Part shown: piece after piece, positions 1-64,000 of the stretch
Position numbering within the stretch: the first letter of the stretch is position 1
Layout of the letters: every line of letters begins with the position of its first letter
IMG/VR virus record: IMGVR_UViG_3300023179_000035
Coordinates: 52,395-116,394 of that record
DNA: 64,000 nucleotides
Reading direction: 5' to 3' (one strand)
Source of the DNA: a virus
The notes under the pieces: model-generated
Databases searched by the model: none
What the model was told of the DNA's origin: nothing
What the model saw: only the letters and a program-made list of their open reading frames with translations
Program-made: the position numbers and the translations under genes

Positions 1-24
1 TGGCGACTTGACGTCGTACCGTAG
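1..24 (+). CDS. C-terminal tail of an upstream gene (partial)
   Basis: Reading from base 1 gives seven codons (WRLDVVP) and a stop at 22-24. It is probably the end of the gene preceding the tail fibre, but so short an open frame cannot be distinguished from chance. Bases 25-84 hold no recognised gene; they include the GGGAG ribosome site of the next gene. Confidence 0.25.
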   Translation, partial: WRLDVVP

Positions 25-84
25 GTCCCGCTGCAGGCCATCAGCTCCCCCGTTCCCAGATATTTAAACATCAGGGAGTTTGAC

Positions 85-3000
85 ATGTCAATATCAGCGA
101 AGTACACACCTGGCCAGGGTCTTGTCCAGTTCAATGGCGAGGATGGGGGCGTCGACTTTGGCGGCGCCCCTGTCAGTGGCTCTTTTGTCGGCGCCTTCAG
201 CGGCTCCCACACCGTCGTCGGCGATGGATCGCCTTTCCTGGTGGCCGGGGCGAACGTCGTCATCACCACCGGGTCCAATGGGTCTATCACAGTAGCGGCC
301 CCGGCCGTGCCGGCCTCCCCCGTCGGCCTTGACAAACAGGTCCAGTTCAATGACAGCGGCTCTCTGGCCGGCGACCCTGGCCTGACGTACGACAGGTACG
401 ATGGCCTCCTGACGGCGACGAAGGTCGGCACAACTTCCATCACGGCGGCCAGCGTCATTGTCTCGGGCACCACCGGTGGGCCGGGTGGAGGCTACCTCCA
501 GATGCTACCCGTCGATGCCGCGGGATCCATCCCGGCTAACCTGACCGCTTCATACGTCTACACCTCAGGCTCCACCAACGACCTCTATTTCACGCAGTAC
601 CAGGGACCATACACCAACACCACACGTCTCCGGTGGCTGGAGAGCTACATGAGCACCGGCATCCTACACGGCGGCGTGGTATCCACGACCCCGGGAACAA
701 CGACATTCAGCGTCGCTGCCGGTGAGGGAATCGTCGTCGCCCAGAACGCCTCCACTTCATCGTCACCGTACCCGACCATAAAGCTGGTCAAGTGGGATAA
801 TTTCGTAAACGTGCCGCTGGCGTACTCAGCCTCCGCCAAGATCACATACATTGGCATTGGTCCCGACGGGGACCTGATACAACAAACTCTTCCGTGGGGC
901 TCCATCAACATCAATCAACACGATGAGGCGATTGACCTGGCTGCCGTCTTGCACCTCTCCGGAAATCTCACCACCGGTGTCTTCAATGCCCCGCAGGTCT
1001 CCTACGCCTCTAACCAGCAAACTGACGACTTCTTGCGTGCCTTTGGGCCCATGAAGCTATCGGGCCACACACTGGAAGCCTCAGGCTCCACGCTGGGCAT
1101 CGTAAAGGCGGCCGGCAGGTCTTTCAAGCTGGGTGCCAACTACACGGTCGACCCGAGCCATCCCTCGACAATCGTCGAGGACACACCGGTGACTGTCTCC
1201 AAGATCGCTCGCTACTACGTCAGCGGCTCCACGCCCATCATCGACGTTGGCCCCGGGGCGGCAGGTTACACTTACATCGACCCGACACACTACAACAACA
1301 ACGGCACGCTCACCCTCGTCCCGAGCGGGTCCTGGACAATCCAACGCGTCTTCTGGGTGCCAAACTCTCCGACGGGCCTCTTCCTCGTCTACTACGGCAA
1401 CACGGCCTACGCTGACGCATCCTCAGCCCAGGGTGGCATCAACAACGAACCGTTCATCGAGGCGCCCAACTCTGCTCAGAACGCGATCCTCTTGGGGTAC
1501 ATCATCCTCAGAGAGGACTGCACGGACCTCTCTGACGGGTTGGTCATCATCCAGCAAGCCGGGCTCTTCAGGCAGGTCGGTGGCGTAGGCGTCAGCGCCC
1601 AGCCAACGGTTCCCACCCAACTGCAAGAGCTCGGAGACGTTTCCATCAGCGCCGGCTCCACGGGCGATATGTTGGTCTTCAATCAGACGACGGGCTTCTG
1701 GAGCAACTCAAAGACACTCCAGAGCTTCACGGTCGGCACCGCCAACACGACTACGACCAACGCCACGACTGTGAACGCGTCGTACTTGACAGGCTCTCTC
1801 ACGAAGCTGTCTGATGGATCGTCCTACCTCGTGGCCGGAGGAAACATGAGCGTCGTGACCGGCTCTAATGGGTCAGTCACGTTAGCCACGGTCAACAGCG
1901 GCACGATACACGGAGTGACGGCCGGAACAGGCCTGACTGGCGGAGGAACATCAGGCGTCATCGTGGTGAACCTTTCGAACACCGGATCGGCCGGAACATA
2001 CGGATCCGCTTCGCAAGTTCCCGTGTTCGTGACGGATCCGCAGGGTAGAGTAACCGCGGTATCAAACACGTCAATTCAGATAACCGAATCTCAGGTCACT
2101 GGCCTGGTGACCGACCTGGGGAACATAACGGGTTCTATTAATTCATTGTCTAGCTCGCTGGCTTCCCAGAAGGCCGACAAGATCACGACGATATCAGCTG
2201 GAACCGGGCTGGCTGGTGGTGGAGACCTCTCTGCAAACCGCACCATATCGATGCCCAACGTTGGGACCGCCGGGACCTACGGCTCCGCCGCGCTTGTCCC
2301 TGTCTTCACCACCGACGCGCAGGGCAGGGTTACAGCCGTGACCAACACTTCTGCCTCGCTGGATGCCTCCCAGGTGACCTCAGGAATTCTTTCTGTCGCC
2401 AGGGGTGGTACTGGATTGTCTTCTTCCGGATTATCTGGAAGCATCCTCACGAGCAACGGGACGGGTTGGGCCAGCTCGGTCCTGACCATCAACTCAGCCA
2501 CGGCGGTCAACAACTCCGCTACTGCGTCGATATCTGTGGCTGACCCCACCCACTCCCATCCAGTATCATCGACCACAGCGGTCAATAACTCTGCCACGGC
2601 GTCGATCTCGGTCACAGACCCGACCCACTCACACCCAATCTCTTCAACCACAGCCACCGTCCAGCCCCTGACTCTGGCGGCGCACGAGTCGTTTAACATC
2701 GCACAGAACATCGGCACCACCCTCGCTACGATCACCTTACCCGGTTCTACACCAGTCAGCCCATCGGCTCAGCCTGGAGTGCCAAGAAACATACAGGTCA
2801 ACTTTGGCAACAACTGGAACGGCGGAAACATAACGGTGGCCGGCACAGACGTCTTTGGAAATGTGGTGTCAGAGACCTTCACGTCAAATCCCGGCAACCT
2901 CGCCGTCGGAACAAAGATCTTCTCTCTCATCAACGCCAACGGTATCACCCACACCTTGAACGGTACAGGCGGAGCTGGGCATAACGCAACGGTCCAGCTT

Positions 3001-3354
3001 GACTCCTACATCGGCGTCCTGAACATCCCAGTCGCTTCTTTCTTGAAGACGTCTGTCGCCGGGCTCAACGATTCCTTCTCATCCACCAACCTATCGAGCG
3101 GCAGCTTCGGAACCACCACGTCAATCAATGGGAACGTTGTCGACGTCTGGTACACCTACCAGGTGACCCCGGTCCAGAACTCACACACCCACGTGATAAC
3201 CAGCGGGTCAACTGGCATCACTGCGACCGACGCAGGCCACAACCACACACAGAACTCCCACACGCACGTGCTGACCAGCGGCTCTACAGGGATCACCGCA
3301 AGTGACGCAGGCCACAACCACACGCAGGCTTCGCATACCCATACACACAGCTAA
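85..3354 (+). CDS. Tail fibre / receptor-binding protein with His-rich tip
   Basis: A 1089-residue Gly/Ser/Thr-rich protein of tail-fibre composition, preceded by a GGGAG site 6 bases from the ATG. Residues ~610-775 hold two copies of a common fibre repeat (AGTYGSA...VPVF.TD.QGRVTAV). Residues ~805-860 hold a tandem repeat containing DPTHSHP. The C-terminus repeats SHTHV.TSGSTGIT and DAGHNHTQ and ends in HTHTHS. Established knowledge: HxH motifs in T4-type long and short tail fibres coordinate iron along a thin trimeric needle; the same role is inferred here. It converges on the LamG gene and probably acts in host attachment. Exact fibre type cannot be assigned. Confidence 0.8.
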   Translation: MSISAKYTPGQGLVQFNGEDGGVDFGGAPVSGSFVGAFSGSHTVVGDGSPFLVAGANVVITTGSNGSITVAAPAVPASPVGLDKQVQFNDSGSLAGDPGLTYDRYDGLLTATKVGTTSITAASVIVSGTTGGPGGGYLQMLPVDAAGSIPANLTASYVYTSGSTNDLYFTQYQGPYTNTTRLRWLESYMSTGILHGGVVSTTPGTTTFSVAAGEGIVVAQNASTSSSPYPTIKLVKWDNFVNVPLAYSASAKITYIGIGPDGDLIQQTLPWGSININQHDEAIDLAAVLHLSGNLTTGVFNAPQVSYASNQQTDDFLRAFGPMKLSGHTLEASGSTLGIVKAAGRSFKLGANYTVDPSHPSTIVEDTPVTVSKIARYYVSGSTPIIDVGPGAAGYTYIDPTHYNNNGTLTLVPSGSWTIQRVFWVPNSPTGLFLVYYGNTAYADASSAQGGINNEPFIEAPNSAQNAILLGYIILREDCTDLSDGLVIIQQAGLFRQVGGVGVSAQPTVPTQLQELGDVSISAGSTGDMLVFNQTTGFWSNSKTLQSFTVGTANTTTTNATTVNASYLTGSLTKLSDGSSYLVAGGNMSVVTGSNGSVTLATVNSGTIHGVTAGTGLTGGGTSGVIVVNLSNTGSAGTYGSASQVPVFVTDPQGRVTAVSNTSIQITESQVTGLVTDLGNITGSINSLSSSLASQKADKITTISAGTGLAGGGDLSANRTISMPNVGTAGTYGSAALVPVFTTDAQGRVTAVTNTSASLDASQVTSGILSVARGGTGLSSSGLSGSILTSNGTGWASSVLTINSATAVNNSATASISVADPTHSHPVSSTTAVNNSATASISVTDPTHSHPISSTTATVQPLTLAAHESFNIAQNIGTTLATITLPGSTPVSPSAQPGVPRNIQVNFGNNWNGGNITVAGTDVFGNVVSETFTSNPGNLAVGTKIFSLINANGITHTLNGTGGAGHNATVQLDSYIGVLNIPVASFLKTSVAGLNDSFSSTNLSSGSFGTTTSINGNVVDVWYTYQVTPVQNSHTHVITSGSTGITATDAGHNHTQNSHTHVLTSGSTGITASDAGHNHTQASHTHTHS
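1909..2407 (+). repeat. Tail-fibre coding repeat, two copies
   Basis: Two related blocks, about 1909-2113 and 2188-2407. Each encodes AGTGL.GGG, then GTYGSA, VPVF.TD, QGRVTAV.NTS, a typical modular phage-fibre repeat. Confidence 0.7.
2494..2655 (+). repeat. Tandem repeat in tail-fibre gene
   Basis: Two consecutive ~80-base units encode NNSATASISV.DPTHSHP.SSTTA. The differences are mostly synonymous or conservative, which suggests an old duplication kept by selection. Confidence 0.7.
3181..3351 (+). repeat. His-rich tandem repeat at fibre tip
   Basis: Two copies of a unit encoding SHTHV.TSGSTGIT and DAGHNHTQ, plus a partial third ending in HTHTHS. The HxH spacing resembles the iron-binding tips of T4 gp12/gp37-type fibres. 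Confidence 0.75.
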
Positions 3355-3363
3355 GGGATTGCC

Positions 3364-5463
3364 TTACAGCCCGTACGTCGCCTTGTCGTTGAGCCACAGC
3401 TGTTGGACCTGCGCATCAGTAAGCGCGGCGAATTCACCATAGACCTCTACCTTACCGATGTCGCCCAGGAAGTAGCCGCTGTCAAACAGCCCGCCACCCC
3501 AGCCCACCCATGAGGCGATACGCCAGTACGCACCTTCGTACTGGTATGGTGACGCGGTGATCGTCCCCTCGAGGTTTCCGTCGACGTAGATCTTCACGGT
3601 GCCTGTCCCAGTCGCCTGCGTGTTTGGGTCGAAGATGCAGGATGCGACGCAGTGGTGCCACACGCCGTCGTTGACGGGAGTCGTCGACAGGACCGTCCGC
3701 TGCATCGTGTCGAACACGCCGAACCCCAAGAGGCCCGTCGTGTCCTGCACGAACATGTGCCGATCATAACCCGAAGAGCCCTGGCCCACCTGGTTGTTCT
3801 CGAACCCGATGATCTTGCGGTCTGTCCACGGGGTCTTGACCCAGGCGGCCACGGTGAAGGTGTTCATCCCGGGTGACATGAGAGCTGATGTGTACGCATA
3901 CTGTCCAGACATGTCTCCGCCGTAAGTCACCCGTGGTGGTGATGCTGAGACTGTAGGCCCGTTGACGAGATGTGCAGCGTTTCCGGGTGCACCGATGAGA
4001 CCCGCGTAGGCTCCCGTGTCGGGTATAATTCCTGCGTCGTAGTTGGCTGGATCCCACCTGAAGTAGGGTGTTGGCAGCGATACTGGGGGAAGCGGATACC
4101 TGCTCTTTAGGCTCTCGTAGCTTCCTGAGACGTCTACACTGCTAAGCGCCCTGTCGTAGATCTTGACGAAGGGTATCGAGCCAGACACGTAGGACGTAGC
4201 GTCGTTGTAACCGTCCCACCGACGCCCGATGTTGACGTCTCCACCAGACGTCAGGCTGACCGAGCTCCACGCCGTCGAACCGCTGCTCGCTCCGTTGATG
4301 TAGAACTTGACGTCTGACCCGTCGTACGTCGCGGCGAGGTGATACCACGTGTCCGTTACTGGGGTTAGAGTGTTAGGCGCGTTCTGCCAGCCGCCGCCCA
4401 TAACGTTCTTGTACAGCCCACCAGCAATCTCGCTAGTGTCGTTGTTGCCTATCGAGAAGTTGACGTCATTGCCCCCATAATTGTTGGTAATCACGCCCAA
4501 TGAACTAATGTTTGTCACGTCGCTGAACTTGACCCAGGTCTCCACCGTCCACCGTGTCAGGTCACCGAGGTCAGGCACTGTGGCGGCCTGGGTGCTGTCG
4601 GCATCGAACAGGATCGTGCCGCTGTTCGCCGAGCTGTAGGCCGGAGAGTTGAGCAGCGTCGCGTCGTTGTGCCACAGCCCGAGGTCGGACCACGTGGACC
4701 CGCTGCCGGGATAAGACGCCGGGATCGCTGCATCTAGGTAGACGAGCGGGCCGGCATACCTCGTGTTGAGGGAGTTGTAGCTGTTCGTCACCTCGGTCGC
4801 GGTGATCGGCCTGTCGTACAGCCTGACCACAGCGATGTCCCCATCGGTGAATGAGCTGTCACCATCGTACTGCCCGATCTGCAGGTAGCTGGTCCGTGTG
4901 GTGACGGAGCACGTCTTGGTGTCAGACGCCACGAGGACGCCGTCCCTGTACAGCTTGGACAGGCCAGAGGCCCTGTCCCATGTCCCCACGAGGTGGTACC
5001 AGACCCCAGTCTCGATGGGTCCGGGGTCGAAGACCTGTTCGCCTGCCGCGACCTCCCACCTGATCTCTCCGCCGCTGGTGTAGATCAGGTTCATGTAGCC
5101 CGGGCTGTTAAAGACGACGATGCCCTGTTGCACTGCGAGGTCACGGAACTTGACGTAGACCTCCATCGTGAAGCCCTCCGTCAGGTCGACCGTCACGTCG
5201 CTCGGCGTTGTGGCGAAACCGTCTGTACCGTTGAAGTCTACTCTACCGCTGTGGTAGGCGTATCCGCCCTGCAGCGTCGCTGGGACCCCACTAATCAGGT
5301 CTGTCCACGTCGTCCCAGCCCCTGGGTATGAAGTTGGGTTGCCGGCGTCAAAGAAGAGGACAGGCCCGCGGAGAGCTGCCTGATTCTCTTGGTAGCTAAA
5401 CCCGTTGCCGAAGCCGTACGACTGGGCGAAGTTGAACGTCTGGTTGAAGCCAAAGTTCGACAT
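3364..5463 (-). CDS. LamG / concanavalin-like triple-domain adhesin
   Basis: A 699-residue protein made of three successive LamG/ConA-like jelly-roll units, at about residues 30-240, 240-455 and 465-699. Each contains a W..L segment, a T.E.WVKF-like strand (GFTMEVYVKF, WTVETWVKF, FTVAAWVK), a WYHL or WHHC strand, a YIDG-like hairpin and a closing LYDR/IYDR or VYGEF segment. Such domains bind carbohydrate. The second gene of a minus-strand pair, it starts one base after the upstream gene stops, so the two are probably cotranscribed. Inferred role: virion decoration or tail-fibre adhesin binding host surface glycans. No catalytic residues are apparent. Confidence 0.75.
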   Translation of the reverse strand: MSNFGFNQTFNFAQSYGFGNGFSYQENQAALRGPVLFFDAGNPTSYPGAGTTWTDLISGVPATLQGGYAYHSGRVDFNGTDGFATTPSDVTVDLTEGFTMEVYVKFRDLAVQQGIVVFNSPGYMNLIYTSGGEIRWEVAAGEQVFDPGPIETGVWYHLVGTWDRASGLSKLYRDGVLVASDTKTCSVTTRTSYLQIGQYDGDSSFTDGDIAVVRLYDRPITATEVTNSYNSLNTRYAGPLVYLDAAIPASYPGSGSTWSDLGLWHNDATLLNSPAYSSANSGTILFDADSTQAATVPDLGDLTRWTVETWVKFSDVTNISSLGVITNNYGGNDVNFSIGNNDTSEIAGGLYKNVMGGGWQNAPNTLTPVTDTWYHLAATYDGSDVKFYINGASSGSTAWSSVSLTSGGDVNIGRRWDGYNDATSYVSGSIPFVKIYDRALSSVDVSGSYESLKSRYPLPPVSLPTPYFRWDPANYDAGIIPDTGAYAGLIGAPGNAAHLVNGPTVSASPPRVTYGGDMSGQYAYTSALMSPGMNTFTVAAWVKTPWTDRKIIGFENNQVGQGSSGYDRHMFVQDTTGLLGFGVFDTMQRTVLSTTPVNDGVWHHCVASCIFDPNTQATGTGTVKIYVDGNLEGTITASPYQYEGAYWRIASWVGWGGGLFDSGYFLGDIGKVEVYGEFAALTDAQVQQLWLNDKATYGL

Positions 5464-5464
5464 C

Positions 5465-5857
5465 TCAGCCGACGCCGCCGTAGCCGTTCGACCCCGTGAT
5501 TGTCACAAAGTTCCTAGACGGGATGAACGTCAGCCCGCCGATGACTGTGTACGTCGGCGTGCCAGCTGAGCCTGAGATGAAGAGCCTGTCTACTCGCATG
5601 TCTGCCGAGAAAGACTCCGTGCCGTTGAGGATGAAGTAGTTGGAGTTGCTGGGCAGCAGGCCGTTCTCAGTGAAGGCCACTGCGATGTTAGAGCCGCTCG
5701 GGCTGGTGTTCCTGACGATGATGAACCTGGCGACGTAGCCGAAGTCTATCTCGTGGACATCCCCCAAGGCCACCTGGGAAGACGTGACGTACGGGGTGGC
5801 AGATATCTGGTAAGAGGAGACGTAACCCTCGGCTGGGACAGCATAATTTAGTGGCAT
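5465..5857 (-). CDS. Small structural-type beta-rich protein, function unknown
   Basis: A 130-residue protein, Gly/Ser/Val-rich, without cysteine, with alternating hydrophobic strands and no transmembrane segment. It begins MPLNYAVPAEGY after an AAGGTG ribosome site. It is the first gene of the minus-strand pair with the LamG protein, which suggests a small head- or tail-associated protein, perhaps an adaptor for the adhesin. An ATAGTTAA box lies 18 bases upstream of the start. No family recognised. Confidence 0.6.
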   Translation of the reverse strand: MPLNYAVPAEGYVSSYQISATPYVTSSQVALGDVHEIDFGYVARFIIVRNTSPSGSNIAVAFTENGLLPSNSNYFILNGTESFSADMRVDRLFISGSAGTPTYTVIGGLTFIPSRNFVTITGSNGYGGVG

Positions 5858-5875
5858 CTAATCACCTTGCTGCTC

Positions 5876-5883
5876 TTAACTAT
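5876..5883 (-). promoter_or_regulatory. ATAGTTAA box, candidate phage promoter
   Basis: A perfect octamer on the minus strand, 18 bases before the 5857 start codon, with a ribosome site in between. It is intergenic, so it cannot be an accident of a stop codon. Confidence 0.5.
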
Positions 5884-5976
5884 CTAGGACGCTTCTTAGT
5901 TGTAGCTTCTTCCTACTCTGGTTATTGTTAGATAATTGTGTAGCTGCAGTGGGCAGAAGTAAACGTGTCTCATGGC

Positions 5977-5988
5977 AGGAATATTCCT
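5977..5988. promoter_or_regulatory. Perfect palindrome AGGAATATTCCT in divergent region
   Basis: A 12-base perfect palindrome in the 222-base gap (5858-6079) between divergent structural genes. It may be an operator. A half-like AGGAATATT also occurs before the small gene at 52465. Nothing else was recognised in the gap apart from the ATAGTTAA box and a GGAG site. Confidence 0.25.
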
Positions 5989-6079
5989 AGTGCCCCCAGG
6001 GGCGGCTATTTGCAGTTTGGTAATAAGTTTTACTGGCCGCTGCCCAAGAGTGTAGGTTTGGCGGCAGGAGAGCAACAGC

Positions 6080-6952
6080 ATGTCAGACGACCGCGAGAAT
6101 CGCAACGCAGTGTTCCAGGGACAGGTTTCAGCCCCGCCGGGAGTCCAGCCGGGCATGCCGACGACGACGATGGCCGACAGGGTCAAGGCGGACTTTGGCC
6201 TCGACATTCCGGTGGAGCTCGTCCCCCTGCCGTCCAGCGGCAGGGTCTACCCGCAGGGGTCAGCCCTGGCCGACAGGGAAGCCTTGGAGATTCGGGCCAT
6301 GACAGCCCGCGAGGAGGACATCCTGACCAGTAGGGCCCTCCTGAAGAAGGGCACCGCCATCACTGAGCTCATCCGGTCATGCATCGTCGACAAGAGCGTC
6401 AACGTGTCTGACATGCTGATCGGTGACAGGAACGCCCTGATGGTGGCCGTTAGGATCACGGGGTACGGCCCTGAGTACCCAGTGGAGCTGGAGTGTCCAG
6501 ACTGCGACACTAACACCCAACACACCTTCAACCTGGCCGAGCTCCAGATCCGCAGGCTGGCGATCGACCCCGTGGTCGAGGGCAGCAACGCCTTCGAGTT
6601 CGCCCTGCCCGTCTCCAAGAAGAACGTCCGCTTCAAGTTCCTGACGGGACGGGACGAGGACGACATGATGGCCCTGGCCGAGAAGCAGAAGAAGCATGGG
6701 CTCGGCAACGAGTCAGCCGTCACCACAGCGCTACAGTACGCTATCGTGGCTGTGGACGGCGTGACCGACAGGGCCAAGATCTCTAACTTCATCAAGAGCA
6801 TGCCGGCCCGCGACTCTAGGGCCCTTCGCACTTACATCAAAGACAACGAGCCAGGCATCGTGATGCGGCAGGACGTGGCCTGCGACAAGTGCGGCCACTC
6901 AGAGGAGGTCGACATGCCGCTCGGCGTCAACTTTTTTTGGCCTTCGACATGA
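6080..6952 (+). CDS. Baseplate hub / tail assembly protein, T4 gp26-like
   Basis: A 290-residue protein. The segments LPSSGRVYP, IRAMTAREEDIL and a GDRN.LM.A.RITGYG core (residues ~50-135) are typical of T4 gp26-type baseplate hub assembly proteins. A CPDC pair near residue 140 and a CDKC pair near residue 270 probably form a zinc site. It ends FFWPST at a T7 run. Next come a gp51-like reading frame and then the tape measure, the position where tailed phages place tail assembly chaperones. A GGAG site precedes the ATG. Inferred role: chaperoning the baseplate hub or tape measure. Confidence 0.7.
   Translation: MSDDRENRNAVFQGQVSAPPGVQPGMPTTTMADRVKADFGLDIPVELVPLPSSGRVYPQGSALADREALEIRAMTAREEDILTSRALLKKGTAITELIRSCIVDKSVNVSDMLIGDRNALMVAVRITGYGPEYPVELECPDCDTNTQHTFNLAELQIRRLAIDPVVEGSNAFEFALPVSKKNVRFKFLTGRDEDDMMALAEKQKKHGLGNESAVTTALQYAIVAVDGVTDRAKISNFIKSMPARDSRALRTYIKDNEPGIVMRQDVACDKCGHSEEVDMPLGVNFFWPST
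6932..6938 (+). promoter_or_regulatory. T7 slippery run, candidate programmed frameshift
   Basis: Seven T's are read AAC TTT TTT TGG in frame. Slipping +1 or -2 on TTT codons continues in the gp51-like frame for 89 codons. Location just before the tape measure fits the tail-chaperone frameshift paradigm. A homopolymer sequencing error (7 for 6 T) would look identical. Confidence 0.45.
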
Positions 6953-7208
6953 GGACAGGGAGGGGATCATCCTTGAGCCCACTTTCCTGCTGATGTACTA
7001 CGGTGGTTTCACCTTCACAGAGGCCTACAACATACCCGTCTCCTACAAGAGGTGGTTCGTAGACCGCCTCGTCCAAGAGCTGACGCGGAAGGGGCCGGAC
7101 GGCTCCGATGCCCCGACCCGGGCCGCCCACGCAGACACCCCAGATGTCAGGGCCATGCAGGGGCGGTCTCGGGAGCAGGTACCGTCCCGCCTGAGGCGCT
7201 TTACGTGA
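6939..7208 (+). CDS. T4 gp51-like baseplate assembly segment in overlapping frame
   Basis: An open frame of 89 codons begins GLRHEDREGIILEP and continues LLMYYGGFTFTEAYNIPVSY and KRWFVDRLVQEL. This is the pattern of small T4 gp51-type baseplate/tail assembly factors. The only in-frame ATG (6993) would discard the conserved-looking HEDREGIILEP segment, so expression by a frameshift at 6932-6938, giving a ~375-residue fusion, is plausible. The alternative is a 71-residue protein started at 6993. It lies directly before the tape measure. Confidence 0.5.
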   Translation, partial: GLRHEDREGIILEPTFLLMYYGGFTFTEAYNIPVSYKRWFVDRLVQELTRKGPDGSDAPTRAAHADTPDVRAMQGRSREQVPSRLRRFT

Positions 7209-7252
7209 CCCTTTTGCTGCGTCTCCACTACTTAGTCTGACAGGGGTGACGC

Positions 7253-10200
7253 TTGGCTAAAAGAAAAGGCGGCAAGGGCGGCGGTGAGCCGTACGATTTT
7301 TCTGCGCAGGCTACTGCCATGGCGGCCATGGCGGCCAGCATGGAGAACATCAATGAGAAGCTGACTAGCACCATTGAGGGCCAGCTTAAAGTGCTAGAGC
7401 AGCTCCAGAAGACGCTGGCCTCTCTCGCCGAGGCCGGAGAGGGGCCGGTCGCTGACGCCGCCGCTAACACGTCTAAGGCGGCCGAGGGGGCGCAACAGGT
7501 CAACGAGTCCCTAGAGGACATCATAAAAAACATGGACGAAGCCGGCGGGTCCGCCGCCTCCCTCGCGCAGGCTATAGCGAAAGCCTACGGCCGGCCAGAG
7601 CCCCAAAAGTTCAAGACCCTTCAGGGGCAGCTGGCCAAGGGGGCCAAGAAGTTCATCGACCAGTACAAGAACACTTCCAGCGTCCTGCTCTTCTTCCAGG
7701 GCCTGTCCCAGGGCGTCCAGAACGCCATGAACGTCTTGAAGGGCGCCACGTCTATAGCTACCAGCCTGGCCTCCTCGCTCTTCAACATCGGCTTCGCCAT
7801 CGCCTCCATACCGTTCCAGATGTTCCAGAAGCTGATGGACTTCGCCGCCAAGGCCACCGGTGGCACCGAGTTCGCCCAGGCCCGAGAGAACGTCCGCAAG
7901 TACTTCGGCGACCTGAGGACTGGGACCTCCGCCATGGTGCTAGACGTCGGCACAAAGATGCAGGGCTTCGCGAAGAACACAGGCCTGAGCCTCTACAGCG
8001 TCTTTGGGGACGCCGCCGAGATGCTCAACTACGTCAACGAGATGGCCCAGGGCATCGGGGCCGCCCTGCCCTCAATGCTCAAGTCCTTTGGCAAGAAACA
8101 GCAGGGCACGCTCTTCGCCTTCGCCAAGGGCCTAGGCCTAGGAGCGGAGGAGATGAGGTCAATCGGCCTCTACGCTCTCGCTTCAGGCAAGGACGCCAAG
8201 CATGTCTTTCAGGACATGACCAAGATGGCCCTGCAGCTGGAGAAGGCCTACGGCGATAACGCTAAGGTCTTGGGCAGGGACGTCGGCAAGGCCATCAAGG
8301 ACGTTGGTGTCTTCGGCAACGCCACCGTGGAGACCCTCTTCAAGGGCGCCACTTACGCTCGCGGCCTTGGGGTAGAACTGGACCACATTAAGGGCACGCT
8401 AGGCGCTTTCGGCACCTTCGAGCAGGCCGCTGACAACGTCTCTATGCTGACGCAGGCCTTTGGCGCCAACATTGACACCATGGAGCTGCTGCAGGCGGGT
8501 GCCGGCGGCGACGCCGCTAAGCAGGTAGACATCCTTCGAAAGTCACTGTTCAGTGCCGGCGTCTCTGCCGACACGATGAACAACTACAACCTCAAGCTGT
8601 TGGCCTCTAGCACTGGCCTGTCAGAAGAGGTGGCCCGTACCGTCTTTTCTATGAACAACCAGGGCAGGTCGCTGCAGGACATCCAGAAGCAGGCTGACGC
8701 GGCCAAGAAGAAGGAGGAGGCCTACCAGGAGACACTTCGGCGTCTCGCTCCATCCATCGAGAGGGTGGTGAGGCAGTTCGAGATGGTGGGGTCCTTCTTC
8801 GAGATGTTCTTCAAGGGGATGGCCAGGGCCCTTGTCATGTTCGGCCCCTTTAGGGACGTCGTCTTCGACATCAGGAAGGCCCTGATGCACACCTTCCAGA
8901 TCGGCTTCCAGTTCGGCATGAAGTTCTTCGGCATCCTCGAGAACACTTTCGGTCTCTTCACTGCGATGCACAACTTTTTCAAGCAGGGTGGCATAGAGAA
9001 GTTCTTTAATACCTTCTCGGGTATCTTGGAGAGGTTCACTCGGTCACTCGCTACGGGCCAGGGTGACGTGAAAGGGCTGCTCGACGACTTCTCGAGGCTC
9101 ATCACTGACTTCTTCAGCGGCAACAATCCAGCATTCGCCGGCATAGCCGCCTCCTTCCAGAAGATCATGGCGGTCGTCGGGGCCACCATAGGCGCCGGCA
9201 TTAGGGCGCTATCGCCCATGGTAATCAACGCCCTCGACTTCCTTATCAACCTCATCATCGACCCAAAGAGGGCGGACGCCCAGATAAACCAGGCAACGGG
9301 CATTATGGGCCCATTCGTCATGCCCATCTACACTGCCCTGCGCGAGAACCTTCCAAAGATAGCGTCCAAGATGGGTGACCTGCTGTGGGAGCTTTTAGGA
9401 CTCGCTCGGGCTGAGCTATGGAAGGGCAGAGATTTTATGCTTCTTGGCATGTCATTTGGAACTGCCTTAGCCTCATATGCTCTAATACCGGGTATTATTA
9501 AATTTGGTCTCGGAAGATTGTTTCAAAGTTCGGCTACTAGCGCTATTACACAAGCGATCTATCAGGCGGCAGCGGCTGCAGAGGCAGGTAAGGCTGGAGA
9601 ATTAGCTGCCTCGCAGCTAAGTCAAGGTTGGATATCCTATCTTGGAAATCCTGTAAGTACAGCGATGTTTAAAACATCATTTACTTCTTTCTTAGGGGCT
9701 GCGGGACTTCTTGCAGCGTCCTTCACCGCAGGATGGGCATTAGGTAAAATGATTGCTGATTCTGTCGGCCAAGGGATGAGAGATAATGCAAAACAATCTG
9801 CTGACAGCGCTGATAAATTCACAAAAGATATATTGGCCGAGCAAGATAAGAAGAAAAAAATTGAAATAGCTAAAAAAGAACTTGAAGAACAGCAGGCATT
9901 AAGACAAAAAGCCAAAGAAGACGCAGAGAAGCTTAGTTGGGCTGAAACAGGCATGGTAGCAGGCGTAGGAGCACTAGGATTTGTTGGAGGGTCAATTGTA
10001 GCGCCAGGCGCAGGATCAGTTGCAGGTGCAGTAGGCTTATCAGCTGCCGCCGGGGTGGCTTTTAAAGCAGCAAAAATGAAGGAATTTGATGCGAATGCAG
10101 CTGCATTTGACCTAAGGATTATGAGTGCTCAATCAATTATTGATGCGTATGAAAATCCAAGCAGTCCTGCCTATAAAGCGCGTGAAAATGCTGAAGCACA

Positions 10201-11431
10201 GGCAAAAAAAGCTCAAGAAGCGGCAGCTGAAAAATCGCAGAGAGACATGGCTCTGTCATCCCTCGGTGCAGTTACGCCAGAAAATGTCCAAGAGAGGATA
10301 AAGTCCTTCAAGGACATGGCTGCAAAATTAACCGTTGACGAGATAAAAGGCATCAACGCTACGATGAAGTCTATCCGCGATGCGATGGACCAGATCGACT
10401 GGCGTGTAATGGGACCTGACGCTGAGAAAAATTTTAAGGACAAGGTCCTGCAGGTCAAGATATTCCAAGACCTCATAACTTCCGTCACTACGTCTATTAA
10501 TGCAGTTATTCAGGCCAACCAGACAGTCGCTGGGTTCAAGCCAGCCTGGACGACGTTCAGCAAGGCGATGGGCGACGTCTTCATGACCATAAATTCATAC
10601 TTTGATGCTGGGCAGGGCCCGACCCTTGGCTCCGCATTGACCCTCACTGACTCCACGAAGGCTAGCCTAAAGAGCGCGGCGGATAGCGCCGACGCCGCCG
10701 GCCAATCTTTCACTAGCATGAAAGGCGGCGTGTCGAGCATGGTGGCGGCTGTAGGCCAGATCACAGCGACAATACCAACAGGAGTCGGCACGGCGCAGGC
10801 CATCGCCCAGTCAGCTGGCTCCCTTTACAATATCTTCAACGCGATATACGCTGGTTACAGCGTCGACTCTCCGATAGGCAGGCTCCTGTCCTCCTCGCCG
10901 GTGGCGACGTCTTTTACTACCATGGACCAGGCGAAGTCTAGCATCGACGCCGCGACCCAGAAGGTGCAGACTACAATGGGCGCCGCCAAGGAGCTCTTCA
11001 AGGCGTCTAACGAGTTCAACACAGAGCTAGGCAAACTAAAGGGCCAGAACTTCAACGTCAAGGCCTCCCTCGACTCCTTGGGCAACCGCCTCGGCTTCGG
11101 AGACCAGGTGACGCTCCGCAACGACAAGGTGGTCATCAACCTGGAGGTGTCGGTCGACATGAAGGCTGACACCCTGGAGAGGATACTGGTCCTGCGCAAG
11201 GACTCTATCATTAGGGACAGGCTGGACTGGTCCGTTAGGGCGTTGAAGATTAATTTAGACAACAAGTCAGATGGGACAAGTTATGCAACCAACGCAGCGG
11301 TCTCCAACCCTGAGACTGCAAAATACGAAACGCAGCAACTGACTTACCCCACCCTGCTTGATGAGTTGCCGCATGACCCAGGCGGACACGTTAAGAGAGC
11401 TGTGACAGACAGCACGCACCAAGCTAAGTAA
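7253..11431 (+). CDS. Tail tape measure protein
   Basis: A 1392-residue protein with a TTG start and AGGGGTGA site. It is Ala/Lys-rich and mostly helical, with hydrophobic helices near residues ~130-200, ~640-680, ~720-760, ~820-840 and ~900-935 and coiled-coil stretches (e.g. IEIAKKELEEQQALRQKAKE). Length, composition and place after the gp26/gp51 chaperones and before baseplate genes fit a tape measure: it sets tail length inside the tube and may help DNA cross the membrane. Bases ~9420-10450 are clearly more AT-rich than both flanks and use different codons, as if this segment was replaced by recombination. Confidence 0.85.
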   Translation: MAKRKGGKGGGEPYDFSAQATAMAAMAASMENINEKLTSTIEGQLKVLEQLQKTLASLAEAGEGPVADAAANTSKAAEGAQQVNESLEDIIKNMDEAGGSAASLAQAIAKAYGRPEPQKFKTLQGQLAKGAKKFIDQYKNTSSVLLFFQGLSQGVQNAMNVLKGATSIATSLASSLFNIGFAIASIPFQMFQKLMDFAAKATGGTEFAQARENVRKYFGDLRTGTSAMVLDVGTKMQGFAKNTGLSLYSVFGDAAEMLNYVNEMAQGIGAALPSMLKSFGKKQQGTLFAFAKGLGLGAEEMRSIGLYALASGKDAKHVFQDMTKMALQLEKAYGDNAKVLGRDVGKAIKDVGVFGNATVETLFKGATYARGLGVELDHIKGTLGAFGTFEQAADNVSMLTQAFGANIDTMELLQAGAGGDAAKQVDILRKSLFSAGVSADTMNNYNLKLLASSTGLSEEVARTVFSMNNQGRSLQDIQKQADAAKKKEEAYQETLRRLAPSIERVVRQFEMVGSFFEMFFKGMARALVMFGPFRDVVFDIRKALMHTFQIGFQFGMKFFGILENTFGLFTAMHNFFKQGGIEKFFNTFSGILERFTRSLATGQGDVKGLLDDFSRLITDFFSGNNPAFAGIAASFQKIMAVVGATIGAGIRALSPMVINALDFLINLIIDPKRADAQINQATGIMGPFVMPIYTALRENLPKIASKMGDLLWELLGLARAELWKGRDFMLLGMSFGTALASYALIPGIIKFGLGRLFQSSATSAITQAIYQAAAAAEAGKAGELAASQLSQGWISYLGNPVSTAMFKTSFTSFLGAAGLLAASFTAGWALGKMIADSVGQGMRDNAKQSADSADKFTKDILAEQDKKKKIEIAKKELEEQQALRQKAKEDAEKLSWAETGMVAGVGALGFVGGSIVAPGAGSVAGAVGLSAAAGVAFKAAKMKEFDANAAAFDLRIMSAQSIIDAYENPSSPAYKARENAEAQAKKAQEAAAEKSQRDMALSSLGAVTPENVQERIKSFKDMAAKLTVDEIKGINATMKSIRDAMDQIDWRVMGPDAEKNFKDKVLQVKIFQDLITSVTTSINAVIQANQTVAGFKPAWTTFSKAMGDVFMTINSYFDAGQGPTLGSALTLTDSTKASLKSAADSADAAGQSFTSMKGGVSSMVAAVGQITATIPTGVGTAQAIAQSAGSLYNIFNAIYAGYSVDSPIGRLLSSSPVATSFTTMDQAKSSIDAATQKVQTTMGAAKELFKASNEFNTELGKLKGQNFNVKASLDSLGNRLGFGDQVTLRNDKVVINLEVSVDMKADTLERILVLRKDSIIRDRLDWSVRALKINLDNKSDGTSYATNAAVSNPETAKYETQQLTYPTLLDELPHDPGGHVKRAVTDSTHQAK

Positions 11432-11448
11432 CCCTAGCAGGTCATGAC

Positions 11449-11676
11449 ATGAAATCACAAAAGTTTATAGACATGCTGAGGTCCGACCCCAGCTATGCGG
11501 CCGCCCTGGCGGCCGCCCCAGACGAAGAGACCCGTCGCAAGGTGGCCGCCGCCGCTGAGTCACTAGCCCTAAAACTAGGAGAGGTCCTCGACCCGTTCAT
11601 GGAGACAGCCAGGGGCAACCCTGACTTCGCTCGGGCTGTCTCCAGCGTGATCGCCAAGGGCGGAGGGCAGAAATAG
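11449..11676 (+). CDS. Small Ala-rich protein, function unknown
   Basis: A 75-residue helical protein (MKSQKFIDMLRSDPSYAAAL), Ala-rich, with no cysteine and no membrane segment. It lies between tape measure and baseplate genes with short gaps, so it is probably part of the tail operon. The ribosome site is weak. Candidate small baseplate or tape-measure-associated protein; no family recognised. Confidence 0.55.
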   Translation: MKSQKFIDMLRSDPSYAAALAAAPDEETRRKVAAAAESLALKLGEVLDPFMETARGNPDFARAVSSVIAKGGGQK

Positions 11677-11728
11677 CCTCCGCTGCTGTAGTTAAAACAC
11701 AGCGGCAGGGCCGCGATAGGAGACAGCA

Positions 11729-14710
11729 GTGGCCAATCCGCCGAAAGACAGCGTAATTAGCACGCCTGGGCATGGCATAGGAGTTGAGACGGGCGACGGT
11801 GGGTTCGACGTAGGCGATGGAGTAACGCGGACGTATGAGCCGAGAGATCCCGCGGCCGAGCCCACGACGAAGCCACGCGACAGGGTCATAGACGTAAGCT
11901 TCACCACCAACGGCGTGCCCAACGACCTGCCCAAGAAGACGATAGAGACTCTGGGCAGCTACCTGGTGAAGTTGACCGCCAAGAACAAGTACCCAGTCTC
12001 GCCCATTGACCAGACGACTTCTTACGCTGACGTCAACGCTGACTCTCCCAGGGTCCACGCGGGGTACGCGTTCGTCCAAGAGACGACGAACGTCCCCAGC
12101 ATGGAGTCCCAGACAGGCACCGGAAAAAAATTTGCGAATGACAGTAGGCAGTTCCTCAGGCCGCAGCCCTACCTCATCAGGCCGCAGCCCAACACAGAGG
12201 TCGGTGAGCCTAATTTTAGGGACGCCTCTAGCGAGCCAGAGGGCAACTACGTCACCGAGGCTATCGCGAAGTCAGGACGCTGGAGCAGCGTCAATAGCTT
12301 CTCTTCTAACTTTATGGCAGGCGCGCCGTCAGACCCACAGTCTTCCCTCATTGTCGACAGAGAGCTGGGCGATAACGTCTTCGGCAAGAAGCTAAAGAGG
12401 CAGGCTCTTACGTCTAGGTTCGTGGCGCTTGGGGCGGGTCTAACACAAGTCGCCACAGGTGAGCTGGCGGCCCAGCTACCTCTCTTCGACCCGAACGATC
12501 CTAACACAATCTTTGCTAACAAGACAGTGCCGGGTCTCGAGCAGCTGACTGCAGCAAACTCTATAAAGACTGCTGTCCTCCAGGCCCAGGCAGTCTTTGA
12601 TAAGGCCGATAGGCTGCCGTCTGACCCTACGTACCTCAGCATCAACGACGTCACGTGGGGGCAGCTCAACAATGTTGACGATAACTTCACAGGGCAGGGC
12701 ATGTGGTTGCTCGCGTTGGCCCAGTTTGCAGTCGTCAAACTGGCTGTGGCGGCCGTGGGCGCCGTACTCGGTCTCATCACAAAGTCTGCAGACGCAGCAA
12801 GCTTCTTAGGCCTTACTCAGACAGACCGGGTGTCATACAGCGACGCCGTGGACTATGGCTTCAACATATTTTTCGCAGGGTATGAAAATCCGACAGTCGA
12901 CAAGGCAATCGCGTCTTTCTTGGCGCCATTCAAGAACGACAACGGCTTTCGAGTCGTGCATTTTCGTGTGTTGATTCGGTCGGCCATACTGCTCGTTGAG
13001 AAGCTATCAGCCTTGATAGGCGGCGGCCTCGGCCTCGTGACGAACATCTTTGAGATTGTGTCTGCCATCAAGACTTCGCACCTCTTCGCGACCCTTAACG
13101 CGTTTGCTAAGATCGGTGATCTATATGCTTACTTACAAGTTATTGGAGATATAAGTCTTAAGGACGACAGGGGGTTTATTATTCCAGGAGATGAAAGTTC
13201 AGTTACACCAGCTGATAGTGTCAAGCTGAGAGCGGACGCACTGCTCTCAGTAGCTGGTTTGACTGGTCATTCTAAAAAAATTACAAGATACAAGCTAGGC
13301 AGCTTTGAAGAGGCCGCCCCAGACGACGTTAAAGATAATCGCGAAAGCGAGATGTCAGTGCGTAGAAAAGTTTCGATTCTCATGCCTGTTGTAAAATTAG
13401 GAGATTTAAAATTAGGCGTTAATGTTCCGCCTACGTCAGCTTTTGATGCCTCCCCAGACAGTGTCGATGAGAACTTCAGGGTAAAGACCGGTGTGGTCAG
13501 CACATTAGAAAGTTTCCTAGAGTCTGAGTATTTCCCGTTCTACTTCCACGATCTTAGGACCAACGAGATAGTCTCTTTCCACGCTTTCCTGGCTTCGCTA
13601 ACCGACAGCTACACTGCGTCGTATGATTCAGTCGAAGGAATGGGACGTGTGGAGCCAGTGAAGCACTACAAGGGGACCACGCGTAAGTTTGGGTTTTCAT
13701 TCTACGTCGTGGCGACTAACGAGGACCAAGTGTCGCCGATGTATGACAAGATCAACAAGTTGACGACCTTGTTATACCCGCAGTACACGAGCGGGAAGGT
13801 CGTCTTCCAGAACCAGAAGAGGTTCGTCCAGCCCTTCAGCCAGTTGATCGGAGCGTCTCCGCTTGTCAGGATAAGACTAGGCGATATAGCGCGCTCCAAC
13901 TATTCTAAGTTTGCCTTAGCTAGGCTTTTTGGAGCCGGGACAGGCTCTGACAAGTTTAATATAGATGGCAACACCGAAATCAAGCCAGTGCCGCCAGAGA
14001 ATTTAGTATACTACTACGAACCTCAGAACTCCGGTCAGCCGGTGGCTGTTTCTACTCAAGATGGTGGTGGTCCAATTGACTACATCTCGCCTACCGGGTG
14101 GTCTATAACAATAACTGGCGGTACGACAGGCGTTGTAATTAATTCTGCTAATGGTCTGGAGTATGTGGAGTATGTCACTGGCAAGTTAAAAATGAAAGAG
14201 GGCTTCAGGGAAGGGCCCTTAGCTAAATTTAAGGGGCGTAATCCTGGTAAGTTCAGGACGGCAACTGTTAAAAAATTTGATGGCGAGACAGTCTTTATAA
14301 AAAAAAGTTACCTCACTCAGACAGTGACAGTCATCAACGCTAAGGACGTAAGCGAGGTAAAGTCATACAACACCACGGCTGACATTAGTAATTCTTTAAG
14401 CATTTCCAACATGCTCGACCCGACCACGTCTGCTATCGTTCGTCACTTTGAGCACAACAGTGGCAAGGGCCTCGCGGGGCATATAGACCAAATGGACTTC
14501 GACTGGTACTCAAATACGAGATGGAACACAGGTGACCAGGGCAGGTCGAACGGTTTCGTCCCAATGATGTGCAAGGTCACGGTGAACTTCTCCCCCGTTC
14601 ACGACATTTCTCCTGGCCTCGACAGCCAAGGCTACAACCGCGCTCCAATCTACCCGCGCCCGCCAACGCCAGCCCCTAGGTCAGGTATAATTCGTGATGT
14701 TCCATTCTAA
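11729..14710 (+). CDS. Large baseplate / virion structural protein
   Basis: A 993-residue protein with GTG start and AGGAGA site. A distinctive segment at residues ~600-690 (EYFPFYFHDLRTNEIVSFHA, then SYTASYDSVEGMGR and a KFGFSFYV strand) is, from memory, typical of baseplate-region structural proteins of large myoviruses. The C-terminus contains MDFDWYSNTRWN and a Pro-rich tail. The N-terminal 80 residues are disordered. It precedes the gp53-like wedge gene, which supports a baseplate role. Bases ~13110-13450 and ~14120-14400 are AT-rich relative to the rest. Exact subunit not assigned. Confidence 0.65.
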   Translation: MANPPKDSVISTPGHGIGVETGDGGFDVGDGVTRTYEPRDPAAEPTTKPRDRVIDVSFTTNGVPNDLPKKTIETLGSYLVKLTAKNKYPVSPIDQTTSYADVNADSPRVHAGYAFVQETTNVPSMESQTGTGKKFANDSRQFLRPQPYLIRPQPNTEVGEPNFRDASSEPEGNYVTEAIAKSGRWSSVNSFSSNFMAGAPSDPQSSLIVDRELGDNVFGKKLKRQALTSRFVALGAGLTQVATGELAAQLPLFDPNDPNTIFANKTVPGLEQLTAANSIKTAVLQAQAVFDKADRLPSDPTYLSINDVTWGQLNNVDDNFTGQGMWLLALAQFAVVKLAVAAVGAVLGLITKSADAASFLGLTQTDRVSYSDAVDYGFNIFFAGYENPTVDKAIASFLAPFKNDNGFRVVHFRVLIRSAILLVEKLSALIGGGLGLVTNIFEIVSAIKTSHLFATLNAFAKIGDLYAYLQVIGDISLKDDRGFIIPGDESSVTPADSVKLRADALLSVAGLTGHSKKITRYKLGSFEEAAPDDVKDNRESEMSVRRKVSILMPVVKLGDLKLGVNVPPTSAFDASPDSVDENFRVKTGVVSTLESFLESEYFPFYFHDLRTNEIVSFHAFLASLTDSYTASYDSVEGMGRVEPVKHYKGTTRKFGFSFYVVATNEDQVSPMYDKINKLTTLLYPQYTSGKVVFQNQKRFVQPFSQLIGASPLVRIRLGDIARSNYSKFALARLFGAGTGSDKFNIDGNTEIKPVPPENLVYYYEPQNSGQPVAVSTQDGGGPIDYISPTGWSITITGGTTGVVINSANGLEYVEYVTGKLKMKEGFREGPLAKFKGRNPGKFRTATVKKFDGETVFIKKSYLTQTVTVINAKDVSEVKSYNTTADISNSLSISNMLDPTTSAIVRHFEHNSGKGLAGHIDQMDFDWYSNTRWNTGDQGRSNGFVPMMCKVTVNFSPVHDISPGLDSQGYNRAPIYPRPPTPAPRSGIIRDVPF

Positions 14711-14736
14711 GTTATCACGGCAAGGGAGGTGAGGAT

Positions 14737-15030
14737 ATGGCAAACTCAAGGTACTCAAACACGAGGACAATCTTTCCTGGCAACTACTACGGGACGTCTT
14801 CCACAGTCGCCAGTATCAGGGCCGCTCTGGAGCAGGGGACGCTGTCTTTCAGGACTCGTTATACGACAGGCAACGAGAGGCTTGATACCATAGCCGCCCA
14901 GGAGTATGGAGACGGTAGGTATTGGTGGGTCGTGGCAGCCGCCTCCGACATTGGGTGGGGCATGCAGGTACCCCCAGGAGTCTACCTACGGCTGCCCAAC
15001 ATAAACGAAGTCATGGTCTACCTGGGCTGA
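14737..15030 (+). CDS. Baseplate wedge protein, T4 gp53-like (LysM-type)
   Basis: A 97-residue protein. The core ERLDTIAAQEYGDGRYWWVV, then a hydrophobic stretch and VPPGVYLRLPN, is the LysM-like gp53 pattern: a small domain clamping the baseplate wedge to the hub and tube. It has a strong GGGAGGTGA site 6 bases before the ATG and is followed after 3 bases by the next baseplate gene, whose start is probably translationally coupled. Confidence 0.75.
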   Translation: MANSRYSNTRTIFPGNYYGTSSTVASIRAALEQGTLSFRTRYTTGNERLDTIAAQEYGDGRYWWVVAAASDIGWGMQVPPGVYLRLPNINEVMVYLG

Positions 15031-15033
15031 GTC

Positions 15034-17916
15034 ATGGCAGCAGGCGGATTTTTTAACAGCCTAGAGGCAGTGTTAGGTGGCCTTACAGCCACAGACAGCC
15101 TCGCTGCGCGCATACAGGCAGATGACAGCACTCCCGAGTCTTTTCTGCTTAACAACGTGATGTTCCCGCGGTCGCCGACCCTGCTGTCGACGGACTACAT
15201 CATGAGTGAGACGGAAGGGTCCGGTAGGTTCCCTACCGGCAACTCTGTCGTCAGAATACTGGAGCCGAAAGAGGCCAAGAAGTTTATATGCTCAAAAACG
15301 CAAATCGGTCCTTCAGAGCGGGTCATGGCGATGGACATCCTGACACCCAAGGCTAGCTACACGGGCTTCAACGCCAACAGGGTGTCGCTGTTCATCAACT
15401 CCCTGCCGCCAATCGTCGCCAACAACCTCGTTCCATACGTGGAGGTCGAGTTTGAGATGCCTGCGAAACAATCTGGGAACAGCTTCAAGCCGTTCGGCCT
15501 GAACAGATTTTTCTTAGGTGATTCTGACCCAACTGGCTTTGACTTAGGCCACCAGGCTGCCCGACTAGGAGTGTCGAAGACTCCGAAGGGGGATACTATC
15601 TACACAGCTTACGCTGGGATGGAGTTATTTACATCCCCGTCCACACTATACTCAAAGCCTGAGAGCAACGGCTACAAGATCAAGCCGATCCTCAACCCAT
15701 ACGCTCCCCTGGCGGTCATCAACTCCTTTGAGGTGTCAGTGGCGTCTTCCGGCCAGGGGCAGGGTTTCAACCAGCTGTCCAAAGGGACGCTGACGATGAC
15801 GATATTGGACAGGAGCCGGCTCAGGGAGTTTGGTGAGCTCTTCCAGATAAGTCAGTACGGCAAGGCTACAGTCTGGATCACTTATGGCTGGAGGTGCAAG
15901 GTGCTGTCAGCCGGCGACCCATTCGCTGAATTCATCAACAGCTGCATGCTTAACAGGCAGTCTTTCACCATAACACAGCCTGGCTATTCATTTGAGAATA
16001 ACATGGTCAAGGTCTCCATGACGCTGGGCTCCAAGACTTTTGATGAGCTAAACGGCATGACCCTGGCGGACGCCTATCTTGGGACGGGGTTCAAGTCCAA
16101 CTACGGCGTTAGTGAGACTTGGAAGAAAATAAGGGTGCCTGGCAGCAAGCAGACATACGAAGGGATGATAGTGCTCCTCAACGAGCTAAAGGAAAAGCTA
16201 AGCGCAAACGTGTCTGACGTAGACGCCCTAGGCGCTGGTAGTTTAATACCTGCTATGAACACCACACCGCAACCTGAGGCGGCTGATCCAACCATAAAGG
16301 AAAAAATAAAGAACCTAGCTGACGCTCTCAAAAAGGCGGCAGACAAGAAGTACAATCAAAAACCCGGCGCAAACGCGAAAGTTAAAAAGGCCAGCGGCCA
16401 AGACAAAAAAGCGTTGCAGGACGCCAATAAAAGCATAGACGAGCTAGCCAAGTCGCTAAGCGAGTACTATAGGGTCAATAGCAGTAAGGACTCCAAGAAG
16501 AACGGCAAGTACGTGCAGTACCTTGAGAACCTAGACAGGTCGACTGACGCTGCCAAGAAGCTGCTGGAAGATATTAGCAACGTAGAGTATGACCCTTACA
16601 ACTCTAAGTGGCGTGACCGAGCCGCCCAGCAGAACTGGAACCCTAACTCTAAGCACAAGAGCCTACCGTCAGAGAGGTCAAAAGGTGGTAACACACCGAA
16701 GCAGGGGGCGGCCCGACTGAACCCGACCTACATTTCCCTTGGGGTAATCCTGCTGAAGGTGCTGGGCACCGCTGCCCTGGCCCAGGACAGGATAGGGGAC
16801 GTGCAGTTCGTCTTCTACAAGATGAATAGCCACACCGCCGGGGCCAGTGACCTGCTGCTGTCAGAGTTTCCAATTGACATGGAACGCCTGCGGGGTGAGT
16901 ACGCTCGTGAGGTGGCCAAGAACGGCGGTGTTCCACTGTCTATGGGCGTCTTTCTCAGCCTGCTGACCTCTCAGGTCAACGATGTGCGGTCAGAGATCTA
17001 TGGCCTCAAGAAGTACTTTAAGCCAATCGCCAAGGACGGACCCCCTGACCAAGCTGTCACAAAAGACGAGTGGAAGGACAACCTGCCTCAAGAAGTGAAG
17101 TCTTTCGTGCAGCCGTACGTCGGTATAGACGTTCAAGTCGCAGAGCGCACATCAGCTCCAAGCAATAGCGGCGCTACCATCGACCTATTACAGTCGCTGT
17201 CTGTGTCTGCAAAGCTCAGAAAGCAGGCAGCGGGTGTCTACCCACTGGTCATGAGGATACACGTCTACGACAACAATCACGTAACAGTGTCCAACATCAA
17301 GACGCCGTCTCCACCATTTGGTAGCGAAGCCCCAGACGACGCGAAGCTAAGGGAACAAGCGGCTGACATGCTTGCTGCGAAGGTCGGGCCAGGCAGGATA
17401 TCGCTGGACAAGACGTCGAAGGGCGTCTACGAGTACACGTTCAAGGACGCGACTGCGTTTGATGACCTGATCTCGTCCTACATGCCCTCTATCATCATTG
17501 GTGCCAACGGATCGACCATCATAACAGCAGCCGTTAATACCAAGATGAACCAGCTGATGCAGACTGCCGCCCTTGTCGGAAACAGCCCAGGCATGTCTTC
17601 TACTGGAGCTCCCTCCATTGTCTCGCCTAGCGGCCTGCCGTATGTCATCATACCCGCTGAGGTCAACATCACGATGCTTGGGTGCCCGCTGGTTAGGTTT
17701 GGACAGACTTTTTACATAAACTTCAACACTTCCACCACCCTTGACGGTGACTACTACGTCGGCACCCTGAGCCACGGCTTCTCCCCAGGCAAGTACACTA
17801 CGACAATGAAGCTGGCACCCCGCTCTGGGGCCGCTTCTTTCGCGAGCGGGAAGAACATAGTCGACCAGCTCAAGAACATAGAGAAGTACCTCGGGCTGTC
17901 GACTCCGACCGGCTAA
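15034..17916 (+). CDS. Large baseplate hub-type structural protein
   Basis: A 960-residue protein. The C-terminal 90 residues (VNITMLGCPLVRFGQTFYIN, GDYYVGTLSHGFSPGKYTTT) follow the pattern of myovirus hub proteins related to gp44/gpD/gp27, where beta domains form the tube-like hub. The N-terminal half has strands ending in LSKGTLTMTILDRSRLREF. A Lys/Ala-rich, probably flexible helical linker spans residues ~420-560. It starts 3 bases after the gp53-like gene and ends the tail operon before the polymerase gene. Confidence 0.6.
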   Translation: MAAGGFFNSLEAVLGGLTATDSLAARIQADDSTPESFLLNNVMFPRSPTLLSTDYIMSETEGSGRFPTGNSVVRILEPKEAKKFICSKTQIGPSERVMAMDILTPKASYTGFNANRVSLFINSLPPIVANNLVPYVEVEFEMPAKQSGNSFKPFGLNRFFLGDSDPTGFDLGHQAARLGVSKTPKGDTIYTAYAGMELFTSPSTLYSKPESNGYKIKPILNPYAPLAVINSFEVSVASSGQGQGFNQLSKGTLTMTILDRSRLREFGELFQISQYGKATVWITYGWRCKVLSAGDPFAEFINSCMLNRQSFTITQPGYSFENNMVKVSMTLGSKTFDELNGMTLADAYLGTGFKSNYGVSETWKKIRVPGSKQTYEGMIVLLNELKEKLSANVSDVDALGAGSLIPAMNTTPQPEAADPTIKEKIKNLADALKKAADKKYNQKPGANAKVKKASGQDKKALQDANKSIDELAKSLSEYYRVNSSKDSKKNGKYVQYLENLDRSTDAAKKLLEDISNVEYDPYNSKWRDRAAQQNWNPNSKHKSLPSERSKGGNTPKQGAARLNPTYISLGVILLKVLGTAALAQDRIGDVQFVFYKMNSHTAGASDLLLSEFPIDMERLRGEYAREVAKNGGVPLSMGVFLSLLTSQVNDVRSEIYGLKKYFKPIAKDGPPDQAVTKDEWKDNLPQEVKSFVQPYVGIDVQVAERTSAPSNSGATIDLLQSLSVSAKLRKQAAGVYPLVMRIHVYDNNHVTVSNIKTPSPPFGSEAPDDAKLREQAADMLAAKVGPGRISLDKTSKGVYEYTFKDATAFDDLISSYMPSIIIGANGSTIITAAVNTKMNQLMQTAALVGNSPGMSSTGAPSIVSPSGLPYVIIPAEVNITMLGCPLVRFGQTFYINFNTSTTLDGDYYVGTLSHGFSPGKYTTTMKLAPRSGAASFASGKNIVDQLKNIEKYLGLSTPTG

Positions 17917-17926
17917 TACAACAGGT

Positions 17927-17936
17927 CACCTAGGTG
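17927..17936. promoter_or_regulatory. CACCTAGGTG palindrome, candidate operator
   Basis: A 10-base perfect palindrome between the last baseplate gene and the polymerase gene. Its ACCTAGGT core recurs in the longer palindrome at 44450-44469 before an RHH regulator gene; I noticed no third copy. Confidence 0.3.
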
Positions 17937-17955
17937 GGTAGTATGACGTGGGCCA

Positions 17956-19137
17956 ATGCGACCCTCTTACTTCTACCCACAGCTCCTCGGAGCTGACCAT
18001 GGGCTTGTCGTCGACAGCGACGGCTATAGGTGGTCGTCGCGTCGGCCGCCAGAGTGCTGGGCGGTCCGAGGTGAGACACGGCACGACGAGGACGCTAACA
18101 GCCTCGACGAGCTGGCCCGCCTAGAGTCCCGTAAGCTCCAGGCGCTGCCGCCGGACCAGTTCGTCTCGTCGCTCAGGACCATCAGTGGGGACCGCCCCAT
18201 GTGGCGCTACGCCCTGCCCCAGGCTGCCTATAGGTCTTTCGTCGACAGGCTGGTCAGCGACGCCACGTCCTTCCTGGAGTCGGCCGACACGGGCTACTAC
18301 TCTGGGTGCTGGCTGCCGCACCGCAGGGTCTTCTCTTCTATGGCCAGGATGGCCGCCCCTGACCCAGGGCTCTTCTCGGCGGAGACAGACTGGGACGCCT
18401 CCTCGTTTCGTCCTCGAGGCGGCTACTGCGACAGGCTGGTCTACGACAGGTTTGGAACCCGCACGGGCAGGCTGACAGTCGCCTCAGGACCGTCCGTCCT
18501 GACCCTCAGGAAGGACCTCAGAAAATTCCTGAGGTCTCGACGTGGGGATTCCGGCGTCCTGCTGCAGGTGGATTTTTCTGCCCTGGAGGTGAGGCTCCTG
18601 GCCGCCGACGTGTCCAAGCACGTGCCGGTCGGCGACCCGTACCAGGAGCTGGCAGACGAGCTGGGCATGGACAGGCGGTCGGCCAAGCTGGCCCTCATAT
18701 CCACGACCTACGGCTCTTCAGACAGGGGCCTCGCGTCCTCCCTGGGGGTGGACCTGGCCGCCGCCCGGCGCGTCATCGAAGCGATCCACCGCAGCCACGG
18801 GGTCGAGGCCCAGGTCAGTCGCCTCAGGGCAGAGCACAGCCGCCTCGGCTACGTTCGTAACAGGTACGGCCGCAGGGTGGAGACCCCAGACGCCTCTGAC
18901 GGTCTGCTCCTCAACTCTTACCTGCAGTCTACAGGGGTGGACGTGGCCCTGTGGGGCTTCTTGCAGGTCATCGACAGGATCCCAGAGGGCCACGGCGCTC
19001 CGGTGGCCCTCATCCACGACGCTATGGTGCTGGACGTGAGCCGCGACCTCGCCGACAGGATAGGGGCCGACCTGTCAGTGACGGTGCCGGGGTACGACGG
19101 AAAGTTCCCTCTTAAAGTCGAGCCTTTGAACGTCTGA
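17956..19137 (+). CDS. Minimal family A DNA polymerase (polymerase domain only)
   Basis: A 393-residue protein with the three family A motifs in order: RTGRL near residue 170 with VDFSALEVRLLA (motif A, ~205); AKLALISTTYGSS (motif B, ~243); ALIHDAMVLDV (motif C, ~351, HDA in place of the usual HDE). The family normally exceeds 550 residues even without a 5' nuclease; here the 3'-5' exonuclease and much of the thumb are absent. The phage also encodes a PolIII-type replicase (45863-52227), so this is more likely a gap-filling, translesion or specialised enzyme. The start is the first ATG in frame and has no clear ribosome site. Confidence 0.75.
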   Translation: MRPSYFYPQLLGADHGLVVDSDGYRWSSRRPPECWAVRGETRHDEDANSLDELARLESRKLQALPPDQFVSSLRTISGDRPMWRYALPQAAYRSFVDRLVSDATSFLESADTGYYSGCWLPHRRVFSSMARMAAPDPGLFSAETDWDASSFRPRGGYCDRLVYDRFGTRTGRLTVASGPSVLTLRKDLRKFLRSRRGDSGVLLQVDFSALEVRLLAADVSKHVPVGDPYQELADELGMDRRSAKLALISTTYGSSDRGLASSLGVDLAAARRVIEAIHRSHGVEAQVSRLRAEHSRLGYVRNRYGRRVETPDASDGLLLNSYLQSTGVDVALWGFLQVIDRIPEGHGAPVALIHDAMVLDVSRDLADRIGADLSVTVPGYDGKFPLKVEPLNV

Positions 19138-19149
19138 CGTCCGCGGGTG

Positions 19150-19157
19150 TATAGTCC
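19150..19157 (+). promoter_or_regulatory. TATAGTCC box before HD gene
   Basis: A variant of the ATA(G/C)(T/A)TA(A/G) box, 6 bases before the 19164 ATG. There is no Shine-Dalgarno site between it and the start. Confidence 0.3.
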
Positions 19158-19163
19158 ACCTCC

Positions 19164-19781
19164 ATGGAAGACAAGAACCTGACACCGGAAGAGATCCAGT
19201 CAAACTGGAACAAGTACAGGGCTCTCCTGGAGAAGAACCTAGGAGATAGGTCAGCCGCCGCCTCGGCCATGCTGGACGCCCTAGAGGATAGGCTGGCTAT
19301 GTGCCCCGCCTCGGGCCGCAAGGACTTTCACAACGCTTTTCCGGGTGGCCTAGTGGAGCACTCTCTTCGGGTCCTCCGGAACGCCATGACGCTGTCCAGG
19401 TCATTTGGCTGGCAGCTGCCAAAAGACTCCCTCATCATCGGCGCCCTCTTCCATGACCTGGGCAAGGTCGGCAACCAGGACCAGGACTACTACGTCCCAC
19501 AGGACTCCGACTGGCACAGGGACAAGCTAGGCGAGGTCTACAAGCACAATAAGGACATCAGGTACATGACAGTCCCCCAGCGCGGGCTGTGGCTGTGCCA
19601 GCACTTTGGGCTGAGGCTGACACACGACGAGTACGCTTCGATCCTCCTCAATGACGGCTGGGTCCTTCAGGAGAACAAGCCGTACTGTCTCAAGGAGCCC
19701 CTGCTGGCCCACGTCATCATGACGGCCGACTACATCGCCACCTGTCAAGAGAAGGGGCTGATGCCGGACAGCAGCGGCTGA
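19164..19781 (+). CDS. HD-domain phosphohydrolase
   Basis: A 205-residue protein with HD metal-binding residues: VEHSLRVL (His66), LFHDLGKVG (His97-Asp98), a later HNKDIRY and the helix LCQHFGLRLTHDE. HD enzymes hydrolyse phosphomono- or diester bonds of nucleotides (dNTP triphosphohydrolase, nucleotidase, (p)ppGpp hydrolase); the substrate cannot be read from sequence. Its place between a polymerase and SSB favours a nucleotide substrate. The ATG lacks a ribosome site and is preceded by a TATAGT box, so a short-leader mRNA is possible. Confidence 0.75.
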   Translation: MEDKNLTPEEIQSNWNKYRALLEKNLGDRSAAASAMLDALEDRLAMCPASGRKDFHNAFPGGLVEHSLRVLRNAMTLSRSFGWQLPKDSLIIGALFHDLGKVGNQDQDYYVPQDSDWHRDKLGEVYKHNKDIRYMTVPQRGLWLCQHFGLRLTHDEYASILLNDGWVLQENKPYCLKEPLLAHVIMTADYIATCQEKGLMPDSSG

Positions 19782-19797
19782 TTCCTAAAGGAATTGC

Positions 19798-19805
19798 ATA
19801 CTTAG
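19798..19805 (+). promoter_or_regulatory. ATACTTAG box
   Basis: Sits 4 bases before the GTG of the small gene at 19810 as ATACTTAGGAGG. The same 12 bases occur before the minus-strand start at 54212. Confidence 0.4.
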
Positions 19806-19809
19806 GAGG

Positions 19810-20013
19810 GTGGACCCACTACGCCGATACATCTCTGAGTGCCTGCAGGACATCTTAGAGTCAGTCACCCTTGACGAGTTCTCTACCGTGGCAGCAGCCA
19901 CCCCGGCTGGAAGCGCTGGCTTCCAGCCTGTCCCCCCACTGGGGCTTGGTGTTGAAAAGCCACCGTCAAAGCGTAGGGCTCGGCGTCGTAAGAAGGGCCT
20001 CACCATCGGATGA
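19810..20013 (+). CDS. Small protein with basic C-terminus, function unknown
   Basis: A 67-residue ORF with GTG start. The N-terminus MDPLRRYISECLQDILESV is an amphipathic helix like that at the start of several other proteins here; the C-terminus KRRARRRKKG is strongly basic. GGAGG lies only one base from the GTG, an arrangement repeated at the 54212 gene. It may bind nucleic acid. Support is the shared upstream block and the non-random sequence. Confidence 0.4.
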   Translation: MDPLRRYISECLQDILESVTLDEFSTVAAATPAGSAGFQPVPPLGLGVEKPPSKRRARRRKKGLTIG

Positions 20014-20025
20014 CGCTAGAAACAC

Positions 20026-20054
20026 TTACCTTGTACAGCCTAAACATCTATTAT
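20026..20054 (+). promoter_or_regulatory. Possible sigma70-like promoter of the SSB gene
   Basis: TTACCT, 17 bases, TATTAT (5/6 to the -10 consensus, weak -35). It would give a ~80-base CA-rich, purine-poor leader before the SSB gene. Confidence 0.3.
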
Positions 20055-20140
20055 ACCTTCCACAAGTCCTGCGGCCTACTCCACAGGCGACAAACACACA
20101 CCTACACACAACCAACACCCAATAAGAAAAGAGAAAATAC

Positions 20141-20971
20141 ATGGCAATCGACCTAGAAGCAATTAAGCGACGCGTGTCTGAGCTCAACGGCACAGCCAAG
20201 AAGGAGCGCAGCAACATTAACTTTTGGAAGCCGGGCGTCGGCGAGTACCGAGTCAGGATCCTGCCCTCAAAGTTCGCGAGCGAGGGTTCTCCCTTCTCCG
20301 AGCTGTGGTTCTACTACATCGGCAACGAGCGGGGCTTCCTGGCCCCCAACCAGTTCGGCAAGCCTGACCCTGTCAATGAGCTGATTCGTAAGCTCTACGC
20401 TAGCGGCAAGCCGGCTGACAAGGAACAGGCCAAGAAGCTATCGGCCAAGATGCGGTGCTTCGCCCCCGTCGTCGTCCGCGGCGAGGAGGACAAGGGCATC
20501 CAGGTCTGGTCCTTCGGCAAGCAGGTCTACCAGCGCCTCCTGGGGTTCTTCCTCGACTCAGAGATCGGCGACATCACCTCCACGACTGACGGCTTCGACC
20601 TTGTCGTCAAGCTGTCACAGCAGCCGGGCAAGCAGTTCATGGACACGACGGTCGACGCAGCCCGCCGGCCCAGCAAGCTGACAGACAATGATGACATCGC
20701 CCAGAAGTGGGTGGACTCGGTCCCCAACGTCAACGACATCTACAAGGAGAAGTCGACGGAGGAGATCAAGGCGCTCCTCAACTCCTGGCTCAACGGCGAC
20801 CTCAGCCCTGAGGCGGCGGCACCCGGTGTCGGAACAGCCAAGGGTCCTTCGAAGGACGATGAGCTGGACAAGCTGGCTGCCGAGGTCTCGGCTGAGAAGG
20901 CAACAAAGCCGGCGGCCAAGGAGACGAAGTCCAAGAAGTCGCTGGACGACGCTTTCGCTGACCTGATGTAA
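20141..20971 (+). CDS. Single-stranded DNA-binding protein, T4 gp32-like
   Basis: A 276-residue protein. The N-terminal basic segment (residues ~1-25) fits the cooperativity domain. NINFWKPGVGEYRVRILP opens the OB-fold core as in T4-type gp32, and the acidic C-terminus ending SLDDAFADLM is the protein-interaction tail typical of SSBs. Role: coats ssDNA and coordinates recombinase, helicase and polymerase. It has an AAGAGAAAA leader and is followed by a strong terminator. The unstructured CA-rich leader (20055-20125) could be a site of translational autoregulation as known for T4 gene 32; that is inference. Confidence 0.85.
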   Translation: MAIDLEAIKRRVSELNGTAKKERSNINFWKPGVGEYRVRILPSKFASEGSPFSELWFYYIGNERGFLAPNQFGKPDPVNELIRKLYASGKPADKEQAKKLSAKMRCFAPVVVRGEEDKGIQVWSFGKQVYQRLLGFFLDSEIGDITSTTDGFDLVVKLSQQPGKQFMDTTVDAARRPSKLTDNDDIAQKWVDSVPNVNDIYKEKSTEEIKALLNSWLNGDLSPEAAAPGVGTAKGPSKDDELDKLAAEVSAEKATKPAAKETKSKKSLDDAFADLM

Positions 20972-20993
20972 GACAGTTTACTTGTCTGCGCAG

Positions 20994-21032
20994 ACGGGAT
21001 GGGAGAATTTGCTCCCATCCCGTTTGTTTTTT
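20994..21032 (+). terminator. Rho-independent terminator after SSB gene
   Basis: A 12-base perfect stem (20994-21005 with 21012-21023), 6-base loop and a T-rich tract. It isolates SSB transcription from recA. Confidence 0.9.
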
Positions 21033-21075
21033 CCACTTGTCAAAGGAAATAACGACAGAGTAGGATGTGACAACC

Positions 21076-21864
21076 ATGGCCAAGAAGCAAGAAGAGATGC
21101 AGCAGAAGAAGACCAAGTCTGAGGCTGACGACATAACGTCAGACCTCATAAAGGACCTCAACAAGCAGTTCCAGTCTCGGGTCGCCTTTAACCTCTCAGA
21201 GGACGCGGCCCCCACCATCGTCAAGCGCTGGATCCCGACCGGGTCGACGCTGTTGGACTACATCGTGTCCAACCGCCGCGACGGCGGCATGCCAGAGGGT
21301 CGTATCATCGAGATCTCTGGAATGCCTTCTACGGGCAAGTCTCACATCGCCTTCCTGATGGCGAAGAATGTCCAGGCCATGGGCGGCCTCGTCGTCTATG
21401 TCGACACAGAAAATGCAGTGCCCGTCGACAAGCTGGCAGCCATGGGCATCGACGTCCGCAAGCGCTTCGTCTACTGCGACACGCACTGCACAGAGGAGGT
21501 CTTCTCCATCATCGAGTCGACCATCACAAAGGCCAAGGCGGTCCTCGACAAGGACATCCCGATCCTCGTCGTGTGGGACTCTGTCGCCGCCACTTCGCCG
21601 AAGGCAGAACTGGAGGGCGAGTACGACCAGAACTCTGTGGGTCTCCAGGCCCGAACGATCTCCAAGGGCATGCGTAAGATCACTGGCGTCATTGGCCAGA
21701 ACAACGTCACCCTCGTGTGCCTTAACCAACTCCGCTCTGCTATCGGCGTTACCCACGGCGACCCGATGTGTGTTGAACCAGCTTCAACTCGAATTAAGAT
21801 CCGGTTCAGGCCAGATAGTCAGTTTGCAAAGCTGCTAGAAAGAAAGGAAAACAATGCTGAATAA
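21076..21864 (+). CDS. RecA/UvsX-type recombinase, N-extein plus split-intein N half
   Basis: Residues 1-231 are the N-terminal part of a RecA-type recombinase: Walker A GMPSTGKSH (82-90), GGLVVYVDTENAV, Walker B-like PILVVWDS and the NQLRSAIGVTHGDPM loop. At Cys232 the sequence turns into a 31-residue N-intein (CVEPASTRIKI...) ending at a stop. Its ORF overlaps the next by 11 bases (ATG at 21854), which suggests translational coupling. ATG at 21076 preferred over an in-frame GTG at 21067. After protein splicing and intron removal the product would be about 393 residues, normal for the family. It catalyses strand exchange. Confidence 0.85.
   Translation: MAKKQEEMQQKKTKSEADDITSDLIKDLNKQFQSRVAFNLSEDAAPTIVKRWIPTGSTLLDYIVSNRRDGGMPEGRIIEISGMPSTGKSHIAFLMAKNVQAMGGLVVYVDTENAVPVDKLAAMGIDVRKRFVYCDTHCTEEVFSIIESTITKAKAVLDKDIPILVVWDSVAATSPKAELEGEYDQNSVGLQARTISKGMRKITGVIGQNNVTLVCLNQLRSAIGVTHGDPMCVEPASTRIKIRFRPDSQFAKLLERKENNAE
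21769..21861 (+). mobile_element. Atypical split intein, N fragment (RecA)
   Basis: 31 codons beginning with nucleophilic Cys after GDPM. So short an N fragment marks an 'atypical' split intein (classic ones have about 100 residues). Base composition turns AT-rich here. Confidence 0.8.
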
Positions 21865-22207
21865 TGAATACATCGAAAAAGAAGTGAGTTTCTTAGAGTT
21901 GGCTTCGCTCTTAGGAGTCGAAGATTTCTCTGAAGAGACAGCGATTGACCTTGAGAACATGGGGATTCAAGTCGAATCACCCGCTGGCTTCTCTAGCGTA
22001 GATCAATTTTACGTCAAGGGCAGGGCTGATGGGTACTCTCTAGGCGACTTGATTGCCAGCGGTGAGCACAGAACACTTGTGAACAACGAGTGGGTAAAGC
22101 TGAAGGACAATCCTGAAGCCAAGAAATTAGGCAAGAGGATCGACGTCGTCGATATCTCTGTTCCTGATGGAAATGCTTACATCGCTAATGGCCATGTGAA
22201 TCATAAT
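21854..22207 (+). mobile_element. Atypical split intein, C fragment (RecA)
   Basis: 118 codons ending HN before Ser+1. It overlaps the N-fragment ORF, with no endonuclease gene between the halves. Confidence 0.8.
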
Positions 22208-22231
22208 TCATCACCGGGTGGTTGGAACTAA
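21854..22231 (+). CDS. Split-intein C half plus RecA C-extein exon 1
   Basis: A 118-residue C-intein: GEHRTLVNNEWVKL resembles block B with its His, and RIDVVDISVPDGNAYIANGH with terminal VNHN resembles blocks F/G. SSPGG follows, the start of the C-extein with Ser as +1 residue. The group I intron begins after 22222; the unspliced frame adds only WN and a stop at 22231, so the RecA C-terminus is made only from spliced RNA. In RecA proteins this loop reads like TTTGGNALKF, matching SSPGG joined to NAIPFHS. Confidence 0.8.
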   Translation: MLNNEYIEKEVSFLELASLLGVEDFSEETAIDLENMGIQVESPAGFSSVDQFYVKGRADGYSLGDLIASGEHRTLVNNEWVKLKDNPEAKKLGKRIDVVDISVPDGNAYIANGHVNHNSSPGGWN

Positions 22232-23281
22232 GCTTAGCCTCCCGTAAAAAATTCCGTGAATTGCTGGAAACTCCTTAGAGCCTTCTTTGCTACAACGCGG
22301 TTGGTAACGACGAACGTGAATGCAGAAAAAAAGAAGGATTGGACAATCAGCAGCCAAGCGCCAGAGCGATCTGGTGAAGGTTCAGAGACTAGAATGAGTA
22401 ATCTTGCGATGAACTCCGTACCTATTCATCATGCAAGAAGAAAATTCCTCGAGCGCGGAACGACTAGTTGAGTGCAAGGTATGCAGTAAGTCCATGAAAG
22501 CAATCACAAATTCTCACCTAAAGACGCACGGAATGACCACTAGCGAATATAGGGTCAAATTTCCGCATGCTGCATTTGGTGAGTTTTCTAGATTTGCTGA
22601 TTGGAGAAACAGTGAAGAAAATAAGGCACATATGCGCGAGCAGAACAAGCGCATCTTTTCTTCACATGAAATTCGTGAAAAGAGGAAGACCAACCTTTTC
22701 AAAGCCATGAAGACTGAGGAGTACAAGCAGGCGCTGTCAGCCGCCATGAAAGTGTACGCTCAAACTCCTCTTGGCAAGCAGAGGCTTTCAAATAAGCCTG
22801 TCACTGCAAGAATGAAGCTATCTAACTTTGAAAGGTGGGTCGATCAATTTGGGCTTGATGAGGCTGTAAGACGCCAATTGGATTGGCAGGCCAAGAATGT
22901 TTTGCCTGCTAAATCTCGGCACACAAAGCCTGAATTGATGTTGGCTGATATGCTGCGGTTGATGAACGTTAAGTTTATTGACCAATTCCCTCTTCCGCGG
23001 ATGTACTGCGACTTCTTCCTTCCTGACTACAACATGATTGTTGAGGTTGATGGCGATTATTGGCACGCAAATCCGTCGCTGTTTGCTCCAACTGATCTAA
23101 TAGGCAAGAAGAAGACAATGGCACAAGAAATTTGGGCTAGGGATGCAGAAAGAACGAACAAGATCCAATCACTTGGATATAAAGTGATGAGAATTTGGTC
23201 GTCTGATCTCAAAAAGACAACAGCCCAGCAACTGGTTGAAGATATAGTCCGGCACTGCGAGAAATTGCAGTGATTACACCG
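22223..23281 (+). ncRNA. Group I intron in recA
   Basis: The 5' exon ends in T (22222) and the intron in G (23281). P1: 22215-22222 pairs with 22237-22244 with a U-G at the splice site and one mismatch. Core elements: P-like AATTGCTGGAAA (22259-22270), Q-like AATCAGCAGCCAAGC (22345-22359), R-like GTTCAGAGACTAG (22380-22392), S-like AAGATATAGTCC (23239-23250); GACTA of R pairs with TAGTC of S (P7). Joining the exons restores SSPGG-NAIPFHSSVRV, a continuous RecA segment. The endonuclease ORF lies between R and S. Bases 22232-22430 hold the core and no gene. Confidence 0.88.
22431..23273 (+). CDS. Vsr-like (EDxHD-type) intron homing endonuclease
   Basis: A 280-residue protein. The N-terminal module has CKVCSKSMKAITNSHLKTHG with TTSEYRVKFP (MucR/Ros-like zinc module), then a basic helical middle. 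The C-terminal Vsr/restriction-like nuclease has TKPELMLADML, FPLPRMYCDFFLPDYNMIVE and VDGDYWHANP (Glu, Asp, His cluster) plus a VMRIWSSDL strand. Inferred role: cleaves intronless (and perhaps inteinless) recA to spread the intron. Its last codons overlap the intron's S element and 3' end (23238-23273), so protein and ribozyme share sequence. No clear ribosome site. Confidence 0.8.
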   Translation: MQEENSSSAERLVECKVCSKSMKAITNSHLKTHGMTTSEYRVKFPHAAFGEFSRFADWRNSEENKAHMREQNKRIFSSHEIREKRKTNLFKAMKTEEYKQALSAAMKVYAQTPLGKQRLSNKPVTARMKLSNFERWVDQFGLDEAVRRQLDWQAKNVLPAKSRHTKPELMLADMLRLMNVKFIDQFPLPRMYCDFFLPDYNMIVEVDGDYWHANPSLFAPTDLIGKKKTMAQEIWARDAERTNKIQSLGYKVMRIWSSDLKKTTAQQLVEDIVRHCEKLQ

Positions 23282-23755
23282 AATGCAATTCCATTTCATT
23301 CTTCAGTTAGAGTCAGGCTAGGCTCTGGCTACCCAGTCAAGGACAAGGCAGGCAACGTCATCGGTATCCACGTCACCGTGTCAGTCAAGAAGAACAAGGT
23401 CGCCCTTCCCTTCCGGAAGTGCGAGTTCGACATCCACTTTGGCCACGGAATCGTCGAGCACGAGTTCTTGTTCGACGAGCTGCGGTCGTGGTGTGACGCG
23501 AATGGTTCAGCCCAGGCGGGTGGTAAGCTAATCTCTATCTCAGGATCTGGCGCCTGGAAGGAGCTGCGAGTGTCGGACTCTAAGACAGGTGAGGTCCTGC
23601 AGGAGAAGAAGTTCTACAAGAGCGAGTTTGGCGACCTGTGGGCGTCTGAAGAGTTCGGTCCTGTGCTTCGAGACCTGGCTGAGAGGGCACTCTGCGTCGA
23701 CCTATCTAGCTACAATCCAAACGAGACATCACCGGGAGAGAACGATGACGACTGA
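23282..23755 (+). CDS. RecA/UvsX recombinase, C-terminal exon
   Basis: 157 codons from NAIPFHSSVRVRLGSG to GENDDD: the end of the ATPase core and a C-terminal domain with an acidic tail, as in many phage recombinases. It has no start of its own (the in-frame TTA CAC CGA before it is intron) and is translated as continuation of the 21854 ORF after RNA splicing. It overlaps the dUTPase start by 11 bases. Confidence 0.85.
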   Translation, partial: NAIPFHSSVRVRLGSGYPVKDKAGNVIGIHVTVSVKKNKVALPFRKCEFDIHFGHGIVEHEFLFDELRSWCDANGSAQAGGKLISISGSGAWKELRVSDSKTGEVLQEKKFYKSEFGDLWASEEFGPVLRDLAERALCVDLSSYNPNETSPGENDDD

Positions 23756-24179
23756 CGCCGTGGGCAAGATTCGATTCGTCAAACTAGGCGAGCACCAGCT
23801 GCCACCGCCTTCTAGGTCTACGAGAGGGGCTGCGGGCTATGACCTAATGTCTAGAGAGAAGATGACAGTCTGGCCCGGCCAGCGGAAGCTTGTCCCGACT
23901 GGCTACGGCCTAGAGATGTCCAGCGAGTTTGAGGCCCAGGTCAGGCCCCGATCAGGCCTGGCCCTGAAACACGGCGTTACAGTGCTCAACTCGCCTGGTA
24001 CCATTGACAGCGACTACAAACTTGAGGTCGGCGTCGTCCTCATCAACCACGGGGAGCGAGAGTTTAATATCAACATAGGCGACAGGGTGGCGCAGCTCGT
24101 CTTCTCAAATGTCGCCTACACTGAGGACTTGGTCGAAGCAGCGGCCCGAGACGGTGGCTTTGGATCGACAGGGTCCTGA
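23745..24179 (+). CDS. dut: Trimeric dUTPase
   Basis: A 144-residue protein with all five dUTPase motifs in order: RGAAGYDL (I), RPRSGLALKHG (II), NSPGTIDSDYKLEVGVVLIN (III), GDRVAQLVF (IV) and RDGGFGSTGS (V). Hydrolyses dUTP to dUMP and PPi, keeping uracil out of DNA and feeding dUMP to ThyX. The ATG at 23745 overlaps the recA stop; upstream in-frame codons belong to recA. Its stop overlaps the exonuclease start (TGATG). Confidence 0.95.
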   Translation: MTTDAVGKIRFVKLGEHQLPPPSRSTRGAAGYDLMSREKMTVWPGQRKLVPTGYGLEMSSEFEAQVRPRSGLALKHGVTVLNSPGTIDSDYKLEVGVVLINHGEREFNINIGDRVAQLVFSNVAYTEDLVEAAARDGGFGSTGS

Positions 24180-25129
24180 TGGTAGACCACCCTATCGTAG
24201 TCGTCGATTCGCAGAACGCCTTCATAAGGGCCTATGAAGCTTGCCCTGACATGAGCCCAAATGGGTACCAGATCGGAGGAACTCTAGGATTCCTCAGGTC
24301 CGTGCGGCGCCTCTGTACAGAGATCCAGCCTTCAGAGCTGTACCTCGTCTGGGAGAGCGGCGGCTCGCCTCGGCGTCGAGCCCTCTTCAAGGAGTACAAA
24401 GAGAGCCGCAGGCCGGGCAAGCTAAATCGATTCTACGAAGACGACATCCCTGACACTGCCGACAACCGACAGCACCAGCTCGTGTCGCTGGTCGGCCTGC
24501 TAAAGAACCTGCCGATCAAGCAGCTGTACGTACCTGACTGCGAAGGCGACGACGTGATAGCGTACCTGTGCCGAGGGCCGTTCCTCGGCCGCGACAAGGT
24601 CATCGCTTCCTCGGACAAGGACATGTACCAGCTGATCGACGACACCACCCAAGTCTACTCCTTTCACAGGAAAAAAAGGGTGCTGCCAGAGGACATCGCG
24701 GAGGAGTTCAGGATATCAGCCAGGAACTTCGCCCTGGCCAAGTCAGTCTGCGGCGACCCTTCTGACAACATACCCGGCGTCGAGGGGATCGGCTTCAAGA
24801 CGCTAGCCAACAAGTTTCCGATCCTCGGCACAGACAACGACGTCCTCTTGCAGGACATCTACGACTACGCGGCGTCGCACGTCAAGGAGTCCGTCACCTA
24901 CAGGCGAGTCCTGGAGAACCGCGACCTAATCGATCGCAATTGGAGGCTGGTCTACCTGGACTCTTCTTCTCTCTCCCCTGACCAGGCGAAGCGTATTGAC
25001 GTCCAGCTTAGTACATCCCCACCCCCTGGCAATAAGTTCGGTCTCATCAAAGGACTCGTGGCAGAGGGCATAGGGGACTTTGATGTTGAGGGTCTCTTCT
25101 ACTCGCTTACCTGTCTCCAGGCACGATAA
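24179..25129 (+). CDS. 5'-3' exonuclease / flap endonuclease
   Basis: A 316-residue protein of the PolI-5'-nuclease / T4 RNase H / T5 exonuclease family: VVVDSQNAFIRAY (metal Asp), YKESRRPG, VPDCEGDDVIAYL, SSDKDMYQL, KSVCGDPSDNIPGVEGIG (helix-hairpin-helix) and FKTLANKF. Role: removes RNA primers and 5' flaps in lagging-strand synthesis. This matters because neither phage polymerase carries such a domain. Start overlaps the dUTPase stop. Confidence 0.9.
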   Translation: MVDHPIVVVDSQNAFIRAYEACPDMSPNGYQIGGTLGFLRSVRRLCTEIQPSELYLVWESGGSPRRRALFKEYKESRRPGKLNRFYEDDIPDTADNRQHQLVSLVGLLKNLPIKQLYVPDCEGDDVIAYLCRGPFLGRDKVIASSDKDMYQLIDDTTQVYSFHRKKRVLPEDIAEEFRISARNFALAKSVCGDPSDNIPGVEGIGFKTLANKFPILGTDNDVLLQDIYDYAASHVKESVTYRRVLENRDLIDRNWRLVYLDSSSLSPDQAKRIDVQLSTSPPPGNKFGLIKGLVAEGIGDFDVEGLFYSLTCLQAR

Positions 25130-25136
25130 GGAAAAA

Positions 25137-26582
25137 ATGCACGACAACGAGACGCAGTCTTTGGCGGCGAAGCCAACATTTAGCACCTACGGAAAGCACT
25201 TTCAAGAGTGCGTCATGGCGGGTCTGCTGCTGGACCAAAAGTGGTCCGAGCAGATGATGGAGGTATTTGATACCGATTACTTCGACCTGAAGTACCTGCG
25301 GTTCCTGGCCGAGAAGTACTTTGCCTACTCTCGAAAATACAAGGTCTTTCCAACCCTCCAGCTCCTTGTCACCATCATCAAGGATGACCTGAAAACGGGC
25401 TCCGACGCTCTCATTCGTGACCAGATCATCGACTACCTGACTCGGATGCGCGCCAACCCGCCGATCAATGACCTGCAGTACACGAAGGACAAGTCTCTTG
25501 AGTTCTGTAGGAAGCAAGCCCTGAAGCAGGCGCTGGAGTCAGCCGTCGACCAGATGCAGGCTGAGAAGTACGAGTCGATCGTTGAGACAATCAAGAAGGC
25601 TGTGTCGGTCGGCACGACCCCCTCCGTTGGCCACGATTTTTTCAACGAGATGGACGCTAGGTTCACAAGGCTGAAGCGCGACACAATTCCCACAGGTCTT
25701 GCAGAGCTGGACAAGAAGGACATCCTCAACGGCGGGTCTGGAAAGGGAGAGCTGTTGTGCTGCGTCGGCGCTTCCGGTGCAGGCAAGAGTCACTTCCTGA
25801 CGATGATCGGTGCCAACGCCCTGCGTGAGGGGAAGAAAGTACTGCACTACACATTAGAGCTATCCGAGACGGCTGTCGGTATTCGGTACGATTCGAACCT
25901 ATGCAACATCGATTCATCAGACGTGATGGATCGTAAGGATGATGTTATTGCCGAGTACCAGAAGATGAAGCTCGGTCGCCTCTACATCAAGGAGTACCCG
26001 ACCAACACAGCCTCTATCCATACGATTAGAGCACACTTGGAACGGTTGAGCCTGAAAGGTTTTGTGCCTGACATTATTGTTATCGACTACGCAGACATCA
26101 TGAGGTCCACGAGGCAGTTCGACTCCCTCCGCCACGAGCTGAAGCTGGTCTACGAGGAGCTACGAGGACTTGCTATGGAGATCAAGGTCCCCATCTGGAC
26201 AGCTTCCCAGTCCAACAAGGAAGGTGCTAACTCTGACGTCATTGACATGACCAACATGTCTGAAGCCTACGGCAAGGCAATGATCTGTGACTTCATCGTC
26301 TCAATCTCCCGTAAGACCCATGAGAAGTCGACGGGCTGGGGTCGCCTCTACGTAGCCAAGAACAGGGCCGGCCGCGACGGCCTAGTCTATCCGATCCAGA
26401 TTAACACAGCCCAGTCCAGGTTTACGATCGCAGGGGCGTCAGCCGCCCCGGAAGAAATCGCAGTTGACAGCGAGAACGAGATGAAGAAGGCCATCCGCGA
26501 GAAGTGGAAAGAGCTGCAAAAAGAGGTTAACTTTGTAGCACAGGAAAAATCTGTTATCACCAAGACAGGAACGGATAGTTAA
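25137..26582 (+). CDS. Replicative DNA helicase, DnaB/gp41 type
   Basis: A 481-residue protein. Residues ~1-170 form an N-terminal helical domain; the RecA-fold ATPase follows with Walker A GASGAGKSH (~211), HYTLELSE, Walker B DIIVIDYADIM (~312) and SNKEGANSDVIDMTNMSEAY. ATG 25137 is chosen over 25080 because it follows AAGGAAAAA. Unlike recA, the reductase and dnaE, this gene shows no intein, although gp41-type helicases are a known split-intein host. It unwinds the fork ahead of the PolIII-type replicase. Confidence 0.9.
   Translation: MHDNETQSLAAKPTFSTYGKHFQECVMAGLLLDQKWSEQMMEVFDTDYFDLKYLRFLAEKYFAYSRKYKVFPTLQLLVTIIKDDLKTGSDALIRDQIIDYLTRMRANPPINDLQYTKDKSLEFCRKQALKQALESAVDQMQAEKYESIVETIKKAVSVGTTPSVGHDFFNEMDARFTRLKRDTIPTGLAELDKKDILNGGSGKGELLCCVGASGAGKSHFLTMIGANALREGKKVLHYTLELSETAVGIRYDSNLCNIDSSDVMDRKDDVIAEYQKMKLGRLYIKEYPTNTASIHTIRAHLERLSLKGFVPDIIVIDYADIMRSTRQFDSLRHELKLVYEELRGLAMEIKVPIWTASQSNKEGANSDVIDMTNMSEAYGKAMICDFIVSISRKTHEKSTGWGRLYVAKNRAGRDGLVYPIQINTAQSRFTIAGASAAPEEIAVDSENEMKKAIREKWKELQKEVNFVAQEKSVITKTGTDS
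26575..26582 (+). promoter_or_regulatory. ATAGTTAA box before the reductase gene
   Basis: 7 bases before the 26590 ATG. It includes the helicase stop codon TAA. Confidence 0.45.
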
Positions 26583-26589
26583 GGGACCC

Positions 26590-27447
26590 ATGGCAAACTA
26601 CACCAAAGAAGAAGCAGCATCGGCATCGTTAGATTACTTTGGCGGGGACGAGCTGGCAGCCTCAGTCTTCGTCTCCAAGTACGCGCTCAGGGACGGCTCA
26701 GGCGAACTCCTAGAGAAGACGCCCGCAGACATGCACCGGCGGCTCGCCAAGGAGTTCGCCCGCATCGAGGCGAAGTACCCGAACCCCCTGGGCGAGGAGG
26801 AGATCTTCGACTACCTCTCCAAGTGGGAGATCGTCCCGCAGGGGTCTCCGATGTCTGCGATGGGCAACGACTACAAGCTACAGTCACTGTCCAACTGCTT
26901 TGTCGTCGCATCGCCCCAGGACTCCTACGGTGGCATCCTCTTCACCGACCAGGAGCAGGCCCAGATCATGAAACGTCGTGGCGGAGTCGGCTTCGACATC
27001 TCCACCATCCGCCCCAAGGGAATGCACACGGCCAATGCAGCCGGCACCACCGACGGCATCGGAGTCTTCATGGAGAGGTTCTCCAACACCTGTCGTGAGG
27101 TGGCGCAGGGCGGTCGACGCGGAGCTCTGATGTTGACTATCCATTGCTTTGAAGGATCTACATTGATTCTAACAGAATCAGGGTGGATGAAGATCGAAGA
27201 TATTGTCAATAATCAGTATAGCGGAAGGGTTTGGACGCACGAGGGCTGGAAAGAAATAGAGGCATATCAGAAGTTTGAAGACAGCGATCTGTACGAAGTT
27301 GAAACCGAAAATGGGAAAACGATTAAAGTGACAGCTGATCACAAATTTGTCGTCAGGAACGTCGACACTGGAGAAGAGTATCTCAAAGAGATCAAGTTTG
27401 TCGACGTAGAAAAAGAAGAACTAGTTTTTTACGATGTCAGTTTCTAA
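26590..27447 (+). CDS. nrdJ: Class II ribonucleotide reductase, N-extein plus split-intein N half
   Basis: Residues 1-185 are the N-terminal part of an adenosylcobalamin-dependent reductase: QSLSNCFVV (first catalytic Cys region), RRGGVGFDIS and GGRRGALMLTIH. At Cys186 a 100-residue N-intein begins (CFEGSTLILTESGWMKIEDI, block-B VTADHKFVV) and runs to the stop. Class II assignment rests on the C-terminal pieces. The mature enzyme from 26590-27144, 28547-28873 and 30320-31948 would be 837 residues. Function: reduces ribonucleotides to deoxyribonucleotides without oxygen. Confidence 0.85.
   Translation: MANYTKEEAASASLDYFGGDELAASVFVSKYALRDGSGELLEKTPADMHRRLAKEFARIEAKYPNPLGEEEIFDYLSKWEIVPQGSPMSAMGNDYKLQSLSNCFVVASPQDSYGGILFTDQEQAQIMKRRGGVGFDISTIRPKGMHTANAAGTTDGIGVFMERFSNTCREVAQGGRRGALMLTIHCFEGSTLILTESGWMKIEDIVNNQYSGRVWTHEGWKEIEAYQKFEDSDLYEVETENGKTIKVTADHKFVVRNVDTGEEYLKEIKFVDVEKEELVFYDVSF
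27145..27444 (+). mobile_element. Split intein N fragment (NrdJ, site 1)
   Basis: 100 codons, Cys1, block A CFEGSTLIL and block B TADH. The composition is AT-rich against a GC-rich extein. Inserted between LTIH and CSHPEIETF. Confidence 0.85.
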
Positions 27448-27468
27448 CCGCAACAATGCGTATATTGC

Positions 27469-28425
27469 ATGTCGATCATCTTGAAAAAAACATTTGAAAC
27501 ATTTGACAGAATTTATTTTGAACTGCCACAAGAAGTTGAATACTTCGGAAAAAAATGCTCCAAATTTTCGATGAATTCACCCGCAAATTTGATTAGAGCA
27601 CTAAGGGCAAATGGAAATCTTCTGTGTGACATTCTCGTGGGAAAAGAAGTGTATCGGGCAGATTGGCGATCGGCTAAAATAGAAAGGAAGAAAATTGTTG
27701 TCAACAAATTTGAAACGCGCGAATCGCGAGAAGCGGCAATTCAGCTTTTTAAATTGGAAAAAAAGGCAACAATGTCTTTTAGAGATTGCGCAATTTGCGG
27801 CGCTCGATGCAAAAAATCAAAAAAGATGATTGGCTGCTGTAGCGACGCATGCTTTCAAAAAAAATTAGCCTTGAGGAATGAGTCTGTTTCAAAAACACAC
27901 TGGTGCAAGTCTTCAAAATTTGAAGAGATCACTTTGAAGAGAGTCGCACGCAGAAAGAGAAATGATGAAACGCTAAGCAGGAAATATGCTGCATGGAACT
28001 CTGGGAAGACGGGCATCTATTCACTAGAAACGATCGAAAAAATCAAGGCTGCGACTAGATCGCAATTTCATAGAGAGATTTTCAAAAAAACATCAATAGA
28101 AAAACGCGTTGATGAGCTACTCAAAGAAGCTGGAATCAAATACAAGTATTCTTTCATACTGTGCGGTCGTCAATTTGATTTTGTCGTAAACGATAAATTT
28201 CTGATAGAGTTGCATGGGGATTTTTGGCATGGCAATCCAAAAATTTACGGTCCTGGCCTAAAAGATCTTAGAGATCACCAGATAATGAAGAGGCTTGACG
28301 ACAAAATTAAACAAAGAATTGCCTGCGAACAAGGCTACGTTTATGTTGAATTATGGGAGTACGACATAAACAACAACTGGGACACGGTCAAATCAAGAAT
28401 TTTGGAGATGATAAATGGAAATTAA
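27469..28425 (+). CDS. Vsr-like homing endonuclease between nrdJ halves
   Basis: A 318-residue, AT-rich gene. Residues ~100-125 hold a Cys cluster (CAICGARCKKSKKMIGCCSD), a likely zinc-binding specificity module. The C-terminal nuclease has SIEKRVDELLKEAG, RQFDFVVNDKFLIELHGDFW (Asp, Glu, His positions of the EDxHD Vsr-like family) and a late YVELWEYD strand. It sits exactly between N- and C-intein coding parts; its stop overlaps the C-intein ATG by 11 bases. Presumed to home the split-intein cassette into intein-free nrdJ. No clear ribosome site. Confidence 0.8.
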   Translation: MSIILKKTFETFDRIYFELPQEVEYFGKKCSKFSMNSPANLIRALRANGNLLCDILVGKEVYRADWRSAKIERKKIVVNKFETRESREAAIQLFKLEKKATMSFRDCAICGARCKKSKKMIGCCSDACFQKKLALRNESVSKTHWCKSSKFEEITLKRVARRKRNDETLSRKYAAWNSGKTGIYSLETIEKIKAATRSQFHREIFKKTSIEKRVDELLKEAGIKYKYSFILCGRQFDFVVNDKFLIELHGDFWHGNPKIYGPGLKDLRDHQIMKRLDDKIKQRIACEQGYVYVELWEYDINNNWDTVKSRILEMINGN

Positions 28426-28546
28426 GAGCGCGACAAAAAGCACTTCGAAGATCAAGCGTGTTAGTCCCGCGGGCAGATCAACCAGCTATGACTTTACTGT
28501 AAAAGACACGCATAGAATTCTTGCCAATGGGTTCTACACGTCGAAC
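28415..28546 (+). mobile_element. Split intein C fragment (NrdJ, site 1)
   Basis: 44 codons; block F SYDFTVKDTHRILANGF, terminal Asn preceded by Ser rather than His, then Cys+1. Confidence 0.85.
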
Positions 28547-31500
28547 TGTTCCCACCCCGAGATCGAGACATTCATCAGCATCAAGCGTGACCTCAAGAAG
28601 GTGACCGGGGCCAACATCTCCATCCGCCTCACCGACGCCTTCATGCAGGCCGTCAAGGACGACTCAGAGTACACTCTCCGCTGGCCGGTGGAGTGCACGC
28701 CAGAGACAGCCAAGATCACCAAGGTGGTGAAGGCCAAGGAGGTCTGGGACCAGATCATCGATGCCGCATGGACTTCCGCGGAGCCTGGTCTTCTCTTCTG
28801 GGACACAGTTAAGAAGAACACTCCGACTGAGGCTTATGCCGATAAGGGATACAGCTCAGTCTCCACCAATCCGTGTCTTGCATATGACACACAAATTGCT
28901 GTTGCTGATGGGCGCGGCTACGTTTCTATCGGCGATCTAGCTGCTGCTGGTATGGATGTACCAGTCTACGCTCATGACAATGACACGGGCAGGATCGTTG
29001 TAAAGACTATGAGAAACCCGCGCCTTACTGGCGAGAGCATGCCTGTCTATAGAGTTACGATTGAAGGTGGTCACACGTTCAGGGCGACCAGCAACCACAC
29101 GATGATACTCCGCGATGGAACGCGGAAGACTGTGCAGGACCTGCAGCCGGGAGATCAACTATGGGTCGCCCAAAAGGCTCACGCCAAATTTAATGAAGTT
29201 CTGCCTGGCCTCCAAGCGACACAATCGCAGGATTATATCTGGGTCAAAGATTGCAACTCTAAGTCGTGGAAGGCTGAACACAGAATTCTTTGGGAAGCAC
29301 ACCATGACCGAAAGTTGGGTCTGCATGAGGTTATCCACCATGTAGATTTCAACGCGTCCAACAACGCAGTTGACAACCTGCTCTTGATGAGCAAAGAAGA
29401 TCATGACGCCTACCATGCATCTTTAATCAAGGGCAAGAACAATCCGATCTTCAAGATCAAGTCAGATCCTGCAAGATTTGCTGAGTACTCGGCAAAGATG
29501 TCTCAGTCTACTGGCGGGCTGAACAACCCAAGAGCTTACGACATTAGCAACGAAGAGCTGATGAAACACATTGAAGCTCTTGTCACATCTCTTGGGCGTC
29601 GCCCAAGCGGCGGCGACTGGGAGAGCTATGCTGCGCAAAACTCATTGCCTAAGTTTTTGAACTCATTTAGGCTAGGTGGCAAGAAGTTCTCACAGGTCGC
29701 TTCCGAGCTTTCTGATAAGCTTGGTATTGCGAATGACCTAACGTCAGCTGACCCGCGAATGGCGGCTAGAGCCCTTGAGGCGCAAGAGTCTGGATACTCA
29801 TGGCGTATCTTGAACAACGAACTAGAAGTCGAGAAGAAGTGTGAGTGGTGCGAGGCTAACTTCTGGAGTGCATACGATAGGAGAGAGATTTCTTTCTGCG
29901 GTCACTCTTGCTCAAATTATTACGCAAACCGTAAGGCTGGCAAGAATGCTGCTCGTGCCGCTTCTCTTCAAAAGATGCACGAAGAGAGGGGCACGAAGAA
30001 CAGAGTCGAACAGCTAAATGTCTACACCAAGCTGCGGTTTGAGCTTGGCAGAGACCCTCTGCTCGATGAGTGGGCAGACGCCTGCAAGTCGAACGAACTA
30101 CCCGTAAGGCTGGGGACGAAGAACGGCTTTGCTTCTTGGAAGCAGCTGAAATCTGAGGCTTCGCTTCACAACCACCGTGTTGTGTCTGTCGAATTTGCTG
30201 GACACGAAGACGTGTACAACGGGACAGTGGATGACGTTCACACGCTACTGTTCAAAGTTGGACAAGAAAGTGTCAAAGGCTTACGCAACCCTATCGACGT
30301 AATAATCGCAAGTGAACAATGCGGAGAGATCGTCCTGTCTCCATACGACTCCTGCAGGCTCCTCCTCCTCAATCTCAGTAAGTTTGTCAATGACCCCTTC
30401 ACACCCTCTGCTAAGTTCGACCACGAGCGTTTCAGCAAGGCAGTGGTAGTAGCACAGCGCCTCATGGACGACCTCGTCGACCTGGAGCTAGAGGCCGTCG
30501 ACAAGATCGTCGCCAAGGTGAAGGATGATCCAGAGACGGAAGAGGTGAAGCGGTCTGAGGTCGGCCTGTGGACCAAGATCCGTGAGGCCGCGACCAACGG
30601 CCGCAGGACGGGGCTCGGAGTCACCGCTCTCGGCGATGCCCTGGCCTTCCTCAACGTCCGCTATGGCTCCCAGGAGTCGGTCGACAAGACAGAGGAGATC
30701 TACAAGGCTCTGGAGACGGGAGCCTACACCTCCACCATCACCATGGCGTCAGAGCGCGGGTCGTTCCCAGCCTTCTCACACGCAGCGGAGGCTTCTCATC
30801 CCTTCGTCCAGAAGGTGGTGGCAGCACTACCCCAGGACGTCCAGGACCTCTACAAGAAGGTCGGCCGTCGCAACATCGCACTCACCACGACAGCTCCTGC
30901 AGGATCAGTGTCCTGCCTCACTCAGACGACCAGCGGCATTGAGCCTGCCTTCCTCGTCTCCTATACCCGTCGCAAGAAGCTCACCTCCACCGACGTCACC
31001 TCACGGGTCGACTTCGTGGATCAGCTCGGCGACAAGTGGCAGGAGTACAAGGTCTACCACCACGGCTACAAGAAGTGGATGGAGGTCACAGGCAAGGGCG
31101 ACGTGGTGGAGGAGTCTCCTTACTGGAAGGCGACGTCCAACGACGTGGACTGGCCCATGTCTGTCAAGCTCCAGGCTGCAGCCCAGAAGTGGGTGTGTCA
31201 CTCCCTGTCCAAGACCTGCAACCTTCCAGCCGACACGACTCGTGAGACTGTCGCAGACGTCTACATGTCGGCGTGGGAGAGCGGCTGCAAGGGATTCACA
31301 GTATACCGAGACGGCTGCCGCAGCGGCGTCCTGGTGGCCGAGGAGCCGAAGGCTGAGAAGAACGTTGACGTCGGGCAGCCCACGTCCATCCTAGAAAATC
31401 ACGCGCCCAAGAGGCCCAAGGAACTGCCGTGCGACATACACAGAATAAACGTGAAGGGCTCTGGAGGCCCGGAGAGCTATCTCGTCTTGGTAGGCAAGCT

Positions 31501-31951
31501 CGATGGGATGCCATACGAGGTCTTCTGTGGGCTGTCGTCCCACGTCGAGGTACCCAAGAAGGTGAAGAGCGGCGTCCTCATCAAGAACGGCAAGAAGGAC
31601 GGCCTGGCGACCTACAACCTCCAGATACCGCTAGGCGACGACGACTGCCTCCTCTTTAAGGACGTCGTCAACCTCTTCGACAACCCCAACTACGGCTCGT
31701 TCACCAGGACAATATCGCTGGCCCTCCGCCACGGCGTCCCCGTTTCGTACGTCTGTGAACAGCTCCAAAAGGACAAGCACAGCGACATGCAGAGCTTCTC
31801 AAGGGTCTTGTCTCGAGTCCTAAAGGGGTACATCCCAGACGGCACCAAGTCAGCTTCAGACAAGAAGTGCGGCAGCTGCGGCCTCGAGGGGCTCGTCTAC
31901 AAGGAAGGGTGCGTCTCTTGCATCAACTGCGGCGCCAGCCGCTGCGCGTAA
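28415..31951 (+). CDS. nrdJ: Split-intein C half, NrdJ C-extein and internal HNH intein
   Basis: A 1178-residue ORF: C-intein (residues 1-44, ends FYTSN); NrdJ segment CSHPEIETFISIKRD...; a complete intein from Cys154 (28874) to Gln635 (30319); then CGEIVLSPYDSCRL to the end. NrdJ marks: NP|CGE active-site segment, TTAPAGSVSCLTQTTSGIEP, CKGFTVYRDGCRSG, and a C-terminal zinc ribbon CGSCGLEGLVYKEGCVSC of class II type. The ATG overlaps the endonuclease stop. Both inteins must splice for an active enzyme, giving several control points on dNTP supply. Confidence 0.88.
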   Translation: MEIKSATKSTSKIKRVSPAGRSTSYDFTVKDTHRILANGFYTSNCSHPEIETFISIKRDLKKVTGANISIRLTDAFMQAVKDDSEYTLRWPVECTPETAKITKVVKAKEVWDQIIDAAWTSAEPGLLFWDTVKKNTPTEAYADKGYSSVSTNPCLAYDTQIAVADGRGYVSIGDLAAAGMDVPVYAHDNDTGRIVVKTMRNPRLTGESMPVYRVTIEGGHTFRATSNHTMILRDGTRKTVQDLQPGDQLWVAQKAHAKFNEVLPGLQATQSQDYIWVKDCNSKSWKAEHRILWEAHHDRKLGLHEVIHHVDFNASNNAVDNLLLMSKEDHDAYHASLIKGKNNPIFKIKSDPARFAEYSAKMSQSTGGLNNPRAYDISNEELMKHIEALVTSLGRRPSGGDWESYAAQNSLPKFLNSFRLGGKKFSQVASELSDKLGIANDLTSADPRMAARALEAQESGYSWRILNNELEVEKKCEWCEANFWSAYDRREISFCGHSCSNYYANRKAGKNAARAASLQKMHEERGTKNRVEQLNVYTKLRFELGRDPLLDEWADACKSNELPVRLGTKNGFASWKQLKSEASLHNHRVVSVEFAGHEDVYNGTVDDVHTLLFKVGQESVKGLRNPIDVIIASEQCGEIVLSPYDSCRLLLLNLSKFVNDPFTPSAKFDHERFSKAVVVAQRLMDDLVDLELEAVDKIVAKVKDDPETEEVKRSEVGLWTKIREAATNGRRTGLGVTALGDALAFLNVRYGSQESVDKTEEIYKALETGAYTSTITMASERGSFPAFSHAAEASHPFVQKVVAALPQDVQDLYKKVGRRNIALTTTAPAGSVSCLTQTTSGIEPAFLVSYTRRKKLTSTDVTSRVDFVDQLGDKWQEYKVYHHGYKKWMEVTGKGDVVEESPYWKATSNDVDWPMSVKLQAAAQKWVCHSLSKTCNLPADTTRETVADVYMSAWESGCKGFTVYRDGCRSGVLVAEEPKAEKNVDVGQPTSILENHAPKRPKELPCDIHRINVKGSGGPESYLVLVGKLDGMPYEVFCGLSSHVEVPKKVKSGVLIKNGKKDGLATYNLQIPLGDDDCLLFKDVVNLFDNPNYGSFTRTISLALRHGVPVSYVCEQLQKDKHSDMQSFSRVLSRVLKGYIPDGTKSASDKKCGSCGLEGLVYKEGCVSCINCGASRCA
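28874..30319 (+). mobile_element. Complete HNH-containing intein (NrdJ, site 2)
   Basis: 482 codons, Cys1 (CLAYDTQIAVADGRGYVSIG), block B ATSNHTMIL, an HNH nuclease (VIHHVDFNASNNAVDNLL, then SKEDHDAYH), a CEWC...CGHSC zinc knuckle, two similar helical modules (SLGRRPSGGDWESYA and ELGRDPLLDEWADAC) and block F VYNGTVDDVHTLLF. It appears to end Glu-Gln before Cys+1 rather than His-Asn, a rare splice-junction chemistry. Inserted in the NP|CGE active-site motif. Confidence 0.82.
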
Positions 31952-31955
31952 CGTC

Positions 31956-31963
31956 ATAGTTAA
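31956..31963 (+). promoter_or_regulatory. ATAGTTAA box
   Basis: A perfect octamer, immediately before GTG 31964 and 6 bases before ATG 31970, intergenic after nrdJ. Confidence 0.5.
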
Positions 31964-32266
31964 GTGTCAATGAAGAAGACAAAGAGAGTCGTGCTTGGCG
32001 TTGACCTCGACGCACTGTCACCACCGCCCCAGCAGGCCCTATCAGAAGGCCTGCTGGGGACGGAGTCAGACGCTAAGATAACGCAGGCTGTGGAAGCTTT
32101 AGTCGGCATACTGGAGCAGGCTATCCAAAATCACATACGGCAGGACATGTCGAAGGACCCTGTCCAGAGGAGCGAGGCGATGGTAGAAGCCAGCGGGCGC
32201 ATCAATGCCATAAGGAAGTCTGTGACGCAGGCGGTGGTAGACTGCCTGACAGCTTCTCACTTGTGA
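31964..32266 (+). CDS. Small helical protein, function unknown
   Basis: A 100-residue protein (98 if ATG 31970 is used). N-terminus KKTKRVVLGVDLDAL, then a long helical region with SEGLLGTESDAKITQAVEAL. No cysteine cluster or membrane segment. Lies between nrdJ and thyX and may have a nucleotide-related role, but no family was recognised. Confidence 0.5.
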   Translation: MSMKKTKRVVLGVDLDALSPPPQQALSEGLLGTESDAKITQAVEALVGILEQAIQNHIRQDMSKDPVQRSEAMVEASGRINAIRKSVTQAVVDCLTASHL

Positions 32267-32318
32267 CACGGTAGAATGAACTGTCACCTAGCTAGTTTGT
32301 AACTTATTACACACAGGC

Positions 32319-33092
32319 ATGCGACAGTTCAGCCCAAGCGTATTCTTCAAGTCAGTGGACGTCCTAGACAAGGGCTCGGTAGAGCTCTTTGACGCCATGC
32401 TGATGGACCCACGGCTCAAGGTCGTCAATTCAGCCCGCGTCTCCTTCAGCAAGACGTCAGATGAATTCTCCGACAAGGACGCCAAGCTCGTCAAGTACCT
32501 CTACGAGCACGGCCACTTCTCGACCTACCGCCACTCCTACTTCTCTTTTAGGATCAAGGCACCTCTCTTCGTCTTCCGCCAGTGGTGGAAGTACCAGGTC
32601 GGATCGAACTGGGAGGAGGGAGATGAGCTTGGATCTCCTGTCATCGTTCCTGATACGAGCTGGAACGAGCAGAGCGGCAGGTATGCAGAGTTCAAGCCGG
32701 AATTTTACATCCCGTCGAAGATCCGCAAGCAGTCAGCCAGCAACAAGCAGGGGTCATCTGGCGAGAGCGTCGATAGCATCAGCGTTTTGTCAGACATTCA
32801 TGTCGGCCAGAAGACAAGCGTCCCGGCCCGGGATTATTTCCTAGAGGCCTGCCAGAAGTCTTTTGAGCACTACACCACCATGGTCGAAGCCGGCGTCGCC
32901 AAAGAGGTAGCCCGCCTCGTTCTCCCCCAGAACATCTACTCTGAGTGCATCTGGACGTGCTCTCTCCAGACCCTCATCCACTTCTTCAACCAGCGTCTAA
33001 AGCCGGACGCGCAGCTCGAGATCAGAGAGTACGCTGAAGCTGTCTTCAGCCTTGTAGAACCCCTGACCCAGGGGCTAATTTCCAAGCCATGA
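32319..33092 (+). CDS. thyX: Flavin-dependent thymidylate synthase ThyX (divergent)
   Basis: A 257-residue protein. ThyX pattern: NSARVSF, YLYEHGHFSTYRH, FRQWWKYQVGS, WNEQSGRYAEF, then EVARLVLPQNIYSECIWTCS and NQRL..DAQ.EIREYAE. The classic RHRxxS signature reads KYQVGS here and the loop before NEQSGRY carries about 15 extra residues. Methylates dUMP with methylene-tetrahydrofolate and NADPH via FAD. Its stop overlaps the kinase start, so the two form a dTMP/dTDP unit. A second ThyX-like gene lies at 42416. Confidence 0.88.
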   Translation: MRQFSPSVFFKSVDVLDKGSVELFDAMLMDPRLKVVNSARVSFSKTSDEFSDKDAKLVKYLYEHGHFSTYRHSYFSFRIKAPLFVFRQWWKYQVGSNWEEGDELGSPVIVPDTSWNEQSGRYAEFKPEFYIPSKIRKQSASNKQGSSGESVDSISVLSDIHVGQKTSVPARDYFLEACQKSFEHYTTMVEAGVAKEVARLVLPQNIYSECIWTCSLQTLIHFFNQRLKPDAQLEIREYAEAVFSLVEPLTQGLISKP

Positions 33093-33670
33093 GCGCCAAG
33101 TTAATCGTGATCGAGGGACCAGATTCGTGCGGTAAGAACACTCAGTCAAGGCTCTTGGCTGAGCACTACAGGCTACAGGGAAAGAAATCTCTCTGCATCC
33201 AAGTTCCCATCATGGATGGCATCACTTACACCATGATCTACGCTTCCCTAAAGTCCGGGATCGCTGGGAAGTACCCCAACTTCTTCCAAGCGCTAAACGC
33301 TCTCAACAGGTTCTTGTTCCAGTGGGCTGTCCTCCCGATCCTATCTCTGGTCTACGACTACATCATCTTCGATAGGTGGTCTCTCTCGATGGTGGTCTAC
33401 GGAGACGCGTCGGGAGCAGATCCTAATCTAACAAGAAGGTTGCACCGGATGGTGAAGCAGCCTGATTTCACAGTCATCATCAACGGCCCCTCCCACGCCC
33501 GTCGCAGCAGAGATTCTTACGAGAGAGATTCAAACCTCCAGCGTCTCGTCCGCGTTGGGTACGCCGATTGGTACGATAAGAATCCCAAGAATACAGCCCT
33601 TGTCCTCTCCAACGGTGGCACCGCAATTCAAATTCATGACCAGATACTAACAGCCCTTAAGGGTGTATAA
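33089..33670 (+). CDS. Thymidylate kinase-like dNMP kinase
   Basis: A 193-residue protein with P-loop IEGPDSCGKNTQS (residues 8-20), the TMP-kinase style IIFDRWSLSMVVYG segment and a lid-like basic region RRSRDSYERD. Phosphorylates dTMP to dTDP. Overlaps thyX by 4 bases and was probably translated with it. A second, more divergent kinase is at 43345. Confidence 0.85.
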   Translation: MSAKLIVIEGPDSCGKNTQSRLLAEHYRLQGKKSLCIQVPIMDGITYTMIYASLKSGIAGKYPNFFQALNALNRFLFQWAVLPILSLVYDYIIFDRWSLSMVVYGDASGADPNLTRRLHRMVKQPDFTVIINGPSHARRSRDSYERDSNLQRLVRVGYADWYDKNPKNTALVLSNGGTAIQIHDQILTALKGV

Positions 33671-33689
33671 CTTACAAAGGAGAAAACAC

Positions 33690-33932
33690 ATGACACTAAA
33701 GCTTGCAGACAGCGTTCTTCATCGTTTTGTTCAGATCATCCAGGAGGCCATGCTGACCGGGACTGATTGCGCCGATCACATGAGAATGGTGCGCCTCGTA
33801 GCGGATTCATCTGACCCGCACACTCTTGTCCTATCGGATGAGTACAAGGCTCAGGTGGAGCAGATTCACAAGAAATATTTGGCTGAAATTGAGGCTAGGA
33901 CGTCGCAGGGGTCTAAGTCAATTGAAAATTGA
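33690..33932 (+). CDS. Small helical protein, function unknown
   Basis: An 80-residue protein with a good AAAGGAG site before ATG 33690 (an upstream in-frame start at 33663 would ignore it). N-terminal helix LADSVLHRFVQIIQEAMLTG and charged C-terminal helix. No family recognised. Confidence 0.6.
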   Translation: MTLKLADSVLHRFVQIIQEAMLTGTDCADHMRMVRLVADSSDPHTLVLSDEYKAQVEQIHKKYLAEIEARTSQGSKSIEN

Positions 33933-34005
33933 GCTTGAGTTTTTCTTTATCGTAGGCGTCCTAATAGGGCTGTGGATTGTCTTTCACAAGGAAGGTTCTG
34001 AGTAA
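33922..34005 (+). CDS. 27-residue single-span membrane peptide
   Basis: TTG start, MKIELEFFFIVGVLIGLWIV, then FHKEGSE and stop. One clear hydrophobic helix with a charged tail. It overlaps the preceding gene by 11 bases, which is common for coupled phage genes. AGGGG lies 10-11 bases upstream. Could be a small membrane effector; chance cannot be excluded. Bases 34006-34100 show nothing else. Confidence 0.35.
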   Translation: MKIELEFFFIVGVLIGLWIVFHKEGSE

Positions 34006-34100
34006 GAGAAAAATTTTAGGCAGCCCCTTCCCTTCCTTGAGATGGTGATTACTACATCCGAGCGGTTGAAAATGACAGCCGCAGAGGAGAAGACAAGACG

Positions 34101-34469
34101 ATGCTCTCAAGGTACAAGAATGATATCGTGTCACCATACTACAGCCTGTTTGATTATGACCTATTCGGACTATACCCTGCCGATATTCTGCCAACGGCCT
34201 ACAGGGCCAAGAAGGTAGACAGGGGCTTAGAGATATCTCTTGACGTTCCAGGAGTCAAGCCTGAGGACCTTAACGTCACCCTTGAGGGTAGGACTCTCAA
34301 GGTGAAAGGACAGTCACGTGGAAGGCAGCTGTCGTACTCATACATCATCCCTAGGGACTATGACGCAAGCGCTGTCGATGCGCAGCTGGAAAATGGCGTC
34401 TTGACTCTTGTCTTTGACAGGGCTGCAGAACTAGAACCAAAGAAGGTAGAAGTCAGGACTGTGTCCTAA
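34101..34469 (+). CDS. Small heat-shock protein Hsp20
   Basis: A 122-residue protein with an alpha-crystallin domain: GLEISLDVPGVKPEDLNVTL, LKVKGQSRGR, YIIPRDYDASAVDAQLENGV and LTLVFDRA. Phage Hsp20 proteins are well known in T4-like marine phages and hold unfolded proteins during infection. The GVLTL motif is conserved. It is followed by a strong hairpin. Confidence 0.9.
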   Translation: MLSRYKNDIVSPYYSLFDYDLFGLYPADILPTAYRAKKVDRGLEISLDVPGVKPEDLNVTLEGRTLKVKGQSRGRQLSYSYIIPRDYDASAVDAQLENGVLTLVFDRAAELEPKKVEVRTVS

Positions 34470-34489
34470 CATCCGCCACACTTGTGGTT

Positions 34490-34522
34490 GCGACAGGGGA
34501 GGCAATTTGCCTCCCCTGTCGC
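34490..34522 (+). terminator. Hairpin terminator after hsp20
   Basis: A 15-base perfect stem (34490-34504 with 34508-34522), 3-base loop, followed by ATATTTA rather than a long T run. Probably a terminator or an mRNA-stabilising end. Confidence 0.65.
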
Positions 34523-34535
34523 ATATTTACGACTT

Positions 34536-35177
34536 GTGGAATCTCTAGAAGAGAAGAAGCGTAGAAAAAAAATTAATCCTGTCTACCTAAAGGGCGTAGG
34601 CGGAAAGGCTCGTACTGAGCGTCGAAGAGAGATCGAGCGCCGCTCTAAAGAGCCGCACGAGGATCCGCACTCCTATAGGCCCTTTAAGACAGACAGGAAC
34701 ACAAGAACTGGCAAGACTCGGAAGACGAAGCCCTCAAAGTGGAACGAAAAAGTCAGGCAAATGTTTGGAGAAGCCATGAGTGACGTAGATTTTACAGTTG
34801 AAGAGCTGATGGAAGCAGAGCTCGACCTCCTGGAAGCGGAGCTCATTGAAGAGGATACCGACGCTCTAGAGGGGGCTGAGCTGCTGGAGTCGTACCTTGT
34901 CGAGTACCTTCTCTTGGAGAAGAAGAAGGGCAAGTCCAACGTCACCCAAGCTCTCAAGAACAAGGCTAAGAAGGCTAACGCACCGATGGGAGCACTTAGA
35001 GCGATCTACAACAAGGGCTTGGCCGCCTGGAGGACAGGACACCGTCCAGGAGCATCACAAGCAGCGTGGGGAATGGCACGTGTCAATTCAGTCCTAGCAG
35101 GCGGCCCTGCTCGTAAAGTTGACGCCGCTCAGTGGAAGAGCATTCAAAAACACCGCGCTAAGAAGCGCAAGAAGTGA
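34536..35177 (+). CDS. Basic/acidic structural-type protein with conserved phage C-terminal domain
   Basis: A 213-residue protein, if GTG 34536 is used; the longer frame would start inside the terminator hairpin. A very basic N-terminal half, an acidic middle (VEELMEAELDLLEAELIEED), and a C-terminal domain with ALKNKAKKANAPMGALRAIY, AWRTGHRPGASQAAWGMARV and an Arg/Lys tail. The last domain occurs in many phage proteins of unknown function (I recall DUF5824, not verified). Charge layout suggests DNA or capsid interaction. Confidence 0.55.
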   Translation: MESLEEKKRRKKINPVYLKGVGGKARTERRREIERRSKEPHEDPHSYRPFKTDRNTRTGKTRKTKPSKWNEKVRQMFGEAMSDVDFTVEELMEAELDLLEAELIEEDTDALEGAELLESYLVEYLLLEKKKGKSNVTQALKNKAKKANAPMGALRAIYNKGLAAWRTGHRPGASQAAWGMARVNSVLAGGPARKVDAAQWKSIQKHRAKKRKK

Positions 35178-35235
35178 CAGAGATGGTAGGACTCATCAAG
35201 CTCCTGGTCAAGGAGATGTTGTTGGTTCTACTTGC

Positions 35236-35559
35236 GTGAGAGATAGCTCGATAGACGGCAGAGGCCTATTCGCAGGTGGCTACATCCCGCCTGGATTTGA
35301 TAAGCTATACTCTGCAGGTTACCCTAACACACTCGATAGGTCGCAGAGAGCTGAGTTTGAGAAATACGCGTCTTTTGATGGTGAAGTTTGGACCCTCTCT
35401 GGGGACGGCGCTGTTTTCATAAATCGCAGTGATGAACCTAACTTGGCTGTCGCGCCTGGTCCTAGGAGGCCTTCGACACGAGATCTAGTCGCTGTCAAGA
35501 GCATATTGCCTGGAGAAGAGCTAACCATGGACTACGGTGAGGTAGGCATCGACTCGTAG
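35236..35559 (+). CDS. SET-domain protein, possibly frameshifted at its N-terminus
   Basis: Residues read VRDSSIDGRGLFAGGYIPPG, FINRSDEPNLAV, VAVKSILPGEELTMDYG: the three sequence blocks of a SET lysine-methyltransferase domain, including the NRSDEPN knot and ELTMDYG. GTG 35236 lacks a ribosome site. A better start, ATG 35183, encodes MVGLIKLLVKEMLL in another frame, like other N-termini in this phage, so the gene may carry a -1 frameshift or a read error near 35215-35235. Target protein unknown. Confidence 0.6.
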   Translation: MRDSSIDGRGLFAGGYIPPGFDKLYSAGYPNTLDRSQRAEFEKYASFDGEVWTLSGDGAVFINRSDEPNLAVAPGPRRPSTRDLVAVKSILPGEELTMDYGEVGIDS

Positions 35560-35607
35560 GATCAAACAGTTAAAAAACTTCACATGGTGCTGTATGGTAC
35601 TAACACC

Positions 35608-36117
35608 ATGAGTCCCGATAAAGACGCCGCTCTCTGCGCCAAGTATCCCAAGATCTTTCGTGATCGTAACGCACCGATGAACCAGACCTGCATGTGCTGG
35701 GGATTTGACGTCGGAGACGGCTGGTACGACCTGATCGACACCCTGTGCGACGACATCCAGAATGAAGTTGACAACGACGTTCGCCAGCAGGGCTACAAGA
35801 TCGAGCGTGGCGACCTGAAGCCAGAGGACGCAATCCCTGAGGAGGACATGCAGGTCGTTGCCATACAGGTCAAGGAGAAGTTCGGTGGCTTGCGCTTCTA
35901 CACCAGCGGTGCCTCCGAGCGTGTCGACGGCATGATCTCCATGGCAGAGAGCATGTCATACAAGATCTGTGAGACCTGCGGCAGCCCAGGTCGTCCCAAC
36001 AAGGACGGGTGGATTGCTACGCTTTGTGACCCATGCCGAGAAGCTCGCGACAAGGAGAGAGCTGCCCGTGATGCCGAGCTAAAGAGCAGGCTGGACCTCA
36101 AGCAAGGCACGCCGTGA
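35608..36117 (+). CDS. Zinc-ribbon phage protein, function unknown
   Basis: A 169-residue protein from ATG 35608 (an in-frame ATG at 35584 is possible). Features: NQTCMCWGFDVGDGWYDLID, VVAIQVKEKFGGLRFYTSGA, and a C-terminal zinc ribbon CETCGSPG...CDPC. This combination is frequent in phage genomes as a conserved hypothetical. Probably binds one zinc. Its stop overlaps the phosphoesterase start. Confidence 0.65.
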   Translation: MSPDKDAALCAKYPKIFRDRNAPMNQTCMCWGFDVGDGWYDLIDTLCDDIQNEVDNDVRQQGYKIERGDLKPEDAIPEEDMQVVAIQVKEKFGGLRFYTSGASERVDGMISMAESMSYKICETCGSPGRPNKDGWIATLCDPCREARDKERAARDAELKSRLDLKQGTP

Positions 36118-36965
36118 AGCTCGCCTGGTGCACAGACATCCACTTGGACTTCCTGGACGGTCCCGGCAGGCCGAATACTATTTACCAGGATTTTGCCAAA
36201 CCGCTGTCTGACGTAGACAGCGACGCGGTCATGATTACAGGAGATATCTCCCTCTCCAGCATGCTGCCTCGTCATCTGTCAGATCTTGAGGCTGTCGTTA
36301 GAAAGCCAATCTACTTTGTCCTTGGAAACCACGATATTTACGGAAGCTCATTTGGCGCTGTACACGACCAGGTAAAAAACCTGTGCTCGTCATCAAAGAA
36401 CCTGAAGTACTTGACAGGGTCGGGTCCGGTCTCTCTCACGAGAAAGACTGCACTCGTCGGAGACGACGGTTGGTACGACGCTTACCACGGCGACGCTTCG
36501 CGATCTCCCTACGTCATGTCGGACTGGGTCCAGATCGCTGACTACGTCAACGCTGGCTGCGCTCAGAGCACTGGGATGTATGGCCCACGGCCTAACATGG
36601 GAAGCGTCATCGCTATCTCTCGAAAGATTGCTTTTGACGCGGCCGAGAGGATGAGGGCTGCCGCTTCGGCCGCGTCAAAGTCTCACAAAGTCGTCGTCAT
36701 CCTCACACATGTGCCGCCGTGGGTTCAGGCGCATCGACTCGATGGCAAGAGTGGGTCAGTTGTAGCGCACCCGTGGTACACTTCTAAGCTGATGGGCGAC
36801 GCGATCGAGGAGGTCGCGAGAGAGCACCCCAGCGTACGATACGAGGTCTTTTGTGGCCACACACACGGGCAGTACGACGCTAAGATAGCAGACAATGTCT
36901 CCTGTCATGTCGGAGGCGCTGAGTACGGCAAGCCTGACATCGTAGGCACTGTATTACTTGAATAG
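36114..36965 (+). CDS. Calcineurin-like metallophosphoesterase
   Basis: A 283-residue protein with all five metallophosphoesterase blocks: DIHLD, MITGDIS, LGNHDIYG, LTHVPPW and CGHTHGQYD. It hydrolyses a phosphoester with a two-metal centre; the substrate is unknown. GTG start overlaps the upstream stop. Followed by an ATAGTTAA box and the S66 peptidase gene. Confidence 0.85.
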   Translation: MKLAWCTDIHLDFLDGPGRPNTIYQDFAKPLSDVDSDAVMITGDISLSSMLPRHLSDLEAVVRKPIYFVLGNHDIYGSSFGAVHDQVKNLCSSSKNLKYLTGSGPVSLTRKTALVGDDGWYDAYHGDASRSPYVMSDWVQIADYVNAGCAQSTGMYGPRPNMGSVIAISRKIAFDAAERMRAAASAASKSHKVVVILTHVPPWVQAHRLDGKSGSVVAHPWYTSKLMGDAIEEVAREHPSVRYEVFCGHTHGQYDAKIADNVSCHVGGAEYGKPDIVGTVLLE

Positions 36966-36969
36966 TTAA
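36962..36969 (+). promoter_or_regulatory. ATAGTTAA box
   Basis: 5 bases before the 36975 ATG. It includes the phosphoesterase stop codon TAG. No Shine-Dalgarno site between box and start. Confidence 0.45.
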
Positions 36970-36974
36970 CTGTC

Positions 36975-37916
36975 ATGTCAATATCCCCACGTCGTTTAAT
37001 GCCTGGCAATAGGGTCGCTATCGTGGCGCCTTCATCTCCGTTCGACGCCCACGAGCTGCAGGACGGAATTGATACCATATCTGCCATGGGCCTCGTGCCG
37101 GTCCTCGGCCCAAACGTCAAAAATCTTCGCGTCAGGACGATACACTCAGCCTCGGCCCAGCAGAGGGCAAACGAGTTAATGTGGGCTTTCACGCACCCTG
37201 ACATCCACGCTATCCTCTGCGTTCGCGGCGGGTACGGCTCAGCCGAGGTCCTCCCCCTCCTCGACTTTGACGCCATCGGCGACGCCAGGAAGGTTTTCAT
37301 CGGAAAGTCAGACGCCACAGCGCTGACCAACGGTATCTACAGCAGGTGTGGCCTGGTGGCAGTTTGCGGCCGGACCGCCTCTATACGAGGCGATTTCTCC
37401 GACTCAGACGTCAAGTCCCTAGAGGACACGCTTCGTCTATGCATGAATAACCTCGAGTGGGGCAGCAGGCCATTCGACAACAGCAACATAACCCCTCGGA
37501 CTGTCAGCCCAGGCAGGGCGGTGGGTCCAGCTATCGGAGGTAACCTTGAGACGCTGTGCACGCTGCTCGGGACGCAGTACTTTCCTGACCCAGAGGGTGC
37601 CGTCCTCTTCATAGAGGACGTCCACAAGGGAGGGACGTCTATCGCTAGGAAGCTGTTACACCTCAAGATGACGGGAGTGCTCAGCAGCGTAGCGGGAATA
37701 GTCATCGGTGAGTTTTCAGACATCCCCAAGAAGTCTGACCCAGACGACCCCTCTATAGAAGATGTCATCTTAGAGTACCTGACGGGTGGTGCTCCCTGCG
37801 TCTATGGCTACAGCTTCTCACACGGCGAGTACACTTGTCCTGTCCCAATCGGTGCCATGACTGTCATGGACGCTGACACGCGCGAAGTCTCTTTCAAATT
37901 TTCGATGGGGAGGTAA
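36975..37916 (+). CDS. Peptidase S66 (LD-carboxypeptidase / MccF-like)
   Basis: A 313-residue protein with family marks: VAIVAPSSPFD at the N-terminus, the nucleophile elbow RGGYGSAEVL (Ser), FIGKSDATAL, FIEDVHKGG (Glu) and YSFSHGEYTCPVPIG (His). The Ser-Glu-His triad is complete. S66 enzymes either cut L,D-peptide bonds of recycled peptidoglycan (LdcA) or detoxify microcin C (MccF). Either would be unusual for a phage: wall remodelling, lysis aid or counter-defence. The start has no ribosome site but an ATAGTTAA box. Confidence 0.85.
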   Translation: MSISPRRLMPGNRVAIVAPSSPFDAHELQDGIDTISAMGLVPVLGPNVKNLRVRTIHSASAQQRANELMWAFTHPDIHAILCVRGGYGSAEVLPLLDFDAIGDARKVFIGKSDATALTNGIYSRCGLVAVCGRTASIRGDFSDSDVKSLEDTLRLCMNNLEWGSRPFDNSNITPRTVSPGRAVGPAIGGNLETLCTLLGTQYFPDPEGAVLFIEDVHKGGTSIARKLLHLKMTGVLSSVAGIVIGEFSDIPKKSDPDDPSIEDVILEYLTGGAPCVYGYSFSHGEYTCPVPIGAMTVMDADTREVSFKFSMGR

Positions 37917-37921
37917 GCACA

Positions 37922-38455
37922 GTGAGGGCGCTGCTACTTGACTCCACCTGGAGGCCGATAACTTTCATAAAAGAAGTACGCGCAGCTGTCATGGTCATGG
38001 CTGGCAAGGCAGAGGTAGTCACTGACTGGGAGGACAGGCACCTGTCCTCCCAGCGTATGACGATGAAGTCTCCTGCTGTCATTCGGCTCCACAGCTACGT
38101 TCATAGGCACCGCGGCGTGCCACGTTTTCGTCGGTCTGTCCTGTACTCTCGGGACGGCTGGCAGTGTCAGTACTGTGGTGAGAAGCTATCAGCCTCTAGC
38201 CTCACCATTGACCACGTGGTGCCCAGGGCCATGGGTGGCAAGACTTCTTGGAACAACTGCGTCGCGTCCTGCAGGCCCTGCAACAGGAAAAAGGGCTGCA
38301 TGCCCCTCCGTGAAGCAGGTATGACCCTCAAGAAGCAACCTACGCCGCCTAACCCTTCACACTTCTGGGACTGGCGCAATAGGTTATCAAGCGACTCGTG
38401 GCACCCCACGTGGTCGCAGTTCATAGGAGCGAAGAATGCCCAGGGAGCTTGTTGA
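37922..38455 (+). CDS. HNH endonuclease
   Basis: A 177-residue protein with an N-terminal ALLLDSTWRPITFIKEVRAA module, as seen in many stand-alone HNH proteins, then YSRDGWQCQYCGEKLSAS, LTIDHVVPRAMGGKTSW and NNCVASCRPCNRKKG (HNH core with two CxxC zinc pairs). May be a homing or repair-type nuclease, or a packaging-associated HNH. GTG start 5 bases after the peptidase stop. The coding sequence contains a 28-base perfect inverted repeat. Confidence 0.85.
   Translation: MRALLLDSTWRPITFIKEVRAAVMVMAGKAEVVTDWEDRHLSSQRMTMKSPAVIRLHSYVHRHRGVPRFRRSVLYSRDGWQCQYCGEKLSASSLTIDHVVPRAMGGKTSWNNCVASCRPCNRKKGCMPLREAGMTLKKQPTPPNPSHFWDWRNRLSSDSWHPTWSQFIGAKNAQGAC
38026..38053. repeat. Perfect 13-base inverted repeat inside the HNH gene
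   Basis: Arms CTGGGAGGACAGG and its complement, separated by CA. It encodes residues around DWEDRHLSSQ, is not followed by a T run, and is far longer than expected by chance. Confidence 0.7.
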
Positions 38456-38648
38456 ATACATTAGAGAAGTAATGGCTGCCAGCGACCGCGTCGACGGCCC
38501 GTATACTCATAACTTAGCTGACGACCCAGCGGCCCACGGCAAGTCCGCCCTCGTCCCTGACGACATCAAGGGCAAGATTTTCTCCTACTTCGAGAAGATG
38601 GGATTATCCGCCAAGCGGTCTAAGAAAAAATCCGGAAGAAGAACCTAA
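38436..38648 (+). CDS. Small conserved-type phage protein
   Basis: A 70-residue protein. N-terminal helix MPRELVEYIREVMAASDR, then SALVPDDIKGKIFSYFEKMG and a basic tail KRSKKKSGRR. The PDDIK..I..Y...MGL pattern recurs in small hypothetical proteins of T4-like phages (from memory). It overlaps the end of the HNH gene by 20 bases. Confidence 0.6.
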   Translation: MPRELVEYIREVMAASDRVDGPYTHNLADDPAAHGKSALVPDDIKGKIFSYFEKMGLSAKRSKKKSGRRT

Positions 38649-38670
38649 TTAGCTAGTGGAGAACTACCGA

Positions 38671-39753
38671 ATGAGCCTTAAATTTGGCCAGCTTAAAGAA
38701 GTAGCCGACGGTGTCATAAAGCGACAGAAGCTGCTTGACGCTGTCACGACAGAGGCTCGCGACACGTTTGGACCATTTATAAGCACCTGCGCTGACCTGT
38801 CGCGCGTCTGCGACGAGATCCTGAACAGGAGCGACCTGCTCGAGGCACGCGGCAGGCCATACGCGCATCACTTCAAGACTTCTACCCTCAAGAAGCTCCT
38901 CGAGTCGGGCGTGCAGCCTGCCCGGCTGGTAGCTGCAAGGTTCTTACCAGTAGACCTCACCAAGGACCTCGCGACGGACCGCGATCCAGACGTTAGGTAC
39001 GAGGCCTGCAAGAGGCTACCGGCTGACGTCGTCAAGGAGGCCTCAGAAAGCTACCCTGCAGACTTCGGTGTCAAGATGCTGCTTGAGGCCAAGGCGCCTG
39101 CGCACGACAGCGAGCACTTACACATGTACGACAAGAAGAGGATGGGCAAGGCGGCGCGGCCAGCCATCCAGCCTGACTTTACCGACGCATTCTACCACAC
39201 ACACGCCCTTAAGGCCGTCCAAGACTACGGCACTAACGTAGAGGGACAGTGGGAAGAGGTGTACGTGAAGAGGTACTGTTCTTCCTACACTCAGACGACA
39301 GGCATAGAGATCGACGCTGGCAAGCTGTACAAGTCGGTCATGGCAGTCCTCAAGAAGAAGGACGACGACGCCCTGACGCAAGGCGAGCTGAAGCGACTTG
39401 AGAAGCTGCACAGGATGCGTGAGTCTGCAGAGCGCGTCTCAGGGCCGAGCGAAGGGCAGGCTGTCGCCTCAAGCTCTGACTTCATCAAGCGTGTCAACGA
39501 GTCCTTCAGGGTGCGGCAGGCGATGATGCCAGCCGGCCTCCGCAAGTACACAGTATCGTCAGGCGACTTCATGGTTCCAATGAAGGCGACCGCGCCTGGT
39601 GGCGTCCTCACATACGACATTGAGAGGACTCTGGACGACTACGTCTCCCGCTGGAACGCTACGATGCAGCTCGTTGGCGAGAGCGTACAGCTGTCTTGGA
39701 CGCCTGACCCCGTGTCGGCCGGCGGCGTCTGCTTCAACCTGGTGATAAAGTGA
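38671..39753 (+). CDS. Unknown phage protein with HEAT-like segment
   Basis: A 360-residue protein from ATG 38671, which follows TGGAGA (38656 GTG is less likely). Residues ~90-135 read like one or two HEAT/Leu-rich-variant repeats (DLATDRDPDVRYEACKRLPA). The C-terminal half has a basic helical region and beta strands. No cysteine cluster. Its stop overlaps the start of the Dps-like gene. Function not recognised; a structural or nucleic-acid role is possible. Confidence 0.55.
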   Translation: MSLKFGQLKEVADGVIKRQKLLDAVTTEARDTFGPFISTCADLSRVCDEILNRSDLLEARGRPYAHHFKTSTLKKLLESGVQPARLVAARFLPVDLTKDLATDRDPDVRYEACKRLPADVVKEASESYPADFGVKMLLEAKAPAHDSEHLHMYDKKRMGKAARPAIQPDFTDAFYHTHALKAVQDYGTNVEGQWEEVYVKRYCSSYTQTTGIEIDAGKLYKSVMAVLKKKDDDALTQGELKRLEKLHRMRESAERVSGPSEGQAVASSSDFIKRVNESFRVRQAMMPAGLRKYTVSSGDFMVPMKATAPGGVLTYDIERTLDDYVSRWNATMQLVGESVQLSWTPDPVSAGGVCFNLVIK

Positions 39754-40310
39754 TGAACTACGCAGACACCAGGGTGTCACGTCCTACCCTCACGGCAGTC
39801 AGCGCCTGTATGCAGAGCTCAAACGAGCCCTACTGGGAGCTCTTCGTCGTCATAGGCCTGCTGCGTCACCTGTATTTCGTCCACCAGACAAACCACTGGA
39901 CAGTGTCAGGCGACCCATTCTATGGAGACCACCAGCTCTTCCAGCGCCTCTACGCGGGTGTAGAGGAGAACGGAGGCATCAACGACGAGATAGACAGCGT
40001 AGCCGAGAAGGCTGTAGGCCTAGGCTCAGCTAACCTAGTCGACCTAGCGTCGCAGCTGGCCTTCGTGTCGCAGTTGCAGCAGAGCTTCGGCCACCGCCCT
40101 TACAACCTCCCACACCCAGACAAGCTCGTCCAACTGTCGCTGTCGGCAGAGCTGACGTTCCTGCACGCCATGGAGCACGTCTGCCAGTCGCTTAAGTCGT
40201 CTGGGATGATGACACACGGCCTCGACAACCTGCTGGCTGGCATTGAAGACACACACGAGAGCTCTGTCTACCTCCTGAAGCAGAGGTCGACGTCAGTCTT
40301 CCTACCATAA
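39750..40310 (+). CDS. Dps / ferritin-like protein
   Basis: A 186-residue four-helix protein: RHLYFVHQTNHWTVSGDPFY, GDHQLFQRLYAGVEENGGIN, DEIDSVAEKAVGLG, and a last helix GLDNLLAGIEDTHESSVYLL. The H..HW.V.G..F...H.LF......E..D...E pattern is that of Dps di-iron sites. Dps proteins oxidise and store iron and protect DNA. In a virion context it could also be structural. A strong terminator follows. Confidence 0.65.
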   Translation: MMNYADTRVSRPTLTAVSACMQSSNEPYWELFVVIGLLRHLYFVHQTNHWTVSGDPFYGDHQLFQRLYAGVEENGGINDEIDSVAEKAVGLGSANLVDLASQLAFVSQLQQSFGHRPYNLPHPDKLVQLSLSAELTFLHAMEHVCQSLKSSGMMTHGLDNLLAGIEDTHESSVYLLKQRSTSVFLP

Positions 40311-40331
40311 CTTAGGCTGTCGCGCCAAATG

Positions 40332-40360
40332 AAAACGGCCTCCGAGCGGAGGCCGTTTTT
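40332..40360. terminator. Bidirectional terminator between convergent genes
   Basis: 12-base perfect arms (40332-40343, 40348-40359) with an A-rich 5' side and a T run, so usable on both strands. Separates the plus-strand Dps gene from the minus-strand Cys-rich gene. Confidence 0.92.
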
Positions 40361-40378
40361 TTATATTGTAGGTTTAAA

Positions 40379-40978
40379 TTACTTCTTGCTTAGCTGCTTT
40401 ATGTGTTGAGCGATAGCCTCTGGCGAACGGATGTCTGGGTTCTCTTCCTTGGCATGCTTCATCATCTTGATGAGTTTCGTCATAGAGACATCGCCCTCTT
40501 TATTCTTGCCAGCCCTCTTGGCCAGGGACTTTGCCATCTTCTTCTGGGTCTTCATGGAGGGGCCCTTCCGCCTCTTCTTTTTCTTGGCCTCTAGGATGAC
40601 TGACTCAACCATGCCTGAGTAGCCACACTCGTCGCAGTAATCCCCCTCTGCGGCCATCCCGCCTCCGCACTTGTCACAAGCCTCTGTCGACTCGTCCATG
40701 TCATACTCGGCCCCGCAGCCACAGCCCTCTTCAGTGTCGGTCATCAGCATCTTACCACACATTGGACACGCTGATCCAGCGTCGCAGCAGCCACACGACG
40801 TTCCTGTCGAGTGGCATCCGCAGTCGCAGTGGCCCTCATCCGTCATTGCCCGGACGTCAGGTGCGCCTACAGGAACGCCAGCTGGCATCTCTGCCCAAGC
40901 CCCCATAGATGGGTCGCCAAAGTTCTCAACCAGCCTGCCGCGCTTTGTGACGGCCCACTCAATTAGCCTTTTGTCCAT
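40379..40978 (-). CDS. Cysteine-rich multi-zinc-ribbon protein
   Basis: A 199-residue protein. Residues ~50-125 hold a dense array of CxC and CxxC pairs (CDCGCHSTGTSCGCC, CPMCGK, CGCGAEY, CDKCGGGM, CDECGYSG), enough for several zinc sites. The C-terminal third is basic and helical (MKTQKKMAKSLAKRAGKNK and PEAIAQHIKQLSKK). No family recognised. Promoted by an ATAGTTAA box and an AGGAG site. Could be a DNA- or protein-binding regulator or a virion protein. Confidence 0.65.
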   Translation of the reverse strand: MDKRLIEWAVTKRGRLVENFGDPSMGAWAEMPAGVPVGAPDVRAMTDEGHCDCGCHSTGTSCGCCDAGSACPMCGKMLMTDTEEGCGCGAEYDMDESTEACDKCGGGMAAEGDYCDECGYSGMVESVILEAKKKKRRKGPSMKTQKKMAKSLAKRAGKNKEGDVSMTKLIKMMKHAKEENPDIRSPEAIAQHIKQLSKK

Positions 40979-40994
40979 GGATGTCTCCTGGGTT

Positions 40995-41002
40995 TTAACT
41001 AT
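40995..41002 (-). promoter_or_regulatory. ATAGTTAA box
   Basis: A minus-strand perfect octamer, 16 bases before the 40978 start with AGGAG in between. Intergenic, so independent of stop codons. Confidence 0.5.
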
Positions 41003-41057
41003 GTCGTTGTTTGTGTTTTAGTTGTATACTGGACGTCCTACTGCATAATATCAGCCC

Positions 41058-41432
41058 ATGGTAGATCGTCTCAAAGAGATGCTACAGCTGCGTGAGCACT
41101 TCATGTCCGAGCTGGCAGCACGGCGACCGATGGTACTGCAGCAGTGGCCTGTCGATATCAAGACCAAGGAGTCACAGCAGGTGGTACGCGACACAGTGCT
41201 GAAGGGCGTCGAGGAGATGTTTGAGTCCCTGCAGCACCTCAAGAACTGGAAGCCTCACAGGGACACAGAAGTCCGCGACTTTGACCACCAGGCATTCCTG
41301 GAGGAGTACGTCGATGCCTTCAACTACTTCCTGTCAGTGCTCGTCATGCTAGGCATCGACGCAGACGAGTTCTACGAAGCCTACCTCCGGAAGGACGCGA
41401 TCATCCACGAGAGGCTCAAGGTCGGGTACTGA
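41058..41432 (+). CDS. All-alpha NTP pyrophosphatase (dimeric dUTPase-like)
   Basis: A 124-residue helical protein: GVEEMFESLQHLKNWKPHR and FLEEYVDAFNYFLSVLVMLG give the paired ExxE...ExxD metal sites of the dUTPase-2/MazG-like fold. KNWKPHR with a closing RLKVGY is typical of phage dimeric dUTPase-like proteins. Likely splits dUTP, dCTP or another dNTP to the monophosphate. It is a paralogue of the N-terminal domain of the next gene. Confidence 0.7.
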   Translation: MVDRLKEMLQLREHFMSELAARRPMVLQQWPVDIKTKESQQVVRDTVLKGVEEMFESLQHLKNWKPHRDTEVRDFDHQAFLEEYVDAFNYFLSVLVMLGIDADEFYEAYLRKDAIIHERLKVGY

Positions 41433-41434
41433 GG

Positions 41435-42379
41435 ATGATAGACTGGTCCAACCTAGGCGCAGCCCTCCAGGCCCAGCGGTGCTTCTCTGATATTTTCTTT
41501 GAATCCTCGTCCATGTCTGACGAAGAAAAGACGCGACAGTTCAAGTCTTTCCTGCTGTCTCTCCACTCTGAGCTGTCAGACCTGGCAGGGGCTGTTAACT
41601 ACAAGGACCACCGTCCTGGGACACACGTTGACCGCCAGAAAATTCTATTTGAGTCTGTCGACGTCTACCGTTACCTGCTCGCAGTATTAAACCTGTGGGG
41701 CATTGACGCTGGCACCTTCGCGTCTGCCCTGGAACAGAAGGACCACCTCTTGCATTACAGGCACCTGTTGCAGCAGAGGTCTTGGGCTGGGCAGCCTGTC
41801 GTCCTGTTCGACATGGACGACGTCCTCGCGGGCTTCAGGGACAAGTTCTGCGAGTTCTCCACCCAGCGGTACGGCTTCTTCGTAGACCCTGACAGCCCTG
41901 AGTACTACAACACTAACGCCTTCAAGGCCCACGGCGCCTCCGACGCAGACGCTTTCGCTGAGTTCATAGACGCTCGTGGGTTCTCGACGCTGGGGGTCAT
42001 ACAGCCCTACATGGACTTGATGTTCTCTTTGAAGGAGATGGGTTACTGGGTCCACATCGTCACAGCCCGACCAGAACGCAGTAGGTTCTGCTACCACGAC
42101 ACCTACTCCTGGCTGTCGAGGCACAGCGTGCCCGCTGACGCTGTCACATTTACCCCTGAGAAGTACGCGTGGCTCGTCGGCCAGCCCTACGTGTCGTCTG
42201 CCGGGCTCTTCGCCATCGACGACTCTCCCAAGCACGCTGCGGAGTACGCGAAGCACGGGGTCAGGGTCCTGGTCCCATCGAGACCGTATAATAGGGAGAT
42301 CGCCGGCCTGAAGAACGTTACTTACGTTGGCCCGGACGATAGCCCGCTAGACAAAGTGAGAGAACTTCTCTCCTTGTAA
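41435..42379 (+). CDS. NTP pyrophosphatase-like domain fused to HAD 5'(3')-deoxyribonucleotidase
   Basis: A 314-residue protein. Residues ~1-115 are an all-alpha pyrophosphatase-like domain (LLSLHSELSDLAGAVN, LFESVDVYRYLLAVLNLWGI). Residues ~125-314 are a HAD domain: VVLFDMDDVLAGFRDKFCEF (nucleophile Asp pair), HIVTARPERSR, and LFAIDDSPKHAAEYAKHGVR, the pattern of NT5C-type deoxyribonucleotidases. It could convert a dNTP to dNMP and then deoxynucleoside in one polypeptide. It starts 3 bases after its paralogue. Confidence 0.7.
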   Translation: MIDWSNLGAALQAQRCFSDIFFESSSMSDEEKTRQFKSFLLSLHSELSDLAGAVNYKDHRPGTHVDRQKILFESVDVYRYLLAVLNLWGIDAGTFASALEQKDHLLHYRHLLQQRSWAGQPVVLFDMDDVLAGFRDKFCEFSTQRYGFFVDPDSPEYYNTNAFKAHGASDADAFAEFIDARGFSTLGVIQPYMDLMFSLKEMGYWVHIVTARPERSRFCYHDTYSWLSRHSVPADAVTFTPEKYAWLVGQPYVSSAGLFAIDDSPKHAAEYAKHGVRVLVPSRPYNREIAGLKNVTYVGPDDSPLDKVRELLSL

Positions 42380-42415
42380 TAGGGAAACATAGGCTGTAGT
42401 TTTAAGCGGAGGCAA

Positions 42416-43348
42416 ATGACAATGTCGACAATCACCAATGGCTTCAAGGGCATCAAGGTAACCCTGCTGGACCCAGGCAACGATCGTCCGTTCCAAATGT
42501 TCTGGAACTGGTACAGGGAGACGTGGTACTCACTGCGGGACCAGGAGTATGACCACACCAATCCCGAGCACATCAAGGCTGCAAAGGAGGTCCTAGAAGC
42601 CAAAGCTTTGCCCGTCCCACAGGAGGCGCTTAACTTCCAGATTCGAGTCGAGGGACTCAGTCGAGTCGCCCTGGCCCAGTTCACACGCGGTCGCGTCGGT
42701 TGGGCTTACTGCGTCACGTCGCAGATGCCAGAGAAGATCGAGCACGACGTCATCGTTCCCAAGAACATCTACGAGTCCGAGTTTGGCGCCGAGGCGGCCG
42801 AGCTCGTTCTCAAGTCCCAGAGCCTCTACGAGAAGATGGTGGCGGCAGGAGTTCCTCCTCAAGATTGCCGTTATTTGACGATTCACGGGCAGACGACCAA
42901 CCTGGTCTGCCTCGTCAACTTCATGGCCCTCAAGGGGTACTTCGCACGTCGCTGTGAGAATGGCCTGACAGACGAGCTCAACATGATCGGTCGCCTCATC
43001 CTCCACGAGCTTCGTGTCGCGCACCTCGACGGTGCTGGCAATGACAAGGTGCCAGGCTCAGGCTGGTCTGTCCTCCTCAGCAAGCTAGACGCGATGGGAG
43101 GCAGCAGGGCGTGCCTTAACAACGACAAGGTCTTCGGTAACACTGGCAGGGCGCCGTCGGCCGGCGATTGGATTCCTTCGCCCATCAACGAGAACAACAA
43201 GTGCGACTGGTCCTTCGACAAGTCGGCGTGGTACTACGAGCTCCTGGAGATGCCTGACCACCTCCTCTTCCCAGGCGAGAAGGAGATGATCCAGGACTGG
43301 CGGGACATTGGCTTCGAGGGCCGTCTCCGAAAGATCGAGAAGAAGTGA
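42416..43348 (+). CDS. Second ThyX-like protein
   Basis: A 310-residue protein with GGAGG site. The core resembles ThyX topology: FQIRVEGLSRVALAQFTRGR, later GVPPQDCRYLTIHGQTTNLV and NFMALKGYFARRCENGL, ELNMIGRLILHELR, matching the helix-strand pattern and C-terminal R...E region of ThyX. The RHRxxS signature is replaced (RGRVGWAY). It sits among NTP pyrophosphatase, nucleotidase and kinase genes. Possible roles: alternative dUMP methylase or a dUMP/dCMP modifying enzyme. Divergent, so the assignment is by fold-level similarity. Confidence 0.55.
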   Translation: MTMSTITNGFKGIKVTLLDPGNDRPFQMFWNWYRETWYSLRDQEYDHTNPEHIKAAKEVLEAKALPVPQEALNFQIRVEGLSRVALAQFTRGRVGWAYCVTSQMPEKIEHDVIVPKNIYESEFGAEAAELVLKSQSLYEKMVAAGVPPQDCRYLTIHGQTTNLVCLVNFMALKGYFARRCENGLTDELNMIGRLILHELRVAHLDGAGNDKVPGSGWSVLLSKLDAMGGSRACLNNDKVFGNTGRAPSAGDWIPSPINENNKCDWSFDKSAWYYELLEMPDHLLFPGEKEMIQDWRDIGFEGRLRKIEKK

Positions 43349-43872
43349 TGGGCGGCCAGCTCGTAGTCATCTATGACAGCGTCGATGGGACAGGCAAGAC
43401 CCACATGGCCCAGGAGCTGTCACGCCGCACAGGAGTGCCGTACTTCAAGAACGCGGACGAGCACAAGTACTTCTTGCGCGACCCTGAGTACTTCATCCAC
43501 GCTATCAGGTACGTCGACTCGTATTTCACTTCCTACCTAGAGGCTTCCAAGGCCTCTGTCATCCTGGACAGGGCTTGGCCGTCAGAGTTTGTCTACAGCC
43601 ACGTGCTGGGCCGGAAGACAGACATGGAGGTGCTTCGCGACTTGGACTCCCGACACGCGGCCCTGGGGACGAAGATCGTCATCCCATTCAGGTCCTCGTA
43701 CGTGGGAATACGGGACGACTACGAGCTGGTCACCAACAACGTCCAGAAGATCCACGACAGGTACATGGAGTTCGCAGCGTGGACGCAGTGCAGCACCCTG
43801 CTGCTCAATGTCGATGACGAAGACATGGAGCGCGAGATGTCAGAGACGATGGTCTTCCTGGAGGCTGCGTGA
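43345..43872 (+). CDS. Second dNMP (thymidylate-like) kinase
   Basis: A 175-residue protein with P-loop YDSVDGTGKTHMA, a SVILDRAWPSEFVYS segment typical of deoxynucleoside(-monophosphate) kinases and an Arg-containing C-terminal lid. Start overlaps the ThyX-like gene, so the two are probably one translation unit that makes and phosphorylates a deoxynucleotide. More divergent than the kinase at 33089. Confidence 0.7.
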   Translation: MMGGQLVVIYDSVDGTGKTHMAQELSRRTGVPYFKNADEHKYFLRDPEYFIHAIRYVDSYFTSYLEASKASVILDRAWPSEFVYSHVLGRKTDMEVLRDLDSRHAALGTKIVIPFRSSYVGIRDDYELVTNNVQKIHDRYMEFAAWTQCSTLLLNVDDEDMEREMSETMVFLEAA

Positions 43873-44450
43873 TCTTACAGCGTATCAACACCCGCGGCGG
43901 AGGGGTCCTGTTAAAGTTCCCATGCAACGAGCCGAGGCCGGGGCAGTGCGTGGCCTTTGACGGCAAGTACTTCGTCATCGCGCACCACTTCAACGGCGTC
44001 GGCGCCGTCTTCACCAAGCCCAAGTCTGCCATCGACCTCCCACATGGGACCCACGTCGACCTATCGAAGCCAGTCGGCAAGGGCTTCAATGTGGAGGCTA
44101 TCGAATTGACGCCTGTCATCGTTACGGGTGGCACGGGTTTTGCTGCAGGCCTATCGCTCCTGAGACATTTTTACGAGTCGAAGCAGGACTTTCGAATGGT
44201 AGCCTACACCCGCCAGCCTTCGCAAGTCGATGACGTCACAGGCCTGCTTGCTGTACCTCGTGATGACAGGCTCCAAACGTGGAACACGCAACTCCTAGGA
44301 CGCCCTGCCGCTCCACTGGACCCATTGAATATTTCAATCACAGCCTCAACACCTGTCTTCTTTGCAGGACCAAAAGAGCTCCACGAAGCGCTAAGAACAG
44401 ACCTTGATAAAAGAGGGCTGAGTGACGTTACAATTCGACTCAATTACTGA
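43869..44450 (+). CDS. Possible ferredoxin-reductase-like protein
   Basis: A 193-residue protein with GTG start overlapping the kinase stop. The N-terminal beta segment GVLLKFPCNEPRPGQCVAF, the glycine-rich VIVTGGTGFAAGLSLLRHF and the C-terminal VFFAGPKELHEALRTDLDKR resemble the FAD domain end, NAD(P)-binding loop and CGP-type C-terminal motif of ferredoxin-NADP reductase/DHOD-electron-transfer proteins. It might serve redox chemistry of the neighbouring flavin-enzyme-like protein. Identification is tentative. Confidence 0.4.
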   Translation: MILQRINTRGGGVLLKFPCNEPRPGQCVAFDGKYFVIAHHFNGVGAVFTKPKSAIDLPHGTHVDLSKPVGKGFNVEAIELTPVIVTGGTGFAAGLSLLRHFYESKQDFRMVAYTRQPSQVDDVTGLLAVPRDDRLQTWNTQLLGRPAAPLDPLNISITASTPVFFAGPKELHEALRTDLDKRGLSDVTIRLNY

Positions 44451-44469
44451 AAGGTACCTAGGTACTTTT
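44450..44469. promoter_or_regulatory. 20-base palindrome, candidate RHH operator
   Basis: Symmetry about CTAG: GTACCTAGGTAC extended by AAA/TTT flanks with a single G-T mismatch. It lies 25 bases before the RHH gene start, where autorepressors usually bind. Shares ACCTAGGT with 17927-17936. Confidence 0.45.
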
Positions 44470-44494
44470 GAACCTGAAGGAGATACGTATAGCC

Positions 44495-44662
44495 ATGAGA
44501 CAAACGAAGGTCACGATCGACGAAGAGACTCACAAGCAGCTAAAGGTGTACTGTGCACAGCACGGTCTACTGATGAGCCAATTCCTCTCGGAGATCATTC
44601 GAGAGAGGATTGGCAACAATGTGGACAGTAAAGACAGTACAGGAAATTCCGACAAACCCTAA
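44495..44662 (+). CDS. Ribbon-helix-helix regulator
   Basis: A 55-residue protein: MRQTKVTIDEETHKQLKVYC (N-terminal strand and first helix), GLLMSQFLSEIIRERIG (second helix), then a short polar tail. This is the RHH/CopG-Arc type DNA-binding fold, which acts as a dimer. ATG 44495 follows AAGGAGA; an in-frame TTG at 44468 overlaps the palindrome. It overlaps the downstream GIY-YIG gene by 44 bases. Confidence 0.7.
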   Translation: MRQTKVTIDEETHKQLKVYCAQHGLLMSQFLSEIIRERIGNNVDSKDSTGNSDKP

Positions 44663-45788
44663 GATGATGGGGATCTATCAGATCACCAATACAGTCAATG
44701 GAAAGAAGTACGTTGGGAAGAGCAAGAACATACGATTGCGATGGATGGGGCACATCGGTGCCAATCGAAAAGGGAAAGCTGTCAACAAGCATTTCCAGCA
44801 TGCTTGGGACAAATACGGGGAGGACAACTTCACTTTTCACATTCTCGAGATTGTCACTGATGAGTCCCAGCTTGGTATGAGAGAGAAACTTCTTGTAGAA
44901 GAGCACAATCCTGAATACAATGTTTCTATTGTTGATGATGGTCAGTGGACCATGACCTCTGAAGAATGTGAGAAACGAAGACAGAGAAGGCTTCAAGCAG
45001 ATCCGCAGTGGAACAAAAGAATAGGTGAAGCTCTTCGAGGTAAGAAGAAGAGCGAAGAACATACACGTAAGATGATCATGGGTCTCACGGGCAGGAAAAT
45101 GACCCCTGAACAGATTGAGAAGATTCGAAAATCTTCAACTGGCAGATCAGTTCCTGATTATGCGAGAAAGAAAATTGCAGAGAAGGCTAAGGGAAACCAA
45201 CGCTGGAAATTTAGGACTGACGCCTGGCGTGAGAAGGTCAGAGCCGCTGTCAAAAGAACACATGAGTTAATGCGACAACGTCGTCAAGCTAAGAAAGAAA
45301 AGGAAGAAATGATGAAAAATTCAAATGGTTTTGGTCGTAAGCTAGCATGCTATTTAGCGTCAGGTTGGTTCTCACCTGACCAGGATAAGCAGCTGACCAA
45401 GCTCGAGGCAGTCTTCGACAGCCGAGCCGACTGGATCAACCTGGCGTCACCCCGTCGAATCTTCGTGTGTCCGCCGGATGCTTCGCAGGAGGTGCAAGAC
45501 AACGTCTTCAGCGGCAACGTGAAGCACATCAAGGAGGCTGACTTCACTCTCGTCAACACCACCTATCGTGACATCGGCACGATCTGGGAGGCCGGCGCAG
45601 CTTACGCGTACGGCACGAAGATCGTTTACTTCTGCGAAAATCTGCCACCTGGCGCCAAGTTTAATCTTATGCTCAGTAGAAGCGGCATTAAAGTCTGCAC
45701 CACCTTCGAGCAGCTTGAAGACTATCTGGAGCGCTGTAAGGCCGCTGGCGAGATGCTCTACGAGCCATACGACAAAGAGATTGAGTAA
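44619..45788 (+). CDS. GIY-YIG homing endonuclease fused to nucleoside deoxyribosyltransferase-like domain
   Basis: A 389-residue protein from ATG 44619 (GAGAGAGGA upstream). Residues ~16-110: GIYQITNTVNGKKYVGKSKN and EEHNPEYN, a GIY-YIG nuclease. Residues ~130-230: NUMOD3-like DNA-binding repeats (KRIGEALRGKKKSEEHTRKM, RMTPEQIEKIRKSSTG-like, RKKIAEKAKGNQRWK). Residues ~245-389: KLACYLASGWFSPDQDKQL, FVCPPDASQEVQ, EADFTLVNTTYRDIGTIWEA, the nucleoside 2-deoxyribosyltransferase fold. Composition switches from AT-rich to GC-rich near 45350. An internal ATG (45309) could yield the transferase alone. Confidence 0.75.
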   Translation: MWTVKTVQEIPTNPKMMGIYQITNTVNGKKYVGKSKNIRLRWMGHIGANRKGKAVNKHFQHAWDKYGEDNFTFHILEIVTDESQLGMREKLLVEEHNPEYNVSIVDDGQWTMTSEECEKRRQRRLQADPQWNKRIGEALRGKKKSEEHTRKMIMGLTGRKMTPEQIEKIRKSSTGRSVPDYARKKIAEKAKGNQRWKFRTDAWREKVRAAVKRTHELMRQRRQAKKEKEEMMKNSNGFGRKLACYLASGWFSPDQDKQLTKLEAVFDSRADWINLASPRRIFVCPPDASQEVQDNVFSGNVKHIKEADFTLVNTTYRDIGTIWEAGAAYAYGTKIVYFCENLPPGAKFNLMLSRSGIKVCTTFEQLEDYLERCKAAGEMLYEPYDKEIE

Positions 45789-45816
45789 GTGAAAAACTCG
45801 GCATGAGTAGTGTACC

Positions 45817-45847
45817 ATCAGGATGGCCCTCAAAAAGCCATCCTGAT
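45817..45847 (+). terminator. Hairpin terminator before dnaE
   Basis: An 11-base perfect stem (45817-45827 with 45837-45847), 9-base loop, then TTTCATTT. It falls inside the longest dnaE frame and so argues for the later start at 45863. Confidence 0.7.
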
Positions 45848-45862
45848 TTCATTTGGAAAACA

Positions 45863-46732
45863 ATGAGCCAAATCCTATTGCCTCCCTCACGGTTTGTTAG
45901 CCTACACTCGCATAGTCACTTCAGTACTTATGACGGGGTCGGTTACCCAGCCGACCACGCTAACTTTGCACTAAAGAATGGCTTAGACGCTTGGTCCCTG
46001 ACAGACCATGGCAATGGCAACGGCCTTGCCCACGCTCACGCTCACGCCAAGAAGTTGAAGTCCAAAGGGGCGAAGTTCCGCCAGCTCTACGGCGTCGAGT
46101 TCTATTTCGTCCCTGACCTAGCCGACTGGAAGGTCCGCTATGACCTAGCCAAGAAAGAGAAGGGGCAGGAGGGCGACAAGAAGGCTGAAGACGAGGAGGA
46201 GGCAGGCCTGGTCGTAGAGGATGCAGACGAGACGCGGTCGGACAACGACAGGTTCGTAGACATCAACAAGCGTTACCACCTCGTCGTTGTCGCCAAGAAT
46301 AGGGTCGGCCTCTCTAACCTCTTTACGCTGGTCAAGAAGAGCTACGTCGACGGCTTCTATAAGTTCCCACGCATTGACTTTAACCTGCTGAAGCAGCACG
46401 GCGAAGGGTTGGTGGTTTCAACTGCGTGTCTTACAGGTGATGCGGAACTCGTGACCGATGGGGGAACAGAGACACTTCTCAGCGTTATCGAGAGATATAA
46501 GCAGGGAGAAAATCCTGTTGTTCTTTCTTTCAATGAATCGAATAAGGAACTTCAATTCAAGCGAGTTTTGTGGGGAGACAAAACGAGAACTTCCGCTAAG
46601 ATCGTCAAAGTAAAAACTGCAGATGGTAAAGAAGTTAGACTCACTCCCGACCATCAGGTCCTAACAAACAAGGGGTGGCTTCGAGCAGATGAGCTAAAGA
46701 GAAATATGCCAGTCAAGATTGTTTCTTTGTGA
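45863..46732 (+). CDS. dnaE: DNA polymerase III alpha, part 1 (PHP domain) plus split-intein N half
   Basis: Residues 1-188: PHP domain (SLHSHSHFSTYDG, SLTDHGNGNGLAHAHAHAKK, KFRQLYGVEFYF, RYHLVVVAKN) up to GLVVSTA. The 101-residue N-intein starts at Cys189 (CLTGDAELVTDGG, block B LTPDHQVL) and ends at the stop. The break lies at the conserved STA|CVGG segment of PolC/DnaE PHP domains. Mature protein from 45863-46426, 47869-49911 and 51298-52224 would be 1178 residues, the usual DnaE size. It is the replicative polymerase subunit. Confidence 0.88.
   Translation: MSQILLPPSRFVSLHSHSHFSTYDGVGYPADHANFALKNGLDAWSLTDHGNGNGLAHAHAHAKKLKSKGAKFRQLYGVEFYFVPDLADWKVRYDLAKKEKGQEGDKKAEDEEEAGLVVEDADETRSDNDRFVDINKRYHLVVVAKNRVGLSNLFTLVKKSYVDGFYKFPRIDFNLLKQHGEGLVVSTACLTGDAELVTDGGTETLLSVIERYKQGENPVVLSFNESNKELQFKRVLWGDKTRTSAKIVKVKTADGKEVRLTPDHQVLTNKGWLRADELKRNMPVKIVSL
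46427..46729 (+). mobile_element. Split intein N fragment (DnaE, site 1)
   Basis: 101 codons, Cys1, AT-rich compared with the extein; blocks A and B present. Confidence 0.88.
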
Positions 46733-46778
46733 AACAACTACCGCCTAGACATCCATATTGCTTAGGAGGTAGCCGTTA

Positions 46779-47738
46779 ATGAATTCAGCAAGAAACGCCT
46801 ATGAAAAAAGACTTGAAACTTTCAAACAAGTAATCACGACATGGAAATCAGAAAAAGAAATTTTCGATTTGTACGAAAGTTGTTGTACACCTCGCCAAGT
46901 CATCTCTTTGTTTCGACATCAAATTGTTGATGATTTCAATGATCTGCAGAAAAGAAACGTTTTGCTTCTGAACGATAATCGTCTAGTAAAAATGCTAAGG
47001 GACATAGTTCCATACAGTAAAGAACAACACGTTCGGCATCTCGCAATGCCGCAATGGTGGAAGATACGTTTTCGTCATCTTGATAAGTCAGAAGAAGAAG
47101 TTAAACAACTCGCTGTCGCACAGCAGCGAGAATGGGCATCAAATACTCACGCTGTTAGAAAAAAGAAAGCTCATTATAATCCTAAACAAACAACTCAACA
47201 CTGGATTGATTTGGGATTTTCACCTGCCGACGCCCAACTAAAGGCCAGAGAGTTCAAAAGATCATGTTCACCTTTCACTGTTGAGTTTTGGAAACGTAAG
47301 GGTTTCTCTGAAGAACAGGCTCAAGAAAAGGCAACAGCACTGCACGTACGAGGAGGGACAGCGACATGTGCTGCTCAGGACAAAAAGTTTGTATCTAAAC
47401 TCGAGCAAGATATTTTTGAACAACTGCAATCTAGAATTTCTCGTTCTCTTAAGCAACAGCACGCCATTAACTGGCAATTTGTTTATGACATCTGCGATCT
47501 TGAAAAGAAGAAGATCATTGAGGTTAATGGAACATATTGGCACGCAGACTCTCGTGTATATCCAAAAGACGACATGATAGTATGCAATGGTCTGACAGCA
47601 GCCGCAGTGCATGCTCGAGATATTGAGAAATCTGAATACGCCAAAAACTTTGGATATCAAGTGCTGGTAATTTGGGAAATCGATTGGCACGCCGACAAAG
47701 AATTGTCACTTCAAAAAATGATTGAGTTTCTTTCATAA
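46779..47738 (+). CDS. Vsr-like homing endonuclease in dnaE break 1
   Basis: A 319-residue, AT-rich gene with a strong AGGAGGTAG site. The middle carries two helix repeats (HWIDLGFSPADAQLKAREF and EFWKRKGFSEEQAQEKATAL), probably DNA-contacting modules. C-terminal nuclease: FVSKLEQDIFEQLQ, FVYDICDLEKKKIIEVNGTY followed by WHAD, and a VLVIWEIDWHAD strand: the Vsr-like EDxHD pattern. It ends 7 bases before the C-intein ATG. Presumed to mobilise the split-intein cassette. Confidence 0.82.
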   Translation: MNSARNAYEKRLETFKQVITTWKSEKEIFDLYESCCTPRQVISLFRHQIVDDFNDLQKRNVLLLNDNRLVKMLRDIVPYSKEQHVRHLAMPQWWKIRFRHLDKSEEEVKQLAVAQQREWASNTHAVRKKKAHYNPKQTTQHWIDLGFSPADAQLKAREFKRSCSPFTVEFWKRKGFSEEQAQEKATALHVRGGTATCAAQDKKFVSKLEQDIFEQLQSRISRSLKQQHAINWQFVYDICDLEKKKIIEVNGTYWHADSRVYPKDDMIVCNGLTAAAVHARDIEKSEYAKNFGYQVLVIWEIDWHADKELSLQKMIEFLS

Positions 47739-47745
47739 GAGAAAT

Positions 47746-47868
47746 ATGACAAACCACAAGTTCATTGACGTTATTGAAGTAGAAGATCTTGATTACACAG
47801 AAGATGTATATGATATCACCGTCGAGGACAACCATAATTTTTTTGCAAATGGCATGGTTGTTCATAAC
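47746..47868 (+). mobile_element. Split intein C fragment (DnaE, site 1)
   Basis: 41 codons; VYDITVEDNHNFFANGMVVH then terminal Asn, followed by Cys+1. Confidence 0.88.
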
Positions 47869-50211
47869 TGCGTCGGGGGATACCCCTCCGGGCTAATTTA
47901 TGGCGAGTTCGTAGACAAGAAGTTCGCCGAGCTGACGCCTGAGCTCGTCGATGACGACGCCGTCAGGAGCAGGATCCGTAATCGCCTAGAGAACATGGTC
48001 GACAGATTCGTAGACTGCGTCGGGCACGAGAACTTCTTCCTTGAGCTGCAGTTCAACAAGCTGTCTGCCCAGGACCTGACCAACAGGATGCTGATCGAGA
48101 CGTCCAGGGCGACTGGGTGCAGGTTGATCTCTACGGCAGACTCACACTACCCGGAGCCAGAGCTGTGGGAGGCTCGAGAGATCTACCGCCAGCTACAGCC
48201 GGGGCGGATGAAGATTGGCTCAGAGCCAAAGCCACTTCCAAAGAAGGAGGAGCTGAAGGCAGAGCTCTACCCCAAGAACGCCCAGCAGATGTGGGACGAG
48301 TACCTGTCTCGCAGGGAGCTGTTCCTTTGGTACCAGGGCACCGAGGACATCGTCAGGACGTCCATGGAAAATGGCCACGATGTGGCGTGGGACCTGTGCG
48401 AGGAGATCTGGTTCGACCCTTCTGCGAAGCTTCCGACGTTTAGCACCCCTGAGAAGACGGGGTTCTCCCAGCTCGTCGACCTCGTCAAAGAGGGCCTCAG
48501 GGCGGAGGGCCTAGACCAGAAGCCAGAGTACGTCGCTCGTGCCAAGATGGAGCTAGACGACATCAAGTACTTGAAGTCTGAGGACTACTTCCTGACACTC
48601 CAGAAGGTCTTTAAGCTCGCAGAGAATAGGACCCTTCCAGGCAGCGGCCGAGGCTCAGGAGCCGGGTCCCTGGTCAACTACCTCCTCGGTATCACTCACG
48701 TTGACCCGCTGAAGTACGACTTGCTGTGGGAGAGGTTCATGGGCCGCCACAGGGCTGGATTTCCGGATATCGATACTGACGTCGGCGATCGTGACAAGCT
48801 GATCGAGGCGGCTCGTGAGATCTTTGGCAATGACGCGGTGGTGCCTGTGTCCAACTTCAACACGCTGAAGCTAAAGTCGCTCGTCAAGGACGTCTCTAAG
48901 TTCTACGGCGTGCCATTCGAGGAGGTCAACGCCATGACTGGGCCGCTGGAGCGCGAGGTCGAGATGAAGTCACGCGACCCGAACATGGAGAAGTCCATGT
49001 TCGTCCTGAAGCACGAGGACTGCCTGGAGCACTCCGAGAACTACAGGAACTTCATGGCGAAGTACCCGCACGTGGAGGAGAAGATCCGGACGCTGTTCAT
49101 GATGAACAGGTCAGTCGGCCGCCACGCTGGAGGCGTCCTTATCTGCCCACAGCTGGAGCAGCACATGCCTCTCATCACTGTTCGCGGAGAGCTCCAGACC
49201 CCGTGGACAGAGGGTGTCAACATCCGAAACCTAGAGGAGAACGGATTCCTCAAGTTCGACTTCCTCGGCATCAAGCAGATGAAGATGGTGGAGGACTGCA
49301 TCGCCAGGATCCTCCGCAGAGAGCTGGGCCACGAGCCCAAGTTCGAGGACATCAAGAAGTTCTATGACGACAAGCTCAACTGCCGGTACGTCGAGCCCAG
49401 CGACGATCGCGTCTTCGAACACGTCTATCGCAACGACAGGTGGACGGGCATCTTCCAGTTCACCAGCGACGGAGCCAGGAAGTTCTGCCACGAGGTCCAG
49501 CCCTCCTCCATCGAGGACATCGGTGTCGTCACAGCCATCTACCGCCCGGGCCCCCTAAAGGCAAACGTCCACAAGAAGTACGTCGCTGCGAAGCAGGACG
49601 CCTCTAAGGCCCGGTATGACCACCCTGTCATCAAAGATGTCCTGGGCACCACGTACGGCTTCATCGCCTTCCAGGAACAGTTCATGATGCTGGCCCAGAA
49701 GCTGGCCGGCTTCTCGCCGGGCGACTCCGACAAGATGCGAAAGACGCTGGTCAAGAAGGACCTGACCAGCCTCGGTAAGAAGTCAGAAGAGAAAGAGTCC
49801 CTGGAGAAGAAGTTCGTCGAGGGCTGCGTCGAGGTCAGTGGGATGGACCGCGACAAGGCCAAGGAGCTATTCGATAAGATCTCATTCTTCTCACTCTACG
49901 GATTTAACAAAAGTTTGTACTTTCTTCAGAAGGTGAATATTATTAGAGATGGAAATGAGATGGACCTGGCGATCGAAGACGTCATGCCGGGAGACATGGT
50001 CATGACCCGCGACGAGAAGACTGGCGAAAACCTTAGGACTGCCGTCGTCGAAAAGCACGACCACGGCGTTCTCGACCTCTTTGAGATCACACTTGACACA
50101 GGAGAAAAAGTGACATGCACGTTGGACCACAAGTTCAGGACAAAATGCGGCAGGATGCTGCCCCTGAAGACGATTGTCCAGATGGACCTGGAAATCGTGA
50201 CATCAAGATGA
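47746..50211 (+). CDS. dnaE: Split-intein C half, DnaE part 2 (catalytic core), second N-intein
   Basis: An 821-residue ORF. Residues 1-41: C-intein ending VVHN. Residues 42-722: DnaE from CVGGYPSGLIYGE, including PGSGRGSGAGSLVNYLLG and FPDIDTDV (catalytic Asp pair), RHAGGVLICP, IYRPGPLK, FQEQFMMLAQKLAGFS and LYGFNK. Residues 723-821: a second N-intein starting with Ser. Start ATG 47746 is preferred to 47722 because it follows the endonuclease stop. All active-site aspartates needed for catalysis appear to lie in this central piece. Confidence 0.88.
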   Translation: MTNHKFIDVIEVEDLDYTEDVYDITVEDNHNFFANGMVVHNCVGGYPSGLIYGEFVDKKFAELTPELVDDDAVRSRIRNRLENMVDRFVDCVGHENFFLELQFNKLSAQDLTNRMLIETSRATGCRLISTADSHYPEPELWEAREIYRQLQPGRMKIGSEPKPLPKKEELKAELYPKNAQQMWDEYLSRRELFLWYQGTEDIVRTSMENGHDVAWDLCEEIWFDPSAKLPTFSTPEKTGFSQLVDLVKEGLRAEGLDQKPEYVARAKMELDDIKYLKSEDYFLTLQKVFKLAENRTLPGSGRGSGAGSLVNYLLGITHVDPLKYDLLWERFMGRHRAGFPDIDTDVGDRDKLIEAAREIFGNDAVVPVSNFNTLKLKSLVKDVSKFYGVPFEEVNAMTGPLEREVEMKSRDPNMEKSMFVLKHEDCLEHSENYRNFMAKYPHVEEKIRTLFMMNRSVGRHAGGVLICPQLEQHMPLITVRGELQTPWTEGVNIRNLEENGFLKFDFLGIKQMKMVEDCIARILRRELGHEPKFEDIKKFYDDKLNCRYVEPSDDRVFEHVYRNDRWTGIFQFTSDGARKFCHEVQPSSIEDIGVVTAIYRPGPLKANVHKKYVAAKQDASKARYDHPVIKDVLGTTYGFIAFQEQFMMLAQKLAGFSPGDSDKMRKTLVKKDLTSLGKKSEEKESLEKKFVEGCVEVSGMDRDKAKELFDKISFFSLYGFNKSLYFLQKVNIIRDGNEMDLAIEDVMPGDMVMTRDEKTGENLRTAVVEKHDHGVLDLFEITLDTGEKVTCTLDHKFRTKCGRMLPLKTIVQMDLEIVTSR
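49912..50208 (+). mobile_element. Split intein N fragment with Ser1 (DnaE, site 2)
   Basis: 99 codons beginning SLYFLQKVNIIRDGN, block A-like MDLAIEDVMPGDMVM, block B CTLDHKFRTKCG. The first residue is Ser, not Cys, and +1 is also Ser. Inserted in the YGFNK|SHA motif of DnaE. Confidence 0.85.
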
Positions 50212-51203
50212 ATTATACGTATCGTTGCACTCGATGCGGACGTAATGTGGGGCACGTGAAAAATGGCATCTCTGTGTCTGAGCATTTGGCCCTGTGTTTC
50301 CCGCAAGGTGTAAGTGGGATCCACTACGTGCAATGCGCTCTGTGCGACTTCGTTGGGATGAAGATCACGCAGCACGTGAGGCTTGTGCACGGCGTCTCTA
50401 AGGAAGACTATCAGTCGAAGCACGGTCGCCTTATCTGCGAAAACTCCTCACGCAACTATGGGTCGACAGGTAACTACGATTGGATCAAGAGGGCCCGAGA
50501 AAGGGGCGAAGACCTGACAGAGAGATTCGCCGCCACCGGACCAGCGAAGTCCGCCGGAATCCTCGCCTCCCAGAAGGCGATCGAGGCGAGAAGAAAGAAT
50601 ATGTCTGACTTGAACAGGAGGCCTGAAAGTCGACTGCGGTCGTCAGAGGTCGCCAAAGAGACTTCAAGACGCCCTGAGATCATCGCTCGTCGAACTCATA
50701 ACCTGAGGATGTGGCGCCAACAGAACTTTGAAGACTTTTACGAGAAATGTGTGATGCCGATGATCGGCGCTCTTGAAAAGTTGAATGGTGACGTCCGCCA
50801 GACAGCGCCTGAAAAAGTTCTACAAATCCTCCTGTCGGGAATCGAAGGATACGACTTCAAATATTCTCAGTGCGTCAAGTCCAATCAATTCTCGTCTCTC
50901 TCGAAGAGAAAACAAGTCGACTTTGGGGACAAGTCTCGTCGCGTGTATGTCGAGTTCGATGGAGTTCGTCACTTCAGGGACTTCAATGGGACTCTCAAGA
51001 AAACGAGAGAGCAAGATGAGGCCCTTGACAGGCACATTATCGAACATGGGTGGACCCTGCTTAGAATAAGCTATGACCAGTTCGTTGGTAAAAAATTCTC
51101 AGAAACGTGTGTCAAGAGTTTGTTTGATATTTTGAGCGACCCAAAACCAGGTGTCTTTAGGATTGGAAAGGAATATGAGGTAAAGCGTGGCGAAGATACT
51201 TGA
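50208..51203 (+). CDS. Vsr-like homing endonuclease in dnaE break 2
   Basis: A 331-residue protein. ATG 50208 overlaps the N-intein stop (ATGA), preferred to the 50115 start inside the intein frame. N-terminus has two zinc modules: YRCTRCGRNVGHVK...H and VQCALCDFVGMKITQHVRLV followed by HGVSKEDYQSKHG (MucR/Ros-like, as in the recA intron enzyme). C-terminal nuclease: QTAPEKVLQILLSG, KRKQVDFGDKSRRVYVEFDG, VRHF and a LLRISYDQF strand. It overlaps the C-intein start by 17 bases. Confidence 0.8.
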   Translation: MNYTYRCTRCGRNVGHVKNGISVSEHLALCFPQGVSGIHYVQCALCDFVGMKITQHVRLVHGVSKEDYQSKHGRLICENSSRNYGSTGNYDWIKRARERGEDLTERFAATGPAKSAGILASQKAIEARRKNMSDLNRRPESRLRSSEVAKETSRRPEIIARRTHNLRMWRQQNFEDFYEKCVMPMIGALEKLNGDVRQTAPEKVLQILLSGIEGYDFKYSQCVKSNQFSSLSKRKQVDFGDKSRRVYVEFDGVRHFRDFNGTLKKTREQDEALDRHIIEHGWTLLRISYDQFVGKKFSETCVKSLFDILSDPKPGVFRIGKEYEVKRGEDT

Positions 51204-51297
51204 TATCAAGTACGTAGGTAAACACCAGACCTACGACCTGGAGGTCGACCACCCCGACCACCAGTTCTACCTGGCCAATGGGGTGCTGACGTCCAAC
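51187..51297 (+). mobile_element. Split intein C fragment (DnaE, site 2)
   Basis: 37 codons ending TSN before Ser+1; block F YDLEVDHPDHQFYLANG. Confidence 0.85.
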
Positions 51298-52227
51298 TCC
51301 CACGCCATCGCCTACGCAATCGACTCCTACTACGGCGCCTGGCTCATGACCCACTACGAGACAGACTGGCTGGCCACCTGCCTCCAGTCTGAGAACGACA
51401 TCGAGGGCCTGGCCGTCCTCTTCTCCGAGATCAAGGGCATGGGCTACGAGATCGCCCCGCCGGACGTCAACTACTCGTCGTCGACGTGGACCTGGTCCGA
51501 GGAGCTGCGGGCTTTCGTCCCGCCCCTGTCTTCCCTGAAGGGGGTGGGGGACTCTGCCGTGGAAGAGATCCTCGCAAATCGTCCATACAGGTCCGTGGAC
51601 GACATGCTGTGGAACGATGACGGGTCCTGGCGCCACTCAAAGTTCAACAAGAGGGCGCTGGAGGCTCTCATCAAGATGAACGCCCTCACCTCTCTGGGCC
51701 TCGTCGGCGAGGGCAAGGTCTTTGACAACTACAGGCAGGCCTACCACGTCATCGTGGAAAATAACGACGCCATCAAGAAGACCCTGAAGCGGGACCCCTT
51801 CGCTGGTAGGAAGCGGTTCTATGAGCTGGCGCAGGCCTGCAAGGACATGCCGGACTGGACCCTCGCCGAGAAGGTAGAGCACACTGTGCAGTGCTCTGGC
51901 TCGGCTAACGTCGCCACCATCGTCCGGCCAGAGCTGCTGGCCAAGCTCCGCGACAAGGGCGTCAGGTCCATCGACGACTGGGACGGCAAGGACATCTACT
52001 GGTTCCTGGCCAAGTCTGCCACACCGAAGGTGACCAAGAACGGCAAGCAGTACCTGATGCTGGAGGCGCTTGGTCCCACTGGAAAGCTGACACGTCTCAT
52101 GTGCTGGGGCTGGGACGGCAAGAGACAGCTGCAGCAGTACTGCCTGTGCCTCTCGGAGGTGGACAAGAACGACTTCGGGGCCAGCACCAACATGTGGAAG
52201 CTCCGTGAGATTGACCTAGAAAATTGA
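51187..52227 (+). CDS. dnaE: Split-intein C half plus DnaE part 3 (C-terminal region)
   Basis: A 346-residue ORF with GTG start and GAGG site. Residues 1-37 are the C-intein (HQTYDLEVDHPDHQFYLANG ending LTSN). DnaE continues SHAIAYAIDSYYGAWLMTHY, then the helix-hairpin-helix region (PLSSLKGVGDSAVEEILANR) and a C-terminal OB-like domain with NGKQYLMLEALGPTGKLTRL. Needed for DNA binding. It is followed after 10 bases by the FmdB-like gene. Confidence 0.85.
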   Translation: MAKILDIKYVGKHQTYDLEVDHPDHQFYLANGVLTSNSHAIAYAIDSYYGAWLMTHYETDWLATCLQSENDIEGLAVLFSEIKGMGYEIAPPDVNYSSSTWTWSEELRAFVPPLSSLKGVGDSAVEEILANRPYRSVDDMLWNDDGSWRHSKFNKRALEALIKMNALTSLGLVGEGKVFDNYRQAYHVIVENNDAIKKTLKRDPFAGRKRFYELAQACKDMPDWTLAEKVEHTVQCSGSANVATIVRPELLAKLRDKGVRSIDDWDGKDIYWFLAKSATPKVTKNGKQYLMLEALGPTGKLTRLMCWGWDGKRQLQQYCLCLSEVDKNDFGASTNMWKLREIDLEN

Positions 52228-52237
52228 GGAGAAGCCG

Positions 52238-52438
52238 ATGCCGACGTACGAGTACAAGTGCCTGTGCTGTAGCGGTGAGTTCGAGGTGAGCCAGTCGATC
52301 AAGGCCGAGCCGGGAGCTAACTGCCCTAGCTGTCTCGTCTGGACGACGACCCGCCTCATCTCGAAGGGAACCACTTTCACGCTCAAGGGGGGCGGCTGGG
52401 CAGCTGACAACTACGGCCCTTCTAAGCCACCTGGCTGA
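52238..52438 (+). CDS. FmdB-like zinc-ribbon protein
   Basis: A 66-residue protein: MPTYEYKCLCCSGEFEVSQS with CPSC after about 20 residues, the FmdB-type N-terminal zinc ribbon, then a Gly-rich tail (LKGGGWAADNYGPSKPPG) that often follows in small FmdB proteins. ATG follows GAGGAGAAG. Function in phages unknown; the family is linked to regulation. Confidence 0.75.
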   Translation: MPTYEYKCLCCSGEFEVSQSIKAEPGANCPSCLVWTTTRLISKGTTFTLKGGGWAADNYGPSKPPG

Positions 52439-52546
52439 CCCTAGGAATATTAGAAGGGCGCTCAATGAGGTCTCTTGGACTGCTCTCCCTCCTAATTCTC
52501 GTAGGCCTAGGAGGGGGGCTGCATTACAAAGCTCATCAACCGTGGC

Positions 52547-52771
52547 GTGGCCTCCGTTTGGGTCACTATCTTTCCGAGCCTGGCGTCAGGGCTCCTGTGG
52601 GGATTGACGTCGCGGACGTCGACCAACCTGAGCCTGCTGCCTGCCGTCTTTGACGTGCTGTACACAGCGTCTTACGTGGCGGCCTTCGTCCTGCTAGGAG
52701 ACAGGCTGACGCCGCTGCAGGTGACGGGTTTCCTGGTGTCCCTTACGGGCGTCGCTATGATGTCGAAATAG
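52547..52771 (+). CDS. Small multi-span membrane protein (transporter-like)
   Basis: A 74-residue protein, two or three hydrophobic helices: VWVTIFPSLASGLLWGL, VFDVLYTASYVAAFVLLG, LQVTGFLVSLTGVAMM. The pattern resembles one repeat of DMT/EamA-type carriers, and similar small proteins occur in marine phages (from memory). GTG 52547 lacks a ribosome site. A good start exists at ATG 52465 (AAGGGC site, MRSLGLLSLLILVGLGGG) in another frame, separated by a G6 run at ~52512-52517, so a frameshifted single gene is possible. Confidence 0.45.
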   Translation: MASVWVTIFPSLASGLLWGLTSRTSTNLSLLPAVFDVLYTASYVAAFVLLGDRLTPLQVTGFLVSLTGVAMMSK

Positions 52772-52775
52772 TTAA
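52768..52775 (+). promoter_or_regulatory. ATAGTTAA box
   Basis: 4 bases before the 52780 ATG. It includes the stop codon of the preceding frame. Confidence 0.45.
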
Positions 52776-52779
52776 GGGC

Positions 52780-53430
52780 ATGAAGATAAGAGTAGGCGAG
52801 CTGAGAAGGCTGGTACGAGAGGCCATGAAGCACCCGAGCGAGATGCAGGGGTTGGCTCTCTTCGTTCCTGATGACGCCATGTTTGTGCTGTACGCGCCTA
52901 GTGACCTGAAGAAAGAGCTGAGGTTCCACGCCTCCCGTAAGATAATGGCGCCAGAAAGGTCTGCCACATTCGCTTTCACCAGCTGTGTTGTGGCTGCTTT
53001 GGAGCTTGAACCCTTTGGATCAGACTCACTGAGAGTATCGCACGTTTGGTCTAGCGAGCGTGGCTACGGATCTTTCTTGTACGACGTAGCCATGAAGCTG
53101 ACCGGGAAGTCCCTCGTCCGCGGCGAGAAGACGTCTTCATCAGCGATGAATGTGTGGAACAAGTACGCTGGTCGGTCTGACGTAGTTGTCTCCGGAGATG
53201 ATGACACTTTGCAAGTCACGCCTGGCCCTGGGTTTAGGGCAGACTTTAACCTAGATGGCTTGCTGACTGCACATCAAGACTGTATGGATTTTCTCTTGAA
53301 AAGTGCAGAGGTCGCTGGCATGCTGTCTTCCGCCCTGGGAAAGGATGTCCTCACCCAGGGCGATATAGAGAATTTCTTCAAGAGGAAATGTTCCTCTCTT
53401 CTCGTGGACGCTGTCAAGACAGGTTACTGA
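52780..53430 (+). CDS. Possible GNAT-like acetyltransferase
   Basis: A 216-residue protein. N-terminal helix MKIRVGELRRLVREAMKHPS, shared in style with other proteins here. The core FTSCVVAALELE, RVSHVWSSERGYGSFLYDVA, ALYDVA-like helix and SAMNVWNKYAGRSDVV suggest the acetyl-CoA loop region (GYGSFLYD) of a GNAT fold, as in several phage hypotheticals. The target is unknown. Its 3' end overlaps the convergent minus-strand gene by 7 bases, without a terminator between. Confidence 0.5.
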   Translation: MKIRVGELRRLVREAMKHPSEMQGLALFVPDDAMFVLYAPSDLKKELRFHASRKIMAPERSATFAFTSCVVAALELEPFGSDSLRVSHVWSSERGYGSFLYDVAMKLTGKSLVRGEKTSSSAMNVWNKYAGRSDVVVSGDDDTLQVTPGPGFRADFNLDGLLTAHQDCMDFLLKSAEVAGMLSSALGKDVLTQGDIENFFKRKCSSLLVDAVKTGY

Positions 53431-54212
53431 CGCTTACTCGCGCTGCTTGCCTTCCTTGCCGACCTAGCGGCTGGATGCGGGTCCTGGCGGAGGTTGTGGA
53501 GCCTCTCTGACTCCATAGACCCGAAGACGTTTGTCACCTTGTCCGTCTTCGTGTCGAGGACGACCATGTAACCGCCCTTGCTCATTGTCAGGGGCTTTGC
53601 TACGACAGCCAGCCAGTCGAACTTTGCGCTTAAGCTCGCGTAGGAGTCAAACCACGCTGGCAACACGAAATTTGAGACAGACACTTTCGTTCCGTTCTTG
53701 GTCGTCACCTGGTAGAAGTCGTTCTCTACCGGGTCGCACGCCTCGAAGGCTACCATCTTGCTGTTACCCATGTCGGCCCATAGGTTGACGTTAGGGTCAC
53801 AGTAGGCTTCGATCACTTCGTGTGACAAGACCGCTGACACCGACAGGGCTCCGCTGAGGAGCGTCCCGTTGTTTTTTAGCACAGGGTTGACGAAGACGCG
53901 GCCCCACACCTTGCCGCCGGGCGACTCTGTGTGGTAGCCGAGGACCCCCGCCTGGTCTGGGCTGTCAAGGATTACGATGGGGTAGCCGACTGTGTCGGGC
54001 TGGTTTGTCACAATTTTCCAAGTGCCGCGGAGCCACATCGGAGCAACTTGCTGGTTGAGCTGAGTCGTAACGGCCTCTACCATGAGCTGAAAGTTAGCGT
54101 CATTCACCTGCGTTGACTTGTTGATAACGTTGATGGTGGGCACGGTGACGTCGACGACGCTGCCCTTCCTTGCAGGCATGAGCGAAGCGAGGGCGTTGAA
54201 TAGTGTTTTCAT
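53424..54212 (-). CDS. Putative zinc metallopeptidase-like protein
   Basis: A 262-residue protein. Central motif SVSAVLSHEVIEAYCDP followed by NLWADM and EACDPVENDFYQV, then VSNFVLPAWFD. HEVIE resembles an HExxE/HExxH metal site with Asp/Cys/Glu ligands downstream. This combination is found in secreted or virion-associated hypotheticals. The C-terminus is basic and Ser/Ala-rich (RSARKASSASKRQ). ATACTTAG plus GAGG directly precede the ATG. Divergent from the epimerase gene. Confidence 0.5.
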   Translation of the reverse strand: MKTLFNALASLMPARKGSVVDVTVPTINVINKSTQVNDANFQLMVEAVTTQLNQQVAPMWLRGTWKIVTNQPDTVGYPIVILDSPDQAGVLGYHTESPGGKVWGRVFVNPVLKNNGTLLSGALSVSAVLSHEVIEAYCDPNVNLWADMGNSKMVAFEACDPVENDFYQVTTKNGTKVSVSNFVLPAWFDSYASLSAKFDWLAVVAKPLTMSKGGYMVVLDTKTDKVTNVFGSMESERLHNLRQDPHPAARSARKASSASKRQ

Positions 54213-54217
54213 GCCTC

Positions 54218-54225
54218 CTAAGTAT
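54218..54225 (-). promoter_or_regulatory. ATACTTAG box
   Basis: A minus-strand box 5 bases before the 54212 start, in the same ATACTTAGGAGG context as 19798. Confidence 0.45.
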
Positions 54226-54262
54226 TGTGTATAATTGTCGACAGCGCAGTATGTTGTTAGGC

Positions 54263-55216
54263 ATGCATCGTAGTGTCCTAATAACTGGGGTCGCTGGGTT
54301 CATTGGATCAAACCTTGCAGCTGAGTGTGCCCGCCTCGGGTGGCGTGTCACCGGTGTGGATGACCTGTCCAGCGGCGACCAAAGGTTCCTGCCCGGTGGA
54401 GTCGAGTTCGTCAGGGCTGACTTCTCTGACGGCCAAGTGCTTCGAGAGGTCGAGGGCGGCGCTTATGATACAGTCTTCCACCTAGCTGCCCAACCACGGG
54501 TCTCGCACTCTGTCGAGCGTCCATTCGACACGAATGAGACGAATGTCTCGAAGTCTCTTAGGCTGATGGAGGCCTGCCGCGGTAGGGTAGGCAGGCTCGT
54601 CTTCGCCTCAAGTTCAGCTGTGTACGGCGACTCCCCCACGCTGCCTGCCCAAGAGTCTTCCATGAAAGACCCACAGTCGCCCTACGGCCTCCAGAAGCTG
54701 GTCGTGGAAGACTACCTCAGGCTGTTCTGGCGCCTCTACCGCCTAGACTCTGCTTGCCTACGTTTCTTTAACGTCTTTGGCCCAAACCAGCGGGGCGGCT
54801 CTCCTTACTCCACAGCTGTCAGCGCTTGGCTCCACGCGATACACTCTGGGGTCTCAATGCGGTCAGACGGCGAGGGCGACCAGTCACGCGACATGGTCCA
54901 TGTCGACAACGTCGTGTCAGCCCTTGTCCTGGCGGCTGAGCACAGGGGACCTCTGATGGGTGAGGCTTTCAACGTAGGCACAGGCCACCGCGTCACAAAC
55001 AACGAGATCCTAGAGTACCTGCTGGCAGTCTTCCCCTGGGCCCAGAGCCATTCAGCGCCGAGGAGGCCTGGTGACGTGATGCACACGCAGGCTGACATTC
55101 GTAGGTCAGCGTCGGTCCTGGGCTACAGGGTCGTCAAGGAGTTCTGGCCGGGCCTGGACGACACTATCAGGTGGGCCGCCGACAACAGGGAGCTCTTCCT
55201 CGGCACGCGGCTGTAA
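54263..55216 (+). CDS. NAD-dependent nucleotide-sugar epimerase/dehydratase
   Basis: A 317-residue protein of the extended SDR family: VLITGVAGFIGSN (GxxGxxG NAD site), DDLSSGD, VFHLAAQPRVSHS, FASSSAVYGD, YGLQKLVVEDYLRLFW (YxxxK catalytic), FFNVFGP, RDMVHVDNVVSALV and AFNVGTG. Likely a UDP-glucose 4-epimerase-like or related sugar enzyme, acting on host surface glycan precursors or supplying sugar for DNA or virion modification. ATG 54263 keeps the Rossmann start close to the N-terminus; 54251 is also possible. Confidence 0.85.
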   Translation: MHRSVLITGVAGFIGSNLAAECARLGWRVTGVDDLSSGDQRFLPGGVEFVRADFSDGQVLREVEGGAYDTVFHLAAQPRVSHSVERPFDTNETNVSKSLRLMEACRGRVGRLVFASSSAVYGDSPTLPAQESSMKDPQSPYGLQKLVVEDYLRLFWRLYRLDSACLRFFNVFGPNQRGGSPYSTAVSAWLHAIHSGVSMRSDGEGDQSRDMVHVDNVVSALVLAAEHRGPLMGEAFNVGTGHRVTNNEILEYLLAVFPWAQSHSAPRRPGDVMHTQADIRRSASVLGYRVVKEFWPGLDDTIRWAADNRELFLGTRL

Positions 55217-55263
55217 CTCTAGGCAAAACAGAGTCACACGATGGTGTACGGTACGCCCAAGAC

Positions 55264-55839
55264 ATGCTAGCCAACCCAGAGTTTATCATCTTTACGGGCC
55301 CGATGTTCGCGGCCAAGACGTCTTCGCTAATCCTGTCGCTAGAGAGGTTTAAGTACCAGAAGAAGAGGATCGAGCTCTTCAAGCCGGTCATCGACGACAG
55401 GTACAACTCTGACTCTGTGGTGACACACGGAGGTGTCTCGGTTCCCGCTAGGTGTGTCACGCTTGGCACTGACATCCTGAGGTACCTGGCTGACATCAAC
55501 GAGGAGCCCCACGTCGTGGCTGTCGACGAAGCCTTCATGATCAGTGGCGTCTCCGACGTGCTCGTCTACCTGTACAAGCTAGGCTTCACCATCATTGTAT
55601 CGAGCCTCGACATGTCCGCCGCAGGCAAGCCTTTCGTCGAGATGGAGAAGATGATGCCGTGGGCCACGCAGGTCCACAAGCTGACAGCTGTCTGCACGGT
55701 CTGTGGCAGGGACGCTCACTTCACCCACAAGAAGCACGTCGGCGGTGACGAGATTGAAGTGGGCGGGTCCGAGATGTACGAGCCTAGGTGTGCCTCACAC
55801 TACCCTGTCGTCTTCGACATGAAGACTAATGGCGCCTGA
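55264..55839 (+). CDS. tdk: Thymidine kinase (type II)
   Basis: A 191-residue protein with FIIFTGPMFAAKTSSLILSL (P-loop), KPVIDDRY, VTHGG, HVVAVDEAFM (Walker B-like), TIIVSSLDMS and a CTVCGRDAHFTHKK zinc-binding lasso region. Phosphorylates thymidine/deoxyuridine for salvage. ATG 55264 is chosen because upstream in-frame codons overlap the epimerase gene. Confidence 0.9.
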   Translation: MLANPEFIIFTGPMFAAKTSSLILSLERFKYQKKRIELFKPVIDDRYNSDSVVTHGGVSVPARCVTLGTDILRYLADINEEPHVVAVDEAFMISGVSDVLVYLYKLGFTIIVSSLDMSAAGKPFVEMEKMMPWATQVHKLTAVCTVCGRDAHFTHKKHVGGDEIEVGGSEMYEPRCASHYPVVFDMKTNGA

Positions 55840-55864
55840 CGCAGCCCGGCTTAGTTTGAGTCGA

Positions 55865-55872
55865 ATACTTAA
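55865..55872 (+). promoter_or_regulatory. ATACTTAA box
   Basis: 11 bases before the 55884 ATG in the gap after the thymidine kinase gene; no Shine-Dalgarno site visible. Confidence 0.4.
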
Positions 55873-55883
55873 TACCTAACGCC

Positions 55884-56171
55884 ATGAGAGACCACTACTC
55901 AGACCACCTCAGCCTCTTAGAGGTCTGGAACAACGACTTAAACGAGATGAAGAAGGGCAAGGCCCGCAAGGGCGGCAAGAAGCCAAAGCCAAAGATATCG
56001 GTAGACGTGCTGAGCCACGGGTCACCTGACGAGCTAAGGGTAGTCGATAAAGAGGGCAACGAGAGGTACATCGACGATATCATGGGTAACGATGTCGTCC
56101 TGTCTGACCCTTTTGGTAACAGGCAGGTAATGTCTAAAACAAGCGTCAGCAGCACGCAGAGGCTAGGCTAA
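55884..56171 (+). CDS. Small basic/acidic phage protein, function unknown
   Basis: A 95-residue protein: MRDHYSDHLSLLEVWNNDLN, a Lys/Gly-rich linker (KKGKARKGGKKPKPK), then a small beta segment SPDELRVVDKEGNERYIDDI. No family recognised. Stop and next start overlap (TAATG). Confidence 0.6.
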   Translation: MRDHYSDHLSLLEVWNNDLNEMKKGKARKGGKKPKPKISVDVLSHGSPDELRVVDKEGNERYIDDIMGNDVVLSDPFGNRQVMSKTSVSSTQRLG

Positions 56172-56866
56172 TGAATAAAAACATAAACGTAGACCTTGAT
56201 TCGATAGTCAGGGAGGCTGTCAGCAAGACCGTTGTGGCCTCAGGCCTGTCAGAGGCCTACGTGGCAGAGCCAAAGCAGTTCAAGCAGCTGTCCGACTCAG
56301 TCTCCAGCAAGTCTAAGGAGGCTCACGCAGCCCTCTACAAGGGGTACGTAGAGTCCCTCAACAAGGTGTCGTCTGAGCTCGACGCTGTCGAACGTGACCA
56401 GGCGAACCCGCGACACTCGCAGTTTAGGACGCTGAAGCTAGACGAGGCCTACAATGCCAACGCGGTCTACCTCCACGAGCTGCACTTCTCTAACTGCTTC
56501 GACCCAGGCTCGCAGGTCTACATGGACTCGATGCCGTACATCAGGCTGCAGCGTGACTTCGGAACTTTCGACGACTGGCAGCACGACTTCATAGCTTGCG
56601 CCCTGTCGGCCAACCAGGGCTGGGCTGTCTGTGGCTACAGCGCCTACCTGAAACGATTCGTCAACGCTGTCATCGACCTACACTCGCAGAACGTCATGGT
56701 CGGGTTCTTCCCGGTCATCGTCCTAGACGTCTGGGACCACGCGTCGTACACAGACTACCCAAACAAGAAGCAGGATTACGTCGTCAAGATGATGGAGGAG
56801 CTTAACTGGAAGGTGATAGACGACCGCTTCCAGAAGGTCGAGAAGCTAATCGAGGCCCTGAGGTAA
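56171..56866 (+). CDS. Fe/Mn superoxide dismutase-like protein
   Basis: A 231-residue protein. After a ~60-residue helical N-terminus, it has LDEAYNANAVYLHELHFSNC (first helix with His), DFGTFDDWQHDFIACALSAN, GWAVCGYS, and LDVWDHASYTDYPNKKQDYV, which matches the C-terminal metal motif DVWEHAYY.DY of Fe/Mn SODs. Metal ligands: two of the usual histidines and the Asp are visible, but the N-terminal HH...N pattern is altered, so activity is uncertain. May be enzymatic or a structural derivative. Confidence 0.65.
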   Translation: MNKNINVDLDSIVREAVSKTVVASGLSEAYVAEPKQFKQLSDSVSSKSKEAHAALYKGYVESLNKVSSELDAVERDQANPRHSQFRTLKLDEAYNANAVYLHELHFSNCFDPGSQVYMDSMPYIRLQRDFGTFDDWQHDFIACALSANQGWAVCGYSAYLKRFVNAVIDLHSQNVMVGFFPVIVLDVWDHASYTDYPNKKQDYVVKMMEELNWKVIDDRFQKVEKLIEALR

Positions 56867-56869
56867 GCG

Positions 56870-57376
56870 ATGCGCCGCGACGACTTTAGGCAATTCCTGC
56901 GGGAGTACTTCATCGCAGAGGCCGGCCCGTTGAAGGGTCCTGAAAATAAGGGCAGCACGTCCCTAGACGCCCAGGTAGACAGGCTCCTCATCTCTTACGA
57001 GAAAGAGGCACGCAGTGCCAAGAACGAGGCCCTTGACTTTCGGTCCATGACGCGTCGCGTGCTGTCTGAGGCCGACGACGACGCGGAAGAGTCGCCTGAC
57101 GCCCCAAAGGGCACGGCTGACGACATTGACATGCAAGAGTTCGCCGGCTCCGTCGTCCGCCTCATAGACAACTACGATTCCCTGCTCGACGTCAGGGACA
57201 CCCTCGTCAGGAGGGCGCAGGACTACATCGCCAAGAAGTACGACGAGAGGGCCGCGTCCGACTTCGCATCAGTCATGAGGGACACATTCGACGTGGAGGT
57301 CGGCGTCACAGACGTAGACAGGCAGGACAAGTACCAAGCTCCGTCAGCAGCGAGGGCCGGCAAGGGGTCAGAGTAA
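56870..57376 (+). CDS. Acidic helical structural-type protein
   Basis: A 168-residue protein starting MRRDDFRQFLREYFIAEA, an amphipathic N-terminal helix seen in several proteins in this window. Highly charged with a long helical C-terminal half (MQEFAGSVVRLIDNYDSLLD, VRRAQDYIAKKYDERAASDF). Located among small virion-like proteins; candidate head or scaffold component. No family recognised. Confidence 0.55.
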   Translation: MRRDDFRQFLREYFIAEAGPLKGPENKGSTSLDAQVDRLLISYEKEARSAKNEALDFRSMTRRVLSEADDDAEESPDAPKGTADDIDMQEFAGSVVRLIDNYDSLLDVRDTLVRRAQDYIAKKYDERAASDFASVMRDTFDVEVGVTDVDRQDKYQAPSAARAGKGSE

Positions 57377-57382
57377 CGCTCC

Positions 57383-57724
57383 ATGGAAGAGAAGGTCGAC
57401 AGCGCCGTCCTCAGCAAGGACATCTTAAGGGAGAAGAAGCCGGTCACCCTCAGGCTCACGAGGGAGCTTCACACGGCCCTCCGAGTCTGGACCTTCCAGA
57501 GGGGCGTCACAATCCAAGAAGTCGTAGAAGAGTTTGTAAGACGCCTCGTCGAGGGAGACAAGCGCGCCAACGGCATCGTCGACAGCTACATACTACAAAG
57601 CCTACGTTTACACAAGCCCGCTCCGAGGGTTAAATCTGACAGGATAGTAGAGCTAAGCGACGAGGACAAAGGGTCCCTCTACGACCTGATAAATAACGAT
57701 GAGAGCCCTGACGACAATGCTTAA
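57383..57724 (+). CDS. Ribbon-helix-helix-type protein
   Basis: A 113-residue protein. Residues ~20-55 KPVTLRLTRELHTALRVWTF, RGVTIQEVVEEFVRRLVEGD fit a strand-helix-helix RHH DNA-binding domain, followed by a polar tail ending in acidic residues. Possible transcriptional regulator. Its stop overlaps the next start. Confidence 0.55.
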   Translation: MEEKVDSAVLSKDILREKKPVTLRLTRELHTALRVWTFQRGVTIQEVVEEFVRRLVEGDKRANGIVDSYILQSLRLHKPAPRVKSDRIVELSDEDKGSLYDLINNDESPDDNA

Positions 57725-57974
57725 GCGTTTCATCTCCCTCGTGAGGGCTGTCATGTCCGCCCAGGAGGCGCAGGCTGAGATTGCTGTCCTGCGTAGGAAG
57801 GTCAGCGACATGACTAAGGTCTTAGAGGCCATCAAAGCCGTCCTCAACGAGCACAACACTCTCATCGTGGTCGCGGCCGAGCAGCAGGAGCGCATCATAG
57901 ACGCGATGAGCGACTGCCACCGATCTTCGTTCTCGTTGATCGACAGGTCGACGCGGGAGAGCAAGCCAAACTAA
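57717..57974 (+). CDS. Coiled-coil protein, function unknown
   Basis: An 85-residue protein from ATG 57717 (MLKRFISLVRAVMSAQEAQA), then a heptad-like coiled coil (IAVLRRKVSDMTKVLEAIKA) and a polar C-terminus. Overlaps both neighbours, so part of a compact translation unit leading into membrane-anchored proteins. Confidence 0.55.
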   Translation: MLKRFISLVRAVMSAQEAQAEIAVLRRKVSDMTKVLEAIKAVLNEHNTLIVVAAEQQERIIDAMSDCHRSSFSLIDRSTRESKPN

Positions 57975-58333
57975 TGCCGCCCTGCAACAGGTTGCTCCAG
58001 GCCTCAGTGGGCGTCAACATCCTCCTCGTAGTGCTGTTAGCCTTCGTACTGCGTCGTCCTACACCGCAACCCGGAAAGGTGGTGGCAGACCTGACAGACA
58101 AGAACGAGAAGTCGCTACAGGACCTCCGCCAGCAGGTCCAGGCCCTTAACGACGAGAGGACGAGGGCCCTCGCCGACTTTGAGGAGAAGATGCGCAGGGT
58201 GGCCGCCGACCACGCCAAGGAGATCGCAGACATAGAGGCTAGGAAGTCGGGGGCCGCCGCCTCTATCCTAAAGACGTACGACAACAACATCCCTGGGCTC
58301 GCCAGGGAGTTCTCTAGGACCATGGGGCTGTGA
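57974..58333 (+). CDS. Membrane-anchored coiled-coil protein (spanin-like)
   Basis: A 119-residue protein: N-terminal transmembrane helix (LLQASVGVNILLVVLLAFVL), then a long charged coiled coil (EKSLQDLRQQVQALNDERTR, FEEKMRRVAADHAKEIADIE). This N-in/C-out topology is that of an inner-membrane spanin (Rz-like). Role in disrupting the outer membrane at lysis is inferred only. Confidence 0.55.
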   Translation: MPPCNRLLQASVGVNILLVVLLAFVLRRPTPQPGKVVADLTDKNEKSLQDLRQQVQALNDERTRALADFEEKMRRVAADHAKEIADIEARKSGAAASILKTYDNNIPGLAREFSRTMGL

Positions 58334-58782
58334 TGCGTTTTCACCGTAATGTCGCCTGGGCTGTCATCGCATCTGTCGTCACAGCCCAGGCCCCAGCCTG
58401 GGGTGAAGCTACTCCTGTCCAGAAGGGTGAGCCGGCCCCTTATGGTGGCGTCCTATTGACGCCCCAGGACGCTGCCCGCGTCATGGCTGACAAGCAGGCC
58501 GTCCCAGACCTGATAGCGGCTGAGGTGAAGAGGGTGCAGGAAGAGGTCGACGCCAAGTGCAAGCTGCGTCTCGACAGCGCGGCCACGTCTGCCAAGCAGG
58601 ACGCAGCTGTCATGCAGACCCAGGTCGAGGCTGCCGTTAACGCTAACAAGGCCCTGGCGGCCCAGCTAGACGCGGCCCATGACGCAGCGAAATGGACGCC
58701 ACTGTGGGTCGGCCTGTCCGCTGTCGGAGGGACAGTAGCCGGCGTCTTGGTAACATCTTTCGTCAACAAGATAGGACGTTGA
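58330..58782 (+). CDS. Secreted/membrane protein with signal peptide and C-terminal anchor
   Basis: A 150-residue protein. A signal-peptide-like N-terminus (RNVAWAVIASVVTAQAPAWG with AWGEA cleavage-like site), a helical middle with one Cys, and a C-terminal hydrophobic segment (TPLWVGLSAVGGTVAGVLVT). The frame overlaps the previous gene by 4 bases. Could be a periplasmic lysis partner or virion membrane-contact protein. No family recognised. Confidence 0.55.
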   Translation: MMRFHRNVAWAVIASVVTAQAPAWGEATPVQKGEPAPYGGVLLTPQDAARVMADKQAVPDLIAAEVKRVQEEVDAKCKLRLDSAATSAKQDAAVMQTQVEAAVNANKALAAQLDAAHDAAKWTPLWVGLSAVGGTVAGVLVTSFVNKIGR

Positions 58783-58791
58783 GGTCCTAGC

Positions 58792-58799
58792 ATACTTAG
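58792..58799 (+). promoter_or_regulatory. ATACTTAG box
   Basis: 7 bases before the 58807 ATG, intergenic after the membrane protein. Confidence 0.45.
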
Positions 58800-58806
58800 T
58801 GGAACA

Positions 58807-59100
58807 ATGGCAGACGGAGACACAAGCACAAAGGTCGTAAGTCCTGACGTACCACAGCCCCCAGCGCCGGGTCCTGCCTGGTTCTGGCTGAAGGACAACT
58901 CAGGAAAGAGCTCTGCAACGCTGACCTTCGCCACTGTCTCCTTCTTCGTGACGACAGCCGCCTACGCCCTGTCGACTGTGCAGACAGTCGGTGGCGTCTC
59001 TCTTAGGCCCTTTGACCCGTCATCTTGCGCAGCCTACCTCGGGACGACTTTCGCCCTGTACTTTGGCCGCAGGTTCACTGACGCGAAGTTCGGAGCGTAG
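58807..59100 (+). CDS. Small two-span membrane protein (holin candidate)
   Basis: A 97-residue protein: polar Pro-rich N-terminus, hydrophobic segment TLTFATVSFFVTTAAYAL, short loop and a second segment CAAYLGTTFALYFGRRF, then a short basic/acidic end. Size and topology suit a class II holin; membership in a lysis group with 57974 and 58330 is inferred from topology and adjacency only. Confidence 0.5.
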   Translation: MADGDTSTKVVSPDVPQPPAPGPAWFWLKDNSGKSSATLTFATVSFFVTTAAYALSTVQTVGGVSLRPFDPSSCAAYLGTTFALYFGRRFTDAKFGA

Positions 59101-59101
59101 G

Positions 59102-60733
59102 GTGGCCAAGCTCATCAGAGAGAAAGTTTTTGGTGTCTCGCAGTGGGGCGACACGCCTGTCAGTGTCAACCCAGTAGTAGACCCACAGGCCCCGCTAACG
59201 GACCCAACAAACCTTGACTTTGAGCCCCAGTCGTCTCGAGAGCTCGAGGCGGCGCTCAAGAGTTTAGTTCAGGGGACGCGTCTCCCACCAGGAGATGTGT
59301 ACGACATAGTTAAAAAGGCTCTTCGAAAGAGTGAGGAAGAAATGAAAAAAGCGAACAGGGTTGAAGAAGCGATCAGGAAGCACGTGAGAAGAGTCCTCAG
59401 CGAGATCACCGCAGGCGAGCTGCGCAGCCAAGGAATCGCAGGAGTTCCTTCAAGTCTTCCAGACGACACCCAGATCTCAGATATTTTAGCTTCAAGACTG
59501 ATGGGTGGCGGAAGCGTAGTAGTTCCTGCTGGTGTATCAGGAGCAAAACCAAAGCCAACACGCAGTGAGGAAGACGTTGAAACACGTATAAAGCCTGGAG
59601 AGCCGTTTAAGTACGGGCGTGAGGAGTATGAAGCTGACGTGAAGTGGCTTCAAAAAAAGCTAGGTACAAAACTAGCTGAAGAAGCAGTTGATGACATCAG
59701 CCCTGACGACATCAAGAAAAACCTGATGGGTGAGCTCAAGGTCAAGTACGTCTCCCTTCTTTTGAGGGCGGGCGGAGACCCAGGTTCTCTAGGCATGGTC
59801 GACAAGACTGCGAAGGCTGCGTACGAAAAGTATGAGGCAGGTATGAAAATACTGGCAGCACAGTCAGACTATGATGAGCGTGATGTGAATGATTTCGCTA
59901 ACAGAGAGGCGCATGAAAAAGCGCAAGGCTATCCTAGGATTTCAAAAGATGATCTAGACATTGTGCTGTCTTGGGTAGCTCAAAAGAAATCAGGTGTAAG
60001 TGCCGCCGACGCTAAGCGAATTGAGGAAATGATTGAATCTGAAGAGCCTGATGAGGCAGTCGTGAAGGCTGCACGTGACAGCCTCAAAGTCCTGCTTAAT
60101 ACAAGCGAATTTAAAGAAGCGTTCGACGCCATGTCAGAGGAAGCAGCTGAAGATGCATATGAGTTTTATGATTCTGCTATCAACGCTGTCTTAAGTAGGC
60201 TTGCCGCCAACAATGATATTCCTTTGAATATTCTCAAAGAAATTTTAGCCAAAGATGGAGAAGAGCTAAAAAAAGCAGTCTTTAAGTACTTTAAGGACAA
60301 AGATGACAGAAATGAGAAACTGCAGCTCATAGCTGATTTTTTGGATATTCTTGAAAAAGAACCGGAAGAAGCAATACCCGCTATCGTGAATATGACGGGA
60401 GTAGATGATGAAGTCGCGAAGATATTTATAGAGTCCCAGCAAGAATGGGATGATGAGGATGATGAAAGAATTGATTTTATTTCATCGCTGTTAAATGAAA
60501 AATGGATGCCGCAATTCAAGGAGATGATTTTGCAGAAGTGTTTGGTGGATCCTACCGTCAAGGCTGAGGCCTTAAAGTCTCTTGGTATTTCTGAAAAATC
60601 TTTTCAAAAATACTCAGATGCCATGCTAGACGCCAGAAACATCTTCTTAAAATTCTTAGATGACAAAAAAGAAGAGAGGCAGAGGAGCGCAGGGTCTTCG
60701 CCGCTTCCAAGCCGTCTAAGAAGGCGTGTGTAA
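59102..60733 (+). CDS. Large helical structural-type protein, AT-rich body
   Basis: A 543-residue protein, GTG 59102 (the longer frame from 58991 lies inside the previous gene). N-terminus VAKLIREKVFGVSQWGD; residues ~85-105 RVEEAIRKHVRRVLSEI repeat the amphipathic motif seen elsewhere. The remainder is acidic and helical, rich in Asp/Glu/Lys. Bases ~59290-60720 are much more AT-rich than the flanking genes although the protein is intact, suggesting transfer from a lower-GC phage. No family recognised; head or internal protein possible. Confidence 0.55.
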   Translation: MAKLIREKVFGVSQWGDTPVSVNPVVDPQAPLTDPTNLDFEPQSSRELEAALKSLVQGTRLPPGDVYDIVKKALRKSEEEMKKANRVEEAIRKHVRRVLSEITAGELRSQGIAGVPSSLPDDTQISDILASRLMGGGSVVVPAGVSGAKPKPTRSEEDVETRIKPGEPFKYGREEYEADVKWLQKKLGTKLAEEAVDDISPDDIKKNLMGELKVKYVSLLLRAGGDPGSLGMVDKTAKAAYEKYEAGMKILAAQSDYDERDVNDFANREAHEKAQGYPRISKDDLDIVLSWVAQKKSGVSAADAKRIEEMIESEEPDEAVVKAARDSLKVLLNTSEFKEAFDAMSEEAAEDAYEFYDSAINAVLSRLAANNDIPLNILKEILAKDGEELKKAVFKYFKDKDDRNEKLQLIADFLDILEKEPEEAIPAIVNMTGVDDEVAKIFIESQQEWDDEDDERIDFISSLLNEKWMPQFKEMILQKCLVDPTVKAEALKSLGISEKSFQKYSDAMLDARNIFLKFLDDKKEERQRSAGSSPLPSRLRRRV

Positions 60734-60738
60734 GCTGA

Positions 60739-61110
60739 ATGAACAGGCTGCTCCTCCTTAACGAGGAAATAGTACAGCAGGCCTCGAGGGGCACCTTGAG
60801 GCCTGCGTTGCCTATCAAGGCGACGCGGCAGAAGTTGCCTATCCTCCCGGCCGACGTATGGCGTCCCATAGACGGAAGCCTCAAGAAGACTTTCAAGTTT
60901 GACGATGTGATTGGCAGGAACACGTTCCTCTTCAGGCTCCTCAGCTACGAACAGGAGAAGGGACACAACGCTGTCATCGTGGTCAGGGAGGACAGCGTCG
61001 CTGTCTCTGTGACGACTCACATGGGGTCGGCCACAGAGCGCCGGGTGACAGAGCTCGACAGGGAGTACACACACGCTGCCGACATGATATTTTCTGAGAT
61101 AGCTAAGTGA
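60739..61110 (+). CDS. Pterin-4a-carbinolamine dehydratase-like protein
   Basis: A 123-residue protein. LPADVWRPIDGSLKKTFKFD, FLFRLLSYEQEKGHNAVIVV, VAVSVTTHMGSATERRVTEL, DREYTHAADMI follow the PCD/DCoH pattern (W.....L.R.F.F, H....v, V...L.TH....T..D...A). The catalytic HH pair of true PCDs is only partly present (one His before Asn), so it may be enzymatic or a fold relative. It could recycle a pterin cofactor for folate-dependent thymidylate synthesis; inferred. Confidence 0.5.
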   Translation: MNRLLLLNEEIVQQASRGTLRPALPIKATRQKLPILPADVWRPIDGSLKKTFKFDDVIGRNTFLFRLLSYEQEKGHNAVIVVREDSVAVSVTTHMGSATERRVTELDREYTHAADMIFSEIAK

Positions 61111-61481
61111 ACTTTCCAGAGCCTAAGGAGATGATGAGCAGCTCGCTCGTCGACAAGCTGGACGGCGGAGACGAGGCCTTGATAGTGGCCTCCCTCATAG
61201 CCGAGCCAGACGTCAACGCGTCAGTGACTGCGATGCTGCTAGGCCTCAAGAGGGCGGCACATGGCGCCAGCTCTTATGTCGTCAGCCTCGTCATGCGGTC
61301 TGCTGACGTCAGCGGCGTCCTGTCCAAGGTGGGCGCGACACCCTACGCCTTGCTGGCCTTAGACGGCCCTGTCTCCCAGAGCTTCAGCCTGCAAAGGCAC
61401 AGCCTGGTGGCCTGCGACGTCAACGTCAGGCAAGAAGCCACATTTTGTGATGTCGTCCTGACGTTTGAGTGCAATACATAG
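61107..61481 (+). CDS. Unknown small protein
   Basis: A 124-residue protein with GTG start overlapping the previous stop. Ala/Val/Ser-rich, alternating helices and strands (LVDKLDGGDEALIVASLIAE, YALLALDGPVSQSF), no membrane helix or cysteine cluster. No family recognised. Confidence 0.55.
   Translation: MNFPEPKEMMSSSLVDKLDGGDEALIVASLIAEPDVNASVTAMLLGLKRAAHGASSYVVSLVMRSADVSGVLSKVGATPYALLALDGPVSQSFSLQRHSLVACDVNVRQEATFCDVVLTFECNT
61474..61481 (+). promoter_or_regulatory. ATACATAG box
   Basis: 5 bases before the 61487 ATG. It includes the previous stop codon TAG. Confidence 0.35.
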
Positions 61482-61486
61482 TACCG

Positions 61487-61642
61487 ATGCAGGACATAAA
61501 CTTCGATAAGTTCATGGATGACCTACTCGAGAAGCAGGCCTCCGCCGCCGCCAAGAAGCAACAGCTAGAGCAGGAGACTCCGCAGCGCGAGTACGTTAGG
61601 CGCTACCGCGAGCTACCCATCAACAGGACGCGTGTCGGGTGA
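61487..61642 (+). CDS. 51-residue helical protein
   Basis: MQDINFDKFMDDLLEKQASA, then a Lys/Gln/Glu-rich helix and a basic end (EYVRRYRELPINRTRVG). It fills exactly the space between two genes: box 5 bases before the ATG, stop overlapping the next start. Real by context and composition; function unknown. Confidence 0.6.
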   Translation: MQDINFDKFMDDLLEKQASAAAKKQQLEQETPQREYVRRYRELPINRTRVG

Positions 61643-62178
61643 TGAAGTCGTTAAGAGAGCTGCGCGGTTATGTCGTCCTGCTAGAGGCCGACGAGACGGG
61701 AGAAGCGACGCCTCCAGCCCAGGCGCCCGCTGAAGCCCCCCAGCCTGACAAGCCAGCGGAGACACCCCAGCCGAAGACCGGCAAGGCTAGCGACATCGTC
61801 GCCATGAAGAAGGGCGACATCTCGGCCGACAAGGTGATCGACAAGCTCAACACGATCAGGGCCGGCAGGTCGTTCAAGGACCCAAACATCAAGTCGTCCC
61901 TGACAGACTACATCAGCTCCCTCAAGCCGCCAGAGAGGGTCGCCCTGTTCGCCTTCCTGAAGGGGGTGTCGCAGATCATGTCGGGGGAGGTCGAGGGCCA
62001 GAGCGCCACAGAGCCGGCAGACCCAGCCCCGTCGATCCAGATGCAGAAGGTGAGGCTGAAGCGGGAGATCAAGCCTACTATCGTGATGCCGTCGAAGCCC
62101 GGCGCTCCCGAGCAGGAAGAGTCGCCTGAGGCCGCGGCGGCTCCGGCAAGGGTCCCGACTCCTATCAAGGCCAAGTAA
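61639..62178 (+). CDS. Pro/Ala-rich linker protein, function unknown
   Basis: A 179-residue protein (GTG 61639 or ATG 61642). MKSLRELRGYVVLLEADE opens with the recurrent amphipathic N-terminal motif; a Pro/Ala-rich linker follows; a compact helical domain (ADKVIDKLNTIRAGRSFKDP, SLTDYISSLKPPERVALFAF) at ~65-115; then another Pro-rich tail. Modular, probably virion-associated. No family recognised. Confidence 0.55.
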   Translation: MMKSLRELRGYVVLLEADETGEATPPAQAPAEAPQPDKPAETPQPKTGKASDIVAMKKGDISADKVIDKLNTIRAGRSFKDPNIKSSLTDYISSLKPPERVALFAFLKGVSQIMSGEVEGQSATEPADPAPSIQMQKVRLKREIKPTIVMPSKPGAPEQEESPEAAAAPARVPTPIKAK

Positions 62179-62195
62179 CCAACCCACAGCCTGTG

Positions 62196-62203
62196 TATAG
62201 TAT
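62196..62203 (+). promoter_or_regulatory. TATAGTAT box
   Basis: A variant box, 6 bases before the 62210 ATG, intergenic, no Shine-Dalgarno site. Confidence 0.35.
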
Positions 62204-62209
62204 GCTCGC

Positions 62210-62392
62210 ATGCACAACAGGATAGAAGTGACTGTGACTCCGCACATGGTAACCAAGGTGGCTGACTCCCTCGGCCTGCAGCCTGAAGAGGTGACAGACG
62301 ACATGCTAAAGCCGTTCCTCCTCGAGGCCCTGCGCAATGCTGTCGTCGCTGACGACCCCGGTCCTAACCCGCTTCAGCAGTCGAATACATAA
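62210..62392 (+). CDS. Small protein, function unknown
   Basis: A 60-residue protein: beta strand NRIEVTVTPHMVTKVADSLG then helices DDMLKPFLLEALRNAVV. No family recognised. Followed after 4 bases by the next gene with its own box overlapping the end. Confidence 0.55.
   Translation: MHNRIEVTVTPHMVTKVADSLGLQPEEVTDDMLKPFLLEALRNAVVADDPGPNPLQQSNT
62385..62392 (+). promoter_or_regulatory. ATACATAA box
   Basis: 4 bases before the 62397 ATG, overlapping the previous stop codon TAA. Confidence 0.4.
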
Positions 62393-62396
62393 CAAC

Positions 62397-63425
62397 ATGT
62401 CAAAGAAGCTGCTGGAGGCCTACATCGCCTCGCTACTCACTGAGTTCATGGACAACTCTATGATGATCGGCGACCCCGACAAGGCCGCCGATATCTTCAC
62501 GGGACCCTTCAAGAACTTCGCTGGAATCACCGTGTCCGAGCTGGGCAAGACTTTCTTCACGGCCAAGATGGCCGCAAAGCTGGCTTTCGCTGCCGTCAAG
62601 GGGGCCTTCGGCGCCAAGGCGGACTTTGAAAAGATATTCTCGACTCACGACAGCGAGCGTCAGTCGATGCAGTCAAAGTTCCAGGCCTACTACAACGACG
62701 CTTTCTCCCTGACGAACAACACGGACCTCAACATGGTCGCCTTCATGTGGAACCCAGGCGCGTGGGCGGTGGCCAAGGCTTCTATGGGGGCTGATATTCC
62801 AGGGCTGGCCCACGCAGGAGTTGGAGGCGCCGCGAGTGCTGTCGGAGGAGCCGCTAGGACAGCTGGAAGTAAGCTGAGCGGATACAGTGATTATTATTAC
62901 GAGTCTTTTATCAGAGAAAATTCTGAAAAACCCCTGACCCCAGAAGCTATCAAGGGCCTCCAGGCCGACTCTAAAAAGTTTCGGGCCATCGAGATCAAAA
63001 AGATGGACGAGGTCGTCAGGTCGGTCCGAGAAGCTCTCGAGATGCCTCCAGAAGAATTCATGTCAAAATACGGGAGAGACAGGGCTGAACTATATAAGAG
63101 GCTCAAGGACAGCATAACTGATTCAGTTCAAAAGAAAGCCAAGACGCAAGGCGATTCACTAAAACCTGAGCGGCTGCAGCAGATAAACGCCGGCATTGAT
63201 GCTGCTATACAGCAGCTTGAGGGACAACTGGCTGAAGTCGTCAAGATTTCCAAGGCTGCGCTTGTCGAGAACAGGGCACAGATGCTGACCGACTCGGCAA
63301 ACGAGATAGAAGAGGGACTTAAAAAGCAGGGCATCGACGTGACGAAGCATGGCCTCGTCCCGGTCCTACGCGCTAAGGCCGAAGAGATAAAGAAGCTGGC
63401 GCCACCTGAACAAGAGCAGAAGTAG
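62397..63425 (+). CDS. Helical structural-type protein, function unknown
   Basis: A 342-residue protein from ATG 62397 (the longer frame from 62337 lies in the previous gene). N-terminus MSKKLLEAYIASLLTEFMDN, the recurrent amphipathic motif; Ala/Gly-rich, weakly hydrophobic middle (GLAHAGVGGAASAVGGAART); coiled-coil C-terminal half (QQINAGIDAAIQQLEGQLAE). Bases ~62880-63120 are AT-richer. Possibly an internal virion protein. No family recognised. Confidence 0.55.
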   Translation: MSKKLLEAYIASLLTEFMDNSMMIGDPDKAADIFTGPFKNFAGITVSELGKTFFTAKMAAKLAFAAVKGAFGAKADFEKIFSTHDSERQSMQSKFQAYYNDAFSLTNNTDLNMVAFMWNPGAWAVAKASMGADIPGLAHAGVGGAASAVGGAARTAGSKLSGYSDYYYESFIRENSEKPLTPEAIKGLQADSKKFRAIEIKKMDEVVRSVREALEMPPEEFMSKYGRDRAELYKRLKDSITDSVQKKAKTQGDSLKPERLQQINAGIDAAIQQLEGQLAEVVKISKAALVENRAQMLTDSANEIEEGLKKQGIDVTKHGLVPVLRAKAEEIKKLAPPEQEQK

Positions 63426-63441
63426 GGGCTATAAAGAAGAC

Positions 63442-63723
63442 ATGCCAAAGCGTAGAGCAGCCAACTATAACGTAGACCTGATGCAACCAGACGAGCTCAA
63501 CCAGCTCAAGGCCCTCGTCAAAGAGTTCATGACACGCGCCCAGAACATCGAAAGTGAGATCCAGCTACTCAACGACGACAAGAAGGAGCTGATCGAGGAG
63601 TTCAGCACTAAGCTGGACATGAAGACCCTCAACGCAGCCCTCCGCGTCTTGAAGATCAAGGCCGGGGTAGAGCACAAGGACACGTTTGACCTCTTCGTCG
63701 AGACCCTGACAGAGGAGCAGTGA
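63442..63723 (+). CDS. GapR/DUF2312-like protein (tentative)
   Basis: A 93-residue protein: LNQLKALVKEFMTRAQNIES, EIQLLNDDKKELIEEFSTKL, DMKTLNAALRVLKIKAG and DLFVETL. The long helix with DDKKE followed by a K.L...LR..K segment resembles GapR (DUF2312), a protein that binds overtwisted DNA ahead of forks in alphaproteobacteria. Also compatible with another small coiled-coil protein. Its stop overlaps the next start. Confidence 0.45.
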   Translation: MPKRRAANYNVDLMQPDELNQLKALVKEFMTRAQNIESEIQLLNDDKKELIEEFSTKLDMKTLNAALRVLKIKAGVEHKDTFDLFVETLTEEQ

Positions 63724-64000
63724 TGCCCCGCCCACGGAAAGCAGCGAAGAAGAAGTCGTCGAAGCCGGAGCCCACCTATGTCCTCAACGTCACCAAGGAC
63801 GAGCTGGCCCACATCAGGAACCTGATGTCTGTCCTGCTCCCGCCCGCCGGTGAAGTGAAGCTTGGTGAGTCCCTGGCCGAGGCCTGTGAGATGGACGAGT
63901 CTGTGGACTCTTCCCTGTGGGACAAGATCTGGGCACTGTGCTCAGAGGCGGGAGTCGACGTAGGGGACGAAGCCCCTGACTTTATCGTGGCCCACCTCGC
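63723..64000 (+). CDS. Unknown protein, runs off the window
   Basis: At least 92 residues with a basic N-terminus (MPRPRKAAKKKSSKPEP), then TYVLNVTKDELAHIRNLMSV and a helical region. ATG overlaps the previous stop. The basic start suggests DNA binding. Incomplete, so no call. Confidence 0.6.
   Translation, partial: MPRPRKAAKKKSSKPEPTYVLNVTKDELAHIRNLMSVLLPPAGEVKLGESLAEACEMDESVDSSLWDKIWALCSEAGVDVGDEAPDFIVAHL

What the first reader, a model, noticed from the sequence alone, without database searches (positions are those of the whole stretch)
21769..23281. Atypical split intein and group I intron inserted 15 coding bases apart in recA
The intein interrupts recA at M|S and the intron just five codons later (after SSPGG), both within the loop equivalent to RecA TTTGG. 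The intein halves overlap with no nuclease between them, while the intron carries a Vsr-like nuclease. One cut site could span both insertion points, so the intronic nuclease could drive homing of both elements. This resembles 'collaborative homing' known for introns, here extended to an intein.
Basis: partly seen in the sequence, partly recalled or inferred. Interest (0 to 1): 0.92.

Follow-up and report, generated by a model that had tools for sequence, protein, structure and literature searches.

The report
Intein and intron paired in phage recA
In an uncultured phage the recA gene is broken by two parasitic elements only 15 bases apart, one cut out of the protein and one out of the RNA, with a single DNA-cutting enzyme between them, and the same pairing recurs in about twenty phage lineages, which suggests that the two parasites may spread as partners.

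Summary
A split intein without a nuclease (21769-22207; halves overlap by 11 nt) and a group I intron (22223-23281) with a Vsr-like EDxHD nuclease (22431-23273) interrupt a phage recA/UvsX gene. Only 15 coding bases (SSPGG) separate them, in the loop equal to E. coli RecA ETTTGG. It is not a one-off: relatives give 37 carrier lineages, 20 of them with this intein plus the intron at the same spacing. In recA-only surveys (158 alleles) 153 are empty, 4 carry intein plus intron, 1 intron only, 0 intein only. In 16 paired lineages the intron holds the only intact nuclease at the pair; in one (L119) the nuclease sits inside the intein and the intron is ORF-less; three have none. The intein also occurs alone, with or without its own EDxHD nuclease, and chimera L010 shows that the elements can be exchanged separately. 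Joint homing on one nuclease is therefore the leading explanation, not proven and not obligatory. Known parts (EDxHD introns, fractured-gene split inteins, collaborative homing, intron-intein coincidence) appear in a combination I did not find described. Novelty: new variant of a known kind.

The parts
21076..21768 (+). recA/UvsX exon 1 (N-extein, ends THGDPM)
   Evidence: Pfam RecA 131 bits, phrog_97 UvsX-like 193 bits; alignment to E. coli RecA
21769..21864 (+). N-half of split intein (31 aa, CVEPASTRIKIRF..., plus stop TAA 21862-21864)
   Evidence: Cys1 block A conserved in related loci
21843..21848 (+). Shine-Dalgarno-like AAAGGA in front of the C-half start, inside the N-half ORF
   Evidence: sequence, and similar sites in nearly all other split loci
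21854..22207 (+). C-half of split intein (118 aa incl. Met; ends NGHVNHN); overlaps the N-half ORF by 11 nt
   Evidence: Pfam Intein_splicing E 9e-4 (all 7 members of A1 match), NCBIfam TIGR01443 above cut-off; Foldseek best hits are inteins (weak)
22208..22222 (+). 15-nt mini-exon SSPGG between intein and intron; its last 7 nt form the exon strand of intron helix P1
   Evidence: sequence; CCGGGTGGT in 16/28 intron carriers vs 1/138 empty alleles, last base T in 28/28 vs 60/138
22223..23281 (+). group I intron (IGS 22237-22243; P3 22251-22257 with 22455-22460; P7 5' region about 22379-22391 with J8/7-P7 at 23241-23249; P9 23252-23258 with 23267-23272; terminal G 23281)
   Evidence: Rfam RF00028 55 bits; P3 covariation and invariant GATATAGTC in 28 introns
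22431..23273 (+). intron-encoded EDxHD (Vsr-like) homing endonuclease, 280 aa; zinc-finger-like N-terminus, nuclease domain about 160-275
   Evidence: Pfam/NCBIfam/PHROGs, profile hit to I-Bth0305I 3r3p E 3.5e-6, Foldseek 3r3p/Vsr
23282..23755 (+). recA exon 2 (C-extein after SSPGG)
   Evidence: Pfam RecA positions 206-261, 34 bits

Best explanation
The window holds a two-layer insertion in phage recA: a trans-splicing split intein that has no nuclease, 15 nt upstream of a group I intron that carries an EDxHD homing endonuclease. Functional RecA should need RNA splicing (joins IntC-SSPGG to exon 2) and then protein trans-splicing (joins exon 1 protein to SSPGG-exon 2 protein). Most likely mechanism: the intron's nuclease cuts empty recA alleles in the conserved L2-loop codons. 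The 15-nt spacer is the only recA homology between the two elements and is probably too short for ordinary recombinational repair, so repair from a donor with both elements normally copies both. The intein thus hitches on the intron's nuclease (collaborative homing), and the reverse may hold in L119, where the nuclease is in the intein. Shown: anatomy, recurrence, co-occurrence, a single intact nuclease at all nuclease-bearing pairs at this site, joint presence/absence in L202 versus L146. Inferred: cleavage position, homing, splicing of both elements.
For: Intein without nuclease next to an intron with an intact nuclease in 16 lineages, always with the 15-nt spacer. recA-only sample: 4 both, 1 intron only, 0 intein only, 153 empty. 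Among lineages found through the intein alone, 12 of 19 carry the intron, against 5 of 158 recA genes. L119 keeps the exons and intron ends of L013 but has an ORF-deleted intron and a nuclease-bearing intein. L202 (different intein 36 nt from the intron, no nuclease of its own) versus L146: exon 1 about 91% identical, both elements present or absent together, and the 36 nt between them is more diverged than the flank (10/36 vs 52/600). The mini-exon signature CCGGGTGGT occurs in 16/28 intron carriers vs 1/138 empty alleles. The nuclease-less intein is mobile: L006 and L010 inteins are 84-98% identical per 50-nt window (92% overall) while adjoining exons are about 66-72%. On the recA tree intein and intron change at least 17 and 16 times; in independent pairs they go the same way about 4.2 of 7 times and the opposite way about 0 (too few pairs for significance). 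I-Bth0305I contacts about 60 bp (PMC3943268).
Against: Seven lineages carry the intein without the intron, and three lineages with the intein have their own EDxHD nuclease between the halves, so this intein family can move without the intron. In L010 intein and intron come from different lineages. Partial Mantel intein-nuclease given recA is significant only with the distant L017 clade included (r 0.49, p 0.0002; without it r 0.23, p 0.05). Mutual exclusion of intein nuclease and intron nuclease is only suggestive (p 0.056 at this site; 0.13 with the second site), and L220 has two nucleases (one in another intein). The CCGGGTGGT signature may reflect selection for P1 pairing rather than co-conversion, and no long co-converted exon flanks were seen. 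The cut site is unknown.
Confidence: 0.55

Rival explanations
1. Two independent parasites share a hot spot. The intein was spread by its own EDxHD nuclease lying between its halves, then lost it. The intron was spread by its own nuclease. They meet because both target the most conserved codons of recA, and no cooperation is needed.
For: Inteins with their own nuclease between the halves exist at the same site (L109, L115, L119), with a decayed one in L110 and a nuclease-free near-identical intein in L112. The short-IntN split sits where that nuclease sits. L010 shows separate exchange. The region is highly conserved.
Against: If independent, intein without intron should be the common state, as the intron is in only about 3% of recA genes; instead 4 of 4 inteins in the recA-only sample and 12 of 19 intein lineages carry it. 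A second intein at another site shows the same pairing (L202).
Confidence: 0.3
2. The elements are now immobile and vertically kept, passed around only by ordinary phage recombination; the apparent pairing reflects shared ancestry.
For: Three paired lineages have lost the intron nuclease (L003, L106, L122) yet keep both elements. Intein, nuclease and recA distances are all correlated.
Against: Full-length nuclease in the introns of 24 lineages, catalytic residues invariant in the nine aligned. At least 16-17 changes of state on the recA tree. Sharp identity jumps at element borders.
Confidence: 0.1
3. The gene is a dying or misassembled relic: fragmentation means that RecA is no longer made.
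For: Several reading frames must cooperate; expression is untested.
Against: Same architecture in many independent contigs. Ribosome-binding-like sites in front of most IntC starts. Intact intein catalytic residues, covarying ribozyme helices, exons without frameshifts.
Confidence: 0.05

Closest known systems
I-Bth0305I, EDxHD nuclease of a group I intron in recA of Bacillus thuringiensis phage 0305phi8-36 (Taylor et al. 2011; seen via PMC3943268 and PDB 3r3p, gene context from memory)
   Same: EDxHD/Vsr fold, encoded in a group I intron in a phage recA gene; top PDB hit by profile and second by fold
   Different: No intein reported beside it as far as I know; about 21% identical in the catalytic domain; whether its intron sits at the same recA position could not be checked
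Fractured genes: phage split inteins with EDxHD nuclease between the halves (Dassa et al. 2009; paper not held, known from citations and memory)
   Same: Split intein in a phage replication/recombination gene, EDxHD nuclease family; L109, L115, L119 match this layout
   Different: In the window the nuclease lies not between the intein halves but in a group I intron 15 nt downstream
Collaborative homing (cyanophage psbA and T3/T7-like phages; discussed in PMC3984707, PMC2814812, PMC10448857) and I-PogI cutting a neighbouring intron's site (Nakayama 2003, cited in PMC10643990)
   Same: One nuclease serving an element that lacks one
   Different: Known cases pair a nuclease with an ORF-less intron; here the passenger would be an intein, which leaves at the protein level
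SPbeta nrdE intron-intein coincidence (Lazarevic 1998; Derbyshire and Belfort 1998 'Lightning strikes twice', cited in PMC3653736)
   Same: Group I intron and intein in one phage gene
   Different: Not described in the text read here as a 15-nt tandem with a split intein or as a recurrent pairing
Neighbouring inteins in haloarchaeal MCM (PMC10643990)
   Same: Two adjacent homing elements in one gene
   Different: Both have nucleases and they interfere with each other, a warning against assuming cooperation

Membership tests
Group I intron | Rfam model above gathering score | tested here: met
   RF00028 55 bits vs 50; ORF-less relatives L005 79.5, L106 79.2, L122 54
Group I intron | P1 with exon-U paired to G, P3/P7 core, terminal G | tested here: met
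   last exon base T in 28/28; P3 compensatory changes; GATATAGTC in 28/28; intron ends in G
Group I intron | self-splicing | not testable with these tools
   needs in vitro transcription or RT-PCR
Intein | Cys/Ser1, block B His, C-terminal His-Asn, +1 Cys/Ser/Thr | tested here: met
   C1, H72, H117-N118, S+1; conserved in relatives
Intein | profile match above curated cut-off | tested here: inconclusive
   C-half: TIGR01443 17.1 vs 15.6 (met); Pfam Intein_splicing 19.5 vs 35.8 (below, but only part of the domain was given)
Intein | protein (trans-)splicing | not testable with these tools
   needs expression of both halves
Atypical split intein | very short IntN, long IntC on separate ORFs | tested here: met
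   31 aa IntN, 118 aa IntC, own start and SD-like site
EDxHD homing endonuclease | Vsr-like domain with conserved E, D, H, D | tested here: met
   E168, D194, H212, D238 invariant in 9 relatives; 3r3p hit
EDxHD homing endonuclease | site-specific cleavage of the empty allele | not testable with these tools
   needs purified protein
Collaborative homing pair | nuclease-less element next to nuclease-bearing one, statistically associated | tested here: met
Collaborative homing pair | nuclease target spans the passenger's insertion site and drives its transfer | not testable with these tools
   only the analogy with the 60-bp I-Bth0305I target (PMC3943268)
Fractured gene (Dassa type) | nuclease gene between the intein halves | tested here: not met
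   halves overlap by 11 nt in the window; met in L109, L115, L119

The most novel reading that the evidence does not exclude
A compound mobile element in which an RNA-level parasite (group I intron) and a protein-level parasite (split intein) are locked together by a spacer too short to recombine and share one nuclease gene, which can reside in either partner (intron in the window, intein in L119); the partnership formed or was re-formed many times, at two intein sites, and reaches three elements in L220.
Probability: 0.45. Interest if true: 0.88.

Novelty: new variant of a known kind. Interest (0 to 1): 0.77.

Why it matters
It would extend collaborative homing from introns to inteins, giving a route by which inteins can lose their nuclease and still spread, and so a reason why nuclease-free mini-inteins and overlapping split inteins persist in phages. 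The related loci show all states (empty, either element alone, both, nuclease in either partner, nuclease lost), so the life cycle can be tested. It also places two dissimilar self-removing elements in the DNA-binding loop of RecA, the phage's own recombinase and the enzyme likely to carry out homing.

Tried and rejected
Searches for the intein in cultured phages and bacterial/archaeal genomes found nothing, so host and named relatives remain unknown. The nuclease's best cultured match is only 26% identical. Phage 0305phi8-36 (NC_009760, EF583821) is not in the collections and its nuclease paper is not held, so its intron position was not compared. Rfam with default filters misses nuclease-bearing introns in other loci, probably because the long ORF lies inside the core; intron identity there rests on conserved core motifs and P3 covariation. 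Co-conversion in long exon flanks: the fixed-segment comparison is noisy where lengths differ; the properly aligned pairs show sharp borders, no tract. Congruence of intein and nuclease distances was inconclusive. Considered and rejected: assembly artefact (recurrence in independent contigs); cis-intein broken by a frameshift (dedicated ribosome-binding-like sites); obligate dependence of the intein on the intron (7 intein-only lineages).

Full report
Observation. The window lies in an IMG/VR virus record of 116,394 bases. The recA/UvsX gene (phrog_97, Pfam RecA) runs from 21076. After ...THGDPM (21768) comes a Cys1 intein N-half of 31 residues (21769-21861, stop to 21864). The C-half starts at ATG 21854, five bases after an AAAGGA ribosome-binding-like site, overlaps the first ORF by 11 nt, and ends NGHVNHN at 22207. 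Fifteen bases, TCATCACCGGGTGGT (SSPGG), follow, then the group I intron 22223-23281 and exon 2 (NAIPFHSS...). Compared with E. coli RecA the insertions fall in GNPE|TTTGG|NALKFY.

The intron is genuine. Rfam RF00028 scores 55 bits, over its threshold, the only such hit in 64 kb. Across 28 related introns the last exon base is always T (it pairs with G in P1), GATATAGTC (J8/7-P7) is present in all, and helix P3 shows compensatory changes: UUCCG/CGGAA, UCCCG/CGGGA, UCCUG/CAGGA, CUCGG/CCGAG, UUCGG/CCGAA. An unexpected detail: the nuclease gene overlaps the ribozyme core at both ends. Its conserved SA[E/G] near the N-terminus is encoded by the 3' strand of P3, and its conserved DIV near the C-terminus by J8/7-P7. 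The variable residue follows the P3 pairing.

The nuclease (280 aa) has a zinc-finger-like N-terminus (ROS_MUCR, 8 of 9 members) and a Vsr-like nuclease domain. A profile of nine relatives finds I-Bth0305I (3r3p), the EDxHD prototype, at E 3.5e-6, and the predicted fold matches Vsr and 3r3p (TM-score 0.76 normalised to 3r3p, E 1e-4). The intein C-half carries the block B histidine, His-Asn and Ser+1; all seven relatives match Pfam Intein_splicing. The AlphaFold model of the C-half alone is of modest confidence, and its best PDB matches, inteins, are weak.

Recurrence. Scans of viral contigs with the intein, the nuclease and recA gave 249 assessable recA records, 183 distinct. They include 37 carrier lineages: intein at the window's site plus intron, 19, and one more (L220) that also has a second intein upstream, so 20 in all; intron only, 7; this intein only, 7; another intein at a site 21 nt upstream, alone 2 and with the intron 1 (L202). 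Where intein and intron co-occur the spacer is 15 nt. In the two surveys that used recA alone as query, 158 assessable alleles gave 153 empty, 4 with intein plus intron, 1 intron only and 0 intein only (Fisher 2e-7; sequences are not independent). Of 19 lineages found through the intein alone, 12 carry the intron.

Where is the nuclease? In 16 of the 20 pairs it is in the intron and the intein at the pair has none. In L119 it lies between the intein halves and the intron is ORF-less. In L003, L106 and L122 it is deleted, with N-terminal remnants in L003 and L122. L119 has nearly the same exons (93-98% over exon 1) and the same intron ends as L013, which has the intron with nuclease and no intein: a near-isogenic pair consistent with the intein entering next to a resident intron whose nuclease was then, or earlier, deleted. 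No allele has an intact nuclease in both members of the pair. The exclusion is only suggestive statistically (p 0.056), and L220 has a second nuclease in its extra intein. Intein-only alleles include unsplit mini-inteins (L104, L107, L112), and L112 is almost the same intein as L109, which has a nuclease between its halves, so the short-IntN split sits where a nuclease once sat or could insert.

Do they move together? For: L202 and L146 differ by both elements at once on an exon 1 that is about 91% identical, and the 36 nt between the two elements are more diverged (10/36) than exon 1 (52/600); after excluding positions under splicing constraint the excess is borderline (5/24, p 0.05). Mini-exon CCGGGTGGT occurs in 16/28 intron carriers and 1/138 empty alleles, which fits import with the intron or selection for P1. 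On the recA tree the elements change at least 16-17 times each, and in independent contrasts they change in the same direction, essentially never opposite, though with too few supported pairs for significance. Against: L010 has an intein 92% identical to that of L006 beside exons at 66-72%, yet its intron and nuclease are those of L012. That argues for recent horizontal movement of a nuclease-less intein, but also shows that the two can be reassorted, most easily where both parents carry both elements, since then the shared element sequences supply homology. Distance correlations do not separate co-transfer from shared descent.

Mechanism. I favour collaborative homing. The intron nuclease cuts empty recA near the intron site; I-Bth0305I, its only studied relative, contacts about 60 bp (PMC3943268) and, from memory, cuts next to its intron site. 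The left side of the break can find the donor only through the 15-nt mini-exon or through exon 1 beyond the intein; the former is probably too short, so repair copies intein and intron together. This predicts that it does not matter which partner holds the nuclease, which fits L119. The step from association to cleavage and homing is inference. Neighbouring inteins with their own nucleases have been found to interfere rather than cooperate (PMC10643990), so the prediction is not trivial.

Relation to known systems. Each part is known: EDxHD intron nuclease in phage recA, split inteins with EDxHD nuclease (fractured genes), collaborative homing of introns, and intron plus intein in one gene (SPbeta nrdE; PMC3653736). 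In the literature available here I found no report of an intein and an intron as a close-set, recurrent pair with one nuclease. I file it as a new variant of a known kind.

Noticed in passing
L220:1100-4500 (also L221, L223, L225, L226): Triple insertion in recA: an intein with its own EDxHD nuclease (ORF 1338-2384), 21 coding bases, a split intein without nuclease, 15 coding bases, then the intron with nuclease.
   Followed up: partly
L202:912-2542; L356; L357: A second, unrelated intein site in recA (IG|TMYGDP), 21 nt upstream of the window's intein site; seen without nuclease beside the intron (L202), alone (L356) and with its own nuclease (L357).
   Followed up: partly
window 22452-22460 and 23241-23249: The nuclease gene encodes ribozyme helices at both ends: SA(E/G) codons form the P3 3' strand and DIV codons form J8/7-P7; the protein residue covaries with the P3 5' strand.
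   Followed up: yes
L135:5165-5965: A free-standing relative of the intron nuclease (42% identical) directly behind an uninterrupted recA and without the ribozyme-coded motifs: a possible source or collaborator.
   Followed up: partly
L109:100-1953 vs L112:3800-4501: Nearly identical inteins, one with an EDxHD nuclease between its halves, the other a contiguous mini-intein: a direct nuclease gain or loss pair.
   Followed up: partly
L010:3980-6368 with L006 and L012: Chimeric allele: intein of one lineage, intron and nuclease of another, junction at the 15-nt mini-exon.
   Followed up: yes
L189:3361-5071: Replicative helicase ORF breaks at its Walker A motif (GVGK|C) into intein-like sequence, followed by an EDxHD-like nuclease: probably another fractured gene beside recA.
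   Followed up: no
window 21769-23281: Intein, intron and nuclease are about 45% G+C while the recA exons are 55-59%, as expected for acquired elements.
   Followed up: no
L295:1710-1908: manA RNA motif (Rfam RF01745, 61 bits) upstream of an uninterrupted recA in a related phage contig.
   Followed up: no
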